From NCBI RefSeq assembly GCF_006974125.1, contig NZ_CP037858.1, positions 3,348,001 to 3,412,000 on the forward strand: a stretch of 64,000 nucleotides of DNA. The letters run 5' to 3'. The notes below the pieces were generated by a model that was given only the letters and a program-made list of their open reading frames with translations, was not told the DNA's origin and did no database searches. The position numbers and the translations under genes were made by a program. Position 1 is the stretch's first letter. Each line of letters starts with the position of its first letter. The stretch comes from Stenotrophomonas maltophilia (GTDB lineage: Bacteria; Pseudomonadota; Gammaproteobacteria; Xanthomonadales; Xanthomonadaceae). Shown here one piece after another: positions 1-64,000 of the stretch.

Positions 1-2385
<2,385 letters not shown>

Positions 2386-2527
2386 GGGGGATCCGGTTGT
2401 GGGGGCGTTGGCTGGGTGCCGGGCCAGCAGGGAACGGCAATCGGTCAGCCTACCGAGGTGACCAGATGGGGGCAATGGGCGACAATGCCAGCCCGGTGTC
2501 TCACCTTGTGAGACAGGCCGTCAGGCA

Positions 2528-2570
2528 GGGGTCAGATCCCTTTTCACAGTGTGAAAAGGGATCTGACCCC
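2528..2570. repeat. 43-nt near-perfect palindrome of the GGGGTCAGATCCC family
   Basis: The two 20-nt arms (ggggtcagatccc...ttttcac) are exact inverses around a 3-nt centre. The same outer arms recur at 47663-47703 and, diverged, at 34601-34639 and 34790-34821, so this is a dispersed repeat. It lies between the divergent uvrA and rplU genes and could form a very stable cruciform or RNA hairpin. Unlike the SMAG elements of this window it has no GTAG head. Confidence 0.85.
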
Positions 2571-2607
2571 GTTCCGACCGGGCCTCCCGGACCGTTCAGG
2601 GGTTGAC

Positions 2608-2637
2608 TTGACCCACGCGCGCTGATCTGCGTACAAT
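2608..2637 (+). promoter_or_regulatory. Sigma-70 promoter of rplU-rpmA
   Basis: TTGACC at 2608-2613 and TACAAT at 2632-2637 are separated by 18 nt and sit about 65 nt before the rplU start. This is the best housekeeping promoter match in the gap. An overlapping TTGACT at 2603 has poorer spacing. Confidence 0.75.
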
Positions 2638-2702
2638 CCCGCTCCTGTCCGCCCTCGATGGCGGCAGCTCAGACCACAATAACTACAGAGGAAGGCCTGG
2701 TC

Positions 2703-3011
2703 ATGTACGCAGTACTGGTCACCGGCGGTAAGCAATACCGCGTGGCGCAGGGCGAAAAGCTCCGCATTGAAAAGCTCGAAGTCGAAGTCGGCAGCGAGAT
2801 CAAGTTTGACAACATCCTGATGCTGGGTGACAGCGACGGCGTGAAGCTGGGCGATGCGCTGAAGGGCGCTGCCGTCACCGCCAAGGTCCTGTCCCAGGGT
2901 CGTGCTGACAAGGTCCGGATCATCAAGTTCCGTCGCCGCAAGCACCACATGAAGCGTCAGGGTCACCGTCAGTACTACACCGAAATCGAGATCACCGGCA
3001 TCGCCGGCTAA
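2703..3011 (+). CDS. rplU: 50S ribosomal protein L21
   Basis: 102-aa ribosomal protein that binds 23S rRNA in the large subunit. The sequence opens [20 protein letters not shown] and ends with the typical basic region [16 protein letters not shown] and the ITGIAG tail; length is normal. The start at 2703 was chosen because it gives the conserved N-terminus and follows a GAGGAAG ribosome-binding site; the frame is open further upstream without homology. It is first of the rplU-rpmA pair, 18 nt before rpmA. Confidence 0.98.
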
Positions 3012-3029
3012 GCATCAGGAGAAGCAGTC

Positions 3030-3293
3030 ATGGCACATAAAAAGGGCGTAGGCTCCTCGCGCAACGGTCGCGACTCCAACCCGAAGTACCTGGGCGTCAA
3101 GATCTTCGGCGGCCAGGCCATCGAAGCCGGCAACATCATCGTGCGTCAGCGCGGCACCCAGTTCCACCCGGGTTCGGGCGTTGGCCTGGGCCGTGACCAC
3201 ACCCTGTTCGCCCTCGTGGACGGCAAGGTGGAGTTCTCGGTCAAGGGCGCCAAGAAGCGTCGTACCGTCAGCATCGTCTCGGCCGACGCCTGA
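3030..3293 (+). CDS. rpmA: 50S ribosomal protein L27
   Basis: 87-aa ribosomal protein at the peptidyl-transferase centre. It starts [20 protein letters not shown], the form with a free N-terminal Ala after Met removal (no cleavable leader as in Firmicutes), and contains the signature [10 protein letters not shown]. An AGGAGAAG Shine-Dalgarno precedes the start. Co-transcribed with rplU and followed by an intrinsic terminator before obg. Confidence 0.98.
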
Positions 3294-3358
3294 TCCAGGC
3301 ATCGCCGGCGCCCATGCCTTGGCATGGCCGTGCTGGATGAAGAGCACGCTGCATGGAG

Positions 3359-3381
3359 AGCCCCGCTTCGGCGGGGCTTTT
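3359..3381 (+). terminator. Intrinsic terminator after rpmA
   Basis: AGCCCCGC / GCGGGGCT stem of 8 bp closed by a TTCG tetraloop and followed by a short T run. Positioned 65 nt after the rpmA stop and about 100 nt before obg, so obg may depend on readthrough or its own promoter. Confidence 0.8.
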
Positions 3382-3387
3382 CGTTAG

Positions 3388-4539
<1,152 letters not shown>

Positions 4540-4560
4540 TGCCGCTGTGGTTCCGCACGA

Positions 4561-4585
4561 AAAACCCGGCTTCGGCCGGGTTTTT
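4561..4585 (+). terminator. Intrinsic terminator after obg
   Basis: Hairpin AAAACCCGGC-TTCG-GCCGGGTTTTT, a strong GC stem with UUCG loop and T run, 21 nt after the obg stop. Confidence 0.88.
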
Positions 4586-4640
4586 CATCTTCCGGTAGCG
4601 CCGGCCGCGCGGACCCCGTGGATCGCCCGGATCGCAGGCA

Positions 4641-4669
4641 ACAAAAAACCCGGCCGGGGCCGGGCTTTT
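4641..4669 (-). terminator. Intrinsic terminator after rpsT
   Basis: CCCGGCC / GGCCGGG stem (4649-4664). Read on the minus strand it is followed by a run of six T. It lies about 45 nt after the rpsT stop, back to back with the obg terminator, and separates the convergent genes. Confidence 0.82.
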
Positions 4670-4711
4670 GTCTGCTGCCCGCGCCCCGAAGGGCAGGGCG
4701 GCAACGCCGTA

Positions 4712-4981
4712 TCAGGCGGCCTTGAGGGCCTTGATGCGGTCGTTCAGGCGGCTCTTGTGGCGAGCAGCCTTGTTCTTGTGGATCAGGCCACGCGCGCTGA
4801 AGCGATCCAGGATCGGCTGGGCAACGGCGAAGGCGGCTTCGGCGCCGGCGGCATCGTTGGCGTCCAGCGCCTTGATCACTTTCTTGACAGCGGTGCGCAG
4901 CATCGAGCGCTGAGCCACGTTGCGCGCGTTGCGCACGACGGTCTGCTTGGCGCGCTTCTTGGCGGACTTGATATTGGCCAC
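4712..4981 (-). CDS. rpsT: 30S ribosomal protein S20
   Basis: 89-aa small-subunit protein that binds 16S rRNA. It opens [20 protein letters not shown] and ends [14 protein letters not shown], a highly basic helical protein of normal length. Monocistronic: a good promoter is at 5031-5059 and a terminator follows. Divergent from murJ. Confidence 0.98.
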
Positions 4982-5030
4982 GGTGGTGGTTTCCTGAAAA
5001 AATCGGTGTTATGGGAACAGCAAGCTAGCT

Positions 5031-5059
5031 AGTATGATGGCGTAAGAAATGCACGTCAA
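5031..5059 (-). promoter_or_regulatory. Sigma-70 promoter of rpsT
   Basis: On the minus strand TTGACG (5059-5054) and CATACT (5036-5031) are separated by 17 nt, about 50 nt upstream of the rpsT start. Confidence 0.7.
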
Positions 5060-5083
5060 GTCGATTGTCAAGAGGGACGCTGA

Positions 5084-6703
5084 GTGAGTTCACCCAAGTT
5101 GTTGCGGGGCCTGCTGTCGTTCAGCAGCATGACCATGGTCTCGCGCGTTCTCGGACTTGTCCGGGACTTCGTGGTGACCACCACGTTCGGCACCAACGCC
5201 ATCACTGATGCTTTCTGGGTCGCCTTCAGGGTACCCAATTTCCTGCGCCGGTTGTTCGCCGAAGGGTCTTTCGCCACCGCTTTCGTGCCGGTGTTCACGG
5301 AAGTGAAGGAAACCCGCAGCCACGCCGAGCTGCGCGAACTGATGGCCCGGACCGCCGGCACCCTGGGTGGGGTGCTGATGCTGGTCACCGCGCTGGCGCT
5401 GATCTTCGCGCCGCAGCTGGCCTCGGTCTTCTCAAGCGGCGTTGATACCGACCCGGTCAAGCAGGGCCTGCTGGTCGACCTGTTCCGCCTGACCTTCCCG
5501 TTCCTGCTGTTCGTCTCGCTCACCGCCCTGGCCGGCGGCGCGCTGAACAGCTTCCAGCGCTTTGCCATGCCGGCGCTGACCCCGGTCATCCTCAATCTGT
5601 GCATGATCGCCGGTGCGCTTTGGCTGGCCCCGCGGCTGGGCGGCACTCCAGAGAAGCAGATCCTGGCGCTGGGCTGGGCGGTGCTGGCTGCCGGCCTCCT
5701 GCAGCTGCTGTTCCAGCTGCCCTCGCTGAAGGGCATCAACCTGCTGACCCTGCCGCGCTGGGGGTGGAGCCATCCGGGTGTGCGCAAGGTGATGACGCTG
5801 ATGGTGCCGACCCTGTTCGGTTCCTCGGTGGCGCAGATCAACCTGCTGCTGGATACGGTGATCGCGGCCAAGCTGACCGACGGCTCGCAGTCCTGGCTGT
5901 CGCTGGCCGACCGCTTCCTGGAGCTGCCGCTGGGCGTGTTCGGCGTGGCGCTGGGCACGGTGATCCTGCCGGCGCTGGCCCGTCACCACGTCAGCACCGA
6001 CCGCGAGGGCTTCTCGCGCTCGCTGGACTGGGGCCTGCGCATGACCCTGCTGATCTCGGTGCCGGCGATGCTGGGCCTGCTGCTGCTGGCCGAGCCGCTG
6101 ATCGCCACCATCTTCCAGCACGGCCAGTTCAGTGCCTTCGATACCCGCATGACCGCGCTGTCGGTGTACGGCCTGAGCTTCGGCCTGCCGGCGTTCGCCT
6201 TGCTGAAGGTGGTGTTGCCCGCTTTCTACGCCCGGCAGGACACCAAGACCCCGGTGCGCGCCGGTGTGGCCGCGCTGGTGGCCAACATGGTGTTCAACTT
6301 CGCCCTGCTGGCGGTGCTGTACCAGGTAATGGTGCCGGACGAACTGAAAGCGCAGGGCGTGATGGCGGCCATCGGCAAGCAGCCCGGCCTGCATCTGGCG
6401 CTGGGCATTGCCAGCGCATTGTCCAGTTACCTGAATCTGGGCCTGCTGTGGTACTGGCTGGGCAAGACCGATGTCTACCAGCGCCGACCGGGGTGGGGCG
6501 GCTATCTGCTGCGCCTGCTGCTGGCCTGCGTGGCCATGGTCGCCGCGCTGCTGGCCCTGCTGCACTGGCTGCCGGCGTTCTCGGCGATGGGCGTGTGGGA
6601 GCGGATCGGCAGCCTGTCGCTGCTGGTCGGCGGCGGTGGTGCGACCTACGCGGTGGCCATGCTGGCGATGGGCTTCCGCCCGCGCGACCTGCGCGGGCAT
6701 TGA
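5084..6703 (+). CDS. murJ: Lipid II flippase MurJ (MviN)
   Basis: Inner-membrane flippase that moves lipid II to the periplasmic face for peptidoglycan synthesis. 539 aa with many hydrophobic helices (the family has 14) and the conserved N-terminal stretch MTMVSRVLGLVRD...FGTNAITDAFWVAFRVPNFLRR. GTG start at 5084, preceded by GAGGGA. The ribF start follows about 75 nt later, so it likely opens the murJ-ribF-ileS-lspA-ispH transcription unit. The divergent neighbour is rpsT, as in many gammaproteobacteria. Confidence 0.96.
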   Translation: MSSPKLLRGLLSFSSMTMVSRVLGLVRDFVVTTTFGTNAITDAFWVAFRVPNFLRRLFAEGSFATAFVPVFTEVKETRSHAELRELMARTAGTLGGVLMLVTALALIFAPQLASVFSSGVDTDPVKQGLLVDLFRLTFPFLLFVSLTALAGGALNSFQRFAMPALTPVILNLCMIAGALWLAPRLGGTPEKQILALGWAVLAAGLLQLLFQLPSLKGINLLTLPRWGWSHPGVRKVMTLMVPTLFGSSVAQINLLLDTVIAAKLTDGSQSWLSLADRFLELPLGVFGVALGTVILPALARHHVSTDREGFSRSLDWGLRMTLLISVPAMLGLLLLAEPLIATIFQHGQFSAFDTRMTALSVYGLSFGLPAFALLKVVLPAFYARQDTKTPVRAGVAALVANMVFNFALLAVLYQVMVPDELKAQGVMAAIGKQPGLHLALGIASALSSYLNLGLLWYWLGKTDVYQRRPGWGGYLLRLLLACVAMVAALLALLHWLPAFSAMGVWERIGSLSLLVGGGGATYAVAMLAMGFRPRDLRGH

Positions 6704-6778
6704 TCGCGGCCCGTGGCGGCTATACTTCAGGGTTACACCATTGAAGCGGCGGCCCCGGTCGGGCCGGAACGAGAGTTG

Positions 6779-7726
6779 ATGAGCAGGCTGTTCAGAAGCG
6801 TCGAGGGCGGGGAGCTGTTCCCCAACGGAAGCGTGGTCTGTATCGGTGCATTCGACGGCCTCCACCTGGGCCATCGTGCGCTGGTGCGCCATGCGGTTGC
6901 CCGCGCGCGCGCCTTGGGCGTGGCCGCCGTGGCCGTGGCCTTCGAGCCGTTGCCGCGTGAATTCTTCGCCCAGGGCACGCCGCCGCCGCGGCTGACCCTG
7001 GCGCGCAGCAAGGTCGAGATCCTGCGCGAGCTGGGCGTCGATGCGGTCGGCCTGCTGCGCTTCGACGCGGCAATGGCAGCGATGCCGGCCGAGACCTTCG
7101 TACGCCAGCTGCTTGTGCAGCGCCTGAACGCCCGCGAAGTCTGGATCGGCCCGGAGTTCTGCTTCGGCAACCGCCGCCGTGGCGACCTGGCCCTGCTGCA
7201 GGCGATGGGCGCCGAGCTGGGGTTCAGCGCCGGCGAAATCGAAGCGGTCGACCTGCATGGCGAACGCATTTCCAGCACCCGCATCCGCCAGCTGCTGCAG
7301 GAGGGCGACTTCGCCCGTGCCAACGACCTGCTCGGCCGTCCGTACGCGATCAGCGGCCGGGTGGTGCGCGGGCGCCAGCTCGGCCGTACGCTGGGCTTCC
7401 CTACTGCCAACCTGCGCTTCCCGAAGACGCCGGCGCTGTCGGGCATCTACGCGACCTGGGTGCACGGCGTGTTCGACCAGCCGTGGCCGTCGGTCTCCAG
7501 CTTCGGCACGCGGCCGACGGTGGAGGGCGTGGAGCCGCTGCTGGAAGCCCACCTGTTCGATTTCCAGGGCGACCTGTACGGGCGCCACATCGACGTGGAG
7601 TTCGTCACCAAGCTGCGCGACGAAGAGAAATTCAATGATCTGGCGGCCCTGACCGACCAGATGCACCGCGACGCCGAACAGGCGCGCGCCATCCTTTCCG
7701 AACATAGATTGCGAGCCACTGCGTGA
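6779..7726 (+). CDS. ribF: Bifunctional riboflavin kinase / FAD synthetase
   Basis: Makes FMN from riboflavin and then FAD; cytoplasmic. 315 aa. The N-terminal nucleotidyltransferase domain has [14 protein letters not shown] near residue 20 and the [10 protein letters not shown] motif; the C-terminal kinase domain has [11 protein letters not shown]. The frame is open from 6713, but the ATG at 6779, after a GAGAG site, gives the normal N-terminus. The stop overlaps the GTG start of ileS by 4 nt, showing translational coupling. Confidence 0.96.
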
Positions 7727-10554
7727 GCCAGGACTACAAGACCACCCTGAACCTGCCAGCCACCGAATTCCCGATGCGCGGCGACCTGCCCAAGCGCGAG
7801 CCGGGCATTCTGGCGCAGTGGGAGGCGCAGGGGCTCTACCAGCAGCTGCGCGACAACGCCGCCGGCCGCCCGCTGTTCGTGCTGCATGACGGCCCGCCGT
7901 ACGCCAACGGCCGCATCCACCTGGGCCACGCGGTCAACAAGATCCTGAAGGACATCATCGTCAAGTCGCGCTACCTGGCCGGCTTCGATGCGCCCTACGT
8001 GCCGGGCTGGGATTGCCATGGCCTGCCGATCGAGATCGCGGTCGAAAAGAAGTGGGGCAAGGTCGGCACCAAGCTCGACGCCGTTGAATTCCGCCAGAAG
8101 TGCCGCGAGTTCGCCGAAGAGCAGATCAACATCCAGCGCGTGGACTTCAAGCGCCTGGGCGTGACCGGTGACTGGGACAACCCGTACAAGACCCTGAGCT
8201 TCGACTTCGAAGCCAACGAGATCCGCGCGCTGGCCAAGGTCGTGGCCAACGGCCACCTGGTCCGCGGCGCCAAGCCGGTGTACTGGTGCTTCGACTGTGG
8301 TTCGGCGCTGGCCGAAGCCGAGATCGAGTACCAGGAAAAGGAATCGCCGGCGATCGACGTGGCCTACGCCGCGCGCGATGCGCAGGCTGTGGCCCAGGCT
8401 TTCGGCGTGAGCCTGCCGGGCGACGTGGAAGTGGCCGTGCCGATCTGGACCACCACCCCATGGACGCTGCCGGCCTCGCTGGCGGTGTCGCTGGGTGCGG
8501 AGATCAACTACGTGCTGGCCGAAGGCCCGGCCCACAACGGCAAGCGCCGCTGGCTGGTGCTGGCTGCCGCGCTGGCCGAGCGCGCACTGCAGCGCTACGG
8601 TGTCGAGAACGTGGTGCTGCACGGTGAAACCACCGGCGCGGCGCTGGAAAACCAGCTGCTGGCGCACCCGTTCTATCCGGAGCGCGAGATCCTGGTGCTC
8701 AACGGCGACCACGTGTCCGACGAGGACGGTACCGGTGCGGTGCACACTGCCCCCGGCCATGGCCAGGAAGACTTCGTGGTCAGCCAGAAGTACGGCCTGC
8801 TGGACAAGTACAACGCCGGTCAGGTCACGCCGATCGACGGCCGTGGCGTGTACCTGGAATCGACCCCGCCGGCCGGTGACGTTGTGCTGGCCGGCCAGCA
8901 CCTGTGGAAGGCGCAGGACGCCATCGTCGGCGTGCTGCGCGACAACGGCGCGCTGCTGGCGTTCCACCCGATCCGCCACAGCTACCCCCACTGCTGGCGC
9001 CACAAGACGCCGGTGGTGTTCCGCGCCACCCCGCAGTGGTTCATCTCGATGGACAAGGCCAACCTGCGTAGCGATGCGCTGGCCGCCATCGACACCGTCG
9101 GCTGGTTCCCGAGCTGGGGCAAGGCGCGCATCCAGAGCATGGTCGACGGTCGCCCGGACTGGACGATCTCGCGCCAGCGCACCTGGGGCGTGCCGATCGC
9201 ACTGTTCACCCATCGCCAGACCGGCGAGATCCATCCGCGCTCGGTGGAGCTGATGCAGCAGGTCGCCGACCGCGTCGAAGCCGAGGGCATCGACGTGTGG
9301 TACTCGCTGGACGCCGCCGAACTGCTGGGCGCCGAAGCCGCCGACTACGAGAAGGTCACCGACATCCTCGATGTCTGGTTCGATTCGGGCGTGACCCATG
9401 AAGGCGTGCTCGCCGCGCGTGGCTTCGGCAAGCCGGCCGACCTGTACCTGGAAGGCTCCGACCAGCACCGCGGCTGGTTCCAGTCCTCGCTGCTGACCGG
9501 CGTGGCGATCGACAAGCGCGCGCCGTACAAGCAGTGCCTGACCCACGGCTTCACCGTGGACGAGCACGGCCGCAAGATGTCCAAGTCGCTGGGCAACGGC
9601 ATCGAGCCGCAGGACATCATGAACAAGCTGGGCGCGGACATCCTGCGCCTGTGGATCGCCTCGGCCGACTACAGCAACGAGATGTCGCTGTCGCAGGAGA
9701 TCCTCAAGCGCAACGCCGACGCCTACCGTCGCCTGCGCAACACCGCGCGCTTCCTGCTCGGCAACCTGGACGGCTTCGATCCGGCCCAGCACCTGCGCCC
9801 GCTCGACCAGATGGTCGCGCTGGACCGTTGGATCGTGCATCGCGCGTGGGAGCTGCAGGAGAAGATCAAGGCCGCCTACGACGGCTACAACATGGCCGAG
9901 ATCGTGCAGCTGCTGCTGAACTTCTGCAGCGTGGACCTGGGCTCGCTGTACCTGGACGTGACCAAGGACCGCCTGTACACGATGCCGACCGATTCGCACG
10001 GTCGCCGTTCGGCACAGAGCGCGATGTACCACATCGCCGAAGCGTTCACCCGCTGGGTTGCGCCGATCCTGACCTTCACCGCCGACGAGCTGTGGGGCTA
10101 CCTGCCGGGCGAACGCGCCGGCCACGTGCTGTTCACCACCTGGTACGACGGCCTGGCGCCGCTGCCGGCCGATGCCCAGCTCAACGCCACCGACTTCGAC
10201 CAGCTGCTGGCCGTGCGTGAGCAGGTGGCCAAGGTGCTCGAGCCGATGCGTGCCAACGGCGCGATCGGTGCCGCACTGGAAGCGGAGATCACCATCGCTG
10301 CCAGCGAAGAGCAGGCAGCGCGCTGGCAGCCGCTGGCCGATGAACTGCGTTTCCTGTTCATCAGCGGCGACGTGCAGGTGCGCCCGGCGACCACCGACGA
10401 GGTGTTCGTCAGCGCCCAGCCGACCACCAAGGCCAAGTGCGTGCGCTGCTGGCACCACCGTGCCGATGTCGGCAGCAACGCCGACCATCCGGAACTGTGT
10501 GGCCGCTGCGTGAGCAACATCACCGGCGCCGGTGAAGTGCGGAGCTGGTTCTGA
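7723..10554 (+). CDS. ileS: Isoleucyl-tRNA synthetase
   Basis: Charges tRNA-Ile. 943 aa, class Ia. The HIGH motif appears as HLGH in [18 protein letters not shown] (about residue 70), the editing domain contains [11 protein letters not shown], the KMSKS loop is present as [11 protein letters not shown] (about 620), and the C-terminal zinc ribbon is CVRCWHH...[11 protein letters not shown] start overlapping ribF; its stop overlaps the lspA ATG. Bacterial-type protein of normal length. Confidence 0.98.
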
Positions 10555-11078
10555 TGGCCGCGCCCCGTCCGCACCCGAACGCCCTGGTCTGGCTGCTGCT
10601 GTCGGCGGCCATCATCGGGCTGGACCAGTGGTCCAAGGCCTGGGTCCTGTCGAGCCTGCCGGAGTTCCAGCCGGTGGTTGTGATCGACGGCTTCTGGAAC
10701 TGGTACCGCACCTACAACACCGGTGCGGCGTTCAGTTTCCTGAGCGACGCTGGTGGCTGGCAGAAGCACTTCTTCACCGTGCTGGCGATCGTCATCAGCG
10801 GCCTGATGGCCTGGTGGCTGCGCGGCACTGCCCGTGGCAACTGGAAGGCGGCCGTGCCGTATGCGCTGATCATCGGCGGCGCGATCGGCAACGTGATCGA
10901 CCGCCAGGTGCATGGTCATGTGGTCGATTTCATCCAGTGGTACGTGGGCAGCTACACCTGGCCCTCGTTCAACATCGCCGATTCGGCCATCGTGGTCGGT
11001 GCCATCGGCATCGCCCTGTTTGGCCTGTTCGAAGGCAAGTCCGCCAAAAAGGCGGATAATGCCAACCCGAAACCGTAA
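10554..11078 (+). CDS. lspA: Lipoprotein signal peptidase (SPase II)
   Basis: Inner-membrane aspartic protease that removes signal peptides from diacylglyceryl prolipoproteins. 174 aa with four predicted membrane helices. Signature DQWSKAW near the N-terminus and the catalytic Asp motifs GNVIDR and FNIADSAI. The start ATG overlaps the ileS stop (TGATG). Substrates in this window could include the lipobox proteins at 26724, 30494 (CyoA) and 52955. Confidence 0.97.
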
Positions 11079-11105
11079 GCCGGCCGCTGCCGGGAGATTG
11101 AACTG

Positions 11106-12056
11106 ATGGATGTGCTGCTCGCCAACCCGCGTGGTTTCTGTGCCGGTGTCGATCGTGCGATCGAGATCGTCAAGCGCGCGATCGAAACGCTGGGCGCGCC
11201 CATCTACGTCCGCCATGAAGTGGTGCACAACCGCTTCGTGGTGGACGACCTGAAGCAGCGCGGTGCGATCTTCGTCGAGGAACTGGACGAAGTGCCGGAC
11301 AACAACACGGTCATCTTCAGCGCACACGGCGTCTCCCAGGCCGTGCGCCAGGAAGCCGAACGCCGCGGCCTGAAGGTGTTCGACGCCACCTGCCCGCTGG
11401 TGACCAAGGTCCACTTCGAAGTCGCCCGCCACTGCCGTGCCGGCCGTGACGTGGTGCTGATCGGCCACGCCGGTCACCCGGAAGTGGAAGGCACCATGGG
11501 CCAGTGGAACCGCGAAGCCGGTACGGGCCAGATCTACCTGGTGGAGGACGTGGAGCAGGTTGCCACGCTGCACATCAACCAGCCGGAGAATTTCGCCTAC
11601 ACGACCCAGACCACGCTGTCGGTGGACGACACGCGCGGCATCATCGATGCGCTGCGTGAGCGCTTCCCGGCGATGCAGGGCCCGAAGAACGACGACATCT
11701 GCTACGCCACGCAGAACCGCCAGGACGCTGTGCGCGACCTGGCCAAGCGCTGCGATCTGGTGCTCGTGGTCGGTTCGCCGAACAGCTCCAATTCCAACCG
11801 CCTGAGCGAGCTGGCCCGTCGTGAAGGCGTGGAAAGCTACCTGATCGACGGTGCGCATGAAATCGACCCGGCATGGGTGGTGGGCAAGCAGCACATCGGC
11901 GTCACTGCCGGTGCCTCGGCACCGCAGGTACTGGTCGATGGCGTGCTGGCACGCCTGGCCGAGCTGGGTGCCAGCGGCGTGGGCGAGCTGGATGGCGAAC
12001 CGGAATCGATGGTGTTCGCGCTGCCGAAGGAACTGCGCCTGCGTCTGGTCGACTGA
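11106..12056 (+). CDS. ispH: 4-hydroxy-3-methylbut-2-enyl diphosphate reductase
   Basis: Last step of the MEP isoprenoid pathway, an Fe-S enzyme producing IPP and DMAPP. 316 aa, opening [20 protein letters not shown]; the three cluster-binding cysteines are in GFCAGV, DATCPLV and DDICYAT, and [12 protein letters not shown] is conserved. It ends the murJ-to-ispH run, 27 nt after lspA, an order common in gammaproteobacteria. A REP element and a tandem repeat follow. Confidence 0.97.
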
Positions 12057-12067
12057 CCGGGAAGGCC

Positions 12068-12092
12068 TCATCCACGCATGGCGTGGATCTAC
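12068..12092 (-). repeat. SMAG/REP-like element, GTAGATCCACGC subtype
   Basis: Read on the minus strand: GTAG head, then ATCCACGC-CAT-GCGTGGAT stem. Eleven nt after the ispH stop. A second copy is at 34746-34768. The GTAG head is the mark of the S. maltophilia SMAG repeats. Confidence 0.75.
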
Positions 12093-12104
12093 TGAAACCG
12101 CTCT

Positions 12105-12192
12105 GGTGGGTGCGAACCTGCACACGGTGGGTGCAAACCAGCACAAGGTGGGTGCGAACCTGCACACCGTGGGTGCGAACCTTGGTTCGCAC
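12105..12192. repeat. Tandem 21-nt repeat, about 3.5 copies, ending in a hairpin
   Basis: Units at 12105-12125, 12126-12146 and 12147-12167 share ggtgggtgcgaacctgcac with few changes. The last partial unit continues into GTGCGAAC-CTTG-GTTCGCAC (to 12192), a perfect 8-bp hairpin. It lies between ispH and the M61 peptidase gene with no credible coding role, although it reads as a 7-aa repeat in one frame. Confidence 0.85.
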
Positions 12193-12298
12193 GCTTTCGG
12201 GCATGCGCGGATGGGCGCACCGCCCATGACCTTTGGCCATGGGGCGGGGCACTTTACAGGCCTAGCATCGGAAGATTCTCCGTTGTTGGATGCTGCCG

Positions 12299-14182
12299 AT
12301 GAAGACCCGAGCCCTGGCCATGTCGTTGCTGTTCGCGCTGGCGGCCACGCCTGCACTTGCGCAGATCTCGCCACCGGCGGACGCGGCGGCTCCCGGCCTG
12401 CTGCGCATCGACGTGGACGCGCGCGACCTGGCCCGGCGCATCTTCAAGGTGACCGCCACCGTGCCGGCCAAGCCGGGCCCGATGACCCTGCTGTACCCGC
12501 AGTGGATTCCCGGCAACCATTCGCCCACCGGCCCGATCGACAAGCTGGCCGGCCTGCGCGTGACTGCCAACGGCAAACCGTTGGCCTGGCAGCGTGATCA
12601 GTTCAACGTCTATGCGTTCAAGGTGGACGTGCCCGAGGGCGTGAGCGAGATCGTCGCCCACTTCGATTTCCTGTCCTCGCAGGGCGGCAGCCAGGGCCGG
12701 GTGGTGATGACCCCGGAAATGCTCAACCTGCAGTGGAACGCCAACTCGTTGTATCCGGCCGGCGTCGATGCGCGCAACCTGCAGGCGCAGGCCAGCGTCA
12801 CCCTGCCCAAGGGCTGGGCCTACGCCACCGCACTGGAAACCGCGCGCCGCGACGGCGATACCGTGGTGTTCAAGCCCATCTCCTACGACCACCTGGTCGA
12901 CTCGCCGCTGTTTGCCGGTGAGCACCACCAGCGCATCGACCTCGACCCGGGCGCGAAAGTGCCGGTGCACCTCAACGTGTTCGCTGACGACGCCAAATCG
13001 TTGAAGCCGAGCGAGGCGCAGATCACGATGCATCGCGCGCTGGTGCAGCAGGCCGACAAGCTCTATGGCGCGCGTCACTACAACCACTATGAATTCCTGC
13101 TGGCGTTGACCGACCGCCTCGGCGGCATCGGCCTGGAGCATCACCGCTCCAGCGAGAACAGTGCCGACCCGGGCTATTTCACCGAGTGGGACAGCAATGC
13201 CTGGATGCGTGACCTGTTGCCGCACGAATACACCCATTCCTGGAACGGCAAGTACCGCCGTGGCGCCGACCTGGCCACCGCCAACTTCAACGTGCCGATG
13301 GGCGACAGCCTGCTGTGGGTGTACGAAGGCCAGACCCAGTTCTGGGGCCAGGTGCTGGCCGCACGCTCAGGCCTGTGGTCGACGGCGCAGGCGCGCGACA
13401 TGCTGGCCAACGTGGCCGCGACCTATGACCGTGGTCGCCCGGGCCTTGCCTGGCGCCCGCTGCAGGACACCACCAACGACCCGACCATCGCCCAGCGCCG
13501 CACGTTGCCTTACCGCAACTACCAGATGAGCGAGGACTACTACTCCGGCGGCCAGATGCTGTGGCTGGAAGTGGAGGGCAAGCTGCGCGAACTGAGCGGC
13601 AACCGTCGCAGCCTGGACGACTTCGCAAGTGCATTCTTCGGCGTCGGCAATGGTGACTGGGACGTCAACCCGTACACCTTTGATGACGTGGTCGCGACCT
13701 TGAACGGCATCGCGCCGTATGACTGGGCCACGTTCCTGCGCGGGCGACTGGACGGGCACGGTTCGTTGACTGGCGGCCTGGAGCTGGCCGGCTGGAAGCT
13801 GGTCTACCGCGATACCCCGAACGACGCCTACAAGGCGCAGGAAAAGCGTGCCAAGGCGGCATTGCTGGCCTACTCGCTGGGTGCCACCGTGCTCGACAGC
13901 GGTTCGGTCGGTGATGTGATCTGGGACAGCCCGGCGTTCAACGCAGGGCTGGCGCCGGGCATGAAGGTGATCGCGGTTGGCGGCCGCGAATACAGCAGCC
14001 AGCGGCTGAAGGACGCGGTGGCTGAGGCAGCGAAGGACAAGGCGCCGATCGTGCTGCTGGTGAAGCAGTTCGACCGCATTGAAGCGATGAACATCGACTA
14101 CCACGATGGCCTGCAGTACCCGGTGCTTGAGCGCATTGCCGGCAAGCCCGATCGCCTGGCGGAACTGTGGAAGGCACGATGA
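12299..14182 (+). CDS. M61 family (glycyl aminopeptidase-like) metallopeptidase with PDZ domain
   Basis: Exported zinc peptidase, 627 aa. It has a Sec signal peptide (MKTRALAMSLLFALAATPALA), an N-terminal all-beta domain, the zinc motif HEYTHSWNGKYRR (HExxH) near residue 310, and a C-terminal PDZ-like region (GSVGDVIWDSPAFNAGLAPG). In the M61 family such enzymes release N-terminal Gly/Ala; the substrate here is unknown. The ATG at 12299 was preferred over 12290 because it gives a cleaner signal peptide. The stop overlaps the next gene by 4 nt. Confidence 0.88.
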   Translation: MKTRALAMSLLFALAATPALAQISPPADAAAPGLLRIDVDARDLARRIFKVTATVPAKPGPMTLLYPQWIPGNHSPTGPIDKLAGLRVTANGKPLAWQRDQFNVYAFKVDVPEGVSEIVAHFDFLSSQGGSQGRVVMTPEMLNLQWNANSLYPAGVDARNLQAQASVTLPKGWAYATALETARRDGDTVVFKPISYDHLVDSPLFAGEHHQRIDLDPGAKVPVHLNVFADDAKSLKPSEAQITMHRALVQQADKLYGARHYNHYEFLLALTDRLGGIGLEHHRSSENSADPGYFTEWDSNAWMRDLLPHEYTHSWNGKYRRGADLATANFNVPMGDSLLWVYEGQTQFWGQVLAARSGLWSTAQARDMLANVAATYDRGRPGLAWRPLQDTTNDPTIAQRRTLPYRNYQMSEDYYSGGQMLWLEVEGKLRELSGNRRSLDDFASAFFGVGNGDWDVNPYTFDDVVATLNGIAPYDWATFLRGRLDGHGSLTGGLELAGWKLVYRDTPNDAYKAQEKRAKAALLAYSLGATVLDSGSVGDVIWDSPAFNAGLAPGMKVIAVGGREYSSQRLKDAVAEAAKDKAPIVLLVKQFDRIEAMNIDYHDGLQYPVLERIAGKPDRLAELWKAR

Positions 14183-14874
14183 AAGTGCGCGCCCACGATG
14201 GCGTGATCCTGTTGATGGCGATCCTCGCCATCGTGGGCGCATTCCTGCACGGCGATGGGCGTTGGCTGCACTGGCTGGCCAAGCCGACCACCACGCTGCT
14301 GATCGCCGCCATCGCCTGGCGCGTGCATGATCCGGCGCAGCCGTTCTACCGCCGCGCAGTACTGGCCGGCATACTGCTGTCGTGCGTGGGCGATATCGCG
14401 CTGATGCTCCCGATCGACGCGTTCGTGCCGGGCCTGGTCGCGTTCCTGCTGGCCCACGTCTGCTACATCGTCGCCTTCCGCGCTGGCCTGCGTGCCGGTC
14501 GTGGCCTGGTTGGCGCCAGTGTGCTGCTGGGTGCCTTCGCCACGCTCAACGTGCTTGGCTTGTGGCCGTACCTGCCGGTGCCTATGCGCATCCCGGTGCT
14601 GGCCTACGTGGTGGTGCTGGCGTCGATGGCGGTGTTGGCGCTTGCACGCGCATGGGCGCGTCCTCAGGCGGCCGCACCGGAACCGTGCAGTGCACGCTGG
14701 GCGGCAACCGGTGCCGTGCTGTTCGTGGCCAGCGATTCATTGCTGGCCTGGGACCGCTTTGCCGGTGGCCTGCCGCTGGCCAGCCTGCTGGTGTTGTCCA
14801 CCTACTACGCCGCGCAGTACGCCATCGCCCGCTCCGTAAAAGAGAAAATGGGGACGGAGGGGATTAAGTCGTAA
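14179..14874 (+). CDS. YhhN family membrane protein (lysoplasmalogenase-like)
   Basis: 231-aa inner-membrane protein with about eight hydrophobic segments, including KPTTTLLIAAIAW, the acidic motif GDIALML and SDSLLAWDRF, typical of YhhN/TMEM86 proteins. Family members can hydrolyse lysoplasmalogen; activity here is inferred. Translationally coupled to the M61 gene (ATGA overlap). Its last residues (KMGTEGIKS) and its TAA stop lie inside the inverted repeat at 14850-14914, so the natural C-terminus has been replaced by repeat sequence. Confidence 0.85.
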   Translation: MKVRAHDGVILLMAILAIVGAFLHGDGRWLHWLAKPTTTLLIAAIAWRVHDPAQPFYRRAVLAGILLSCVGDIALMLPIDAFVPGLVAFLLAHVCYIVAFRAGLRAGRGLVGASVLLGAFATLNVLGLWPYLPVPMRIPVLAYVVVLASMAVLALARAWARPQAAAPEPCSARWAATGAVLFVASDSLLAWDRFAGGLPLASLLVLSTYYAAQYAIARSVKEKMGTEGIKS

Positions 14875-14914
14875 TTGCCTTGATGCCGATGGCGACTTAA
14901 TTCCCTCCGTCCCC
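14850..14914. repeat. Inverted repeat shared by two convergent gene ends; probable bidirectional terminator
   Basis: Arms of 22 nt at 14850-14871 (ggggacggaggggattaagt...) and 14893-14914 match with one mismatch, spaced by 21 nt, and the right arm runs into six T. The stop codons of the plus-strand YhhN gene (14872-14874) and the minus-strand gene (14897-14899) both lie in or directly beside the arms. In style it resembles the GGGGTCAGATCCC palindromes, but the sequence differs. Confidence 0.85.
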
Positions 14915-15616
14915 TTTTTTGACGCTGCGTGCGACGCCCCGTGCGTCGAACTGCAGGCGGGCCGATTCGCGGTCGCCGGCGACCTCGTCCGGCAGCCATG
15001 CCAGCCTGCCGGCCTTGCGGACGATTACGTAGACGTGGCCGACTTCCGAGGCCGGGTTCTGCAATGCGTTGCGTTGTTCCTGCAGTGCCTTGGCCACGCG
15101 TGGTACAGCATCGAAATCGATGTTGGCCAGCGGGGTGCTGCTGCGCTGCAGGCTGATGGTGGGTGCGAACTGCTGGGGGTTCACCGGGTTGCCCTTGCGC
15201 CACTGGCCACGTTCGAAGTGATAGCTGTCGACGTGACCCGGCTGTTGCGGATCGACCAGATCGAGGTTGATGCGGCCATCGTCGTAGAAGTGGATGCTGT
15301 GGAATACCGTCAGCCGGTGTCCGGACAATGCGGGCAACTGCTCCAGTGCCTGGCGTGCGCCCTGCAGGTATTCCGAATCGAACAGCCGGTTGCTGCGTTC
15401 GGGCATCAGGGTGGGCTGCAGTCCGGGTGCCGTTGCCAGTGAGTCGGCCTGCTCGCGCGGTGGCTGCGAGGCAAGTGGCCTTGGCGAAAGGTCGGGCCGC
15501 ACCGGATGTCCCAGTGTCTCGGCGATGGTTCCCAATGCACCGCCGGCAACGGCCACGCCAGCCAGCGCCAGCAGCACCAGCGAAAACACCCGTCGGGTGG
15601 AAGGAGGCTGCTTCAC
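14897..15616 (-). CDS. Exported or membrane-anchored protein of unknown function
   Basis: 239 aa, GTG start overlapping the upstream stop by 4 nt. An N-terminal hydrophobic segment (VFSLVLLALAGVAVAGGALG) would act as signal or anchor; the rest is soluble and periplasmic (FYDDGRINLDLVDPQQPGHVDSYHFERGQW...). No family was recognised. It forms a two-gene unit with the DUF3592-like protein upstream, suggesting a joint envelope role. The C-terminal residues KKGDGGN and the stop derive from the 14850-14914 repeat. Confidence 0.75.
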   Translation of the reverse strand: MKQPPSTRRVFSLVLLALAGVAVAGGALGTIAETLGHPVRPDLSPRPLASQPPREQADSLATAPGLQPTLMPERSNRLFDSEYLQGARQALEQLPALSGHRLTVFHSIHFYDDGRINLDLVDPQQPGHVDSYHFERGQWRKGNPVNPQQFAPTISLQRSSTPLANIDFDAVPRVAKALQEQRNALQNPASEVGHVYVIVRKAGRLAWLPDEVAGDRESARLQFDARGVARSVKKGDGGN

Positions 15617-16569
15617 ACGCCCTCCAGGCGCACGTTGCCATGGTCATCCGGGTCGTACAGCAGGGTCACGTGTTCGCGCGGGATGTTGGCCAGGTCGATC
15701 AGTGGAATGAAGCGACGCACGCTGGCGCGCTGCATATCGCCGTCACGATCGGTGTACTCCACCTGGAACTCCACCTGCGGCTGCTCGTTGAGGTAGGTGC
15801 CGGTCTGGCGCACCTTCAGTACCCTGGCCTCCACGCCGATGCCGCGATACTTCAGCGCATCGCCGCGCGCATCAGCCTGCAAAAGGCGGCCGAGCAGGCG
15901 CAACCCCAATATGTACCCGCACAGCACCAGCGGGCACACCAGCAGCGGGTGGCCGAAGGACAGGAAGGTCCAGCCCAGGCCCTCGCTCTGCAGGCGGTAG
16001 GCCGCCACATAGGCGGCGGCCACCAGGACGATGCCGATCGCAGCGCCGATGCTTCGCCGCCACAGGCTGGCGACATTCAGTTCGGGCTGGGCACCGTCCA
16101 GCACGATGTTGGGGAATGCTCCGGGCGTCCGGCCCAGGCGCGCATCGATGTGCCTGCCCACCTCGAAGCGATGCAGCTGGGGTTTGCTGTCGACCACCAG
16201 CAGCTGTTCGCGGATCGGGGTGCCCGACAGATTCTGGAAGGACAACTGCAGTTTCCATTGCGCGAAGCCACGCACCTGCACGCCGGTCTGTTCGGCGTGT
16301 TCGATCAGCGCATCACGAGGTTCGCCATCGGCGAGGATCGAATGCACGCGATGCAGGGCGCGCGGTGGTCCGAGCAGCAGGGTATGCAGGAAGGCGAGCA
16401 GCAGGGCCAGCCATGCGCTCAGTGACAGGGCGAGCAGCAGCAGTGCCAGCCATGGTGCACTGCGGTCGACCAGGGCCACCGGCCACGAGGTGCCGAAATA
16501 GAGAATGCAGGGAAAAGGCAACGCGAAGAACAGCAGGAACGCGCCCCAGAACCAGAGATAGGCTTTCAT
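15613..16569 (-). CDS. Membrane protein with DUF3592-like C-terminal domain
   Basis: 318 aa. Two N-terminal membrane helices (YLWFWGAFLLFFALPFPCIL and a second near 35-65), a soluble middle, a second pair of helices near 185-250, then a beta domain (GIGVEARVLKVRQTGTYLN...VTLLYDPDDHGNVRL) of the type annotated DUF3592. Function unknown. The start at 16569 was chosen as it begins the first helix; the upstream frame is open without homology. Coupled to the gene downstream. Confidence 0.78.
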   Translation of the reverse strand: MKAYLWFWGAFLLFFALPFPCILYFGTSWPVALVDRSAPWLALLLLALSLSAWLALLLAFLHTLLLGPPRALHRVHSILADGEPRDALIEHAEQTGVQVRGFAQWKLQLSFQNLSGTPIREQLLVVDSKPQLHRFEVGRHIDARLGRTPGAFPNIVLDGAQPELNVASLWRRSIGAAIGIVLVAAAYVAAYRLQSEGLGWTFLSFGHPLLVCPLVLCGYILGLRLLGRLLQADARGDALKYRGIGVEARVLKVRQTGTYLNEQPQVEFQVEYTDRDGDMQRASVRRFIPLIDLANIPREHVTLLYDPDDHGNVRLEGV

Positions 16570-16615
16570 GGGGGAGGTGGCGGGCCGGTGGAACAGGCCG
16601 CGTAGCGTACTACGC

Positions 16616-19402
16616 TCAGCGGAACTGCAGGGTAAGCAGGTAGTAGCGGCCCAGTGGATCGTCCAGTCCCGGCATCTGCCCACCATTGCCGACCAGGTAG
16701 TTCACCGGTTGCGCATCAAGCACGTTGTGCACGTCCAGTGCCGCGATGACGCGCGGACCCAGGCGGCGCGCCAGGTGCAGGTTCCAGCGCAGCTGGCGCG
16801 GATTCATGCAGTGGTTCCGGTCGATCTGCCGCTGCGGGCACTCGTCGCCGGGCAGCCATGCACGGGTGCGGCCCACCTGGTTGCCGCGCAGGGCGATGTC
16901 CCAGTTGCTGTTCTGCCATTGCACGTTCAGGACCGCCGCCATCTCGGGCGTGACGTGCCCGCGCAGGTCGATCGCCGGTTCGTGGTCGCGACGGCGGCGC
17001 AGCTCCTGCTGCTTCAGCGCGTCCAGCGAGAACATCCACTGGCCGCTGCTGCCGGTGTCGATCCGGTATTCGCCACGCAGCACCCAGTTGCGGGAGGTGG
17101 TACGGCCGATATTGTCGAACGACAGCCGCAGGCTGCTCAGGTTGCCATCCTCATCCAGCTGCCAGGTATCACGGTTCCACACGGCATCGACCGGCTGCAG
17201 CGCGAGGATTTCGTTGCGCAGCTCGACGATGTTGTGGGTCAGCGACAGCGAGAACGCATCGCTGGGTGACCAGGTCGCCGCCAGCGAATGGCTGCGTGAG
17301 CTCTCGGCCTTGAGCGTGGTGTTCTCCTCCACATCCGCAGTGACCACGCAGCGGCCGTCGGGCCCGCTCTGTGCACAGGGCGGCAGTGCGCTTGAGGCGG
17401 GCAGAGTGAGGGTGCCGAACTGTCCTGGCGGACGGCGCTGTTCGAACAGGCTGGGCGCGCGATAGCCGCGACCGCTGGCCAGCAGGAACGACCAGTGCGG
17501 TGTTGGCGTCCAGCGCAGGCCGGCACGGGGCGAGAATGCCGTGTAGTCGCCGTCGTAGTCCCAGCGTGCGGCCAGGTCCATGCGCAGTTCCGATGTCAGT
17601 GGCAGGCCCAGTTCCGCATACGCGCCGCCACTCTGCCGCGACAGGCGCCGCTGCTGCTGCGGCAGCCCCAGTGCCAGATCGCCCTGGCTCAGCAGGGTGT
17701 CCGGGTGGGACGTCCAGCGTTCATGGCGCAGGTCGATACCGGTGGCCAGCTGCGCATTGCCACCCCGCATCGGCATCAGTGCGCGCTGTATGCCCCACCA
17801 GCCCTGCCATTGCTCGGTAAGTCCACGGTTTCGGATCGCCGGGAACAACGACTTGGCTTCATCGGCGGGCAATGCATTGAACCCTGGCAGGAACCTGAGT
17901 GACTGCGCGGCCTCGACGAAGGGGGCGGCGCGCACGGTGCCTGGCGTGGACAGGGTGACGTCGCTGCGCTGCGCGCTGATGCCGGCGTCCCAGCTGTGGC
18001 TGCCTTGGTCCCGGCCGATGCCAAGGGTGAGATCGGCATCGGTGGCACGTACCTGGGGACGCACATTGCCGGCTTCGCGCAGGACGCTGTTGAAGGTGTA
18101 GCCGTACAGATTGAGAGCCACGGCGGTCGGGCCCAGATCAAAGCGCTGCCTGTTGTGGCTGGCACGGGCCTCGGCGTAGACGTAGCGGCCCTCGCCACGC
18201 TCATGCCGATAGCGCAGATAGGCAGAGGCGGTATCAGAGGCGGGTTGAAGTGAACGTGGGCGCGAGCTGTCGAACCAGCAGGCGCCATTGCGTCGTTTCA
18301 AGGGTCCGTCGCAGCGCGTGGCGGGCCAGTAGTCGCCCTCGCGGAAGGCGCCGATCAGATACTGCGACGTTTCTGCGTGCCAGTCACGCTGGTTCCCCGC
18401 CAGATGGTCGACGCGATGCAGGTCGACACCTGCGAACCAGCGGTCGCCGTTCCCGCGCAGGCCTCCAGTGGCGGCCTGCACGCGGTACTGGCCGGCGTCG
18501 CCACGGCTGCTCAGGCCGGTCTGCAGCGTGGCTTCCGGGCCGTCGGCCTGGTCACGCAGGATGATGTTGACCACGCCGGACATGGCATCGGCGCCGTAGA
18601 TGGCCGAGGCGCCACCGCGCACCAGTTCGATGCGTTCGACGAAGCTGAGTGGAATGCCGCCCAGGTCGGTGAGTCCGCCCTGTTCCAGGGACACCATCGG
18701 GTAGCGGGGCAGGCGCCGGCCATTGACCAGGAACAGGGTGGCGCGCGGTCCCATGCCATCCAGACTGGTGGTGGCGGCCGCACCAACAGGCAGGTACTGC
18801 GAATCGCCACTGCGTGCGCTGCTTATCGCTGGCAGCCCGTTCATGCCGGGCAGGTGTCGCAGCAGGTCGAACAGGCTGCCGTAGCCGCTGCGCAGGATGT
18901 CCGCGCGGTCGATCGTGGTCACCGGCAGGGTGGTCTGCACGGAGGTGCGTGGCAACCGGCTGCCGGTGACATGGATCGGCGCCAGGTCTACCTGGGGCGG
19001 GGATGGCGGAGGCGTGCGTGGGCGCGGCGCCACCGTTGCCGGAACCGGCGGCGCGACGACGGGCGCGACGCGGATGCGGCGGACCACGAAGCCTCCGGAC
19101 GGTGTTCGAAGGATGGTCACCGGCATGCCGGCGACCAGCCGTTTCAGGGCCGATGCCGGATCGGCCAGGCCATGGGTGCCGTTGGCATGGAGCCCCGCGA
19201 GCTCCCGGGCATCGAACACCAGTGCGATGCCGCTTTGCCGTGCCCACTGCTGCAGTGCCGAAGTCAACGGGCCAGCGTTGATGTGGTAGTCGTGGGTGGC
19301 AGCCGGACCGCCTGCGATGGCGGCAGGCGGCGCGGCGACCAGCAGCGCCAGGCACAGCAGGGGGCGGAGCAGCCCCCACTGCAGCGCGCCTGGTCCTGCC
19401 AT
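16616..19402 (-). CDS. TonB-dependent receptor with FecA-type signalling domain
   Basis: Outer-membrane transporter and signal transducer, 928 aa. Signal peptide, then an STN domain (DYHINAGPLTSALQQWARQSG, about 40-110), a proline-rich linker, a plug domain (RATLFLVNGRRLP, FVERIELVRGGASAIYGADA) and a 22-strand-type barrel ending YYLLTLQFR with terminal Phe/Arg. The STN domain passes ligand occupancy to the adjacent FecR-like protein. Ligand unknown (iron chelate or another nutrient). A GTG 3 nt upstream is an alternative start; an AGGAGG site precedes both. Last gene of the fecI-fecR-fecA order. Confidence 0.9.
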   Translation of the reverse strand: MAGPGALQWGLLRPLLCLALLVAAPPAAIAGGPAATHDYHINAGPLTSALQQWARQSGIALVFDARELAGLHANGTHGLADPASALKRLVAGMPVTILRTPSGGFVVRRIRVAPVVAPPVPATVAPRPRTPPPSPPQVDLAPIHVTGSRLPRTSVQTTLPVTTIDRADILRSGYGSLFDLLRHLPGMNGLPAISSARSGDSQYLPVGAAATTSLDGMGPRATLFLVNGRRLPRYPMVSLEQGGLTDLGGIPLSFVERIELVRGGASAIYGADAMSGVVNIILRDQADGPEATLQTGLSSRGDAGQYRVQAATGGLRGNGDRWFAGVDLHRVDHLAGNQRDWHAETSQYLIGAFREGDYWPATRCDGPLKRRNGACWFDSSRPRSLQPASDTASAYLRYRHERGEGRYVYAEARASHNRQRFDLGPTAVALNLYGYTFNSVLREAGNVRPQVRATDADLTLGIGRDQGSHSWDAGISAQRSDVTLSTPGTVRAAPFVEAAQSLRFLPGFNALPADEAKSLFPAIRNRGLTEQWQGWWGIQRALMPMRGGNAQLATGIDLRHERWTSHPDTLLSQGDLALGLPQQQRRLSRQSGGAYAELGLPLTSELRMDLAARWDYDGDYTAFSPRAGLRWTPTPHWSFLLASGRGYRAPSLFEQRRPPGQFGTLTLPASSALPPCAQSGPDGRCVVTADVEENTTLKAESSRSHSLAATWSPSDAFSLSLTHNIVELRNEILALQPVDAVWNRDTWQLDEDGNLSSLRLSFDNIGRTTSRNWVLRGEYRIDTGSSGQWMFSLDALKQQELRRRRDHEPAIDLRGHVTPEMAAVLNVQWQNSNWDIALRGNQVGRTRAWLPGDECPQRQIDRNHCMNPRQLRWNLHLARRLGPRVIAALDVHNVLDAQPVNYLVGNGGQMPGLDDPLGRYYLLTLQFR

Positions 19403-19416
19403 CACCGCAGGCCTCC

Positions 19417-20385
19417 TCAGTACGTGCGGCGCAGTTCCAGCGCGCCATCCGGGCGCGTCTGGCCAGCAATGGACCAGCCAAGTTCCAGCGCGGACAGCAA
19501 CTCCTGTGCATCGCCTGCGCGGAACGTGCCGCTGACCGCCAGATCAGTGATCTCCGGGTCAGCGATCACCAGCGGTGCATGGCCATAGCGGTTCATGCGT
19601 TCGACCACGATCGACAGCGGGGTGGCATCGAAGACCAGCTGCCCATGCAGCCAGCCCTCGGCGGCTGCCGTGGAGGACAGCGCTGGACCAGGCTGGATGC
19701 GCCCGGAGGGCAGTACCTGCAGTTGCTGGCCAGGGGCCAGCGTGTGCTGGGCGGCGCCGTTGCTGACTTCCACCGCACCCTCCAGCAGCGCGACCTCGAC
19801 CAGGCCATCGTGCAGGCGCTCGACCTGGAAGGTCGTGCCGATATCGCGGATCGTGCTGGTGCCGGCGCGCAGCTGCAATGCCTTGTTCGATGGCGCGACC
19901 TGCAACTGCAGGCGGCCGCGTTCCAGGTCCAGATCGCGGTGGCGCCAGCCGAAGCGGGCGTGCAGCGTCGTGCCGGCATCGAGCATGGCCACGCTGCCAT
20001 CGGGCAGGGTCAGCCGCTGTGCCTGATGCGTGTCATTGGCAAAGCGCTGCGGGGCAGGGTTGCCATCCACCGCTACCATCCAGCCCACGCCGATGGCCAG
20101 GCAGATACCCGCGGCCGCGGCCGCCGCAGGCAGCCAGCGGCGTCGGGCAGGCCGTGCCGCACGCGCCGCAGCCGTCCGCAGCCACGGGTCCGCAGCCAGG
20201 CCCTGGCCCTGCTGGAAAAGGTCTTCGGCCTGCACCCAGGCTTTGACATGGGCAGGGTCTTCAGCAAGCCAGTCTTCGAACGACTCGCGTTCGGCTGCGG
20301 TGCAGTCCGGAGCTTCCAGACGCGCCACCCAGGTGCTGGCGCGTGCGAACAGCGAGGCGTCTTCCATGTGCCGGTGGCTGCTCAT
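19417..20385 (-). CDS. FecR-like anti-sigma/sigma regulator
   Basis: 322 aa. The cytoplasmic N-terminal DUF4880-type region (ARASTWVARLEAPDCTAAERESFEDWLAEDPAH) precedes a single membrane helix (about residues 87-107). The periplasmic FecR domain follows (LTLPDGSVAMLDAGTTLHARF), ending with an STN-like piece (IVVERMNRYGHAPLVIADPEI). It should relay receptor status to the sigma factor. Its start overlaps the sigma-factor stop (ATGA), and the receptor gene follows 14 nt after its stop, giving a standard cell-surface signalling operon. Confidence 0.92.
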   Translation of the reverse strand: MSSHRHMEDASLFARASTWVARLEAPDCTAAERESFEDWLAEDPAHVKAWVQAEDLFQQGQGLAADPWLRTAAARAARPARRRWLPAAAAAAGICLAIGVGWMVAVDGNPAPQRFANDTHQAQRLTLPDGSVAMLDAGTTLHARFGWRHRDLDLERGRLQLQVAPSNKALQLRAGTSTIRDIGTTFQVERLHDGLVEVALLEGAVEVSNGAAQHTLAPGQQLQVLPSGRIQPGPALSSTAAAEGWLHGQLVFDATPLSIVVERMNRYGHAPLVIADPEITDLAVSGTFRAGDAQELLSALELGWSIAGQTRPDGALELRRTY

Positions 20386-20936
20386 TCGGTATCCCTGTCG
20401 TTGTGCAGCGGATCCGGTCCCAACTCCTGGCGCAGGCCCTGCAGGGCGCGGGCGATATGTTTTTCCACGGTCTTGGCTGTAATTCCACAGTGCCGTGCGA
20501 TCTGCGTATAGCTCATGCCGGTGATCCGGTTGAGCAGGTACACCTCGCGCGCGCGCTCGGGCAGTTTGAAAAGGGCCTGCCGCAGCAGGGACAACATCTG
20601 CCCGGACTCTGCCTGGCGCAAGGGGTCCGGCGACGGGCTGGTGGGCTCGTCGTGACCATCATGCTCGGCCAGTGACAGGTGCGGTCGCGACTGCGGCGAT
20701 CGGCCGCGATCGGCCAGGCGATTGCGCGCAATACGATACAGCAGCAGGCGCAGTTCGTCGGTGCCGTGCGCGCGATAGCGGATCAGCCGCTCCATGCAGT
20801 CCTGCGCGATGTCCTCCGCATCCTCCGGCCCCACGCCCCGTGTGCGCAGGAACGCGCACAGTGGCGCGCGTTCTTCGCGTACGAACGCGATGAAGGCGTC
20901 CGCAGGCGCGGATGGCTCCGGCGCGTGGTGGATCAG
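20382..20936 (-). CDS. FecI-like ECF sigma factor
   Basis: RNA polymerase sigma factor expected to drive the receptor genes when released by FecR. Region 2 is visible as GPEDAEDIAQDCMERLIRY and region 4 as LPERAREVYLLNRITGMSY plus TAKTVEKHIARAL. The only canonical start is a GTG at 20834 (150 aa), but family-like sequence (DAFIAFVREERAPLCAFL) continues in frame upstream. A CTG at 20936 would give a normal 184 aa, and this extent is given here. No ATG exists in the open frame. The start is therefore uncertain; the identity is not. Confidence 0.85.
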   Translation of the reverse strand: MIHHAPEPSAPADAFIAFVREERAPLCAFLRTRGVGPEDAEDIAQDCMERLIRYRAHGTDELRLLLYRIARNRLADRGRSPQSRPHLSLAEHDGHDEPTSPSPDPLRQAESGQMLSLLRQALFKLPERAREVYLLNRITGMSYTQIARHCGITAKTVEKHIARALQGLRQELGPDPLHNDRDTE

Positions 20937-21145
20937 GGGGGACGGAACGGACAGGGCTGGCCTCGGCTGACGTTGGTGGATGCGCCTTCGAGTTTTACGC
21001 GACGATGACCGGATGGGGAAGAGTGCAGGGTGCCCCCTCTCTCATTGTGAATGCATTCATTTTTCCACGCCGGCCGCGCTGGGGGAGATTCCGGCGTTCT
21101 GCCGTTTGACTCTTTACCCGCGTGTTGCGGGTGGAGAGAGAACGT

Positions 21146-24025
21146 ATGAAGCATTCGAAGTTGAGCCTGGCCCTGGCCGGGCTGATCGGCGTTGGCGCCA
21201 TCGCGGCGGCTGATGACGTCATGGCAATGAGTTATCACGTGCAGGGGGATCGCATCTTCCTGAGCGGCGGCGTCACCTACGCCGACGTGGTGTCGCTGCC
21301 GGCGTTGCTGGCCAAGGCGCAGGCCGAGGGCCGGCCGATCCGCGAAGTGGTGCTGCGCACCTCCAATGGTGGCGCGTTGATCGCCGGCGAGTGGCTGCAG
21401 GGCATCATCCGCACCGCCGGCCTGAACACCATCGTGTCCGGCAACTGCATCTCGTCCTGCTCGATCATGCAGTCCGGTGGTGTCGAACGCTATCTGGCCG
21501 GTGATCTGCCAATCGTCGATTCGGTACAGATCCACGCGGCCAGCAACAGCGGCAAAGTGATCTACACGCCGTCGCCGCGGATGACCCAGATCTACACCGG
21601 CAACTACGGCGGCGGCATCGATGCCGGGCTGCTGCACAAGGCCATGTATGAAGTCGTGCAGCCCAACGGCCTGCTGGTGTTCCGCGATCCGGCGCGCACC
21701 ACGGGTGCCTCGGTCACTTTCGATCCTGATGGCAGCGGCAGCAAGCTGGAGTCGTTCCCGGGCCAGGACATCTACAACAACAGGATCATCACCGCGAAGG
21801 GCTACCGCGATCCGGGCGATACGTTGAATGTCACCGCCAACGTGAGCGGCGACATCAACCCGGGCTACCTGCGCACCGGTCGCCAGCTGCAGACCTTCGT
21901 CGATGATGATTTCGCGCGCTGGAACACCAACTGGCAGTCCAGCTACATCAACCTGGCGCAGAGCATCTACAACGCGTCCAGCAATGGTCCGCAGGGCGTC
22001 GGCGCGAACTCGGTACAGGACTACCAGAACGATCCCACATACAAGGCCCTGCTGCTGTCCAAGCTGCGTCTGGGTGACCTGGATGGGTCTACGCTGGACA
22101 ACTCCATGGGCGTGATCCGCGTGACCAACGGCGCTACCTGGCGTACCTCCGCCACCACCGGTGCCGACTTCATGCTGGTCGACAACGGCACCATCGCGCT
22201 GGAAGGCGGCGCACTGCGCGCTTCGGAGGTGCGGGTGATGGGCGCAGGCATGCTGGTCGGCAATGGTGACGTGGCGGGCACCGCGATGGATCTCAGTGCG
22301 CTGGCCAGCGGCACCCGCCCGTCCTGGCGAGAGGACGGCTTCAACCGCCTGCGCGTCTACGGCACGCTGATGCCGCGCGGTGGCGACCTGGTCACCCACG
22401 GCTACGTCAACATCATGCCGGGCGGCAAGGTGCTGTTCGACGTGACCGAGAACGGTGGCAGCGCTGCCGGGCGCGTGCGCGTCGGCAGCTTCTTCGACCA
22501 GTCCAGCGGCAGGGTGAATGACGGCGCGCTGGTGATCTCCAAGGGCGCCTTCCTGGAGTTGAATGTTGCGCAGGGCTACTACGGCCAGGATTTCCGTCGC
22601 GATCTCGTGCAGGGCCCGATCTACCAGGGCGGCTTCGAAGATGTCGTGCGCCTGGGCGACACCGGCTACAGCGCCAGCATCACCGGCGGCGAAGTGTTCC
22701 GCCCACGCCACAACTCGCTGCTGAGTTTCAACGTGAAACAGACCGCGGACGGCCTGTGGTTGACCGCCAACCCGGGCTTCGACCAGTTGGGGCTGTTTGC
22801 CAATGGTGCTTCGGGAGATGCCCTTGGCCGTGCGCTGGCGACCGCTTCCGATCGCAAGGATGGTGGCCTGAAGTCGCTGCTCGGCGCTCTGCAGTTCGCT
22901 GACCGTGATGTGATTGCACAGCAGGCCGGTGCCCTGCGCGGTGACGCGCACGCGAGCCTGCGCCTGGCCGACAACGCGTTGGTGGGCAGCATCGGCAATG
23001 TGGTGCAGCAGCACCAGGCTGCGATGCGCAGTGGCGGTGATGCCGACGGCCTGGCCTCGCAGGCCGCGCAGTCGGTGTCGGCGCAGCCCGGGATGCGGCA
23101 CGGCAGCCTGTTCAACCAGCTGGCCATGCATCTGGTCGAGCCGGCGGCGGGTGGCGGTGAAGGCAGTGGCTCTGGCCGCAGCCATGGCCTGTGGGCGCGA
23201 GGTTTCGCCAGTCACGGCCGCATCGATGCCGACGGCGGCGTGGCCGGCTTGAGCCACAACATCGGCGGCATCGTCGTCGGTGCCGATACCCGCGTTGCCG
23301 ATGACCGCGTCACCCTGGGCGTCAGCGTGGCAGCGGCAGATATGTCGACCAAGGGCCGCGACGGCTCCGACTTCAGCGGTGACGTGCGCGCGCTGGACGT
23401 GGGCGGCTACCTGGACGCGACCTATTCGCGCGGCTATCTGTCGGCGGCGGTGCGCTATACCGACCTGCGTCATGACACCCGGCGCAGCGTCAGCGGTATC
23501 GATGGCCTGCAGCAGCCGCTGCGCGCCAAGTACAACAACGATGCGATCTCGGCACGGGTGGAACACGCGTTCTCGTTCACCACCGGCAAGGGCCTGGTGA
23601 TCCAGCCGTTGTTGCCGGTGGTGGACTACGCGCGGACCTCGGCCACGCGCTTCAATGAAGGGCAGGGCGCGGGTGCACTGGTCGGTCGCAGCGGCAGCCT
23701 GGAAAGCATTCGCGTTGGTGCCGGCCTGCAGCTGTTCAGGACCTTCGAGGGCAACAACGGCGAGCGCATCACCCCGCGCGCCCGTGTGGTCTGGCAGAAG
23801 GAACTGGGCGATTCGCAGGCCCGCTACAGCACCGGCTTCGCCGCCGCACCTGACCTGGTGTTCGGCGCCAGCAGCCAGGCCGTGGGCGAGCAGGTGCTGG
23901 CCTGGAACCTGGGCGTGACCAGCCGCGCCAGCGAACGCCTGTCGATCATGGCCGACTACGTGGGCGAGCGCCGCGACGGGCAGATCCAGAACGGCGTGAT
24001 GCTGGGCCTGGGCTACCGGTTCTAA
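21146..24025 (+). CDS. Autotransporter with N-terminal ClpP/crotonase-like passenger domain
   Basis: 959-aa type Va secreted protein. Signal peptide in residues 1-27. A domain at about 35-135 resembles periplasmic ClpP-like proteins (COG3904 type): REVVLRTSNGGALIAGEWLQ, then NCISSCSIMQSGG with a candidate nucleophile Ser103 in the C-x-S-x-C pattern, then SVQIHAAS with a candidate His130. A repetitive beta-rich passenger follows (about 280-560), and the autotransporter barrel from about 690 to the end (HGLWARGFASHGR...GLGYRF, terminal Phe). The start at 21146 gives the signal peptide. Divergent from the FecI-like gene; regulation by it is possible but unproven. Confidence 0.85.
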   Translation: MKHSKLSLALAGLIGVGAIAAADDVMAMSYHVQGDRIFLSGGVTYADVVSLPALLAKAQAEGRPIREVVLRTSNGGALIAGEWLQGIIRTAGLNTIVSGNCISSCSIMQSGGVERYLAGDLPIVDSVQIHAASNSGKVIYTPSPRMTQIYTGNYGGGIDAGLLHKAMYEVVQPNGLLVFRDPARTTGASVTFDPDGSGSKLESFPGQDIYNNRIITAKGYRDPGDTLNVTANVSGDINPGYLRTGRQLQTFVDDDFARWNTNWQSSYINLAQSIYNASSNGPQGVGANSVQDYQNDPTYKALLLSKLRLGDLDGSTLDNSMGVIRVTNGATWRTSATTGADFMLVDNGTIALEGGALRASEVRVMGAGMLVGNGDVAGTAMDLSALASGTRPSWREDGFNRLRVYGTLMPRGGDLVTHGYVNIMPGGKVLFDVTENGGSAAGRVRVGSFFDQSSGRVNDGALVISKGAFLELNVAQGYYGQDFRRDLVQGPIYQGGFEDVVRLGDTGYSASITGGEVFRPRHNSLLSFNVKQTADGLWLTANPGFDQLGLFANGASGDALGRALATASDRKDGGLKSLLGALQFADRDVIAQQAGALRGDAHASLRLADNALVGSIGNVVQQHQAAMRSGGDADGLASQAAQSVSAQPGMRHGSLFNQLAMHLVEPAAGGGEGSGSGRSHGLWARGFASHGRIDADGGVAGLSHNIGGIVVGADTRVADDRVTLGVSVAAADMSTKGRDGSDFSGDVRALDVGGYLDATYSRGYLSAAVRYTDLRHDTRRSVSGIDGLQQPLRAKYNNDAISARVEHAFSFTTGKGLVIQPLLPVVDYARTSATRFNEGQGAGALVGRSGSLESIRVGAGLQLFRTFEGNNGERITPRARVVWQKELGDSQARYSTGFAAAPDLVFGASSQAVGEQVLAWNLGVTSRASERLSIMADYVGERRDGQIQNGVMLGLGYRF

Positions 24026-24122
24026 GTGGTACAGGGCACCGGCGATGTTCGCATCGCCGGTGCCATCCCCACGGACGCGTGGCTGCGGTATGGTCGGCAG
24101 GGCATTCCACCCAGGTCCTTCC

Positions 24123-25127
24123 ATGCAGATCGCCGTCTTCAGCGCCCGACCCTACGACCGCCGCTTCCTGGACGAAGCCAACCAGCGCGATGCTGCGGGG
24201 CAGGGTTGTACGTTCGTCTACTTCGATGCCGCGCTGGATGTGCATACCGCCGCACTGGCGCAGGACTGCGCCGCCGTCTGCGTGTTCGTCAACGACCGGC
24301 TGGATGCGGCGGTGCTGCGTGCGCTGCACGCGTTGGGCGTGCGTGCGGTGCTGCTGCGCTGTGCGGGCTTCAACAATGTGGACCTGGCCACGGCGAAAGC
24401 ACTGGACCTGTTCGTCGCCCGGGTGCCTGCGTATTCGCCCGAAGCGGTGGCTGAGCACGCGCTGGCGCTGGTGATGACCCTCAACCGCCAGACCCATCGC
24501 GCCTACAACCGCGTGCGCGAAGGCAACTTCATGCTCGATGGACTGCTTGGCCGCACCCTGCACGGCCGCACGGTCGGCATCGTCGGCACCGGCAAGATCG
24601 GCCTGGCCACCGCGCGTATCTTCAACGGCATGGGCTGCACCGTGCTGGGGCATGACCCGTATCCGTCGGCCGCCTTCGCGGGCGTCGGCGAGATGGTGGC
24701 GCTGGATGAACTGCTGGCGCGGGCTGACATCGTCTCGCTGCACTGCCCGCTGATGCCCGATACCCAGCACCTGATCAATGACGCGTCACTGGCGCGGATG
24801 AAGCCGGGCGCGATGCTGGTCAATACCTCGCGCGGCGGGCTGGTCGATACCCACGCGGTGATCCGCGCGCTGAAGTCGCGCCGGCTCGGCCACCTGGCCA
24901 TCGACGTGTACGAGCAGGAAAGCGCGTTGTTCTTCCAGGACCTGTCCGGCGAGATCATCGACGACGAGGCCTTCCAGCGCCTGATGACCTTCCCCAACGT
25001 GCTGGTGACCGGCCACCAGGGCTTCTTCACCGTGGAGGCGCTGCAGGAGATCTCGGCGATCACGCTGGGCAACCTGGCCGATTTCGCCGCCGGGCGGCCC
25101 TGCGCCAACCGGGTCGAGGCGGGCTGA
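24123..25127 (+). CDS. ldhA: D-lactate dehydrogenase (2-hydroxyacid dehydrogenase family)
   Basis: NAD-dependent reduction of pyruvate to D-lactate. 334 aa, opening MQIAVFSARPYDRRFLDEAN. Rossmann motif GIVGTGKIGLATA near 150; catalytic residues in LVNTSRGGLVD (Arg), DVYEQE (Glu) and TGHQGFFT (His). It resembles E. coli LdhA in length and layout. The frame is open upstream; the ATG at 24123 gives the conserved start. Monocistronic, with a tRNA gene 50 nt downstream. Confidence 0.93.
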   Translation: MQIAVFSARPYDRRFLDEANQRDAAGQGCTFVYFDAALDVHTAALAQDCAAVCVFVNDRLDAAVLRALHALGVRAVLLRCAGFNNVDLATAKALDLFVARVPAYSPEAVAEHALALVMTLNRQTHRAYNRVREGNFMLDGLLGRTLHGRTVGIVGTGKIGLATARIFNGMGCTVLGHDPYPSAAFAGVGEMVALDELLARADIVSLHCPLMPDTQHLINDASLARMKPGAMLVNTSRGGLVDTHAVIRALKSRRLGHLAIDVYEQESALFFQDLSGEIIDDEAFQRLMTFPNVLVTGHQGFFTVEALQEISAITLGNLADFAAGRPCANRVEAG

Positions 25128-25177
25128 GCCGGGTGGATTGACCGCCGGGGCGCCCAACCCGTAAAATCGCGGGCTCC

Positions 25178-25253
25178 GCCGGAATAGCTCAGTTGGTAGA
25201 GCGGCGCATTCGTAATGCGTAGGTCGCAGGTTCGACTCCTGTTTCCGGCACCA
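25178..25253 (+). tRNA. tRNA-Thr (anticodon CGU)
   Basis: 76 nt with encoded CCA. Acceptor stem GCCGGAA / TTCCGGC is fully paired. D arm GCTCAGTTGGTAGAGC. Anticodon stem GCGCA / TGCGT encloses loop TTCGTAA with CGT at positions 34-36, reading ACG. T arm GCAGGTTCGACTCCTGT. The accessory patch 25.6-29.5 kb lies just downstream. Confidence 0.96.
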
Positions 25254-25262
25254 GTTGTAATG

Positions 25263-25292
25263 AAAAGCCACGGCCTTGGTCGGGGCTTTTTT
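25263..25292 (+). terminator. Terminator after tRNA-Thr
   Basis: AAAAGCC...GGCTTTTTT hairpin with an inner CGGCC/GGTCG stem and six T, 10 nt after the tRNA. Confidence 0.65.
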
Positions 25293-25300
25293 GTGCTCTG

Positions 25301-25356
25301 GTAGTGCCGGCCGCTGGCCGGCAACCCCAGGAGTGCCAGCCCATGGCTGGCACTCC
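25301..25356 (+). repeat. SMAG/REP element followed by a second palindrome
   Basis: GTAGTGCCGGCCGCTGGCCG at 25301-25320, completed to GCAA at 25324, is a GTAG-headed hairpin identical to copies at 34719, 42794 and (inverted) 42834 and 51411. It is followed at 25331-25356 by AGTGCCAGC-CCAT-GGCTGGCACT, a 9-bp perfect hairpin. From here to 25614 I see no gene or other clear feature. Confidence 0.85.
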
Positions 25357-25614
25357 GCGATTTCCGAATCTCGGCGTCAGCTCGCCCCTCCATCGTCCCA
25401 GGTGCTTGACTCCTCGCGTCCTCATTCGAATAGTCCGAAGGAACCCGGGGGGAGTAAGGGCGGGCGACGGGCACCTTGGAGGTAGTCCTGGCCTTGCCAG
25501 AGGCATGGCTCCTGCGGCTGATGCGGAGAGCGCCCATGTGCATCACCATTCTGGCCTCGCTCTGTGGTTTTCCCAGCCAAGCCCTCGGGTGACACGACGT
25601 GGCGCAACGAACAA

Positions 25615-26409
25615 CTAGGCTAGGTTTCGCCGATGTTCTGCGAGAAGCGCCTTTTGCCGAGGAGTGAGCCGGCCCTTGATCCTCATCTTCCTGTTGATGC
25701 CCAGGGCAGAGAGTTCATCATCGAGCGTCCTGGATATCAGGATGAGGCCGTCGTCGTTGAAGGAAACAAGATGTCGGTCAAACAGGGCATCGAGCGTTGC
25801 GATGAGTGGCAATCCGTTCTCGGGGTCCAGTCGCTCCCGATCGTCGCACGTACGCCACGGCTTGATGTGGGATGCCCTGAGGGCCTCAAGGGCGGTGCAT
25901 CCGGTTACTGCACACCCCTGATTCCATCGCTTGAGAACGCCCCTGCGGAATCGACCCTGGCCGATCCTGGCTTCGATGAGCGCTTTGCGCTTGGTGGCCG
26001 GAAGATGCGTGGAGGACAGGATGTCGTTGATGTCCTTTTCGATACTCTTCGCTGGGCCCCTCCCCCTGAGGGCATGCACGGGATTCCGCAGCTTCTTCTC
26101 TACGACCTGGAAGCCCAGTGCTTTGAATCGCCTGTGTCACAGCCCGTCCTTTGCGCCGGCGAATTCGGACGTCGGGAGGTATTGGCCCGTTGCGAGGCCA
26201 TGGGCACAGCTGGCAATTGCCTTCGGAGGATAGGGGCGCCCTCCAATCAGGACATCAAAATGATTCGAATTCCTGAAATTGTGCTTGAAGAATGGGTGAT
26301 CGCTGCCGCCATGCGCATGGCGCGTGTCCCATATGCCCGCTGCTTCGAGAACATGTGACTTCCTGATTTTCGATGGCTGCCAATCCCGTACGCCCAATTG
26401 AGTCATCAT
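25615..26409 (-). pseudogene. HNH endonuclease interrupted by one in-frame TGA
   Basis: One reading frame spans the whole interval, with a single TGA at 26139-26137. The N-terminal part (MMTQLGVRDWQPSKIRKSHV...GRPYPPKAIASCAHG...EFAGAKDGL) resembles the head domain found in front of McrA-type HNH nucleases. After the stop the frame continues HRRFKALGFQVVEKKL and reaches the HNH core (GCAVTGCTALEALRASHIKPWR...ENGLPLIATLDALFDRHLV). A Trp (TGG) is the likely original codon. Whole protein about 264 aa. Likely role: restriction of foreign, possibly modified, DNA; now probably inactive unless the stop is read through or the GTG at 26079 restarts translation. Confidence 0.85.
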
Positions 26410-26723
26410 CCTTGTGAATTTGGAGCGTGGAGCCCCGGCATCTGCCTATCGGCATGATCTGGAAAAGGTTGAGCACCAGGAACGTGATTCGACCGCAACG
26501 TGCGTGTCGGCCTCATCAGGCTCTGGACGATGGGCATCCATGTATCGCTATCTGCGGAGATCTACCGCCTGTGGTGCCCGTAGCAATGAACGCGGGCGCA
26601 GGCGCAGGGATGGCTTGATCAACGCACGGGCCATATACGTACCCTGCCGAGGTTATTACCATTGCTGCGCGGGATGCATGCTGTCTTCGGCAAGAGCGCC
26701 TGCTTCAATCAACAGGGGATGCA
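26410..26723. other. 314-nt gap with no supported gene
   Basis: Short overlapping frames occur on both strands, but none has a recognisable protein pattern or a good ribosome site. Composition is less GC-rich than the core. The leftmost part should hold the promoter of the broken HNH gene (minus), and the right end carries an AGGGGA ribosome site for the lipoprotein gene. Confidence 0.5.
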
Positions 26724-27158
26724 ATGAAGAAGATCCTGATGTATCTGGTTGCGACCATCGTCCTTGCCGGTTGCTCGACCCGCCAGATCAGCGCCGACCA
26801 GGCGCAGCCGGTGCCTACCGACCGCGTGTTTGCGTTCAACACAGTCGGGGGCAGTGCTTCCGGACAGGTAGTGGTGACGCGGGACGTCGGCGCGATCGGT
26901 GGCGCATGCCCGCTGGCACTGTATATCGATGGCACCCTGGCAGCGCATCTGCGGCGAGGTGAGTCGGTGACGTTGACCGTTCCCGCCGGGAATCGAATCG
27001 TCAGCGCAAGTTTTGCTGGCAAGGGGCTCTGCAAGTGGGGCGATGAGTCGGCTCACAGGCGCGAGATTTCCCACATGGTGGCCGCAGGCAGCAAAACCAA
27101 CATCCGCCTCGCTCTGGCCCATGACGGACTTATCCAGGTCAGCCCGACCGCGTTCTAG
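26724..27158 (+). CDS. Small lipoprotein of unknown function
   Basis: 144 aa. Signal peptide with lipobox (MKKILMYLVATIVLAGCSTR, Cys17), so predicted to be lipidated and exported. The rest is beta-rich (VPTDRVFAFNTVGGSASGQVVVTRD...IDGTLAAHLRRGESVTLTVPAGNR) with a conserved-looking Gly-x-Cys in FAGKGLCKW; it recalls PEGA-like or DUF2846-like surface lipoproteins. AGGGGA lies 5-10 nt before the ATG. No clear functional link to its neighbours. Confidence 0.8.
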   Translation: MKKILMYLVATIVLAGCSTRQISADQAQPVPTDRVFAFNTVGGSASGQVVVTRDVGAIGGACPLALYIDGTLAAHLRRGESVTLTVPAGNRIVSASFAGKGLCKWGDESAHRREISHMVAAGSKTNIRLALAHDGLIQVSPTAF

Positions 27159-27440
27159 CGCGTTTGGGGCGGATCTACTCTGGTTATCGGCGGCTCAATA
27201 TCGCTCGGCTCGCACTTCATGTTCCAGTTGAATGAGCGGCAGGTTCCAGTGCATGGGGCCTGGGTGAACAGCAGCCCTCCGCTCTCAAGACTTGGGGATC
27301 GATTTCCCAGGCATCCTTCCTGTGCTATCAATACCCTGCCTTGCTTCAAGGCTCTTTCAGGAATTGCAGGGATGCGCAGGTTCGGGGGAACTGCAGGCGG
27401 TGTGTCGATCCGCTTCAGGGAATTTGAAGTTCGGATTCGA

Positions 27441-28352
27441 ATGCAGAGTGCGGCAGGCATCTGGCCGTGCTGCATGCTGCTGATCGGCCTTGGCCTGTCA
27501 CCAACCGCAATCTCCCAGACGACCGTCACGTACATCCACACCGATGCCCTGGGATCGGTCGTGGCTGAAACAGATGCCAGTGGCAACGTGACCAGTCGCA
27601 ATGACTACGAGCCCTATGGGGCCGTGGTCGGTGGTCAGGTCACGGACGGGCCGGGGTATACCGGGCATGTGAGCGACTCGGCTACCGGGCTGAGTTACAT
27701 GCAGCAGCGGTACATGGACCCGCAGTTGGGGGTGTTCCTGTCGGTGGATCCGGTGACAGCGCACGCGCAGCCTGTTGCGCAGTTCAATCGGTACCGGTAT
27801 GCCAACGGGAATCCTTACAGGTTCACAGATCCGGATGGGCGAATCGTCAAGTACGCATTTGAAGGCGGAGCGACGCTGCATGATGGTGCTGCCGTGCTCA
27901 ACCATTGGATGAAGTCAGAAACCATCAGCTCTGAACTGAAGCAGATCCTCCTGTCCGATGAGACCTACACCATACAGTTCAATCGCAATGGTGATTTTGG
28001 ATATGACGAGAACAAAAGAATCATCAGTATTGATGTCACCTCTGGACTTCGCATCAAATCCTCCGGGGAGATCCAGTCCCCTGCTCTGGGGGGCGGTCAC
28101 GAGGTGAGCCATGCTGCCCAGCATGATCGGGTTGGATTGTCCGCTTTCCAGGCTTCGCTTGTTGCGCCACAGTCCAACTCGGAGAGCAACGGCGTGATGC
28201 AGATCCGGGTCGGCGTATCTTCGGAAGAAGCGCGGGCTACGGGCGTGGAGACACGGGCCGCGCGTGAGCTGGGGGAACCTGCCCGGAAAAGCTACAGCGA
28301 CACGAACGGCACGGTTAATGTCTGCTCCCCCACCAGCAATCGAGGGTGTTGA
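27441..28352 (+). CDS. Short secreted RHS-core protein with zincin-like C-terminal toxin domain
   Basis: 303 aa. Putative Sec signal (residues 1-26), then an RHS-repeat-associated core (TYIHTDALGSVVAETDASGN, YTGHVSDSATGLSYMQQRYM, YRYANGNPYRFTDPDGR, ending near 134). The C-terminal tip (135-303) carries GGGHEVSHAAQHD (HExxH at 220-224) and a downstream acidic region EEARATGVETRAARELGEP, the layout of metalloprotease effectors such as M91-type toxins. Full RHS toxins are over 1,000 aa, so this is a stand-alone tip. The frame is open back to 27219, but the ATG at 27441 gives the signal peptide. Toxin activity is inferred. Confidence 0.75.
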   Translation: MQSAAGIWPCCMLLIGLGLSPTAISQTTVTYIHTDALGSVVAETDASGNVTSRNDYEPYGAVVGGQVTDGPGYTGHVSDSATGLSYMQQRYMDPQLGVFLSVDPVTAHAQPVAQFNRYRYANGNPYRFTDPDGRIVKYAFEGGATLHDGAAVLNHWMKSETISSELKQILLSDETYTIQFNRNGDFGYDENKRIISIDVTSGLRIKSSGEIQSPALGGGHEVSHAAQHDRVGLSAFQASLVAPQSNSESNGVMQIRVGVSSEEARATGVETRAARELGEPARKSYSDTNGTVNVCSPTSNRGC

Positions 28353-28712
28353 ATGAACCGTGTTCTGCTGATTGCGTTGGCCTTGTCCAGTGCCTCATGT
28401 CGCGCCGGCGAGGAGCTCCCAGGGCCTTGCCAGGACGCCAGCCGTCCGGTGGAGTCCATTGCGCCGGTCGTTCCCGCCATGACTGAAATGCAGGTGCGCG
28501 GCTCTGTTGTGGTGGCGGTGGTCGTTGAAGAGGATGGACGGGTGACGAATCCGGTCATCACGGGGGCCCAGCTTGAAGGGCTGGATCGGGGAAGGGTCGA
28601 CAATGCTGCTTATGAGCGCGCAGCCCTGATTGCCGTGGCGAAATGGCGTTTCCCGCCGGTCCCATCCCGCTGCACCAGGAAGGTCACATTCGACTTCCAG
28701 CGTCTGGATTGA
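28353..28712 (+). CDS. Exported TonB_C-like small protein, possible partner of the RHS toxin
   Basis: 119 aa, starting directly after the stop of the RHS-zincin gene. N-terminal signal (MNRVLLIALALSSASC; the lipobox is imperfect). The body matches the C-terminal fold of energy transducers: GSVVVAVVVEEDGRVTNPVI ... AALIAVAKWRFPPVPSRC. Such orphan TonB_C domains are common in Xanthomonadaceae with unknown roles. Its position right behind a toxin gene is where an immunity gene would lie; a periplasmic inhibitor is a testable guess, not shown. Confidence 0.72.
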   Translation: MNRVLLIALALSSASCRAGEELPGPCQDASRPVESIAPVVPAMTEMQVRGSVVVAVVVEEDGRVTNPVITGAQLEGLDRGRVDNAAYERAALIAVAKWRFPPVPSRCTRKVTFDFQRLD

Positions 28713-28794
28713 TTGAGCCCGGTCAGGCCATGGAAGGCATTGGCAATCCCCGCCCTGGGGGCGAGGGGCGGCGCGAGTGGTGAGAAGAACTGCC

Positions 28795-29121
28795 TCAATA
28801 GGCAAGGTCGAAATAGTAGATCTTCTTTGCCCCGAACACGCCGCATCCTTCGCTGGTGAGGGCGTGGAAGCCGATCGGTGTCCGCGATGACGCCGCCGAC
28901 AGGATGGCCGCGTATTTTTCCCGTCCGGATTTGTCGCTGGACAGATCGATTACCCAGCGCCCGTCGGAAACACACTCGTTGTTGGTGGGCTGGCCTTCCA
29001 GCCATACGGAAACGAACGTGGATTCGACAACCAGCTTGGTGATTTTTCCGGTCTGGTGTGTATCGGCCCATGCGCTGCCGGACAGCAGCAGTGCGCCGAG
29101 CGTGATAGCGAGCTGTTTCAT
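28795..29121 (-). CDS. Small secreted protein of unknown function
   Basis: 108 aa with a clear signal peptide (MKQLAITLGALLLSGSAWA) and a mature part with two cysteines (NNECVSDGRW and SEGCGVFGAKKIYYF) that could form a disulfide. The frame is open to a GTG at 29148 that overlaps the upstream stop, but the ATG at 29121 begins the signal sequence. No family function known to me. Confidence 0.7.
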   Translation of the reverse strand: MKQLAITLGALLLSGSAWADTHQTGKITKLVVESTFVSVWLEGQPTNNECVSDGRWVIDLSSDKSGREKYAAILSAASSRTPIGFHALTSEGCGVFGAKKIYYFDLAY

Positions 29122-29144
29122 GTCTTCCCTGCAGGCCCGGGTGA

Positions 29145-29489
29145 TCAAACCCTATATATAGCGCAGTACGTGCCGGATCTGATGAGCACGAGCATCATCA
29201 GTTGCCGCAGAATGCCGCCGATTACCCCGGCCAGCACCCCGGCCGCGATCCGCATGGCCAGCCGGACCCATCGCCCGGTGCGTTCCCGCAACCAGGGCAG
29301 TACCGCCGCTACCTGTGCAACCAGCAGCAACACCACCACATCCAGCCCCAGTGCATCGACCAGCGACAGCAGCGGCGGCAGGTCGGGATTGCAGGCCAGT
29401 ACAAGCAACAGCACGCTGCACAGCAGCGCAATGGTCCGGCGGCTGGTCGGCAGGGTGGTCCAGCGCAGCAAACGATCAACCAGGGGCAT
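29145..29489 (-). CDS. Small inner-membrane protein of unknown function
   Basis: 114 aa with three hydrophobic stretches: RTIALLCSVLLLVLACN, ALGLDVVVLLLVAQVAAVLPW and a Gly-rich one, IAAGVLAGVIGGILRQLMML. No recognised family. It ends where the frame of the next minus-strand gene begins, hinting at a two-gene unit. Confidence 0.6.
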   Translation of the reverse strand: MPLVDRLLRWTTLPTSRRTIALLCSVLLLVLACNPDLPPLLSLVDALGLDVVVLLLVAQVAAVLPWLRERTGRWVRLAMRIAAGVLAGVIGGILRQLMMLVLIRSGTYCAIYRV

Positions 29490-29528
29490 GAATCTACGGG
29501 TCCTTGTCAGAGCGGTGCATGCAGGCGG

Positions 29529-30140
29529 TCATTCCGCGCGGACGGGCTGCCGCAGCACTGTCTTCAATCGAGCGGCTTCGGTCCTGCGCGGGTCGCTCAG
29601 GTAGATCTCATGGTGGGGGCCGGCAAAGGCATACCCCAGAGAGGGCATCAGTTCATCGTGCAACTTCGCCAGGATCGGGCCCTCGTCATCGTAGGCTCCA
29701 ATATGCAGGGTCTGCAGGCAGAGGCCCTCTTCAAGAATGTCGTGGCGAAGGCTGCCAGGTGGTTCACCCAGCTTCGTCCCCGCCTTGGCGATGGCAGCCT
29801 CCAACTGCTCTGGACTGATCCCGTCCGGCGTACGGATCATCACCGTCCACCTCCACTCATCCTTGCGGCGTGCCACGAAGCTCGGCGGATCCTCAGCGGT
29901 CCACAGCGCCTCCAGCGGCGGCACCACGTAGTCCTGGCCTTCGGCCTTGCGCGCGAACTTCAGCGCATAGCTGACCGCGTACAGCCACTGCACCGCCTGC
30001 AGGTAGGCCGGGGCGGTGTTCGGGTCACCGCGGCCGTCGATCATCAGGTAGGGCAGGGGCGGTACTTCCACCGCAACGAATCGGCCGACCGGTGGCTGAT
30101 ACAGTGCCCGGTCGCGCGTCTTGAAGTCGATCTTGTCCAT
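29529..30140 (-). CDS. GyrI-like small-molecule-binding domain protein
   Basis: 203 aa, cytoplasmic. Begins MDKIDFKTRDRALYQPPVG and contains the GyrI/SBP-like fold features VEVPPLPYLMIDGRGDPN, WRWTVMIRTPD and TLHIGAYDDEGPILAKLHDEL. Stand-alone proteins of this type bind or hydrolyse small toxic compounds; the ligand here is unknown. The start at 30140 fits the family; the upstream frame is open but arginine-rich and non-homologous. Confidence 0.82.
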   Translation of the reverse strand: MDKIDFKTRDRALYQPPVGRFVAVEVPPLPYLMIDGRGDPNTAPAYLQAVQWLYAVSYALKFARKAEGQDYVVPPLEALWTAEDPPSFVARRKDEWRWTVMIRTPDGISPEQLEAAIAKAGTKLGEPPGSLRHDILEEGLCLQTLHIGAYDDEGPILAKLHDELMPSLGYAFAGPHHEIYLSDPRRTEAARLKTVLRQPVRAE

Positions 30141-30493
30141 GCGCCTTCCTCCTGCGCCGAGCATCCCATGTCCTTGTCCTTGCCGGAATGCCTGAACGCG
30201 TTCAGATGATCGTGCCGGACCCGGGCAGGGCATCCGCCGCCAGACTGTGCCAGGATGCCGCCCTCGGGCGTTCTGCCCGCCGTGGCCGCGCACTGCGACA
30301 ACGTGTCGCAGCCTGAAACGGGCCTTTCCTGCGCCTGATCATTGTCAATGCCTTTCTTAAATGGTGGGTGACGGCCTAAAATTGAAAGGCTGACTCGACC
30401 CCACCTCCCTGCCTGTCTTCCGGACCGGCGGGACCGGCTTTTGCCGGATCAGGCAGGACGGGGAACGGCATTCCCTCGCAATTGGATCGACCG
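30141..30493. promoter_or_regulatory. Upstream region of the cyo operon (353 nt)
   Basis: Non-coding. The stretch 30335-30390 is AT-richer than the rest and contains TAAAAT near 30376-30381, a possible -10 about 115 nt before cyoA, with only a weak -35 (TTCTTA) 17 nt upstream. A CGACA...TGTCG inverted pair occurs near 30296-30310. Nothing else was recognised. Confidence 0.4.
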
Positions 30494-31549
30494 ATGATTC
30501 CGTTGAAAACCCTTGGGCGCTGGTTGCGCCCGGGCCTGCTGCTGTCGTTGCTGGTGATGCTCACCGGCTGCGATGCCGTGGCCATCCTCAGTCCGAAGGG
30601 CCAGATCGGCCAGGATGAGAAGACCCTGCTGATCACGGCCACCGTGCTCATGCTGCTGGTCGTCATCCCGGTCATCATCATGACCCTGACCTTCGCGTGG
30701 AAGTATCGCGCCTCCAACACCAAGGCCCGTTACGAGCCGAAGTGGTCCCACTCGACGGCGATCGAGGTGGTGGTGTGGTCCATTCCCTGCATGATCGTGC
30801 TGGTGCTGGCGGTCCTGACCTGGCGTTCGTCGCACGCGCTGGACCCGTACAAGCCGCTGGAATCGGACGTCAAGCCGGTCACCATCGAGGCGATCTCGCT
30901 GGACTGGAAGTGGCTGTTCATCTATCCGGAAGAGAAGGTGGCGGTCGTCAACGAAATCAAGTTCCCGGTCAACACGCCGCTGAACTTCAAGATCACGTCC
31001 GATTCGGTGATGAATGCCTTCTTCATTCCGCACCTGGGCAGCATGATCTACTCGATGGCTGCGATGGAGACCAAGCTCCACCTGATCGCCAACGAGACCG
31101 GTGAATTCCCGGGCATGTCCTCGCACTACAGCGGCGCGGGCTTCGCCAAGATGCACTTCACCGCCTACTCGGTCACCGATGCCGAATACCGCCAGTGGCT
31201 GGACCAGGTCCGCGCCGGTGAGCAGACCCTGGACAAGGCCTCGTTCAAGGCCCTGGGTGAAGCACGCAACGCCGAGTGGTATCCGGTCACCTACTTCGGC
31301 AAGACCGAAGAAGGCCTGTTCGACTGGGTCATCGCCAAGCACATGGGCGACAACAAGCATTACGGCATGAAGCACGAGCACAAGGCCCCGGCCGATGGTG
31401 CTGCTGCCGAAGGCCACGATGCCCACGCAGGTCACGAGGGCCACCAGGGCCATACCGACGCTGCCGCCGCTCCGGCTGAACACGCCGGACACACTGCTGA
31501 CGAGCACGCCGCCGCCGGTCACGCCCGCCACGCGGGTTCGGGAGAATGA
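30494..31549 (+). CDS. cyoA: Cytochrome bo3 ubiquinol oxidase subunit II
   Basis: Subunit of the proton-pumping quinol oxidase. 351 aa. Lipoprotein signal with lipobox LTGC (Cys about 24), two membrane helices, then a cupredoxin-type periplasmic domain ([21 protein letters not shown]) without the CuA cysteine pair, which marks a quinol rather than a cytochrome c oxidase. The last 60 residues form a His-rich tail ([14 protein letters not shown]...) not found in E. coli CyoA. A TTG at 30482 is an alternative start. The stop overlaps cyoB. Confidence 0.95.
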
Positions 31550-33549
31550 ACATGCTGGGAAAACTCTCTCTTGAGTCGATCCCCCACGATCCGATCGTGC
31601 TGACCACCCTGGTCGGCGCGGTGCTGGGTGGCCTGGGCGTCATGGCCCTGATCACCAAGTTCAAGTTGTGGGGCTATCTGTGGAAGGAGTGGTTCACTTC
31701 GGTGGATCACAAGAAGATCGGCGTGATGTACCTCATCGTCGCCTTCGTCATGCTGCTGCGCGGCTTCTCCGACGCCATCATGATGCGTACCCAGCAGGCG
31801 CTGGCCGTCGGCGGGTCCGAGGGTTACCTGCCGCCGCACCACTACGACCAGATCTTCACCGCCCATGGCGTGATCATGATCTTCTTCGTGGCGATGCCGC
31901 TGATCACCGGCCTGATGAACCTGGCCGTGCCGCTGCAGATCGGTGCGCGCGACGTTGCGTTCCCGTTCGTCAACTCGCTCAGCTTCTGGCTGTTCGTGTC
32001 GGGCGCGGTGCTGATCATGCTGTCGCTGTGGATCGGTGAGTTCGCTGCCACCGGCTGGCTGGCGTTCCCGCCGTTGTCGGGCATCGAATACAGTCCAAGC
32101 GTCGGCATGGACTACTACATCTGGGGTCTACAGGTCGCAGGCCTGGGTACCACGCTGAGCGGTATCAACTTCTTCATCACCATCCTGAAGATGCGTACCC
32201 CCAGCATGAAGCTGATGCAGATGCCGGTGTTCACCTGGACCGCCCTGGTGACCAACGTGCTGATCGTCGCCGCCTTCCCGGTGCTGACCATCACCCTGGT
32301 GCTGCTGACCCTGGACCGTTACCTGGGCACGCACTTCTTCACCAATGACGGTGGCGGCAACGCCATGCTGTACATCAACCTGATCTGGATCTGGGGTCAC
32401 CCGGAGGTGTACATCCTGGTCCTGCCGGCGTTCGGCGTGTTCTCCGAAGTCATCGCGACCTTCTCGCGCAAGGCGCTGTTCGGCTACAAGGGCATGGTCT
32501 ACGCCACCGCCTGCATCGGCGTGCTGTCGTTCATCGTGTGGCTGCACCACTTCTTCACCATGGGCTCGGGTGCCAACGTCAATGCCTTCTTCGGCATCAC
32601 GACGATGATCATTTCGATCCCGACCGGCGTGAAGATCTTCAACTGGCTGTTCACCATGTTCCGCGGCCGCGTGCAGTTCACCACGCCCGTGCTGTGGACC
32701 ATCGGCTTCATGGTCACCTTCACCATCGGCGGCATGACCGGCGTGATGCTGGCGATCCCGGCCATCGACTTCGTGCTGCACAACAGCCTGTTCCTGATCG
32801 CCCACTTCCACAACGTCATCATCGGCGGCGTGGTGTTCGGCATGTTCGCCGGCATCACCTACTGGTGGCCGAAGATGTTCGGCTTCCGCCTCAACGAGTT
32901 CTGGGGCAAGTGCGCGTTCTGGTGCTGGTTCATCGGCTTCTACGTGACCTTCATGCCGATGTACGTGCTGGGCTTCATGGGCATGACCCGTCGCCTGCAG
33001 AGCACCGTCAACCCGGCCTACGAGCCGCTGCTGCTGGTGGCGGCCGCAGGTGCCTTCATCGTGGGTGCCGGCATCCTGTGCCAGATCATCCAGGTGGCCG
33101 TGTCGATCCGCGACCGCAAGAAGACCGCCGACCTGACCGGCGACCCGTGGGACGCCCGTACGCTGGAGTGGGAAACCTCTTCGCCGCCGGCTTTCTACAA
33201 CTTCGGCAGCCTGCCGGAAGTCACCGAGCTGGACGATTTCTGGGAGCGCAAGCAGCGTGGTGAAGCCTGGCCGAAGCCGGCCAAGTACACCGACATCCAC
33301 ATGCCGCGCAACACCGGCACGGGCGTTGTCATCGGTGCCTTCAGCCTGGTGTTCGGCTTCGCGATGATCTGGCACATCTGGTGGCTGGCCATCGTCGGCT
33401 TCGTCGGCATGATCGCCACGTTCATCTACCGCACCTTCGACCAGGACGTGGACTACTGGGTCCCGGCCGCCGAGGTGGAACGCATCGAGAACGAACACCG
33501 CAAGCACCTGGAATCCCAGGGCCTGGTGAAGTCGGAGCTGAAGGCATGA
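31546..33549 (+). CDS. cyoB: Cytochrome bo3 ubiquinol oxidase subunit I
   Basis: Catalytic subunit with haem b, haem o3 and CuB; reduces oxygen and pumps protons. 667 aa, 15-helix type. Ligand motifs: [28 protein letters not shown] (His-Tyr crosslink pair), WLHHFFTMG and [16 protein letters not shown]. Starts within the cyoA stop (ATGA) and overlaps cyoC in the same way. No cyoE (haem O synthase) lies in this operon, so haem O must be made from elsewhere. Confidence 0.98.
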
Positions 33550-34184
33550 GCACCAATACCTCGACCCTGAGCCACGGGCACGCCGCGCAAGCGGCGGCCC
33601 ATGGCCATGATGACCACGAGCACCACGACACCGGCGGCAACACCGTCTTCGGTTTCTGGGTGTACCTGATGAGCGACTGCCTCATCTTCGCCTCGCTGTT
33701 CGCCACCTATGTGGTGCTGGCAGGCGGTACCGATGGTGGCCCGACCGCGAAGGACCTGTTCGAGCTGCCGTTCGTGGCGTGGGAAACCGCGCTGCTGCTG
33801 ACCTCCTCGCTGACCTTCGGCCTGGGCATGATTGCCATGCACCGCAAGCAGATGGGCCAGATGTACCTGTGGCTGGCCATCACCTGGCTGCTGGGCTTCG
33901 GCTTCATGTGCATGGAAGTGTGGGAGTTCCAGCACCTGATCCACCAGGGCTACGGTCCGGACCGCAGTGCCTTCCTGTCGGCGTTCTTCGCCCTGGTCGG
34001 TACCCACGGCCTGCACGTCAGCGCCGGCCTGCTGTGGCTGCTGGTGATGTTCGTGCAGCTGAAGAAGTACGGCCTGACCCCGACCAACAAGACCCGCATG
34101 GCGTGCCTGAGCCTGTTCTGGCACTTCCTGGACCTGATCTGGATCGGTGTGTTCTCCGTCGTCTACCTCAATGGAGCCCTGTAA
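33546..34184 (+). CDS. cyoC: Cytochrome bo3 ubiquinol oxidase subunit III
   Basis: 212 aa, five membrane helices, with the family motif [23 protein letters not shown] and the conserved Glu helix [20 protein letters not shown]. The N-terminus is His-rich ([20 protein letters not shown]), which is unusual for CyoC. ATG overlaps the cyoB stop; the stop overlaps the cyoD ATG by 1 nt. Confidence 0.96.
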
Positions 34185-34525
34185 TGGCACATGACAACCA
34201 TGCACACGACCACGGCACTGGCGGCGAAAGCCATGGCACCGTGAAGTCGTACCTGATCGGCTTCGTGCTGGCGGTGGTGCTGACCGTCATCCCGTTCTGG
34301 ATGGTGATGTCGGGCGATTTCTCGCGTACCGTCAACGGTGTGGTCATCGCCATCACCGCGGTGCTGCAGATGCTGGTCCACCTGGTGTTCTTCCTGCACC
34401 TGGACCGCTCTTCGGAAAGCCGCTGGAACGTCAACGCTGCGGCCTTCACCGTGGTGGTGATCGGCATCATCGTGGTCGGAACCCTGTGGGTCATGCACAA
34501 CATGAACGTGCACATGATGCACTGA
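34184..34525 (+). CDS. cyoD: Cytochrome bo3 ubiquinol oxidase subunit IV
   Basis: 113 aa, three membrane helices (KSYLIGFVLAVVLTVIPFW, NGVVIAITAVLQMLVHLVFF, AAFTVVVIGIIVVGTLWVM). Assists CuB assembly in E. coli. It again starts with a His-rich tail ([18 protein letters not shown]) and ends HNMNVHMMH. Last gene of cyoABCD; an intrinsic terminator follows 24 nt later. Confidence 0.94.
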   Translation: MAHDNHAHDHGTGGESHGTVKSYLIGFVLAVVLTVIPFWMVMSGDFSRTVNGVVIAITAVLQMLVHLVFFLHLDRSSESRWNVNAAAFTVVVIGIIVVGTLWVMHNMNVHMMH

Positions 34526-34549
34526 CGTCTTCGCGACGTTGCCACGCAG

Positions 34550-34576
34550 AAAGGCCGCCCTCGGGCGGCCTTTTTG
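34550..34576 (+). terminator. Intrinsic terminator of cyoABCD
   Basis: AAAGGCCGCC-CTCG-GGCGGCCTTTTT: a 10-bp stem with a run of T. Confidence 0.88.
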
Positions 34577-34600
34577 TTTGCAGTGCGGATTCGGATGGAT

Positions 34601-34639
34601 GGGGTCGGATCCCTGTCCGCAGGACAGGGCTCTGACCCC
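34601..34639. repeat. Palindrome of the GGGGTCAGATCCC family, diverged copy
   Basis: ggggtcggatccctgtcc and aggacagggctctgacccc form a hairpin with two mismatches and a different centre from the copies at 2528 and 47663. It abuts the duplicated gene end at 34640. Confidence 0.75.
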
Positions 34640-34699
34640 GGGGCGTCAGCCCACCCGGCGCAGGAACTCCTCGGCCTCCATCGGCCGGCCCAGGTGGTA
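34640..34699 (-). pseudogene. 60-nt duplicate of the 3' end of the MHYT-GGDEF-EAL gene
   Basis: Matches 34835-34894 over 60 nt with a single difference. On the minus strand it encodes YHLGRPMEAEEFLRRVG followed by the same TGA, that is, the last 17 codons of the c-di-GMP gene plus 6 nt beyond the stop. It is cut off abruptly at its 5' side, where a T-rich stretch and a SMAG element begin. A remnant, not a functional gene. Confidence 0.85.
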
Positions 34700-34718
34700 C
34701 CCCTTTTTCCGTTGTCCG

Positions 34719-34768
34719 GTAGTGCCGGCCGCTGGCCGGCAGCCAGTAGATCCACGCCACGCGTGGAT
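34719..34768 (+). repeat. Two GTAG-headed SMAG/REP elements in tandem
   Basis: 34719-34742 is the GTAGTGCCGGCCGCTGGCCG type; 34746-34768 is the GTAGATCCACGC-CAC-GCGTGGAT type. They have the same orientation and are separated by 3 nt. Confidence 0.82.
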
Positions 34769-34789
34769 GGCGGCACGCGCGACGCCTGT

Positions 34790-34821
34790 GGGGTCAGAGC
34801 CCTTGCCTGCGGCAAGGGGGC
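34790..34821. repeat. Truncated GGGGTCAGAGCCC palindrome
   Basis: The left arm ggggtcagagcccttgcc is complete, but the right arm stops after ggcaaggggg, where CCGCCCCCG begins. It is a broken member of the family at 2528, 34601 and 47663. Confidence 0.65.
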
Positions 34822-34840
34822 CGCCCCCGAAACCGGGGCG

Positions 34841-36898
34841 TCAGCCCACCTGGCGCAGGAACTCCTCGGCCTCCATCGGCCGGCCCAGGTGGTAACCCTG
34901 CAACTGATCACAGCCCAGCTCGCTCAGGTATTCGCGCTGCGCCTGCGTCTCCACGCCTTCGGCCACCACCTGCAGCTGCAGGGTGCGGCCCAGCGCGATG
35001 ATCGACGAGACGATGGCGGCATCTTCGGCGTTGCACTCCAGATCGTGCACGAATGCACGATCGATCTTCAGTTCGGTGGCGGGCATGCGCTTGAGATAGA
35101 GCAGGCTGGAATAGCCGGTGCCGAAGTCGTCGATGGCAATGTGCACCCCCATCGCGGTCAGGTCGTTGAGGATCGCCAGGCTGGCGTCGACGTCCTTCAT
35201 CGCGGTGGTTTCGGTGATCTCCAGGGTCAGGCGCGCCGGTTCGATGCGGTGCCGCTCCAATGCATCGCGCACGCTGTCCAACAGGGCCGGCGAGGAGAAC
35301 TGCAGCGGCGACAGGTTCACCGCCATCGACCATTCCGTGTGCCCGGCATCGTGCCACGCACGCAGCTGTGCGCAGGCGCGGTCCAGTACCCAGTCGCCGA
35401 TCGGCAGGATCAGGCCGCTGCGTTCGGCGATGGGAATGAACACATCCGGTGCCAGCAGGCCCAGTTCCGGGTGTTGCCAGCGCAACAGGGCCTCGGCGCC
35501 GGTGGCCGGTGCACCCGCCGCGGGGAACTTGGGCTGGTAATGCAGTACCAGTTCGTTGCGCGTGATCGCCTTGCGCAGGTCCTGCAGCAGGCGCAGCTGG
35601 CGGTTGGCGCTCAGCTGCATCGACGGCGTGAAGAAGGTATAGCCGTTCCGGCCGGTTTCCTTGGTGTGGTACATCGCCGCATCGGCGTGTGCCATCAGCT
35701 CGCGTTCGTTGCCGGCATCATCCGGATACAGGGCGATGCCGAGGCTGGCGCTGACCTGAAGTTCGGCGGCATCCAGGGTGAACGGTTCGCCCGCCGCCGC
35801 GATGATCCGCTCGGCGACCACCACGGCATCGTCGGGAATATCGATGGCCAGCACGATCACGAACTCGTCGCCGCCGAGGCGGGCGAAGGTGTCCTGCGGC
35901 CGCAGCAGGCTGCCGATACGCTGCGCCACCGCCACCAGCAGGCGGTCACCGAGCTGGTGGCCATAGGCATCATTGACCGCCTTGAAGCCGTCCAGGTCGC
36001 AGAACATCACCGCCACCGCGTGGTTGCGGCGGCGCGCCTTCTCGATGGCCTGCTCGATGCGGTCCTGCAGCAGCATGCGGTTGGGCAGCTGGGTCAGCGG
36101 GTCGTGCAGGGCGGCCTGGATCAGCTTGTCGTTGGCGTGTGCCAGTGAATCGGCCAGCAACCCGGTGCGCACGCGCATCTGCCGGTCGAACAGCGAGGCG
36201 ACCAGGGCGATACCCAGGGTGGCAACGGTGGTGACGATCACCAGCACCGCCAACCAGCGCGTGTCGATGCCGCCACTGCCGACCGCGCCGCAGATGCTGC
36301 CTTCGGGAAAGCGCGCGGCCGCCATGCCTGTGTAGTGCATGCCGACGATGGCCAGGCCCATCACCAGCGACGCCAGCGCGCGCAGGAGGATGGTGTTGCG
36401 CTGTTCGGTGCGCAGGCGGAAGGCGATCCACAGCGCGGCACCTGCGGCACCGATGGCCACCGCGATGGAGGCGGCGAACCAGCCGGGGTGGTAGTCGATG
36501 CCCGGCTGCATGCGCATCGCGGCCATGCCGAGGTAGTGCATGGTGGCAATGCCCAGCCCCATCAGTACGGCGCCGGCCAGCAGCCGGCGCCAGGGCAGGC
36601 TGGGCCGCGACACCAGCCACAGTGCGTAGGCCGAGGCGCCGATCGACACTGCAAGCGAATACAGGGTGATGCCGAGGTCGTAGCCGACCGGGATCGGCAG
36701 GTCGAAGGCCAGCATGCCGATGAAGTGCATCGACCAGATGCCAAGGCCCATCGCCGCCGCGCCCCCGGCCAGCCACCAGCGGGCCACGCGTCCCCCGGCC
36801 GTGGCCAGGCGTCCGGCCATGTCCAGCGCCGTGTACGAAGCAAGAATGGCCACCAGCAGGGAGATGATGACCAGGCTCTGACTGTAGCTGCCAGTCAT
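34841..36898 (-). CDS. MHYT-GGDEF-EAL membrane protein (c-di-GMP turnover)
   Basis: 685 aa. Seven-helix MHYT sensor with three motifs (SMHFIGM, TMHYLGM, GMHYTGM), proposed in the literature to bind metal and sense O2, CO or NO. The GGDEF domain is intact at the signature (RLGGDEFVIVLA) and the EAL domain has GAEALLRW, NLSPLQF, EITETTAM, DDFGTGYSSLLYLK and AEGVET. Either or both activities are possible. The start at 36898 removes a non-homologous upstream stretch. It faces the cyo operon across a repeat-rich gap, and its last codons are duplicated at 34640. Confidence 0.93.
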   Translation of the reverse strand: MTGSYSQSLVIISLLVAILASYTALDMAGRLATAGGRVARWWLAGGAAAMGLGIWSMHFIGMLAFDLPIPVGYDLGITLYSLAVSIGASAYALWLVSRPSLPWRRLLAGAVLMGLGIATMHYLGMAAMRMQPGIDYHPGWFAASIAVAIGAAGAALWIAFRLRTEQRNTILLRALASLVMGLAIVGMHYTGMAAARFPEGSICGAVGSGGIDTRWLAVLVIVTTVATLGIALVASLFDRQMRVRTGLLADSLAHANDKLIQAALHDPLTQLPNRMLLQDRIEQAIEKARRRNHAVAVMFCDLDGFKAVNDAYGHQLGDRLLVAVAQRIGSLLRPQDTFARLGGDEFVIVLAIDIPDDAVVVAERIIAAAGEPFTLDAAELQVSASLGIALYPDDAGNERELMAHADAAMYHTKETGRNGYTFFTPSMQLSANRQLRLLQDLRKAITRNELVLHYQPKFPAAGAPATGAEALLRWQHPELGLLAPDVFIPIAERSGLILPIGDWVLDRACAQLRAWHDAGHTEWSMAVNLSPLQFSSPALLDSVRDALERHRIEPARLTLEITETTAMKDVDASLAILNDLTAMGVHIAIDDFGTGYSSLLYLKRMPATELKIDRAFVHDLECNAEDAAIVSSIIALGRTLQLQVVAEGVETQAQREYLSELGCDQLQGYHLGRPMEAEEFLRQVG

Positions 36899-37047
36899 GT
36901 TGAATCCAGTGGGGAAGGGAGGGGCGCCCGCAAGGCGCACGCCCGCGACCCCTATCGGCGCAGGTGGGCGGGACTTGAGCGGTCGCAGCACCTGCGACCC
37001 GGCTCGGCTATCCTGCCACGCCTGTTCCTGTTGCTGGAAATCATCCA

Positions 37048-38424
37048 ATGGCAAAAGCCCGCACCGCCTACGTCTGCAATGAATGCGGCGCCGAATTCAG
37101 CAAGTGGCAGGGCCAGTGCACCGAGTGCAACGCCTGGAACTCGCTGTCGGAAATCGTGCTGGAGAGCGCGGCGGCGGCCAAGGCGCCGGCGTCGCGGCGG
37201 GCGGGCTGGGCGGGCAAGATCGATCCACCGAAGATCACCGCCCTGAAGGACGTGGAGCAGACCGAGCATCGCCGGGTCTCGACCGGCATCGGCGAGTTTG
37301 ATCGCGTGCTCGGTGGCGGCCTGGTCGAGGGCGCGGTGGTGCTGGTCGGTGGCGACCCGGGCATCGGCAAGTCGACCCTGCTGCTGCAGGCGGTGGCGAA
37401 GATGGCGGCCGAACTGCCTGTGCTGTATGTCACCGGCGAGGAGTCGCTGGCGCAGGTGGCCGGCCGCGCGCACCGGCTGGAACTGCCGCTGGATGGGGTC
37501 AACGCGCTGGCCGAGACCGGCGTCGAGTCGATCCTGCAGCATGCCTCCAGGGCGGGCCCGCGGCTGATCGTGGCCGATTCGGTGCAGACCCTGTGGACCG
37601 AGAGCCTGACCGCCGCGCCGGGTTCGGTCAGCCAGGTGCGCGAGAGTGCCGCGCGGCTGGTGCGCTTTGCCAAGGAGACCGGCACCGCCGTGTTCCTGGT
37701 CGGCCACGTGACCAAGGAGGGCGGCATCGCCGGCCCGCGCGTGCTCGAACACATGGTCGACGCGGTGCTGTATTTCGAAGGCGAGAGCGGCAGCCGCTTC
37801 CGTTTGCTGCGCGCGTTCAAGAACCGCTTCGGCGCGGTGAACGAGCTGGGCGTGTTCGCAATGGGCGACAAGGGCCTGAAGGAAGTCTCCAATCCGTCGG
37901 CGATCTTCCTGTCCGGTGGCAGCACCCACCAACCCGGCAGCTGCGTGATGGTCACCCGCGAGGGCACCCGGCCGCTGCTGGTGGAGGTGCAGGCACTGGT
38001 GGATGCCTCGCCGCTGTCGAATCCGCGCCGTGTCGCGGTCGGCCTGGAGCAGAACCGGCTGGCCATGCTGCTGGCGGTGCTGCATCGCCACGGCGGTGTG
38101 CTGGTCGGCGATCAGGACGTGTTCGTCAACGTGGTCGGTGGCATCCGTGTGCAGGAGACCGCTGCCGATCTGCCGGTGCTGCTGGCGGTGCTGTCCTCGC
38201 TGCAGGATCGGCCGCTGGCGGAGAAGACCATCGCCTTCGGCGAAGTCGGCCTGTCCGGCGAGATCCGTCCGGTGCCCAATGGCGAAGACCGCCTGCGCGA
38301 GGCCGCCACCCATGGCTTCAAGCGCGCCATCGTGCCCAAGGCCAATGCGCCCAAGGGCGGTTCGGTGAAGGGTATGGAAGTGATCGCGGTGGAGCGCCTG
38401 TCCGAGGCCATCGACGCGGCGTGA
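37048..38424 (+). CDS. radA: DNA repair protein RadA
   Basis: RecA-like ATPase with a Lon-like C-terminus; helps branch migration of recombination intermediates. 458 aa. N-terminal zinc finger CNECGAEFSKWQGQCTEC, Walker A GGDPGIGKSTLL near 110, the RadA-specific motif KNRFG and a C-terminal Lon-protease-like domain (GEVGLSGEIRPVPNGEDRL). Normal length. Confidence 0.96.
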   Translation: MAKARTAYVCNECGAEFSKWQGQCTECNAWNSLSEIVLESAAAAKAPASRRAGWAGKIDPPKITALKDVEQTEHRRVSTGIGEFDRVLGGGLVEGAVVLVGGDPGIGKSTLLLQAVAKMAAELPVLYVTGEESLAQVAGRAHRLELPLDGVNALAETGVESILQHASRAGPRLIVADSVQTLWTESLTAAPGSVSQVRESAARLVRFAKETGTAVFLVGHVTKEGGIAGPRVLEHMVDAVLYFEGESGSRFRLLRAFKNRFGAVNELGVFAMGDKGLKEVSNPSAIFLSGGSTHQPGSCVMVTREGTRPLLVEVQALVDASPLSNPRRVAVGLEQNRLAMLLAVLHRHGGVLVGDQDVFVNVVGGIRVQETAADLPVLLAVLSSLQDRPLAEKTIAFGEVGLSGEIRPVPNGEDRLREAATHGFKRAIVPKANAPKGGSVKGMEVIAVERLSEAIDAA

Positions 38425-38426
38425 TC

Positions 38427-38452
38427 GCGCCGGGCATGGCCCGGCGTCACCA
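38427..38452 (-). repeat. GCCGGGC-type short palindrome after radA
   Basis: GCGCCGGGC-AT-GGCCCGGCGT: the same stem as the elements at 53660, 54944 and 55019. The GTAG head is degenerate here (GTGACG on the minus strand). Confidence 0.6.
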
Positions 38453-38568
38453 CCACGCACGTGGAATACGGCGGCCGACACGGTAACGGTCAGCCTGCCT
38501 GTGCTAGTTTTTCCCGCTCGACGAAGGCGCCCTCCGGCGTCTTTCCGTGCCCAGGAGTAAACGATTAC

Positions 38569-40425
38569 ATGCAGGACACCGCGCTCACCGCCCCCAACGC
38601 CGAAATCCGTCGTGCCGGGGTCGATCTCAATGGACTGATGACGGTGCTGGGCAAGCACCTGTACTCCACTCCGGTGGTGGCGCTGCGTGAGCTGGTGCAG
38701 AACGCGCACGACTCGATCATCCGTCGTCGCATCGAACAGCCCGGCATCGAAGTGCCTTCGCGCATCTCGGTGCAGGTCGATGCCGCTGCCGGCGTGCTGC
38801 GCATCACCGATACCGGTGCTGGCCTGACCCGCCAGGAAATCCACGACTACCTGGCTACCGTGGGCGTCGGCTACACCCGTGGCCTGCGTCAGGGCGGCGA
38901 GGACGATGAGGGGCTGATCGGCATGTTCGGCCTCGGCTTCCTGTCGGCATTCGTGCTGGCGCGCAGGGTCAGCGTGCGTACCACCTCGTACCAGACGCCG
39001 GAACTGGGGCATCTGTACGTATCCAGCAACGCCGAACAATACACCGTCAGCGAAATGCCGGCGCGCGCGGTCGGCACCGAGGTGGAGCTGGAGCTGCATC
39101 CGGATTTCCTGCCGCTGGCCAACGAAGCGCGCTTGCATGAGGTACTGGGCCGCTACTGTGCCCTGCTGTCCGAGCCGATCTTCATCGGTGCCGCGGCCGA
39201 AGCGCTCAACCCCGAGCCGCCGCCGTGGCGCGGGCAGGGTGATGTTGCCCTGCATCCGGTGCAGGCGCGCCGCCAGGCGCTGCAGTTCGCCGCGCGTTTC
39301 GAACATGATTTCGAGCCGATCGTCACCGTGCCGTTGCGCGCGGATGGCAGCAGCGATGCCACCGGCCTGTTGTGGGTGCAGGACGGCGCTACCTACGGCA
39401 CCAGCGACAACCGCAATCTGTCGGTGTTCGTGCGCGGCATGCTGCTGGACGACGATGCGCGCGACCTGCTGCCGCCGTGGGCGGGCTTCATTGGTGGGGT
39501 GATTGAATCCTCGCGGCTGACGCCCACCGCCAGCCGCGAAGACCTGCAGCGCGACGACCAGTACCGCGCCGTGCAGCATGCACTTCTGGAAGCGCTGATC
39601 GACGGCCTGGCCGACGTCGCGCGGCAGCAGCCGGAAGCCTGGCGGCGCGTTCTCACGCGCCACAATGAGGCCTTGCTGGGCGCAGCGCTGTGCGATGACC
39701 GCCTGTTCGACCTGCTGCTGGAACACGTGCGCGTGCCGACTTCGCAGGGCGACCTGCCGGCCAGTGCGTTGCCGGCACGCGGTGCCGTGCACGTGATCCT
39801 CGACAATGGCGGCGGCTTCGAGGAAATGCTGTTCCGCGCGATGGGCGTGCCGGTCGCGCATGGCCATCGCTATGCGGTGGTGCCGTTCCTGCGTCGCTGG
39901 ACCCAGGCCAAGGGCCTGCGTCTGGTTGAACTCGGCACGGAGCAGGGCAACCGCGCGCTGTTCCGCACTGACGACAGCCTCGACGAGGCGCAGCTGGCGT
40001 GGCTGCGCGAGCAGCTGGGTGACGGCGAACAGCTGCTGCCGGCACGCTTCAGCCCCGAGTCGCTGCCCGTGGTGGTGGTGCCCGACCGCGAGGCTGAGCT
40101 GAAGCAGCGCCTGGAAGACGACGAGAACGACAAGCGCGTTTCAATGGCGGCGCTGCGCCTGGCCCGGCAGTTCACGGCGCGCATCGAATCGCGTGCGCCG
40201 TCGCGGTTGTACCTCAACCTCGACAATCCGGCCGTGCAGGCGCTGTTGCGCGCCCAACGCGATGGCCACCCGCAGGCCGAAGCCGCAGCACGCCTGCTGC
40301 GCTCACTGAAGATCATCGTCGCAGCGCAGGGCCGCCCGCTGGCCCGTGCGACCGCCACGCCGGGGCCGGACCTCAACGGCGCTTTCACTGATATCGCCGG
40401 TGCCCTGCAGCAGATGCTGCGCTGA
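38569..40425 (+). CDS. HSP90-family (HtpG-like) ATPase
   Basis: 618 aa. The N-terminal GHKL ATPase site is intact: ALRELVQNAHDSI (Glu41, Asn45, Asp48), RITDTGAGLT (81-85) and GLIGMFGLGFLSAF (glycine-rich lid). The middle and C-terminal parts are only distantly like HtpG (RGMLLDDDARDLLPPWAGFIGGVIESS, TASREDLQRD). No MEEVD-like end (it finishes LQQMLR). ATG after CAGGAG. It is followed 49 nt later by a large TPR protein, suggesting a chaperone-partner unit. A genuine htpG is expected elsewhere in the genome, so this is probably a specialised paralogue; client unknown. Confidence 0.85.
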   Translation: MQDTALTAPNAEIRRAGVDLNGLMTVLGKHLYSTPVVALRELVQNAHDSIIRRRIEQPGIEVPSRISVQVDAAAGVLRITDTGAGLTRQEIHDYLATVGVGYTRGLRQGGEDDEGLIGMFGLGFLSAFVLARRVSVRTTSYQTPELGHLYVSSNAEQYTVSEMPARAVGTEVELELHPDFLPLANEARLHEVLGRYCALLSEPIFIGAAAEALNPEPPPWRGQGDVALHPVQARRQALQFAARFEHDFEPIVTVPLRADGSSDATGLLWVQDGATYGTSDNRNLSVFVRGMLLDDDARDLLPPWAGFIGGVIESSRLTPTASREDLQRDDQYRAVQHALLEALIDGLADVARQQPEAWRRVLTRHNEALLGAALCDDRLFDLLLEHVRVPTSQGDLPASALPARGAVHVILDNGGGFEEMLFRAMGVPVAHGHRYAVVPFLRRWTQAKGLRLVELGTEQGNRALFRTDDSLDEAQLAWLREQLGDGEQLLPARFSPESLPVVVVPDREAELKQRLEDDENDKRVSMAALRLARQFTARIESRAPSRLYLNLDNPAVQALLRAQRDGHPQAEAAARLLRSLKIIVAAQGRPLARATATPGPDLNGAFTDIAGALQQMLR

Positions 40426-40474
40426 GCACCGCCCCCCTCTCATCCAGCCTTCGCTAGACAGGAGCACTTACCCC

Positions 40475-42781
40475 ATGGACATCTGGAACTGGGTCGAAAA
40501 ACTGCAGGGCGACCTGCGCCAGGCAGGCCAGGCGCAGAACGCGCAGCTGCTGAACCGCCTCGCCGACGAGGTGAGCGAACTGCGTGTCGACCGCGTCGAC
40601 GCGCTGCTGCCCGAAGCGCGTGCACTGGGCAAAGCGCTCGACAACCCCTGGGTCGACGTCTACGTCGGCCATTGGGCGCTGCGCAACCGCGTCGGCAACC
40701 GTGTGGAAGGCGAGAGCGCGCTGGGCGAAGCCGTGGCGCTGTTCGAACGCGCGCATCGTGATGACACGCTGGAGTGCCCACAGTCGATCTGCGTGACCCA
40801 GGATCTGGCTGCCTGCTACGGCAACATCGATGGCCCGGGCTGGGTTCCCGAGCGCGTCGAGGTGTGTGATGAAACGCTGGCACGCATCGACCCGAGCTGG
40901 GCGTGCTTCCAGTGCCTGAGCTGCGAGAAGGCTGATGCACTGCTCGACGATGGCCGCGGCCAGGATGCGCTGGATTACCTGCAGGTGCAGTCCGATGCGA
41001 TCGAGGCCTGCGGCAAGGAAGTGTTCGACAGCTTCCCGGAGATGCAGATCAAGATCCTGCTCGGCATGGGCCGCGCCGAAGAAGCGTTGGCGCTGATCGA
41101 GACGCGTGAGGCCGAAGTCGCCGCGTCCGGCGAGTACGAGCCGGCCAACTGCACGGTGCCGCGCCGCCTGTCCAAGGCCTGGGCGCTGGCGCAGCTCGGC
41201 CGCGACGAAGAAGCGCTGCAGCAGCTGGTGCCGTGGAACGAACTGACCCCGACCTATTGGCGGCTGTGGGCCAACACGGCCGCCGCGCTATGCCAGCGTG
41301 ATCCGTCGCGCAACACCTGGGACCTGGGTACGCGCTACACCACCATCATCGAGCACTTCGCGAAGGTCGGCTCGCACCGGCTGCTGATCGAAGTGGCCGC
41401 GCTGAGCCTGGAGCTGGCCCTGCAGCGCGGCGCACGCTGGGTGGCACAGCGCCAGCTGGAGCTGGCACGGACCCATCTGGCGCAGCTGCGCCAGGACCGC
41501 GGTGCCGCAGCGCTGGTGGCCGGCCTGGCCGCTCGCATCGATGCTTTGCCGGATGTCGCACCGCTGCCGGTGCCGGCACCGGAACTGCTGGCCTGGCTGG
41601 AGGTACAGGGCGAGCAGAACCAGTCGCGTGATCCTGAGCGCGAGGCGCAGTGGCTGCTGCAGGCACAGATGCAGTTGCCGGATGATGAAGCACTGGCCGA
41701 GATGGCTGCCTCGGCATTGAGCGCCTGTGGTGCGCAGGCGGAAGCGCGTGCATTGCTGTGGCGTTTCGTGCGTGCGCACACGCAGGATGATGGTCCGGCC
41801 GCGTACACGCTGATGCGCTGGCTGACCGAGCAGGGCGACGACGATGGGCTGCGCCAACTGGCTGAACTCTACCGCGGCAGCGTGCCGGTGTTCGCGCACT
41901 GGTGCGAAGTGCAGCGCGCCCGTCGCGTATCCGACTGGCCGGCGCTGGAGCAGGCCGCACAGGCGCTGCTGGCCGCCTCGCCGGGTTCGCACGGCGCACG
42001 TGGCACGCTGGCGCGGATGTACATGGAAACCGGCCGCTTCAGCGAAGCACAGGCCTGCTATGCGCAGCTGGTGGAGCTGCTGGAAGAACCCAACGCCGCG
42101 CACTGGGACCACATGAGTGCCGCCAGCGCGGCGCGGGATTGGGACGCGGTGCGTCGCTCGGCGGCGGCGATCGGCATGGAGCTGTCCAGCCAGGACGGCG
42201 TGGTCGAAGAGCCGTGGGGCTGGGTGATCATCCGCAGCGAAGAGAATGGCGAGCCGATGGAGTACTACGCCCGGCGCAGTGGCCCGGTGACCGCGCGCAT
42301 CGTCGAGAACGCACCGGCCAACCGTGCTCAGCAGGTCGGCGACTGGGTGGTGTTCGATGCCGCGCTGGTGCACCCGGCGCCGGAGGAGGAGGAGGCTCGC
42401 GAGCACTTCATTCCGACCTATGCGCAGGTACATGTGCTGGAACGCGGCGGCTTCGCGCGCAGTTGGCTGATCGATGGCGCGCACCCGGGCGAAGAGGCCT
42501 GGAATGCCTTTGTCGAAGCTGCCGAGGCGCAGGGCTGGCAGGTGTGGTCGCATAGTCGCGCGGACTACACCGTGACCGACCCTGGTGTGGAGGAGGGCAC
42601 CCTGCCGGGCGTGCTGTTCACCGTTGCCCAGCCGCAGGATCATGCGCCGCTGGCGCTGCACCGCTTCCTGCAGCAGGAGACCGCAGCGTGGCCACATCCG
42701 CATTGCTGGCTGCGCCTGGCCGAGGCCTGTGACCAGGACCGGCAGCCGCACCTGGACGTGATCGAGCGCTACGGGTTGTAA
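40475..42781 (+). CDS. Large TPR-repeat protein, partner of the HSP90-like ATPase
   Basis: 768 aa, cytoplasmic (no signal). Helical repeats over about residues 1-560 include WALAQLGRDEEALQQLVPWN and LARMYMETGRFSEAQACYAQ. The last about 190 residues are a mixed domain without recognised family (EPWGWVIIRSEENGEPMEYY...HFIPTYAQVHVLERG). Two cysteines in WACFQCLSCEKADALL form a CxxCxxC pattern. Ribosome site AGGAG. Immediately downstream of the HSP90-like gene; both are likely one transcript. Function unknown; a co-chaperone or client-adaptor role is inference. Confidence 0.82.
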   Translation: MDIWNWVEKLQGDLRQAGQAQNAQLLNRLADEVSELRVDRVDALLPEARALGKALDNPWVDVYVGHWALRNRVGNRVEGESALGEAVALFERAHRDDTLECPQSICVTQDLAACYGNIDGPGWVPERVEVCDETLARIDPSWACFQCLSCEKADALLDDGRGQDALDYLQVQSDAIEACGKEVFDSFPEMQIKILLGMGRAEEALALIETREAEVAASGEYEPANCTVPRRLSKAWALAQLGRDEEALQQLVPWNELTPTYWRLWANTAAALCQRDPSRNTWDLGTRYTTIIEHFAKVGSHRLLIEVAALSLELALQRGARWVAQRQLELARTHLAQLRQDRGAAALVAGLAARIDALPDVAPLPVPAPELLAWLEVQGEQNQSRDPEREAQWLLQAQMQLPDDEALAEMAASALSACGAQAEARALLWRFVRAHTQDDGPAAYTLMRWLTEQGDDDGLRQLAELYRGSVPVFAHWCEVQRARRVSDWPALEQAAQALLAASPGSHGARGTLARMYMETGRFSEAQACYAQLVELLEEPNAAHWDHMSAASAARDWDAVRRSAAAIGMELSSQDGVVEEPWGWVIIRSEENGEPMEYYARRSGPVTARIVENAPANRAQQVGDWVVFDAALVHPAPEEEEAREHFIPTYAQVHVLERGGFARSWLIDGAHPGEEAWNAFVEAAEAQGWQVWSHSRADYTVTDPGVEEGTLPGVLFTVAQPQDHAPLALHRFLQQETAAWPHPHCWLRLAEACDQDRQPHLDVIERYGL

Positions 42782-42793
42782 GCCCGGTATCGG

Positions 42794-42858
42794 GTAGTGC
42801 CGGCCGCTGGCCGGCAACGCCATGAGATCCTGTGTTGCCGGCCAGCGGCCGGCACTAC
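42794..42858. repeat. Inverted pair of SMAG/REP elements
   Basis: GTAG-headed 25-nt unit at 42794-42818 and its exact inverse at 42834-42858, with 15 nt between. Together they can fold into a 25-bp hairpin 13 nt after the TPR gene stop and may protect or terminate the transcript. Confidence 0.9.
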
Positions 42859-42873
42859 CTCAAGGAGAGAACC

Positions 42874-43338
42874 ATGCGAAAGACAGGGATGTTCGTGATC
42901 GCCGGGCTGTTGCTGGCCGCCAGCGTGCAGGCCGCACCGGCCTGCCAGGAGCCCACTGCCATTGCCCGCGCCTTCTTCGAGGCGACCACCGGCAATGGCG
43001 ATCTGCTGGAACCACCGCCGGCACTGGTCAGCCCGGACTTCGGCAAGGCACTGCGTGATGAGCGTGCCTGCCAGCAGCGCGAGGAAGGCATCTGCACGAT
43101 CGATTCGGACCCGTGGCTGGATGCGCAGGACGGCGACATCGAAACCCCGGTGCGCTACAGCTGGAAAGAGGTCTCGGCCACCGCCGGCCAGGTCGAGATG
43201 CGCTATTCGGTCTGGAAGAAGGCCTACGTGACCCGGTTGCCGATGGTGCGCCAGGGCCAGGGTTGCTGGCAGGTCGATGACATCCTCACCAACAGCGGCC
43301 GTTCGGTGCGGAAGATCCTGGCCCAGCCGGTGCCCTGA
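42874..43338 (+). CDS. Small secreted protein, DUF3828-like
   Basis: 154 aa. Signal peptide MRKTGMFVIAGLLLAASVQA; mature part with cysteines in PACQEP, ERACQQREEGIC and GQGCWQVDDIL. The pattern of a short conserved Trp-Lys segment and a C-terminal WQVDDI recalls DUF3828 periplasmic proteins; this link is weak. AAGGAGAG precedes the ATG. Flanked by repeats on both sides, so probably transcribed alone. Confidence 0.7.
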   Translation: MRKTGMFVIAGLLLAASVQAAPACQEPTAIARAFFEATTGNGDLLEPPPALVSPDFGKALRDERACQQREEGICTIDSDPWLDAQDGDIETPVRYSWKEVSATAGQVEMRYSVWKKAYVTRLPMVRQGQGCWQVDDILTNSGRSVRKILAQPVP

Positions 43339-43380
43339 TCGCCTGCGGCATCCTCGCAGGGCGTGGTTCCACGCCATCTA

Positions 43381-43424
43381 GCGGCCGGCACTACCAGGGT
43401 GGGGGCCGACCGTTGGTCGGCACA
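43381..43424. repeat. Partial SMAG element plus a second hairpin
   Basis: AGCGGCCGGCACTAC (43380-43394) is the tail half of an inverted SMAG unit, followed by GCCGACC-GTT-GGTCGGC (43405-43421). Lies between convergent genes and may terminate both. Confidence 0.6.
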
Positions 43425-43428
43425 CCGC

Positions 43429-44223
43429 CTATCGCGTATGCCCGAACACCAGCTCGATCACGAACTGGCTGCCGAAGAACGCCAGCAGCAGCAACAGCAT
43501 CGCCGCCAGCGTCCAGTGCACCGCCTTCATGCCACGCCAGCCGTAGCGGCGGCGGCCGATCAGCAGCACGCCGAACACGATCCACGACAGCACGCTCAGC
43601 ACGGTCTTGTGCACCAGCTTCTGCGCCAGCAGGTCATCGACGAACAGCACGCCGGTGACCAGCGTCAGGGTGAGCAGCGCGAAGCCGACGGTGATCACCC
43701 GGAACAGCAGCGATTCCAGATCGGCCAGTGGCGGCAGTGCGCGCAGCCACGGGCGGAATTCACGACGGCGCAGGGCACGTTCCTGCAGCCACAGCATGAT
43801 CGCCAGCAGCGCGGCGATGCTCAGCGTGGCGTAGGCCAGCAGGGCCAGCCAGGCGTGGCTGGCCAAGCGCCAGCCCAGCACCTTGCTTGGTTCGTGGCCG
43901 TAGCCGTGGTAGGCCAGCAGCAGTACGGCAGCCAGCGGGAACACCACCACGCCCAGCGCCGACATCCGCCCGCGCGCGCCGACCAGCGAGGTCAGCCAGG
44001 CCATGCCCAGGCCGACCAGCGACAGCGCGGCGAAGAAGTGCATGTCCGGCCCGCCGTTGGTGCGCATCGCCACCATCACGTGGTAGCCGCCGTGCAGCAG
44101 CATCGCCGGCAGGGCGGGCCACAGCCAGGCGGGGGAGCCGGTGCTTTCATCGCGGCCAAGCGCACGCACCAGCAGGGCGCTGGCGGCCAGGTAGAGCAGG
44201 GCGGCGATGAGAACGATTAACAT
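43429..44223 (-). CDS. CcsA/YpjD-like membrane protein (cytochrome c assembly family)
   Basis: 264 aa, eight hydrophobic helices. Contains the family-type segments LHGGYHVMVAMRT, HAWLALLAYATLSIAALLAIMLWLQE, FRVITVGFALLTLTLVTGVLF and KTVLSVLSWIVFGVLLIGR. The histidines in LLHGGYH, HAWLAL and VHKTVL are possible haem ligands. It is the inner-membrane protein usually found divergent from ffh in gammaproteobacteria (ypjD), and that arrangement is seen here. Exact role unproven. Confidence 0.85.
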   Translation of the reverse strand: MLIVLIAALLYLAASALLVRALGRDESTGSPAWLWPALPAMLLHGGYHVMVAMRTNGGPDMHFFAALSLVGLGMAWLTSLVGARGRMSALGVVVFPLAAVLLLAYHGYGHEPSKVLGWRLASHAWLALLAYATLSIAALLAIMLWLQERALRRREFRPWLRALPPLADLESLLFRVITVGFALLTLTLVTGVLFVDDLLAQKLVHKTVLSVLSWIVFGVLLIGRRRYGWRGMKAVHWTLAAMLLLLLAFFGSQFVIELVFGHTR

Positions 44224-44345
44224 CGTTGCAGTTTCGCATACCCCTGCGATGGTGGCGACGGCCCCGTGGTCGCAGTCCGGGGAGGGGAGCGGACCCGTTA
44301 TACTGTCTGCCTTATTGTCCCCCGCTTTCAGACAGGTTGCGCCGC

Positions 44346-45722
44346 ATGTTCGAGTCCCTGACCCAGCGCCTTTCCGGCACCATCGAGCGCCTGCGTGGCC
44401 GTGGCCGCCTGACCGAGGAGAACATCCGCGAGGCGACCCGTGAGGTCCGCATCGCGCTGCTCGAAGCCGACGTCGCGCTGCCGGTGGTTCAGGCCCTGAT
44501 CGAGCGCATCAAGGTGCGCGCGGTCGGCCAGGAAGTGCTGAAGTCGCTGACCCCGGGCCAGGCCCTGATCAAGGTCGTGCGCGACGAGCTGACCGCGGTG
44601 ATGGGCGCCGAAGCCAGCGACCTGAACCTCAATGTGCCCGCGCCGGCCATCATCCTGATGGCGGGCCTGCAGGGCGCCGGCAAGACCACCACGGTGGGCA
44701 AGCTGGCCAAGCACCTGAAGGAAAAGCGCAAGAAGAAGGTGATGGTGGTCTCGGCCGACGTCTACCGTCCGGCTGCGATCGAGCAGCTGAAGACCCTGGC
44801 CGAGCAGGTCGGCGTGCTGTTCTTCCCGTCCAGCGCTGACCAGAAGCCGGAAGCCATCGTCCGTGCCGCCATCGACGATGCGCGCAAGTCGTTCGTCGAC
44901 GTGCTGCTGGTCGATACCGCCGGCCGCCTGGCCATCGACGAAGCGATGATGGCCGAGATCAAGGCCCTGCACGCTGCGGTGAACCCGGCCGAAACCCTGT
45001 TCGTGGTCGACGCCATGACCGGCCAGGACGCGGCCAACACCGCCAAGGCCTTCGGCGACGCCCTGCCGCTGACCGGCGTGGTGCTGACCAAGACCGACGG
45101 TGACGCCCGTGGCGGTGCCGCGCTGAGCGTGCGCTACATCACCGGCAAGCCGATCAAGTTCGTCGGTGTCAGCGAGAAGCCGGAAGGCCTGGACGTGTTC
45201 CATCCGGACCGTATCGCCAGCCGCATCCTCGACATGGGCGACGTGCTGTCGCTGGTCGAGCAGGTCGAGCAGCAGGTCGACAAGGACAAGGCGGCCAAGC
45301 TGGCCGAGAAGGTCGCCAAGGGCAAGAAGTTCGACCTGAACGACATGCGTGACCAGCTCGAGCAGATGCAGAACATGGGCGGCATCGGCGGCCTGATGGA
45401 CAAGCTGCCGGGCCTGGGCAACATCCCCGACCATCTGAAGCAGCAGGTCAGCCAGGGCAAGGAAGTGCCGCGCATGATCGCCATCATCGGCTCGATGACC
45501 AAGAAGGAACGGCGCAATCCGAACCTGCTCAACGGCTCGCGCCGCGCGCGTATCGCCAAGGGCTCGGGCGTGACCCCGGCCGACGTCAACAAGCTGATGA
45601 AGCAGTACATGCAGATGGAAAAGATGATGAGCAAGATGGCCGGCGGCGGCATGAAGGGCATGTTGCGCAGCATGAAGGGCATGATGGGCGCCATGGGCGG
45701 CCGCGGCATGCCGTTCCGTTGA
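44346..45722 (+). CDS. ffh: Signal recognition particle protein Ffh
   Basis: GTPase that with 4.5S RNA targets nascent inner-membrane proteins. 458 aa. N domain MFESLTQRLSGTIERLRGRG, G1 GLQGAGKTTTVGKL near 107, DTAGRLAID, TKTDGDARGGAAL, and a C-terminal Met-rich M domain (KQYMQMEKMMSKMAGGGMKGM). The frame is open upstream, but the ATG at 44346 gives the normal start. A TTATACT (-10-like) lies near 44296 in the divergent gap. A hairpin at 45840, inside the next gene, is its only strong terminator. Confidence 0.97.
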   Translation: MFESLTQRLSGTIERLRGRGRLTEENIREATREVRIALLEADVALPVVQALIERIKVRAVGQEVLKSLTPGQALIKVVRDELTAVMGAEASDLNLNVPAPAIILMAGLQGAGKTTTVGKLAKHLKEKRKKKVMVVSADVYRPAAIEQLKTLAEQVGVLFFPSSADQKPEAIVRAAIDDARKSFVDVLLVDTAGRLAIDEAMMAEIKALHAAVNPAETLFVVDAMTGQDAANTAKAFGDALPLTGVVLTKTDGDARGGAALSVRYITGKPIKFVGVSEKPEGLDVFHPDRIASRILDMGDVLSLVEQVEQQVDKDKAAKLAEKVAKGKKFDLNDMRDQLEQMQNMGGIGGLMDKLPGLGNIPDHLKQQVSQGKEVPRMIAIIGSMTKKERRNPNLLNGSRRARIAKGSGVTPADVNKLMKQYMQMEKMMSKMAGGGMKGMLRSMKGMMGAMGGRGMPFR

Positions 45723-45813
45723 TGCAGCGACGGGGCCGGCGCGCATTGCGACCCGGCCCCGGTCACAATGACTGGCGTATGCTGGATGGCGACTTCTCCA
45801 ACAGGTATGTCGC

Positions 45814-46890
45814 GTGAACGCATCGCCGATTCTTGAACGCGCCGACACCTTCTGTCGGCGTTTTTCATTGCAGCTTCCGATCCTGCTGGCACCGATGGCC
45901 GGTGCCTGCCCGGTGCCGCTGTCGGCCGCGCTGGCCAATGCCGGCAGCATGGGGGCGATGGGTGCGGTGCTGTCGTCAGCGGCCGACATCGGTCGCTGGA
46001 TGGACGACTTCCGCACGGCCTCCAGCGGTCCGGCGCAGGTGAACCTGTGGGTGCCGGATCCCGCACCGACCCGTGACGTTGCCGCCGAAGCCGCCAGCCG
46101 CGCCTTCCTCGCGCAGTGGGGCCCGGACGTGCCGGCCAGTGCCGCCGACGCCACGCCCGCCGATTTCGAAGAACAGTTCGCCGCGCTGCTGGCCGCACGC
46201 CCGGCAGTGGCCTCGACCATCATGGGTGTGTTGCTGCCGCGCCACGTGCAGCAGTTGAAGGATGCCGGCATCGCCTGGATCGCGTGCGCGACCACGTTGT
46301 CTGAAGCACGCGCTGCCCAGGATGCCGGCGCCGACGCCGTGGTGGCGCAGGGCATGGAGGCCGGTGGCCATCGCGGCGCATTCGATCCGGCGATGGCCGA
46401 GCGCCAGCTGGTCGGCCTGTTCGCGCTGCTGCCGCGCCTGGCCGATCACCTGCAGATTCCAGTGATTGCCGCTGGCGGTATCGCCGATGGCCGTGGCATC
46501 GCTGCCGCACTCACCCTGGGGGCCAGCGCCGTGCAGATTGGTACTGCGTTCCTGCGCACGCCCGAAGCGGCGATCGCCTCGGCGTGGGCTGATGGATTGG
46601 CCGCCAGCGAGCCCGAAGACACCTGGCCGACCCGTGCGTTCAGTGGTCGCCTGGGGCGTGGCCTGGCCACGCCGTATGTGCGCGCCGCCGCCGCGGAAGG
46701 TGCCCCGGCGCCACGCCCGTACCCGGTGCAGCGCGGCCTGACCGCGCCGATGCGCAAGCAGGCCGTGCAGGAAAATCGCCTGGCCGCGATGCAGGCCTGG
46801 GCCGGCCAATCAGCCTGGATGGCGCCGGCAGCACCCGCCGCCGACGTGCTGCGCGACATGTGGCAACAGGCGCAGGCCCTGCTGCGATGA
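45814..46890 (+). CDS. Nitronate monooxygenase-like FMN enzyme
   Basis: 358 aa TIM-barrel flavoprotein of the 2-nitropropane dioxygenase/NMO family. Motifs: [37 protein letters not shown] (catalytic His region), [18 protein letters not shown] and [10 protein letters not shown]. It may detoxify nitronates; substrate not certain. GTG start. A terminator-like hairpin lies inside codons 9-16 (45840-45865). Its stop overlaps the next gene's ATG, so the two are coupled. Confidence 0.88.
45840..45865 (+). terminator. Terminator-like hairpin inside the 5' end of the NMO gene
   Basis: CGCCGACA / TGTCGGCG (8 bp, no mismatch), 5-nt loop, then TTTTT. It starts 117 nt after the ffh stop and 26 nt into the annotated NMO coding region. 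It may end ffh transcription and attenuate the downstream gene. Confidence 0.7.
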
Positions 46891-47699
46891 CGGTGTTCTG
46901 CAACGGCCAGCCGGCACAGGTAGAGGATCTGCTGCCGGCCCTGGTCAACTACGGCCACTTCACCTCGCTGCAGGTGCGCGGCCATGCCGTGCAGGGGCTG
47001 GATCTGCATCTGGCGCGGTTGTCGCAGGCCACGCGCGAACTGTTTGGCAGCGAACTGGATGTCGGCCAGGTGCAGGCCTGGATGGCGCAGGCGCTGCAGC
47101 AGGCGGGGCAGGGTGATGCCTCGCTGCGGGTGACCGTGTATTCGCGCCGTTTCGACTTCCGCAATCCAATGGCGGCTGTGCCGGTGGACGTGCTGGTGGC
47201 GGTGTCCGCGCCGGTGGCGCTGGCTGCGCCCAAGCGTGTGCGCAGTGTGGTCTGGCAGCGCGAGCTGCCGCAGATCAAGCACGTGGGTACGTTCGGCCTG
47301 TTCGCCGAGCGCCGCGCGGCGATGGCGGCCGGCTTTGACGACGCCCTGTTCGTGACCGCCCGCGGCGAGATCAGCGAGGGCAGCACCTGGAACCTGGCCG
47401 TGCACGATGGTGAACGGCTGCTCTGGCCGCAGGCCCCGGCCCTGCGCGGGACCGCCGAAGCGCTGCTGCAGCGGCATTGGCCGGGCGCACAGGCCACGCA
47501 GCCCTTGCCGCTGGCCGGGCTGGGCGCTGTGAAGGCGGCTTTTGCCTGCAATGCCAGTGGCCTGTGGGCGCTGGACGCCATCGATGGGCAGGTGTTGCCG
47601 GGGTCGAAGGCGCTGGCTGAACAGGGCAGGGCGGTGCTGGCGGCGGTGGCTTGGGACAGATTGGGGTCAGATCCCTTTTGCGCCGCAAAAGGGATCTGA
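46887..47699 (+). CDS. pabC: Class IV aminotransferase, aminodeoxychorismate lyase-like
   Basis: 270 aa PLP enzyme. Motifs: [25 protein letters not shown], the PLP lysine in [10 protein letters not shown] (about Lys131), [21 protein letters not shown]. In the family this layout fits PabC, which releases 4-aminobenzoate for folate; a D-amino-acid or branched-chain aminotransferase is possible. Coupled to the NMO gene by an ATGA overlap. The C-terminal residues [11 protein letters not shown] and the TGA stop are encoded by the palindrome at 47663-47703, so the original end has been replaced. Confidence 0.85.
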
Positions 47700-47703
47700 C
47701 CCC
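47663..47703. repeat. 41-nt palindrome of the GGGGTCAGATCCC family
   Basis: ggggtcagatcccttttgcg and cgcaaaagggatctgacccc form a perfect hairpin with a single central base. It shares its 17-nt outer arms with 2528-2570, but the centre differs in a paired way (GCG/CGC versus CAC/GTG). It contains the stop codon of the pabC-like gene and ends 19 nt before the rpsP promoter. Confidence 0.9.
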
Positions 47704-47721
47704 GGGAGTTCATCCCCGGGG

Positions 47722-47750
47722 TTGGCTCGGCCGGGCTCTGCCGCTATAAT
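47722..47750 (+). promoter_or_regulatory. Sigma-70 promoter of rpsP-rimM-trmD
   Basis: TTGGCT (47722-47727), 17-nt spacer, TATAAT (47745-47750), about 48 nt before the rpsP start. Near-consensus, as expected for a ribosomal operon. Confidence 0.88.
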
Positions 47751-47798
47751 CGCCCGCTTACCTCGCCATCCTGGCGACTGGGCAACAGGAAAAACACC

Positions 47799-48059
47799 AT
47801 GGTCAAGATTCGACTGACCCGCGGCGGCGCCAAGAAGCGTCCGTTCTACCACATCATCGTCACCGACGTGCGCAGCGCGCGCGACGGCCGCAACATCGAG
47901 CGCGTTGGTTTCTACAACCCGGTCGCCCAGGGCGGCGAGAAGCGCATCGAGCTGGACCTGGCCCGCGTTGACCATTGGGTCAAGAACGGCGCCCAGCCGA
48001 CCGACAAGGTCCGCAACCTGATCAAGGAAGCGACCAAGTCCCAGGCCGCTGCGGCCTGA
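47799..48059 (+). CDS. rpsP: 30S ribosomal protein S16
   Basis: 86 aa, [20 protein letters not shown] at the start, [13 protein letters not shown] in the middle, Ala-rich end. First gene of the conserved rpsP-rimM-trmD-rplS cluster. Confidence 0.98.
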
Positions 48060-48066
48060 TCCTGAC

Positions 48067-48092
48067 GGGCCACGCTTCGGCGTGGCCCTCTT
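48067..48092 (+). terminator. Intercistronic UUCG hairpin between rpsP and rimM
   Basis: GGGCCACGC-TTCG-GCGTGGCCC, 9 perfect pairs, followed by TCTT. The T run is weak, so it may act as a partial terminator or RNA stabiliser that keeps rpsP expression above rimM/trmD. Confidence 0.7.
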
Positions 48093-48103
48093 GGTTGAAG
48101 CAG

Positions 48104-48616
48104 ATGAAAGATATCGAGCGCCGCATCCTGCTGGGCAGGGTTGTCGGCGCTTTTGGTGTGCGCGGCGAAATCAAGCTCGAGTCCTGGACCGAGCCACGTT
48201 CCGCCATTTTCCGTTACCAGCCGTGGATCGTGCGTAGCCCGTCCGGCGTGGAAACCACGATTGAAGGTGTGCGTGGCCGCGACAGCGGCAAGCACCTGGT
48301 CGCCCGTTTCCCCGGCGTCGAGGACCGCGATACCGTCGAAGCGATGCACGGCACCGAGATCTACGTGGCCCGCAGTGCATTGCCGCCGCCGAAGCCCGAC
48401 GAGTACTACTGGGTGGACCTGGAAGGCCTGGACGTGAAGACCACCGAGGGCGTTGCCCTGGGCCAGGTCTCGCACCTGTTCAGCACTGGCGCCAACGACG
48501 TGGTGGTGGTCCGGGGTGACCGCGAGCGGATGATTCCGTTCGTGCAGCCGGACTTCGTCAAATCGGTCGACTTCGAGGCCAACCTGGTCGTGGTCGACTG
48601 GGATCCCGAGTTCTGA
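48104..48616 (+). CDS. rimM: Ribosome maturation factor RimM
   Basis: 170 aa; binds the S19-containing head of the 30S subunit during assembly. [22 protein letters not shown] at the N-terminus (RimM beta-barrel) and [18 protein letters not shown] at the start of the PRC-barrel, ending [10 protein letters not shown]. The ATG at 48104 was chosen; the frame is open into rpsP. The next gene starts 2 nt after the stop. Confidence 0.96.
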
Positions 48617-48618
48617 GT

Positions 48619-49383
48619 GTGAGCATGCGTTTCGACGTCATCACCCTGTTTCCCGAGTTCCTCGCCCAGTCCGCCGGACTGGGCGTGGTCGGGCGTGCGC
48701 AGGAAAAGGGACTGTTCAGCCTGCATGGCTGGAATCCCCGTGATTTCGCCGAAGGCAACTACCGCCGGGTGGACGACCGTCCGTTCGGTGGTGGCCCGGG
48801 CATGGTGATGCTGATCGAGCCGTTGCAGGCCTGCCTGCAGGCGATCCGCGATGCTGATCCGACCCCGGCACGGGTGATCCATCTCAGCCCGCAGGGGGCG
48901 CCGTTGATCCAGGCCAAGGTGCGGGAACTGGCGGCATTGCCGCGCATGGTCCTGCTCTGCGGCCGCTACGAGGGCATCGACGAGCGTTTCCTGGAGGCCA
49001 ATGTCGACGAGGAAATCTCCCTCGGCGACTACGTGCTGTCCGGTGGCGAGTTGGGTGCGGCGGTCATCATCGACGCCGTGGCCCGCCTGCAGGACGGTGC
49101 CCTGAATGACGCGGAATCGGCGGCGCAGGACAGCTTCGAGGGCGACCTCGGCCTGCTCGACTGCCCGCACTACAGCCAGCCGGCCCAGCACCCGCTGGGT
49201 GACGTGCCGGACGTACTGCGCTCGGGCAACCATGCGGCCATCGCCGCCTGGCGCCGCCAGCAGTCGCTGGTCCGTACCGCCCAGCGGCGCCCGGACCTGC
49301 TGGATGAACAGGCGCTGGGCAAGGCCGACCGCAAACTGCTGGACCAGGCCCGCCAGGCCCCGAAACAGAAGGCTGACCCCTAG
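48619..49383 (+). CDS. trmD: tRNA (guanine-N1)-methyltransferase TrmD
   Basis: Methylates G37 of tRNAs to prevent frameshifting. 254 aa from the GTG at 48619, or 252 from the ATG at 48625, which gives the family-typical [13 protein letters not shown]. The trefoil-knot SPOUT motifs [11 protein letters not shown] and [14 protein letters not shown] are intact, as is [13 protein letters not shown]. Confidence 0.97.
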
Positions 49384-49537
49384 CGCAGGGCTGGCTTTAT
49401 CGGCTATCATGGCCAATTACCGCCAGCCCCGGCCGGCGCGCGCAGTACCCACAACAAACGTGCAGCACAGTCCGGTGACTGCATGAGCCTACGTTGTCGA
49501 CACGACACGCCCACCCGAACAAGAATCGGTGTAACCC
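49384..49537 (+). promoter_or_regulatory. rplS upstream/leader region
   Basis: 154 nt without a gene. CTATCATGG near 49401-49409 is a possible -10. No strong hairpin was seen. This may be an untranslated leader allowing separate control of rplS. Confidence 0.35.
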
Positions 49538-49939
49538 ATGAGCAAGCTGAACAAGTCCATCGTCGCGGAATTCGAATCCGCCCAGATCACCCGTGAACTG
49601 CCGAAGTTCAGCCAGGGCGACACCGTTGTCGTCAACGTGAAGGTGAAGGAAGGCAGCCGCGAGCGCGTGCAGGCCTACGAAGGCGTCGTCATCGCCACCA
49701 AGAACGCCGGCCTGAACTCCTCGTTCACCGTCCGCAAGATTTCGCACGGCTACGGCGTCGAGCGTGTTTTCCAGACCCACAGCGCCATCATCGACTCGGT
49801 CGAAGTGAAGCGTCGTGGTAAGGTCCGCGCCGGCAAGCTGTACTACCTGCGTGGCCTGGAAGGCAAGGCTGCCCGCATCAAGGAAGACCTGGCTGCTGCT
49901 GCTGCCGCCAAGGCTGCCCGTCTGGCCGAAAAGGCCTGA
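49538..49939 (+). CDS. rplS: 50S ribosomal protein L19
   Basis: 133 aa; [42 protein letters not shown] and the [16 protein letters not shown] signature. The Ala/Lys-rich tail ([17 protein letters not shown]) is slightly longer than in E. coli. Last gene of the cluster. Confidence 0.98.
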
Positions 49940-49941
49940 TA

Positions 49942-49988
49942 AACAACTTCGGTTGTTGCCGCGACGGCCACCTTCGGGTGGCCGTTTG
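49942..49988 (+). terminator. Two consecutive UUCG hairpins after rplS
   Basis: AACAAC-TTCG-GTTGTT (49942-49957), then ACGGCCACC-TTCG-GGTGGCCGT (49964-49985) followed by TTGCGTTT. The second is the likely terminator. Confidence 0.75.
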
Positions 49989-50021
49989 CGTTTCCGGCAT
50001 CGCATCGGCCACGATCAGGTG

Positions 50022-50402
50022 ATGAACGACATCAACCCGCGCTATCCGGCCGTGATCCAGTCGGCGTTGCGCTTCCTCGACGGCAAGGGGCTGGCGCGCG
50101 TGCAGTCGGCGCCGCTGCTGCACCGCCTGCTGTGGCGCCTGGGCATTGCCCTGCCGCCACCGATCCTGGCGGGCTTCGGCATCAATGCGCTGGTGCAGGG
50201 CCTGTTGTTCGGGCTGTTCTGGACCGCGCTGATGTGGCTGATGCTGTGGCAGGGCAGCGAGCGCCCGCTGGCGCTGTTGCTGGTTGCCGGCCTGGTGGCC
50301 GGTGCGCTGTTCGGCATGGTGATGGCGGCGCTGATGCGCTCGCTGCGCCGGCACCGCAAGCTGCCGGACTGGCGGCAGTTCCAGGCGCGGCAGGCGGACT
50401 GA
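50022..50402 (+). CDS. DUF6404-like small membrane protein
   Basis: 126 aa. The N-terminal soluble part (FLDGKGLARVQSAPLLHRLLWRLGIALPPP) and two membrane helices (LVQGLLFGLFWTALMWLMLW, PLALLLVAGLVAGALFGMVM), ending with a basic tail. The pattern fits small proteins annotated DUF6404. Function unknown. The ATG at 50022 follows CAGGTG. Confidence 0.68.
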   Translation: MNDINPRYPAVIQSALRFLDGKGLARVQSAPLLHRLLWRLGIALPPPILAGFGINALVQGLLFGLFWTALMWLMLWQGSERPLALLLVAGLVAGALFGMVMAALMRSLRRHRKLPDWRQFQARQAD

Positions 50403-50481
50403 GCCGATGGCGCACTGCGCCGTGACCACCGGCTACGGGCCGCGCTAGGCTGCAGCGTCATCCCGATGGTCGTACCGTGCG

Positions 50482-50916
50482 ATGCCTGCCAAGCGAACCG
50501 CGCCTTCCGCCGCGCCTACGTTGCTGTCCGGCGGCAACCCACAGATCGCCAAGGGCGAGGGCGATGCCCCGGTGCAGGCGTACATCGCCGCCATGCCGGA
50601 CTGGAAACGTCCGATCGGCGAACAGCTGGATGCGCTGATCGAACAGGCTGTACCCGGCGTGCACAAGGCGGTGAAGTGGAACTCGCCGATGTATGCGGTG
50701 GCGCCGGGCGAAGGCTGGTTTCTCAGCTTCCATTGCTTTGCCCGCTACATCAAGGTGGCGTTTTTCCGCGGCGCGGCGCTGACGCCGGTGCCACCCGAGC
50801 CGTCCCGGAGCGCCGATACGCGCTACCTGCACATTGCGCAGGATGGCGTGCAGGATGAGGCACAGTTCCTCGATTGGGTGCGCCAGGCCGCCGCGTTGCC
50901 CGGCGAACGCATGTAA
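50482..50916 (+). CDS. DUF1801 domain protein (first of two)
   Basis: 144 aa. YdhG/DUF1801 fold: VQAYIAAMPDWKRPIGEQLDALIEQAVPGVHKAVKWNSPMYA, GWFLSFHCFARYIKVAFF. Members resemble Fe-S scaffold-like or frataxin-like folds, with unknown function. It is followed 38 nt later by a second DUF1801 gene of different sequence. Confidence 0.82.
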   Translation: MPAKRTAPSAAPTLLSGGNPQIAKGEGDAPVQAYIAAMPDWKRPIGEQLDALIEQAVPGVHKAVKWNSPMYAVAPGEGWFLSFHCFARYIKVAFFRGAALTPVPPEPSRSADTRYLHIAQDGVQDEAQFLDWVRQAAALPGERM

Positions 50917-50954
50917 GTCCACCGCTACGATCTCCTTGCCGACGAGAACCGCTG

Positions 50955-51362
50955 ATGGCCACGCACGCGCCGAATCCTGACGATGCCGGAACCCCGGCGG
51001 CTGAACTGATCGATGCACGCATCGCCGAACTGGGCGACTGGCGCGGCGAAACGCTGGCGCGCGTGCGTGCATTGATCCATGAGGCGTTGCCTGACGTGCA
51101 GGAAACCTGGAAGTGGCGTGGCACGCCGGTGTGGGAGCACAACGGTATCCTGTGTACCGGCGAGACCTACAAGCAGGCGGTGAAGCTCACCTTCGCCAAC
51201 GGTGCGGCGCTGGCAGATCCGAAGGGCCTGTTCAACGCCAGCCTGGAGGGCAACACGCGGCGCGCGATCGATATCCATGAAGGTGCGATGCCCAATGGCG
51301 CGGCGTTGAAGGCGTTGCTGCGCGCAGCGGCCACCTTCAACGCGGCGAAGAAGAAACGGTAG
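50955..51362 (+). CDS. DUF1801 domain protein (second of two)
   Basis: 135 aa. LIDARIAELGDWRGETLARVRALIHEALPDVQETWKWRGTPVWEHNGILC and KQAVKLTFANGAAL are typical. Same family as the preceding gene but only distantly similar in sequence, so not a recent duplication. The stop is followed at once by a degenerate SMAG unit (51362-51385). Confidence 0.82.
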   Translation: MATHAPNPDDAGTPAAELIDARIAELGDWRGETLARVRALIHEALPDVQETWKWRGTPVWEHNGILCTGETYKQAVKLTFANGAALADPKGLFNASLEGNTRRAIDIHEGAMPNGAALKALLRAAATFNAAKKKR

Positions 51363-51410
51363 AGCCGGCCGCTGGCTGGCTGTTGCGCGGTGCTTCTGGA
51401 GAGGTGTGAA

Positions 51411-51435
51411 GTTGCCGGCCAGCGGCCGGCACTAC
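51411..51435 (-). repeat. SMAG/REP element supplying the stop of the MATE gene
   Basis: Minus-oriented copy of the GTAGTGCCGGCCGCTGGCCG type. The TAG of its GTAG head is the stop codon of the MATE transporter gene (51434-51432). A degenerate partner in the other orientation is at 51362-51385. Confidence 0.85.
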
Positions 51436-52892
51436 CGTGGTGGTGCGGCATCCGGGTCGGCCACCGGCGACGGCGGGCAGGCCGGGATCTCCGACGGGGT
51501 GGCCAGTTCCTCGGCGTGCGAGGGCTTGCCCATCATCTTCGCCTTGCGCCAGCCGCCCCAGCGGTAATACGCCAGCGACAGCAGCATCGACACGAACGAG
51601 CTGACCGGGAAACTCCACCAGATCGCATCGGCGCCCCAGTACGGCTGCAGCAGTTCGGCGAACGGCACGCGCACGCCCCACAGCGAACCGGCCAGGATCA
51701 GCAGCGGCGGAATCACCGCGCCGGTGGAGCGCACCACGCCGGAGATGACGAAGCTGACACCGAAGAACAGGAACGAGCCGATCACCACGTGGTTGAGGTG
51801 GCGGGCGATGTCCAGCGCCTGGCTGGCCGGTGGCAGGAACAGGGCCAGCAGCTGGCGGTCGAACACCACCAGCGGCAGGATCAGCGCGCCGGTCAGCAGG
51901 AAATTGAACAGCACGCCCTGGCGCGCGGTGCCGCGCACCCGGTCCCAGCGCTGAGCACCGACGTTCTGCGCCGCCATCGACGAGCACGCCGCGCCGATCG
52001 CCATCGCCGGCATCTGCAGGTAGTTCCACAGCTGCAGCGATGCGCCATAACCCGCGCCGGTGTCGGTGCCGTACTGGTTGACCATGGTCATCAGCAGGAT
52101 CACCGACAGCGAGATCAGCACCATCTGCAGGCCCATCGGCACGCCCTTGATCACCAGGGCTTTGAGGATGGCCAGGTCGAGCTTGAACAGCCGCATGTCG
52201 GCACGGCCCAGCCACAAGGTGTGGCGCTTGTGCCGCATGTACAGCAGTAGGCCGGCCAGCGACAGCGTCTGCGCGACCAGCGTGGCCCAGGCCGAGCCGG
52301 CAATGCCGAGCGCAGGGAACGGGCCCATGCCGAAGATCAGTACCGGGTTCAGCACGATGTCCAGCGCCACCGAGACCATCAGGAAGCGGAACGGCGTGCG
52401 CGAGTCGCCCGCACCGCGCAGCGCGGCGGTGAGGAAGGCGAACGCATACAGCGTTGGCATCGCCAGGAAGATGATCTGCAGGTAGGCCTCGGCCAGCGGC
52501 AGCGAAGCGGCCGGCGTGCCCATCGCTGCCAGCAGCGGATGGGCCATGAACCAGCCGGCGATGGCGATGATCACCGACAGGCCGATGAAGAAGGTGGCGC
52601 TGGTGCCGACCACGCGCCGCGCCTGCGCGATGTCGCGCGCGCCGATGGCCTGGCCGATCAGGATGGTCGAGGCCATGCCGAAGCCGAACACCGAGCCGAT
52701 CAGGAAGAACATGATGTTGTTGGCGTTCGCGGTGGCGGTCAGTGCCGCCTCGCCGAGGAAGCGCCCGACCCAGACCGCATTCACCGAACCGTTCAGCGAC
52801 TGCGCGATGTTGCCTGCCAGGATCGGCAGTGAAAACAGCAGAAGATTGCGCCCGATCGAGCCGGAGGTCAGGTCAAGCGGCGCTTTGGCCAT
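51432..52892 (-). CDS. MATE family multidrug/Na+ efflux transporter
   Basis: 486 aa, twelve-helix inner-membrane antiporter. MATE features: LFSLPILAGNIAQSLNGSVNAVWVGRFLGEAALTATANANN in the first two helices, AALRGAGDSRTPFRFLMVSV, and MAAQNVGAQRWDRVRGTARQG in the second half. Substrate unknown. The start at 52892 was chosen by homology. The cytoplasmic C-terminal tail is Pro-rich and ends at a stop inside a SMAG repeat. Confidence 0.9.
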   Translation of the reverse strand: MAKAPLDLTSGSIGRNLLLFSLPILAGNIAQSLNGSVNAVWVGRFLGEAALTATANANNIMFFLIGSVFGFGMASTILIGQAIGARDIAQARRVVGTSATFFIGLSVIIAIAGWFMAHPLLAAMGTPAASLPLAEAYLQIIFLAMPTLYAFAFLTAALRGAGDSRTPFRFLMVSVALDIVLNPVLIFGMGPFPALGIAGSAWATLVAQTLSLAGLLLYMRHKRHTLWLGRADMRLFKLDLAILKALVIKGVPMGLQMVLISLSVILLMTMVNQYGTDTGAGYGASLQLWNYLQMPAMAIGAACSSMAAQNVGAQRWDRVRGTARQGVLFNFLLTGALILPLVVFDRQLLALFLPPASQALDIARHLNHVVIGSFLFFGVSFVISGVVRSTGAVIPPLLILAGSLWGVRVPFAELLQPYWGADAIWWSFPVSSFVSMLLSLAYYRWGGWRKAKMMGKPSHAEELATPSEIPACPPSPVADPDAAPPR

Positions 52893-52954
52893 GGAGTGGT
52901 GATCGAATCCCGGGAGGCGCACACTAGCACCAAGCCGGTTTGCGGGATGTGGCA

Positions 52955-53194
52955 ATGCATCAACGACTGCGGGTGACGCGGGCCCTGGCGCTGGCCTTGA
53001 TCGGCGCCGCACTGGCCGCATGTTCGACAGGTGACCGGCTGGGCGATACCCAGGTGCGGCCGACCGACCGCGCCGAGTGCCTGGTCGGCAGCCAGCGGCA
53101 GGATCTGTCCGCGGGTGTGCCGACCCTGATCGGCGGCACCGGCTGCCGGACCGACCCCGATCATCCGCGTCCCCTGAACAAGCCACCGGAGTAG
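52955..53194 (+). CDS. Small lipoprotein of unknown function
   Basis: 79 aa. Signal peptide with lipobox LAAC (ALALALIGAALAACSTGDRL). The mature part has two cysteines (AECLVGSQ, GTGCRTDP), and the VGSQRQDL...TLIGGTGCR pattern resembles peptidase-inhibitor I78-type small proteins, though it is too short to be sure. Ends 9 nt before hslR. Confidence 0.68.
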   Translation: MHQRLRVTRALALALIGAALAACSTGDRLGDTQVRPTDRAECLVGSQRQDLSAGVPTLIGGTGCRTDPDHPRPLNKPPE

Positions 53195-53203
53195 TCCAGA
53201 TCG

Positions 53204-53611
53204 ATGCATGAACTTCCCCCGCTGTCGCCCAGTGTCCGCCTGGACATCTGGCTGTGGGCGGCCCGTTTCTTCAAGACGCGCAGCCTGGCCAAGCAGGCCA
53301 TCGAAACCGGCAAGGTCAGCGTCGCCGGCCAGCGTCCGAAATCCTCGCGCGCGGTGCGCGTGGGCGAGCAGCTGCAGGTGGATCGTGGCGAGGAGCATTT
53401 CGAGATCCAGGTGCTGGGCCTGAGCGATCAGCGCGGGCCGGCACCGGCGGCGCAGCAGCTGTATGCCGAGAGCGAGGCCTCGAAGGCGCGTCGCGCGGAA
53501 CAGCGTGCGCTGCGCATCGCGGCGCGCGACGGCTTCCAGCCGCCGGAGCACAAGCCGGACAAGCGTGCGCGGCGGCTGATCCGTGCGCTGGGAGACATCG
53601 ACGCGTTGTGA
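53204..53611 (+). CDS. hslR: Heat-shock protein Hsp15 (S4-domain RNA-binding)
   Basis: 135 aa. S4 domain VRLDIWLWAARFFKTRSLAKQAIETGKVSVAGQR, then a basic C-terminal helix (SKARRAEQRALRIAARDG). In E. coli Hsp15 binds stalled 50S subunits carrying nascent chains. Normal length. Confidence 0.93.
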   Translation: MHELPPLSPSVRLDIWLWAARFFKTRSLAKQAIETGKVSVAGQRPKSSRAVRVGEQLQVDRGEEHFEIQVLGLSDQRGPAPAAQQLYAESEASKARRAEQRALRIAARDGFQPPEHKPDKRARRLIRALGDIDAL

Positions 53612-53659
53612 CGCATCCGCAATGCATGGCGGATGCCGTGCGTGCGGAACACCGTCGGC

Positions 53660-53682
53660 AACGCCGGGCCATGCCCGGCGTG
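53660..53682. repeat. GCCGGGC palindrome without GTAG head
   Basis: ACGCCGGGC-CAT-GCCCGGCGT; stem as in the pair at 54944/55019. Confidence 0.6.
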
Positions 53683-53752
53683 CAAGGTTCCGGTCAGCCG
53701 CTGTTGGGTTGACCTCCTGCAGGGTCGGAACATCCTGTCATGGAAGATCGCA

Positions 53753-54943
53753 ATGCGCCTGCGCCACAGCCTGCTGTGCCTGACCCTCGCCGCCGCCCCG
53801 GTGTACGCCGCTGACATCACCTTCTGGGATGCTCCGCAACGCGGCGGCAACAGCATGAACATGTCGCCGCCGGACCGGAACTACTTCGAGGCGCTGCGTG
53901 CCACCGGTGCGACCTGGGTACGGCTGGTACCGGACAAGTGGAAGGGGCAGGGCGGCCGTGACTTCCTGATCGGCAACGCCGACGACTATCAAGGGCTGGT
54001 CGCCGCCGACCTGGTGACGCTGCGCCGAGTGCTGGACGATGCCGACGCGGCCGGACTGAAAGTGGTGCTGACCCCGCTGTCGCTGCCGTTGCTGCGCTGG
54101 AAGCAGCACAACGGTGACAAGGTCGATCAGCGCCTGTGGCAATCCTTCGACAATCACGCTCCGGCACTGCGCTTCTGGCATGACCTGGCCGAGGCGCTGA
54201 AGGGGCATCCCGCATTGGCCGCCTACAACCTGGTCAATGAGCCCGTGCCGGAATACGGTGCCGGCCTGGCCGAGCATGCGTCCACCGAGGCGATGGAGCA
54301 GTGGTACGCCGGGGTGCAGGACGGCCCACGCGATCTGCGCCGCTTCTACTCCGACTTGATCACCCGCATCCGCGAGGTCGACGCGGAGATGCCGCTGATG
54401 CTGGATGCGGGCTGGTACGCCGCCGCCGACGGTTTCAACTACTGGCCGGCGCCGCTGGCGGATTCGAAGCTGCTCTACAGCGTGCATATGTACGAGCCGT
54501 ATGCCGCAACCAGTGCGCCGAACCAGGCGCGTGCGAAGCCGTACCGCTATCCGGCGCAGGTGCCGTTTGGTGGTCGCAGTGAGCGCTGGGATGCGGCGCG
54601 TGTACGCCGTTACCTGCAGCAGCCGATGACGTGGGCGGCCTCGCATGGCGTGGGTGCCAACCGCATGGTGGTTGGCGAGTTCGGCTGCATGCGGCGCTGG
54701 CCCGACTGCCAGCGCTACCTGCAGGATGTGCTGCAGGTGCTGGAGCAGGAGAAGGTGCATTGGGCCTTCTACGCCTTCCGCGAGGATGGGTGGGATGGCA
54801 TGGACTACGAGCTGGGCGACGGGCCGCTGCCGTGGTCGTACTGGCAGGCGCAGGAGAAGGGGAAGACCGTGGCGCCGCCGCGTTCGATGCAGGCGCCGTT
54901 GTTCGCGCCGGTTCTGGAGCGGCTGAAGGCGGGCAACCGGTAG
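53753..54943 (+). CDS. Exported glycoside hydrolase family 5-like (cellulase-type) enzyme
   Basis: 396 aa. Signal peptide MRLRHSLLCLTLAAAPVYA. TIM-barrel with the acid/base Glu in LAAYNLVNEPVPEYG and the nucleophile Glu in MVVGEFGCMRRW, plus YSVHMYEPYA and a C-terminal Trp-rich strand (VHWAFYAFREDGWDGMDYE). Catalytic residues are intact, so activity on a beta-glucan is likely; the substrate could be plant or own exopolysaccharide. The frame is open upstream; the ATG at 53753 gives the signal peptide. Confidence 0.86.
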   Translation: MRLRHSLLCLTLAAAPVYAADITFWDAPQRGGNSMNMSPPDRNYFEALRATGATWVRLVPDKWKGQGGRDFLIGNADDYQGLVAADLVTLRRVLDDADAAGLKVVLTPLSLPLLRWKQHNGDKVDQRLWQSFDNHAPALRFWHDLAEALKGHPALAAYNLVNEPVPEYGAGLAEHASTEAMEQWYAGVQDGPRDLRRFYSDLITRIREVDAEMPLMLDAGWYAAADGFNYWPAPLADSKLLYSVHMYEPYAATSAPNQARAKPYRYPAQVPFGGRSERWDAARVRRYLQQPMTWAASHGVGANRMVVGEFGCMRRWPDCQRYLQDVLQVLEQEKVHWAFYAFREDGWDGMDYELGDGPLPWSYWQAQEKGKTVAPPRSMQAPLFAPVLERLKAGNR

Positions 54944-55042
54944 GACGCCGGGCATGGCCCGGCGCTACCCACGGAGATGCCGGTCTCGCCCGGCGGATAT
55001 CGATGAACGCGACGCCCGGTAGCGCCGGGCCATGCCCGGCGA
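54944..55042. repeat. Inverted pair of GTAG-headed GCCGGGC elements
   Basis: 54944-54968 (minus orientation, GTAGCGCCGGGCC-AT type) and 55019-55042 (plus orientation), 50 nt apart, between the convergent GH5 and DUF937 genes. Confidence 0.78.
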
Positions 55043-55051
55043 CACCTTCCG

Positions 55052-55654
55052 TCAGCGCTTGCCACCCAGCAGGTTGCCGCCCAGCTTCAGCAGGTCGCCC
55101 ACACCCAGCTGGCCATCGCCGTCCTGGTCCAGCAGGCTGCCGAGCAGGCCACCGGCAAGACCGCCCTGTTGCTGCACCTGCTGCTTTTCCTGGCCGAGCG
55201 CCTGGCTGAGCGAGCCGGCATCGGCCTGGCCGCCACCGAGGCGCTGGGCAAGGAAGGCCATCACGATCGGGGCGAGGATCTGCAGCAGCTGGCTGGTGCG
55301 GCCGCTGTCGAGCTGGGTGGCCTGGGCCAGGCCGGTTTCCACCTTCTGCTGGCTACCGCCGAAGATGTGGCCGAGGATGCCGGCGCCGTCGCTGGCGGCA
55401 CCACCGCCACCGCCGCCCAGCACCGAACCGAGCACGCTGCCCAGGTCCAGGCCACTGTGGTTGTTCTGCAATGCGCCGAGCAGCGCCTGCGCGCCCTGCG
55501 GCTGCGAGGCGTTGTTGCCCAGCGCGCCCATCAGCACCGGCAGCGCGGCGCTGATCGCACCGGAGGCCTGGGTGTCGCTGATGCCGAGCTGCTGCGACAC
55601 CTGCTGCAGCGGGGCGCCCTGCAGTTTGGAGAGAAGTTCATCGGTCAGGCTCAT
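55052..55654 (-). CDS. DUF937 protein with a terminal EF-hand-like loop
   Basis: 200 aa. DUF937 (YidB-like) features: LLSKLQGAPLQQVSQQLG, AALPVLMGALGNNASQ and a Gly-rich linker (SVLGGGGGGAASDG). The C-terminus has LLDQDGDGQLGVGDLL, matching a calcium-binding EF-hand loop (Asp at positions 1, 3, 5 and 12; about residues 176-187). Cytoplasmic or exported by an unknown route; no signal peptide. Function unknown. Confidence 0.83.
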   Translation of the reverse strand: MSLTDELLSKLQGAPLQQVSQQLGISDTQASGAISAALPVLMGALGNNASQPQGAQALLGALQNNHSGLDLGSVLGSVLGGGGGGAASDGAGILGHIFGGSQQKVETGLAQATQLDSGRTSQLLQILAPIVMAFLAQRLGGGQADAGSLSQALGQEKQQVQQQGGLAGGLLGSLLDQDGDGQLGVGDLLKLGGNLLGGKR

Positions 55655-55762
55655 CAGGGAGATCCTTGATTGGGTTTGGGCGTGCAGACGATACGACGCG
55701 GACCGTTAAAACGGCGACGCCGCCCCACAGGGAGGCGGCGTGCCGTACGCGCGGAGGGGCGA

Positions 55763-57406
55763 TCAGAGCTCGATGTCTTCCGCACCCGGGGTAGCGGCCG
55801 GGAAGTCGCTTTCCGGCTGGGCCGGCTTGAACGGATCCGACGGCTGGCTGGCCAGCGCCTTCAGGGCCGCGGCAATGCCGGCACCATAGGCTGGGTCGGC
55901 CTTGCTGCAGTTGTCGATGTGGCGCTGCTTGATGAAGTCCGGCGCATCGCCCAGGGCGCGGGCGGTGTTGGCGAACAGGCGGTCCTTCTGGGCCTGGTTG
56001 TAGCTGCGGAACAGCGCACCGGGCTGGCTGAAGTAGTCGGCGTCATCCTCGCGGAAGTTCCAGAAGTCGGCGTCACCGCGGATCTTCATTGGCGGCTCGC
56101 GATACTCCGGCTGCTCCTGCCACTGGCCGTAGCTGTTCGGCTCGTAGTGCGGCAGGCCACCGTAGTTGCCGTCCACGCGCATCGCACCGTCGCGGTGGTT
56201 GCTGTGCACCGGGCAGCGCGCGGCGTTCACCGGAATCTGGTGGTGGTTCACGCCCAGGCGGTAACGCTGCGCATCGGAGTAGGCGAACAGGCGCGCCTGC
56301 AGCATCTTGTCCGGCGACGGACCGATGCCCGGCACCAGGTTGCTCGGTGCGAATGCCGATTGCTCTACGTCCTGGTACCAGTTGACCGGGTTGCGGTTCA
56401 GTTCGAACTGGCCCACTTCGATCAGCGGATAGTCGCTCTTCGGCCACACTTTGGTCAGGTCGAACGGGTGCACGCGGTAGGTTTCCGCATCCAGTTCCGG
56501 CATGACCTGGATGAACAGCTTCCACTTCGGGAAGTCGCCCTTCTCGATCGCAGCGAACAGGTCGCGGCCGTGGCTTTCGCGGTCATGGCCGACCAGGATC
56601 TGCGCCTGCGCGTCGGTCAGCGATTCGATGCCCTGCTGGCTGACGAAGTGGAACTTCACCCAGAAGCGCTCGCTGTCGGCGTTGGTGAAGCTGTAGGTAT
56701 GCGAGCCGAAACCGTGCATGTGGCGGAAGCTGCGCGGAATGCCGCGGTCGCTCATCACCACGGTCACCTGCAGCAGCGCTTCGGGCAGCAGCGTCCAGAA
56801 GTCCCAGTTGTTGCGCGCGCTGCGCAGGTTGGTGTGCGGGTCGCGCTTGACCGCCTTGTTGAGGTCGGCGAACTTGCGCGGGTCGCGCAGGAAGAACACC
56901 GGCGTGTTGTTGCCGACCAGGTCCCAGTTGCCTTCTTCGGTGTAGAACTTCAGTGCGAAGCCGCGGATGTCGCGTTCGGCGTCGGCGGCGCCACGCTCGC
57001 CGGCCACGGTGGTGAAGCGGGCGAACATCTCGGTCTGCTTGCCGACCTTCTCGAACAGCTTGGCGCGGGTGTACTTGCTGATGTCGTGGGTGACGGTGAA
57101 GGTACCGAACGCGCCCGAGCCCTTGGCGTGCATGCGGCGCTCGGGAATGATCTCGCGGTTGAGGTTGGCCAGCTTCTCAAGCAGCCACACGTCTTCCATC
57201 AGCAGCGGGCCGCGCGGGCCGGCGGTCTTGCTGTTCTGGTTGTCCACCACCGGTGCGCCGAAGGCCGTGGTCATCGGCGTGACCGGGTCATCGCCGTGCT
57301 TCTGCTTGGGCGTGGTGCTCAGCTCGCGCTGCTGCTCGGCGCCCTGCTCCGGCGACGGGGCGGTGTGATACGGGCACTTGGCGTTGTTGTTGTCGGACTG
57401 GCTCAT
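55763..57406 (-). CDS. katA: Monofunctional haem catalase
   Basis: Breaks down hydrogen peroxide. 547 aa, small-subunit type. Distal His in [16 protein letters not shown], distal Asn in [11 protein letters not shown], proximal Tyr motif [14 protein letters not shown], and QIPVNAARC. An N-terminal extension ([20 protein letters not shown]) with a CPYH motif precedes the core. Which catalase paralogue it is (katA or katB naming) is uncertain. The upstream gap has ATAG and CTAT half-sites of OxyR type, but not with full spacing. Confidence 0.93.
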
Positions 57407-57556
57407 CGGCTGGCTCCTGGTGGCGGTGAAGACGTGGGAGAAACATCTTCACTCGACTTTAGCTATGGCCAGATGAAATGAATAATCGAATGATTCGTTC
57501 AGGTTGATAGATTCTGTCAATTGAAATGCAGAATCGGATTTGCGGAATCTTTCGAC

Positions 57557-57584
57557 GGGCCTCCCGCACGGTAGCGGGAGGCCC
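57557..57584 (-). terminator. Terminator after mutS
   Basis: GGGCCTCCCGC / GCGGGAGGCCC, 11 bp with a 6-nt loop, just beyond the mutS stop; lies between mutS and the catalase promoter region (57407-57556). Confidence 0.75.
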
Positions 57585-57600
57585 TTGCCGTTTGCTGCGG

Positions 57601-60192
<2,592 letters not shown>

Positions 60193-60327
60193 GGGACTCG
60201 TGGATCTGGGCGTCCGGCCGCGCCGGAGGGCGGCGGCAGCGGAGCAGGTACAGGGCCGTCCATGGTAACTGCTGGGGCCGGTGGACGCCGCTGCGGTTGG
60301 CGGGCACTCCCCGTGCAGGGCACGCAG

Positions 60328-60720
60328 TCAGGCCGGAACCAGGGTGATCTGCCGGTGGCTGGCGAAGATCTCCATCACGATCTCGAAGTAGGTCGGGCCT
60401 TCGCCCCGTTGCAGCGTGTCCAGCTGGCGGGCAATGGCCTGCGTATTGAAGCTGCCCGGTGTGTCGAGCTTGGCCTGCAGCCATTGGCGGGTGGTCTCCA
60501 CGCCCAGGGCCGTGCGGCTGTGGGCGATATCGCGCCAGATCAGCGTGGCCTGCGCCTGGCCGGCCAACGCGCCATAGCCGCCATGCAACAGATCGTCCAG
60601 AGCATCCAGGCTCGGTCCGAGCTGCCAGTCCTCGCCGGCCATGAACACGCGGTTGATCTCCGCGTACAGGCTGGCGATGTCATTGATGGCGCTGCCTTCG
60701 ATCTGCAGGACGAGTTTCAT
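60328..60720 (-). CDS. Barstar-like (ribonuclease inhibitor) family protein
   Basis: 130 aa. Matches the barstar fold pattern: INDIASLYAEINRVF, SLDALDDLLHGGYG (barstar helix 2 region with acidic residues) and ATLIWRDIAHSRTALG, then a family-specific extension ending TYFEIVMEIFASHRQITLV. No barnase-like toxin gene is visible next to it. Either an orphan immunity gene or a housekeeping barstar-domain protein. Confidence 0.8.
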   Translation of the reverse strand: MKLVLQIEGSAINDIASLYAEINRVFMAGEDWQLGPSLDALDDLLHGGYGALAGQAQATLIWRDIAHSRTALGVETTRQWLQAKLDTPGSFNTQAIARQLDTLQRGEGPTYFEIVMEIFASHRQITLVPA

Positions 60721-60729
60721 GCGCCACTG

Positions 60730-61095
60730 TAGCGTTGCCTGCGGCCCTCCGCTGGCCTTCAACACAGGAACCAGGACCCGGAATAGTCCGGGCGGCCTTG
60801 ATCATGGAATCGGTTCTACGACTGGAAAGCGTGTCAAGCATGCAATGACACATGCGCTTCCAAACCCCGCAACGTCGACGCATGCCGTTTTTTTCGTTGC
60901 GGATGGAGCCTGGTTGATTTCTCTCGTTGCCGAGACCGGGAGAATGAAGGGAACGGCGATGCCTGGAGATTCGGGAGCACACATCGGCCCAACGGGGCGA
61001 GTGATCAGCCTTGCTGGCGGGAACAACGCGAGAACTATTGTTGAACCTGGTGCCAGCAAAATAAAATTCGGGTGTCACTGTACGGTGAGGTGTTG
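60730..61095. other. Gap with unexplained, gene-like but undecided sequence
   Basis: Between the barstar-like gene and the zinc-ribbon gene. A plus-strand frame through 60850-61077 reads protein-like text (MPGDSGAHIGPTGRVISLAG and GNNARTIVEPGASKIKFGC) without a start I can defend, and the opposite strand is also open (60802-61059). It may be the 3' end of a lost toxin gene. Lower GC than the core. Confidence 0.4.
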
Positions 61096-61305
61096 GTGAT
61101 CTGTCCACGTTGTGAGCAAGGTGAGATGCTTGAGGCTCACGTCAAGGAGAGTGGTGTTCAGATATTTGTCTGCGACGAATGTGATGCCTTCTGGTTTTCT
61201 TTGATGGATATCGGCGTTTCTCCGTTCAGGGATCTTGAGACGTATCTTGAGGAGAATTCGATTGCTCCATTTTGGGAGTCAATTTCCGTGGATGAGCGCC
61301 GGTGA
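61096..61305 (+). CDS. Small zinc-ribbon protein of unknown function
   Basis: 69 aa. Two CxxC pairs (ICPRCEQG and VCDECDAFW) spaced by about 24 residues should bind one zinc ion; the rest is acidic (FRDLETYLEEN, WESISVDERR). The GTG at 61096 follows GGTGAGG; an in-frame GTG at 61072 is also possible. Single-domain proteins like this are common in toxin-immunity arrays, which fits the surroundings, but the role is unproven. Confidence 0.7.
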   Translation: MICPRCEQGEMLEAHVKESGVQIFVCDECDAFWFSLMDIGVSPFRDLETYLEENSIAPFWESISVDERR

Positions 61306-61457
61306 TGCTTTGATGCACGTGAGTGAGTGGGCGAAGATGGCCGCCAGCCGCGAAGTGCTGGCGAAGGAACTATCCGTCTGAAGGTGGATGTCTTCGCTAT
61401 CCAGCGCAGGGCGGTTGCGCCCGATCGGCCGCAAGCGGCATCCCAAGGAGCCTATTG

Positions 61458-61919
61458 ATGAGTGACGCGTTTGAGATTGTCATGGAGGCGGTCCCATCGG
61501 TTCATGTGTCCACGCTGCTGGAGGAGATGGCCCGCATGGCTGAGTCCGTTTCGTCGACCGGGTGGGAAGGTGAACCCATCGCGGCTGGCGAGCACTCTGC
61601 AGGACGTTTCCATGAGTTTCCGTATGGCTCATGCATGGCCCAACAAGTAAAGGGCTTCCGATTGGGCTCGGCTGTTCATATTCCCATGCTGTTGATTCGT
61701 GTCATCAGGTTTGAAGGAATGGTGAGCATCGAACTGTCATTCGATATGGAGTGGGCGGATATCGGTGTCGCGATGTCGGAACTCCAACGGCATTTTCTGG
61801 AATTGAAGACGCTGAGTGGATCGCGAACCGTATACGGTGGCATGGAGCCCGCTCAGGATCTGGAGACCAGATTCTTCACTGACGATGAGTGCGGTCCCTT
61901 GGGGGTCACCGGTGCCTGA
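61458..61919 (+). CDS. Hypothetical cytoplasmic protein, immunity-like context
   Basis: 153 aa, AAGGAG before the ATG, no signal peptide or membrane segment. Alternating beta strands and helices: VHIPMLLIRVIRFEGMVSIELSFDMEWADIGVAMSELQRHF. No recognised family. Codon use is less GC-biased than core genes. It sits between a zinc-ribbon gene and a DUF596 gene, so an orphan immunity protein is the best guess. Confidence 0.62.
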   Translation: MSDAFEIVMEAVPSVHVSTLLEEMARMAESVSSTGWEGEPIAAGEHSAGRFHEFPYGSCMAQQVKGFRLGSAVHIPMLLIRVIRFEGMVSIELSFDMEWADIGVAMSELQRHFLELKTLSGSRTVYGGMEPAQDLETRFFTDDECGPLGVTGA

Positions 61920-62102
61920 TTCAGGCCGGGGATCGCTGTCCTGCGAGGGAGTGGCTTGGCTCTCTGAAAGGCTTGCGACCATTCACGATGAGCAGAGGGA
62001 GATTCGCCCAGTTCGCGGGCGAACATGTCGTCCTCCGCATGGGAGAGCTGTTCCTGGCGTTCCATTGTTGATGGAGATGGCGTTGCGGAGGAGCGCGCTG
62101 CA

Positions 62103-62450
62103 ATGATGCCTGAGGTTGTCAGGAATGTTCTTCATTACTCCTATGGCTATTCCATGGGGTCACTGTGGATCAACATGAACGTTGAGTTGGAGGGGCGTGA
62201 CGTCACCTTCGAGCAGCAGACGGAAGCGTTCTTTTCGATGCTGAAGTTGCTGATGATGGAAGGTAAGCTGAAGCTGGCTTCGCAAGGCGTCTTCGCCGAT
62301 GGGGATGTTGATGGGCAGTTGGGTGCGCTTCGCCGCGCATGGCCGGCCGCCAGAGATCAGGCGGATCTCGATGAGCACGGGTTCTGGTTCCTTTCGGATG
62401 CGCCGTTTGGATTGGTCTGGATGTCACCTGAAGGCGACGTCTGGAGCTGA
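62103..62450 (+). CDS. DUF596 family protein
   Basis: 115 aa. The DUF596 pattern is clear: YSYGYSMGSLWINMNVE, FEQQTEAFFSMLKLLMMEGKLKL, a DGQLGALRRAWP helix and a final GFWFLSDAPFGLVWMSPEGD. DUF596 proteins are small, cytoplasmic and often found beside contact-dependent or type VI toxin genes. The ATG at 62103 or 62106. Weak ribosome site. Confidence 0.75.
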   Translation: MMPEVVRNVLHYSYGYSMGSLWINMNVELEGRDVTFEQQTEAFFSMLKLLMMEGKLKLASQGVFADGDVDGQLGALRRAWPAARDQADLDEHGFWFLSDAPFGLVWMSPEGDVWS

Positions 62451-62511
62451 AATGCCTGATGCCGCTGCGGCAGTGTGCTCCTGAGGATGTCTGTGGCATC
62501 CAATGGAAACT

Positions 62512-62779
62512 TCAGGGGGGCACGTTGCTCACCCGGCCACTGCAGAGGCGGGTCTCATGCGGGTATGTGTGCGATGTTCGGACGGTACATGCATTCTGTT
62601 GCATTGATTCATCGACATGCGGTTCCCACAGCCGGTTTCGTGAGCTGCGCGTGACGATAATCACCAGTCCCTCGTCATTCCGATATTCCTGAAAGATATA
62701 GCGCTTGCCGTTCCGGGTGCGTTTCACACCTGTCTGCACAGTTCCAGAGTTTTGGATCGATATAATAATATCGACCCAT
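62512..62779 (-). pseudogene. Possible remnant of a toxin C-terminus (minus strand)
   Basis: One minus-strand frame reads KRTRNGKRYIFQEYRNDEGL and VIIVTRSSRNRLWEPHVDES; another in the same place starts MGRYYYIDPKLWNCADRCET from an ATG at 62779. Both look like pieces of real protein, as if one gene were frameshifted. No ribosome site fits the long frame, which runs into the chemoreceptor gene. Low confidence. Confidence 0.35.
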
Positions 62780-62805
62780 AAAGTTTCCCCAGCCTGCGCC
62801 GCCAT
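62779..62805 (+). promoter_or_regulatory. Sigma-28 (FliA) promoter of the chemoreceptor gene
   Basis: TAAAGTTT at 62779-62786 is the exact FliA -35, then 11 nt, then GCCGCCAT at 62798-62805 (5 of 8 to GCCGATAA). The distance to the ATG at 62837 is normal. Just upstream, 62757-62774 holds TCGATAT-AATA-ATATCGA, a possible operator. Confidence 0.75.
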
Positions 62806-62836
62806 CGATCGTACGGCCATGATCAAGGGAATTGAG

Positions 62837-64000
62837 ATGCTCGCCTTACGCAACCTCCGAGTGGGATCCCGGCTGGGTGCCGGGTTTGGTCTGCTGCTGC
62901 TGTTCATCGTGGCCATCGTCGGCCTGGCGCTGTACGGAAATCACCTGAAGTCTGCCCAGTTCGAGAAAGTGGTGGACGTCAACATGGTGAAGATGCGGCT
63001 GTTGAACGACATGCTGGATACCAACAACGCAGTGTTGATGCACCGCCGGCTGATGGTGATCAAGCGTGGCGAGGATTTCGACAAGGATTATCAGAAGGCG
63101 CAGGAGCTGTCGCGGACCTACGACGGCATCTGGGCCAAATACATCAAGATTCCGCGTGATGCCACCGGCGATACCCTGGTTGCGAAGATCGACGCGGCAC
63201 GCAAGGCCACCGATGCCTCCACCCAGCATCTGCACGAGCGTATGAAGGCCGGTGATTTCGACGGCGCGGCCAAGGAACTGCTCGCCGAGCATGGGCTGGC
63301 AACCGCTTGGAACGAGGCCATCTCGACATTGCTGCGGCATCAGGAAGCGCTGACCGAGCGCAGCCGCGAGGAATACCGTTCAACCGAATCCTGGACCGGC
63401 ACGTTGTCGATCGTGTTCGGTGCGTTGAGCCTGGTACTGGGCTCGCTGGCCGCGTGGGCCATCACCCGCAGCCTGACCCGCCCGCTGGAGGGTGCGGTGA
63501 AGCTGGCCGACGGCATCGCCAACGGGCGGCTGGACAACAGCATCGACGCGTCCGGCAACGATGAGGTGACGCAGCTGCTCAGGTCGATGCAGCGCATGCA
63601 GGCGCAGTTGCAGTCGGTGATGGCGGCGCAGGGCGAGCTGGCCCGCCAGCACGATGCGGGCAGCCTCAGCTATCGCATGGACGAGAGTGCCTTCCCCGGC
63701 GACTACGGGCGCATGGTACATGAGACCAATGCGCTGGTCGGTTCGCACGTGCAGGTGCAGAACCGGCTGATCGAGGTGATGAAGCACTATGCCCGTGGCG
63801 ACCTGTCGGTGGACATGGATCCGTTGCCGGGCGAGAAGGCGGCGATCACCCAGGCAATGGACGAGACCAAGACCAGCCTGTCGGCGATCAACAGCGAGAT
63901 CCGCCGGCTGGCGACGGCCGCGGCGGCAGGCGACTTCAGCCTGCGCGGCGATGAAGATCGCTTCGCCTATGATTTCCGCGACATGGTGGCCGGGCTCAAT
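62837..64000 (+). CDS. Methyl-accepting chemotaxis protein, N-terminal part (3' end outside window)
   Basis: 388 codons in the window with no stop. Short basic N-terminus, TM1 at about 12-33, a periplasmic four-helix-bundle ligand domain (KVVDVNMVKMRLLNDMLDTN...) to about 185, TM2 near 186-206 (SIVFGALSLVLGSLAAWAIT), HAMP (RSLTRPLEGAVKLADGIANG), then a second HAMP-like segment (YARGDLSVDMDPLPGEKAAI). The signalling domain lies beyond the edge. A FliA promoter places it in the flagellar-chemotaxis regulon. The same layout is known for the repeated Tsr-type receptors of Xanthomonadaceae. Confidence 0.92.
   Translation, partial: MLALRNLRVGSRLGAGFGLLLLFIVAIVGLALYGNHLKSAQFEKVVDVNMVKMRLLNDMLDTNNAVLMHRRLMVIKRGEDFDKDYQKAQELSRTYDGIWAKYIKIPRDATGDTLVAKIDAARKATDASTQHLHERMKAGDFDGAAKELLAEHGLATAWNEAISTLLRHQEALTERSREEYRSTESWTGTLSIVFGALSLVLGSLAAWAITRSLTRPLEGAVKLADGIANGRLDNSIDASGNDEVTQLLRSMQRMQAQLQSVMAAQGELARQHDAGSLSYRMDESAFPGDYGRMVHETNALVGSHVQVQNRLIEVMKHYARGDLSVDMDPLPGEKAAITQAMDETKTSLSAINSEIRRLATAAAAGDFSLRGDEDRFAYDFRDMVAGLN

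Follow-up and report, generated by a model that had tools for sequence, protein, structure and literature searches.

A gene for a divergent Hsp90-family ATPase (HSP90L, 618 aa; positions 38569..40425, strand +) and a gene for a large TPR protein (768 aa; 40475..42781, +) lie side by side in the window, the 64,000-nucleotide stretch of Stenotrophomonas maltophilia DNA analyzed here. Across the relatives examined, the two genes share the same fate, whether retention, absence, or disruption; judged from its sequences and their distribution, the pair is thus suggestive of a bacterial chaperone that has a partner dedicated to it. TPR co-chaperones are usually seen as a eukaryotic addition to Hsp90. 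The interpretation that we moderately favor is that of a two-gene chaperone module, in which HSP90L would be a specialized Hsp90 and the adjacent TPR protein its dedicated partner, serving as co-chaperone or, less likely, as client.

HSP90L and the canonical HtpG

By sequence, HSP90L is a full-length Hsp90-type ATPase with intact active-site residues. Membership of the Hsp90 superfamily was defined by matches to PF00183 and to the HATPase_c_3 ATP-binding domain above the curated cut-offs; HSP90L, scoring 38.8 with PF00183 (cut-off 24.4) and 33.6 with PF13589 (cut-off 25), belongs to it. The GHKL ATP-binding domain, its catalytic residues kept, is N-terminal (residues ∼18–206; 38620..39186, +), the Pfam HSP90 match covers part of the middle domain (residues 276–356; 39394..39636, +), and the catalytic arginine R323 (39535-39537, +) is embedded in the motif SRE. 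Residues E41, N45, D81, and R323 (mapped by hand), which we take to be the Hsp90 catalytic set of the ATP site and middle domain, were invariant across 32 relatives. N-terminal, middle, and C-terminal domains are all present, in the Hsp90 order in the structural model, with which full-length TRAP1 aligns. The profiles, the residues, and the model thus bear out the initial annotation, which had described an intact GHKL ATPase site in a protein of HtpG length, followed after 49 nt by a 768-aa TPR protein. Its remark that the HSP90-like protein has no MEEVD end also applies beyond the window, as an EEVD tail was found in none of the 120 listed relatives. The lid motif reads GMFGLGF, where GQFGVGF is the Hsp90 norm, and M119 is invariant among the relatives, so that the GQFG marker is replaced by GMFG. 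GQFG is among the universal Hsp90 residues in the available text of Chen et al. 2006 (PMC1525184); the remaining markers given there are present in HSP90L by hand mapping, with G169 occurring in at least 90% of the relatives, though not in all.

The genome contains a separate, canonical htpG (C1:3831968-3833179; 423.8 versus 39.8 bits) 0.44 Mb from the pair, and all 19 relatives carrying the pair, among 60 examined, have one as well; HSP90L is therefore not simply the HtpG of this genome. This agrees with the initial annotation, which had tentatively set the protein apart from housekeeping HtpG and proposed the search for a second gene. With the HtpG profile (NF003555/PRK05218), HSP90L reached 195.7 bits, below the equivalog cut-off of 371. 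Its best family match was NF010683/PRK14083 (residues 15–565), where its 268.8 bits likewise fell short of the equivalog cut-off (455); the relatives from E. coli and P. aeruginosa scored 287.7 and 292.9 bits, respectively. Phylogenetically, HSP90L is located on the PRK14083 side of the tree, away from HtpG, in a clade of its own (100/100 branch). That HSP90L might be the genome's own HtpG beside an unrelated gene is suggested by its HtpG-like length and by database entries that name some relatives "molecular chaperone HtpG", but this is hardly conceivable given the low HtpG score and the tree separation, and it is ruled out by the second htpG and by the conserved adjacency of the pair. The name "HtpG" covers two different proteins in these genomes.

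Joint occurrence of the two genes

The two genes are separated by 49 nt (40426..40474, +), and AGGAG precedes the start codon of the TPR gene. On the + strand, the gap showed no terminator-like site, and a sigma-70 promoter scan returned 0 sites. The gene-neighbor comparison that the initial annotation had proposed showed that the homologues do co-occur: in 78 of 80 named loci, which were found with the HSP90L profile alone, the TPR gene lay directly 3′ of HSP90L on the same strand, at a distance of 122 nt or less in 77 of the 78 (640 nt in L142). One other locus stops at a contig edge; Thorsellia carries HSP90L with no TPR gene within 8 kb downstream. Of the two outcomes that the initial annotation had named as refuting, mostly non-adjacent homologues and the lack of another htpG, neither was observed. 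Within the order, both genes occurred in the same 21 of 299 genomes, neither ever alone, and in two of the 21 (G614 and G685) both were broken. Likewise, the same 20 of 61 genomes, our own included, contained both (19 of the 60 relatives). In a sample of the class, the TPR match was strong (≥234 bits) in five of 369 genomes, and HSP90L was upstream in all five. Much of the co-presence comes from close kin. A genuine fusion of HSP90L and the TPR protein was not found; in the metagenomic ORFs P0241 and P0243, HSP90L runs into the TPR start via stretches matching neither protein, which makes them look like frameshifts.

The surroundings of the pair vary. In the window, it is flanked by a radA-like gene (identified by eye), and in Xanthomonas vasicola by radA; the E. 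coli neighbors are fdhD and the frv region, those in P. aeruginosa LysR and liv genes. Only in Dyella and Luteibacter (2 of 97 loci) does it directly follow dnaK-dnaJ, that is, a chaperone setting. There was no third conserved gene, as no other neighbor family occurred in more than four of 22 representative loci; an ABC-ATPase-like cluster was present in four (by eye and from the P. aeruginosa annotation), a receptor-like one in three (by eye; 94% identity between two of the three), and Hsp70 in three (Pfam). The other clusters outside the pair in these 22 loci read as shadow frames.

Patchy presence, in 21 of the 299 genomes of the order and in 245 of 5,426 E. coli genomes, would also be expected of a phage-defence or other conflict module combining a GHKL ATPase with a TPR sensor. 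Defence systems with GHKL ATPases are known, among them VcSduA in the available text of PMC12137116, and a cyanobacterial plasmid encodes an HSP90 that weakly matches TIR; its gene adjoins a TIR gene and is followed, two genes on, by a TPR gene. Against this improbable reading, PADLOC-DB 2.0.0 yielded 0 families at E ≤1 for the TPR partner, while the matches of HSP90L there were weak and confined to the GHKL domain (best E 1e-4), and matches to nuclease, TIR, or other effector domains were absent from both proteins. Moreover, a full-length relative was not found in the viral contigs, and all 245 E. coli places were chromosomal, with the pair between formate dehydrogenase and frv genes in the two loci that were read.

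For the P. aeruginosa pair (L173), we take the PA numbers partly from gene order. As PA1069 appears to be operonic with an Hsp90 gene in the available text of PMC4053335, PA1068-PA1069 most likely correspond to this pair, which is given no function in the available text. Heat-shock RNA-seq of PAO1 gave log2 values of −1.98 for PA1069 and 2.83 for htpG (PMC4957987, in the available text of which PA1068 does not appear). A heat-shock unit is thus not favored, since PA1069 falls while htpG rises, provided that PA1069 is the TPR gene. The "PA1068" of PMC9995270 and PMC8315991 denotes strain names, not the gene.

The TPR partner and its predicted role

The partner exceeds the Pfam cut-off for TPR_19 barely (25.6 versus 25), which still assigns it to the TPR proteins, and TPR_19 was matched at E ≤0.1 in 25 of its 33 relatives. 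The structural model (mean pLDDT 92) contains helical repeats, with 29 helices up to residue 565, followed by a beta-rich C-terminal domain (residues ∼575–768; 42197..42778, +). Fold-match lists were filled by the TPR solenoid and contained little on the beta-rich end. The conserved core comprises residues ∼1–350 (40475..41524, +), the sole part matched in the short forms of the partner, which occur at three Pseudomonas loci and in genomes G061 and G466 and keep the N-terminal half. This core also contains two pairs of invariant cysteines, C101-x4-C106 and C144-x2-C147 (40775..40915, +), all four residues of which are kept in 192 of 192 relatives covering these columns. A four-cysteine metal site was unsupported by the model: the pairs start successive helices (104–135 and 143–158) and would therefore be at opposite ends if the hairpin is a plain one.

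In the two-gene module, HSP90L, an Hsp90 from a lineage apart from HtpG, would work as a dimer and be driven by ATP. The N-terminal half of the TPR protein (∼350 residues, including both cysteine pairs) may dock on it, presumably by contacts that do not involve a C-terminal EEVD tail, and the rest of the solenoid, together with the beta-rich end, could recruit or hold a client.

Other Hsp90 systems

Six genes for PRK14083 Hsp90s (from Streptomyces, Listeria, Paenibacillus, and one contig) were examined, and all had a TPR-type gene directly 3′, whereas none of 10 canonical htpG genes had such a neighbor. The six partners are members of one family, with TPR matches at five of the six loci; that of Paenibacillus lacks a Pfam TPR match, yet belongs to the same family. 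Both partner families have an invariant CxxC in the early part of their sequence. Their homology is nevertheless unsupported: BLASTP of the PRK14083 partners against the TPR protein of the window gave no match at E ≤1e-3, and hhalign returned a probability of 12% with one Streptomyces partner and of 46% (E 0.0002) with the family alignment, the latter over generic repeats only. Like gene order need therefore not mean like mechanism.

These partners bear on a second interpretation of the pair, namely that the TPR protein is the sole obligate client of HSP90L, which would be a private folding or remodeling ATPase that matures or switches a TPR scaffold, with the TPR protein as the effector. The same co-inheritance data are compatible with it, as are the variable length of the TPR protein, seen in its short forms, and the higher conservation of HSP90L (identities to the window proteins of 70% for HSP90L and 57% for the TPR protein in P. 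aeruginosa, 77% and 62% in Xanthomonas arboricola, and ∼60% and 37% in E. coli). In addition, the inferred P. aeruginosa TPR gene is listed in regulation and interaction tables. We nevertheless consider this rather unlikely, as the PRK14083 partners, despite having no detectable relation to the TPR protein, are also TPR-type, a pattern more in keeping with an adaptor than with a unique client.

Returning to the chaperone module, the initial annotation had proposed a dedicated HSP90-TPR machine. What stands is a conserved unit in genomes that possess their own htpG; the arrangement is, however, not special to this organism, given that PRK14083 Hsp90 genes in other phyla show a matching arrangement, with partners from another TPR-type family. 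Tentatively, and with somewhat less confidence than in the module itself, bacteria may thus have Hsp90-TPR machines of their own, in which, across three or more phyla (Pseudomonadota, Actinomycetota, and Bacillota), a non-HtpG Hsp90 lineage is coupled to a TPR-type protein encoded next to it. The partners would fall into two families, that of HSP90L and that shared by the PRK14083 Hsp90s found in Actinomycetota and Bacillota, and the coupling, not using an EEVD tail as in eukaryotes, would be either very old or have arisen twice.

According to the available text of Press et al. 2013 (PMC3708813), obligate co-chaperones had yet to be identified for bacterial Hsp90. A conserved Hsp90-TPR pair in the tractable E. 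coli and P. aeruginosa renders the co-chaperone question directly testable and offers a simple two-component system for how a TPR protein steers Hsp90. The pair further brings into view groups of divergent bacterial Hsp90s that were set aside in surveys. Such are Groups B and C in the HTPG classification of Chen et al. 2006 (PMC1525184), the hsp90B and hsp90C that Press et al. set aside (PMC3708813); like HSP90L, they are divergent bacterial Hsp90s, and some genomes also contain a copy of another group. As gamma-proteobacterial copies, along with those of Firmicutes and Actinobacteria, fall in Groups A and C (PMC1525184), HSP90L may belong to Group C. A TPR partner of Group B or C Hsp90s is not mentioned in the available text of either paper.

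One close counterpart, the P. aeruginosa pair, has the same gene order (36-nt gap) and differs in its flanking genes. The PRK14083 Hsp90s resemble HSP90L as its best family match, in their side of the tree, and in the TPR-type gene directly 3′ (six loci), but differ in that HSP90L scores below their cut-off, forms a separate clade, and has a partner of another family. With the eukaryotic Hsp90-TPR co-chaperones of the Hop/Sti1 type, the pair shares an Hsp90 ATPase and a TPR protein as presumed partner, whereas the EEVD tail is absent here (0/120) and the partner is a large, multi-repeat protein encoded next door, without shown homology to the eukaryotic ones.

Conserved coupling of HSP90L and the TPR gene

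The initial annotation had proposed that the divergent Hsp90-type ATPase HSP90L (618 aa; window 38569-40425, plus strand) is distinct from housekeeping HtpG. Indeed, HSP90L is not the genome's HtpG: a search with PF00183 retrieved a second, canonical htpG from the same genome (C1:3831968-3833179) at 423.8 bits and HSP90L at 39.8 bits. Within a set of 61 genomes (the own genome and 60 relatives), an HSP90L ortholog was found in 20 (the own genome and 19 relatives; 78-100% identity), and each of these 20 also contained a canonical HtpG match of ∼28-30% identity. The TPR protein encoded 49 nt behind HSP90L (768 aa; 40475-42781, plus strand) was present in the same 20 genomes (66-100% identity); 11 further matches were weak and local (≤33.3 bits).

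Across the order, both proteins were encoded by the same 21 of 299 genomes (HSP90L at E ≤1e-60, TPR protein at E ≤1e-30). As these are mostly close kin (13 from the window's genus, 7 from another genus of the family, 1 from another family), they do not represent 21 independent events. Joint decay was observed in two of the 21, both of genus g292, with stops or breaks in both genes (G614:C256 and G685:C97); because both are draft assemblies, the broken genes may reflect assembly error.

Adjacency among homologs, the proposed gene-neighbor check, was borne out. Among the 80 named loci, which are the best of 128 and were retrieved with only the HSP90L profile, the TPR gene lies behind HSP90L on the same strand in 78, in one of them (L131) divided between two frames. 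By profile alignment the gap is −4 to 122 nt in 77 loci and 640 nt in L142. Of the two loci lacking the TPR gene, one (L140) reaches the contig edge, and the other (L139, Thorsellia) carries, as judged by eye, an aspartyl-tRNA-synthetase-like gene in its place. In a class sample of 369 genomes, part of which was covered by the HSP90L search, the TPR protein matched at E ≤0.001 in 115 genomes, but at 234 bits or more in only 5, and all 5 have HSP90L upstream. The alignment of PRK14083 (NF010683, an NCBI "HSP90 family protein" family separate from canonical HtpG) matched at E ≤1e-70 in 5 of 398 genomes of a phylum sample, each match being HSP90L; in the only one outside the window's genus (G1019), the TPR gene adjoins it. 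The pair is therefore a unit with conserved coupling, and this coupled pair is independent from HtpG.

Genomic surroundings and regulation

Judged by eye, the window has a radA-like gene ahead of the pair; after it come a small gene, an opposite-strand gene of cytochrome-assembly type and one resembling ffh. The radA gene of Xanthomonas vasicola is located ∼4.6 kb upstream of the pair. E. coli E2348/69 and FDAARGOS_144 carry the pair, with a 1-nt gap, flanked by fdhD on one side and the frv region on the other; in Salmonella Infantis, too, fdhD is nearby. Among 5,426 complete E. coli genomes, megablast located the pair in 245, at a chromosomal place each time. In P. aeruginosa, the pair has a LysR gene on one side and genes for branched-chain amino-acid transporters on the other, a gene order that we take to be PA1067-PA1070. 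Besides the pair itself, no protein family was shared by more than 4 of 22 representative loci. Dyella and Luteibacter have dnaK and dnaJ directly before the pair, resulting in a row of Hsp70, Hsp40, Hsp90 and TPR genes (L125:4168-12114 and L128:2699-12144, respectively), with hrcA further upstream in Luteibacter; the Dyella dnaK is in two frames. Azonexus has another Hsp70 gene, in opposite orientation, ∼0.8 kb behind the pair. With Luteibacter DnaK and DnaJ as queries against 97 loci, Hsp70 was detected only in these three and DnaJ in 2, so that the chaperone setting of the pair is a hint and no rule.

Directly after the TPR gene lies an inverted repeat of GTAGTGCCGGCCGCTGGCCGGCA (window 42794-42858), matched 7 times across the window at ≤3 mismatches against an expectation of 0; it presumably resembles the GTAG-type REP elements of Stenotrophomonas. 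In Lysobacter enzymogenes, a separate frame 4.7 kb downstream of the pair (L123:16870-17238; 71 bits) is a partial duplicate of the TPR partner's C-terminal domain.

Viral contigs yielded 21 matching loci, every match being confined to residues 7-145. Coverage of at least 80% was reached in 5 of 297 matches to plasmid records (two of Xanthomonas vasicola, one P. aeruginosa plasmid of 847 kb and two Hsp90s that are more distant) and in 2 of 19 matches to a phage collection, a Salmonella genome contig and L221 (MT837560.1). The latter, labeled "Bacteriophage sp.", encodes a PRK14083-type Hsp90 together with a TPR protein and has the appearance of a bacterial chromosome fragment. A plasmid of Pseudanabaena sp. 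ABRG5-3 encodes an 877-aa HSP90 (L175:4926-7559) whose C-terminal part weakly matches a TIR-like domain (PF10137, E 0.001, below cut-off). Genes for a TIR and a TPR protein lie nearby; this locus is possibly an Hsp90-based conflict system.

Provided that PA1069 is the TPR gene, the signals seen in P. aeruginosa, as far as the available excerpts go, are calcium, AmrZ and catabolite control. PA1069 is described there as seemingly operonic with an Hsp90 gene, its protein being missing or lowered in efhP mutants (PMC4053335), as an AmrZ-bound gene with an RNA-seq change of 3.22 (PMC3946381), and as a predicted Crc target with proteome data (PMC3003667). It is also tabulated under BatR interactions (PMC13411936), in an adhesion proteome (PMC5541441) and in an oligosaccharide transcriptome (PMC7044273). 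The pair seems not to be a classical heat-shock unit; in the excerpt of PMC4957987, PA1069 drops upon heat shock.

The TPR partner and its putative role

The TPR partner was modeled confidently (mean pLDDT 92), with 29 helices up to residue 565 and a beta-rich end from residue 582. Its structural neighbors are generic TPR superhelices (e.g., MalT, APC/C subunits, Rap proteins), which inform on fold, not function. Four cysteines are present in all 192 relatives covering those columns (199 aligned; 104 distinct segments). Short partners limited to the N-terminal half of the profile occur in L124, L126, L132, G061 and G466; in the first three, all Pseudomonas loci, they comprise only the first ∼356 profile positions, and that of L126 retains the cysteines. 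Independent TPR frames (312-478 aa), most of them from genomes that lack the pair, also contain part of the beta-rich end (38-57 bits). Four of these were scanned and gave generic TPR models over cut-off or no match. Those of L053-L062, L146 and L147 form a separate family without a specific name, most members of which conserve a CLRCSYG-x-PH-like motif.

Two intact genes and the ATPase residues are present. HSP90L would cycle as an ATP-driven dimer, and the N-terminal half of the TPR partner may dock on it via a surface other than the C-terminal tail, because an EEVD tail was found in 0 of 120 listed HSP90L relatives; client contact would be supplied by the variable remainder of the partner. 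As the chief alternative to such a co-chaperone role, the TPR protein could itself be the client of HSP90L. As for the dedicated HSP90-TPR machine of the initial annotation, the conserved two-gene module and its independence from HtpG hold, and the physical partnership is putative. The module is real and is built around a neglected Hsp90 lineage. In the parts available, divergent bacterial Hsp90 groups are described by Chen et al, 2006 (PMC1525184) and described, then set aside, by Press et al, 2013 (PMC3708813), who state that no obligate bacterial Hsp90 co-chaperones have been identified. Literature searches limited to open-licence papers yielded no description of a bacterial Hsp90-TPR pairing.

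Comparison with PRK14083 Hsp90s and canonical htpG

In a tree of 31 proteins (unrooted, with long branches and skewed composition), HSP90L (13 rows), PRK14083 (6) and canonical HtpG (11) each formed their own 100/100 branch. A 100/100 split separates HSP90L and PRK14083, which align along their whole length (hhalign probability 100%), from HtpG; the grouping of HSP90L with PRK14083 apart from a cyanobacterial protein had a support of only 87/65. Five of the six PRK14083 rows scored over the family cut-off, and the sixth (Streptomyces sp. BHT-5-2) was placed by its 63% identity to the first.

In all six PRK14083 loci (Streptomyces globosus, S. chartreusis, Streptomyces sp. BHT-5-2, L221, Listeria and Paenibacillus), the gene directly after the Hsp90 gene belongs to one common family, with members mutually related at E 1e-16 or better. 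TPR matches were over the Pfam cut-off for S. globosus, L221 and the first Listeria copy, and below it for S. chartreusis, BHT-5-2 and the second Listeria copy; the Paenibacillus partner had no TPR match in the Pfam scan. In Listeria monocytogenes (NZ_LR134399.1; L217:5989-9774), the Hsp90 gene lies beside fri, and behind it come two consecutive TPR-type genes (72% identical to each other) and a SMI1/KNR4 gene. As a control, genes next to canonical htpG gave a TPR match at E ≤0.01 in 0 of 10 cases, a partly hand-picked set (10 of 20 loci, the more plausible frames) comprising 5 S4-domain genes and 3 frames without any match, which may be shadow frames. Two named canonical htpG loci on plasmids had no adjoining gene named TPR.

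BLASTP detected no homology of the TPR partner to the PRK14083 partners; hhalign aligned it across generic repeats with one Streptomyces partner (probability 12%, E 0.0023) and with the partner family (probability 46%, E 0.0002). The latter has invariant cysteines (C162, A164-C165, C197; Listeria numbering), and an invariant CxxC is thus found early in both partner families, a likeness in sequence that does not establish homology. The six PRK14083 genes have a TPR-type next gene as in the HSP90L pair, but the partner family differs.
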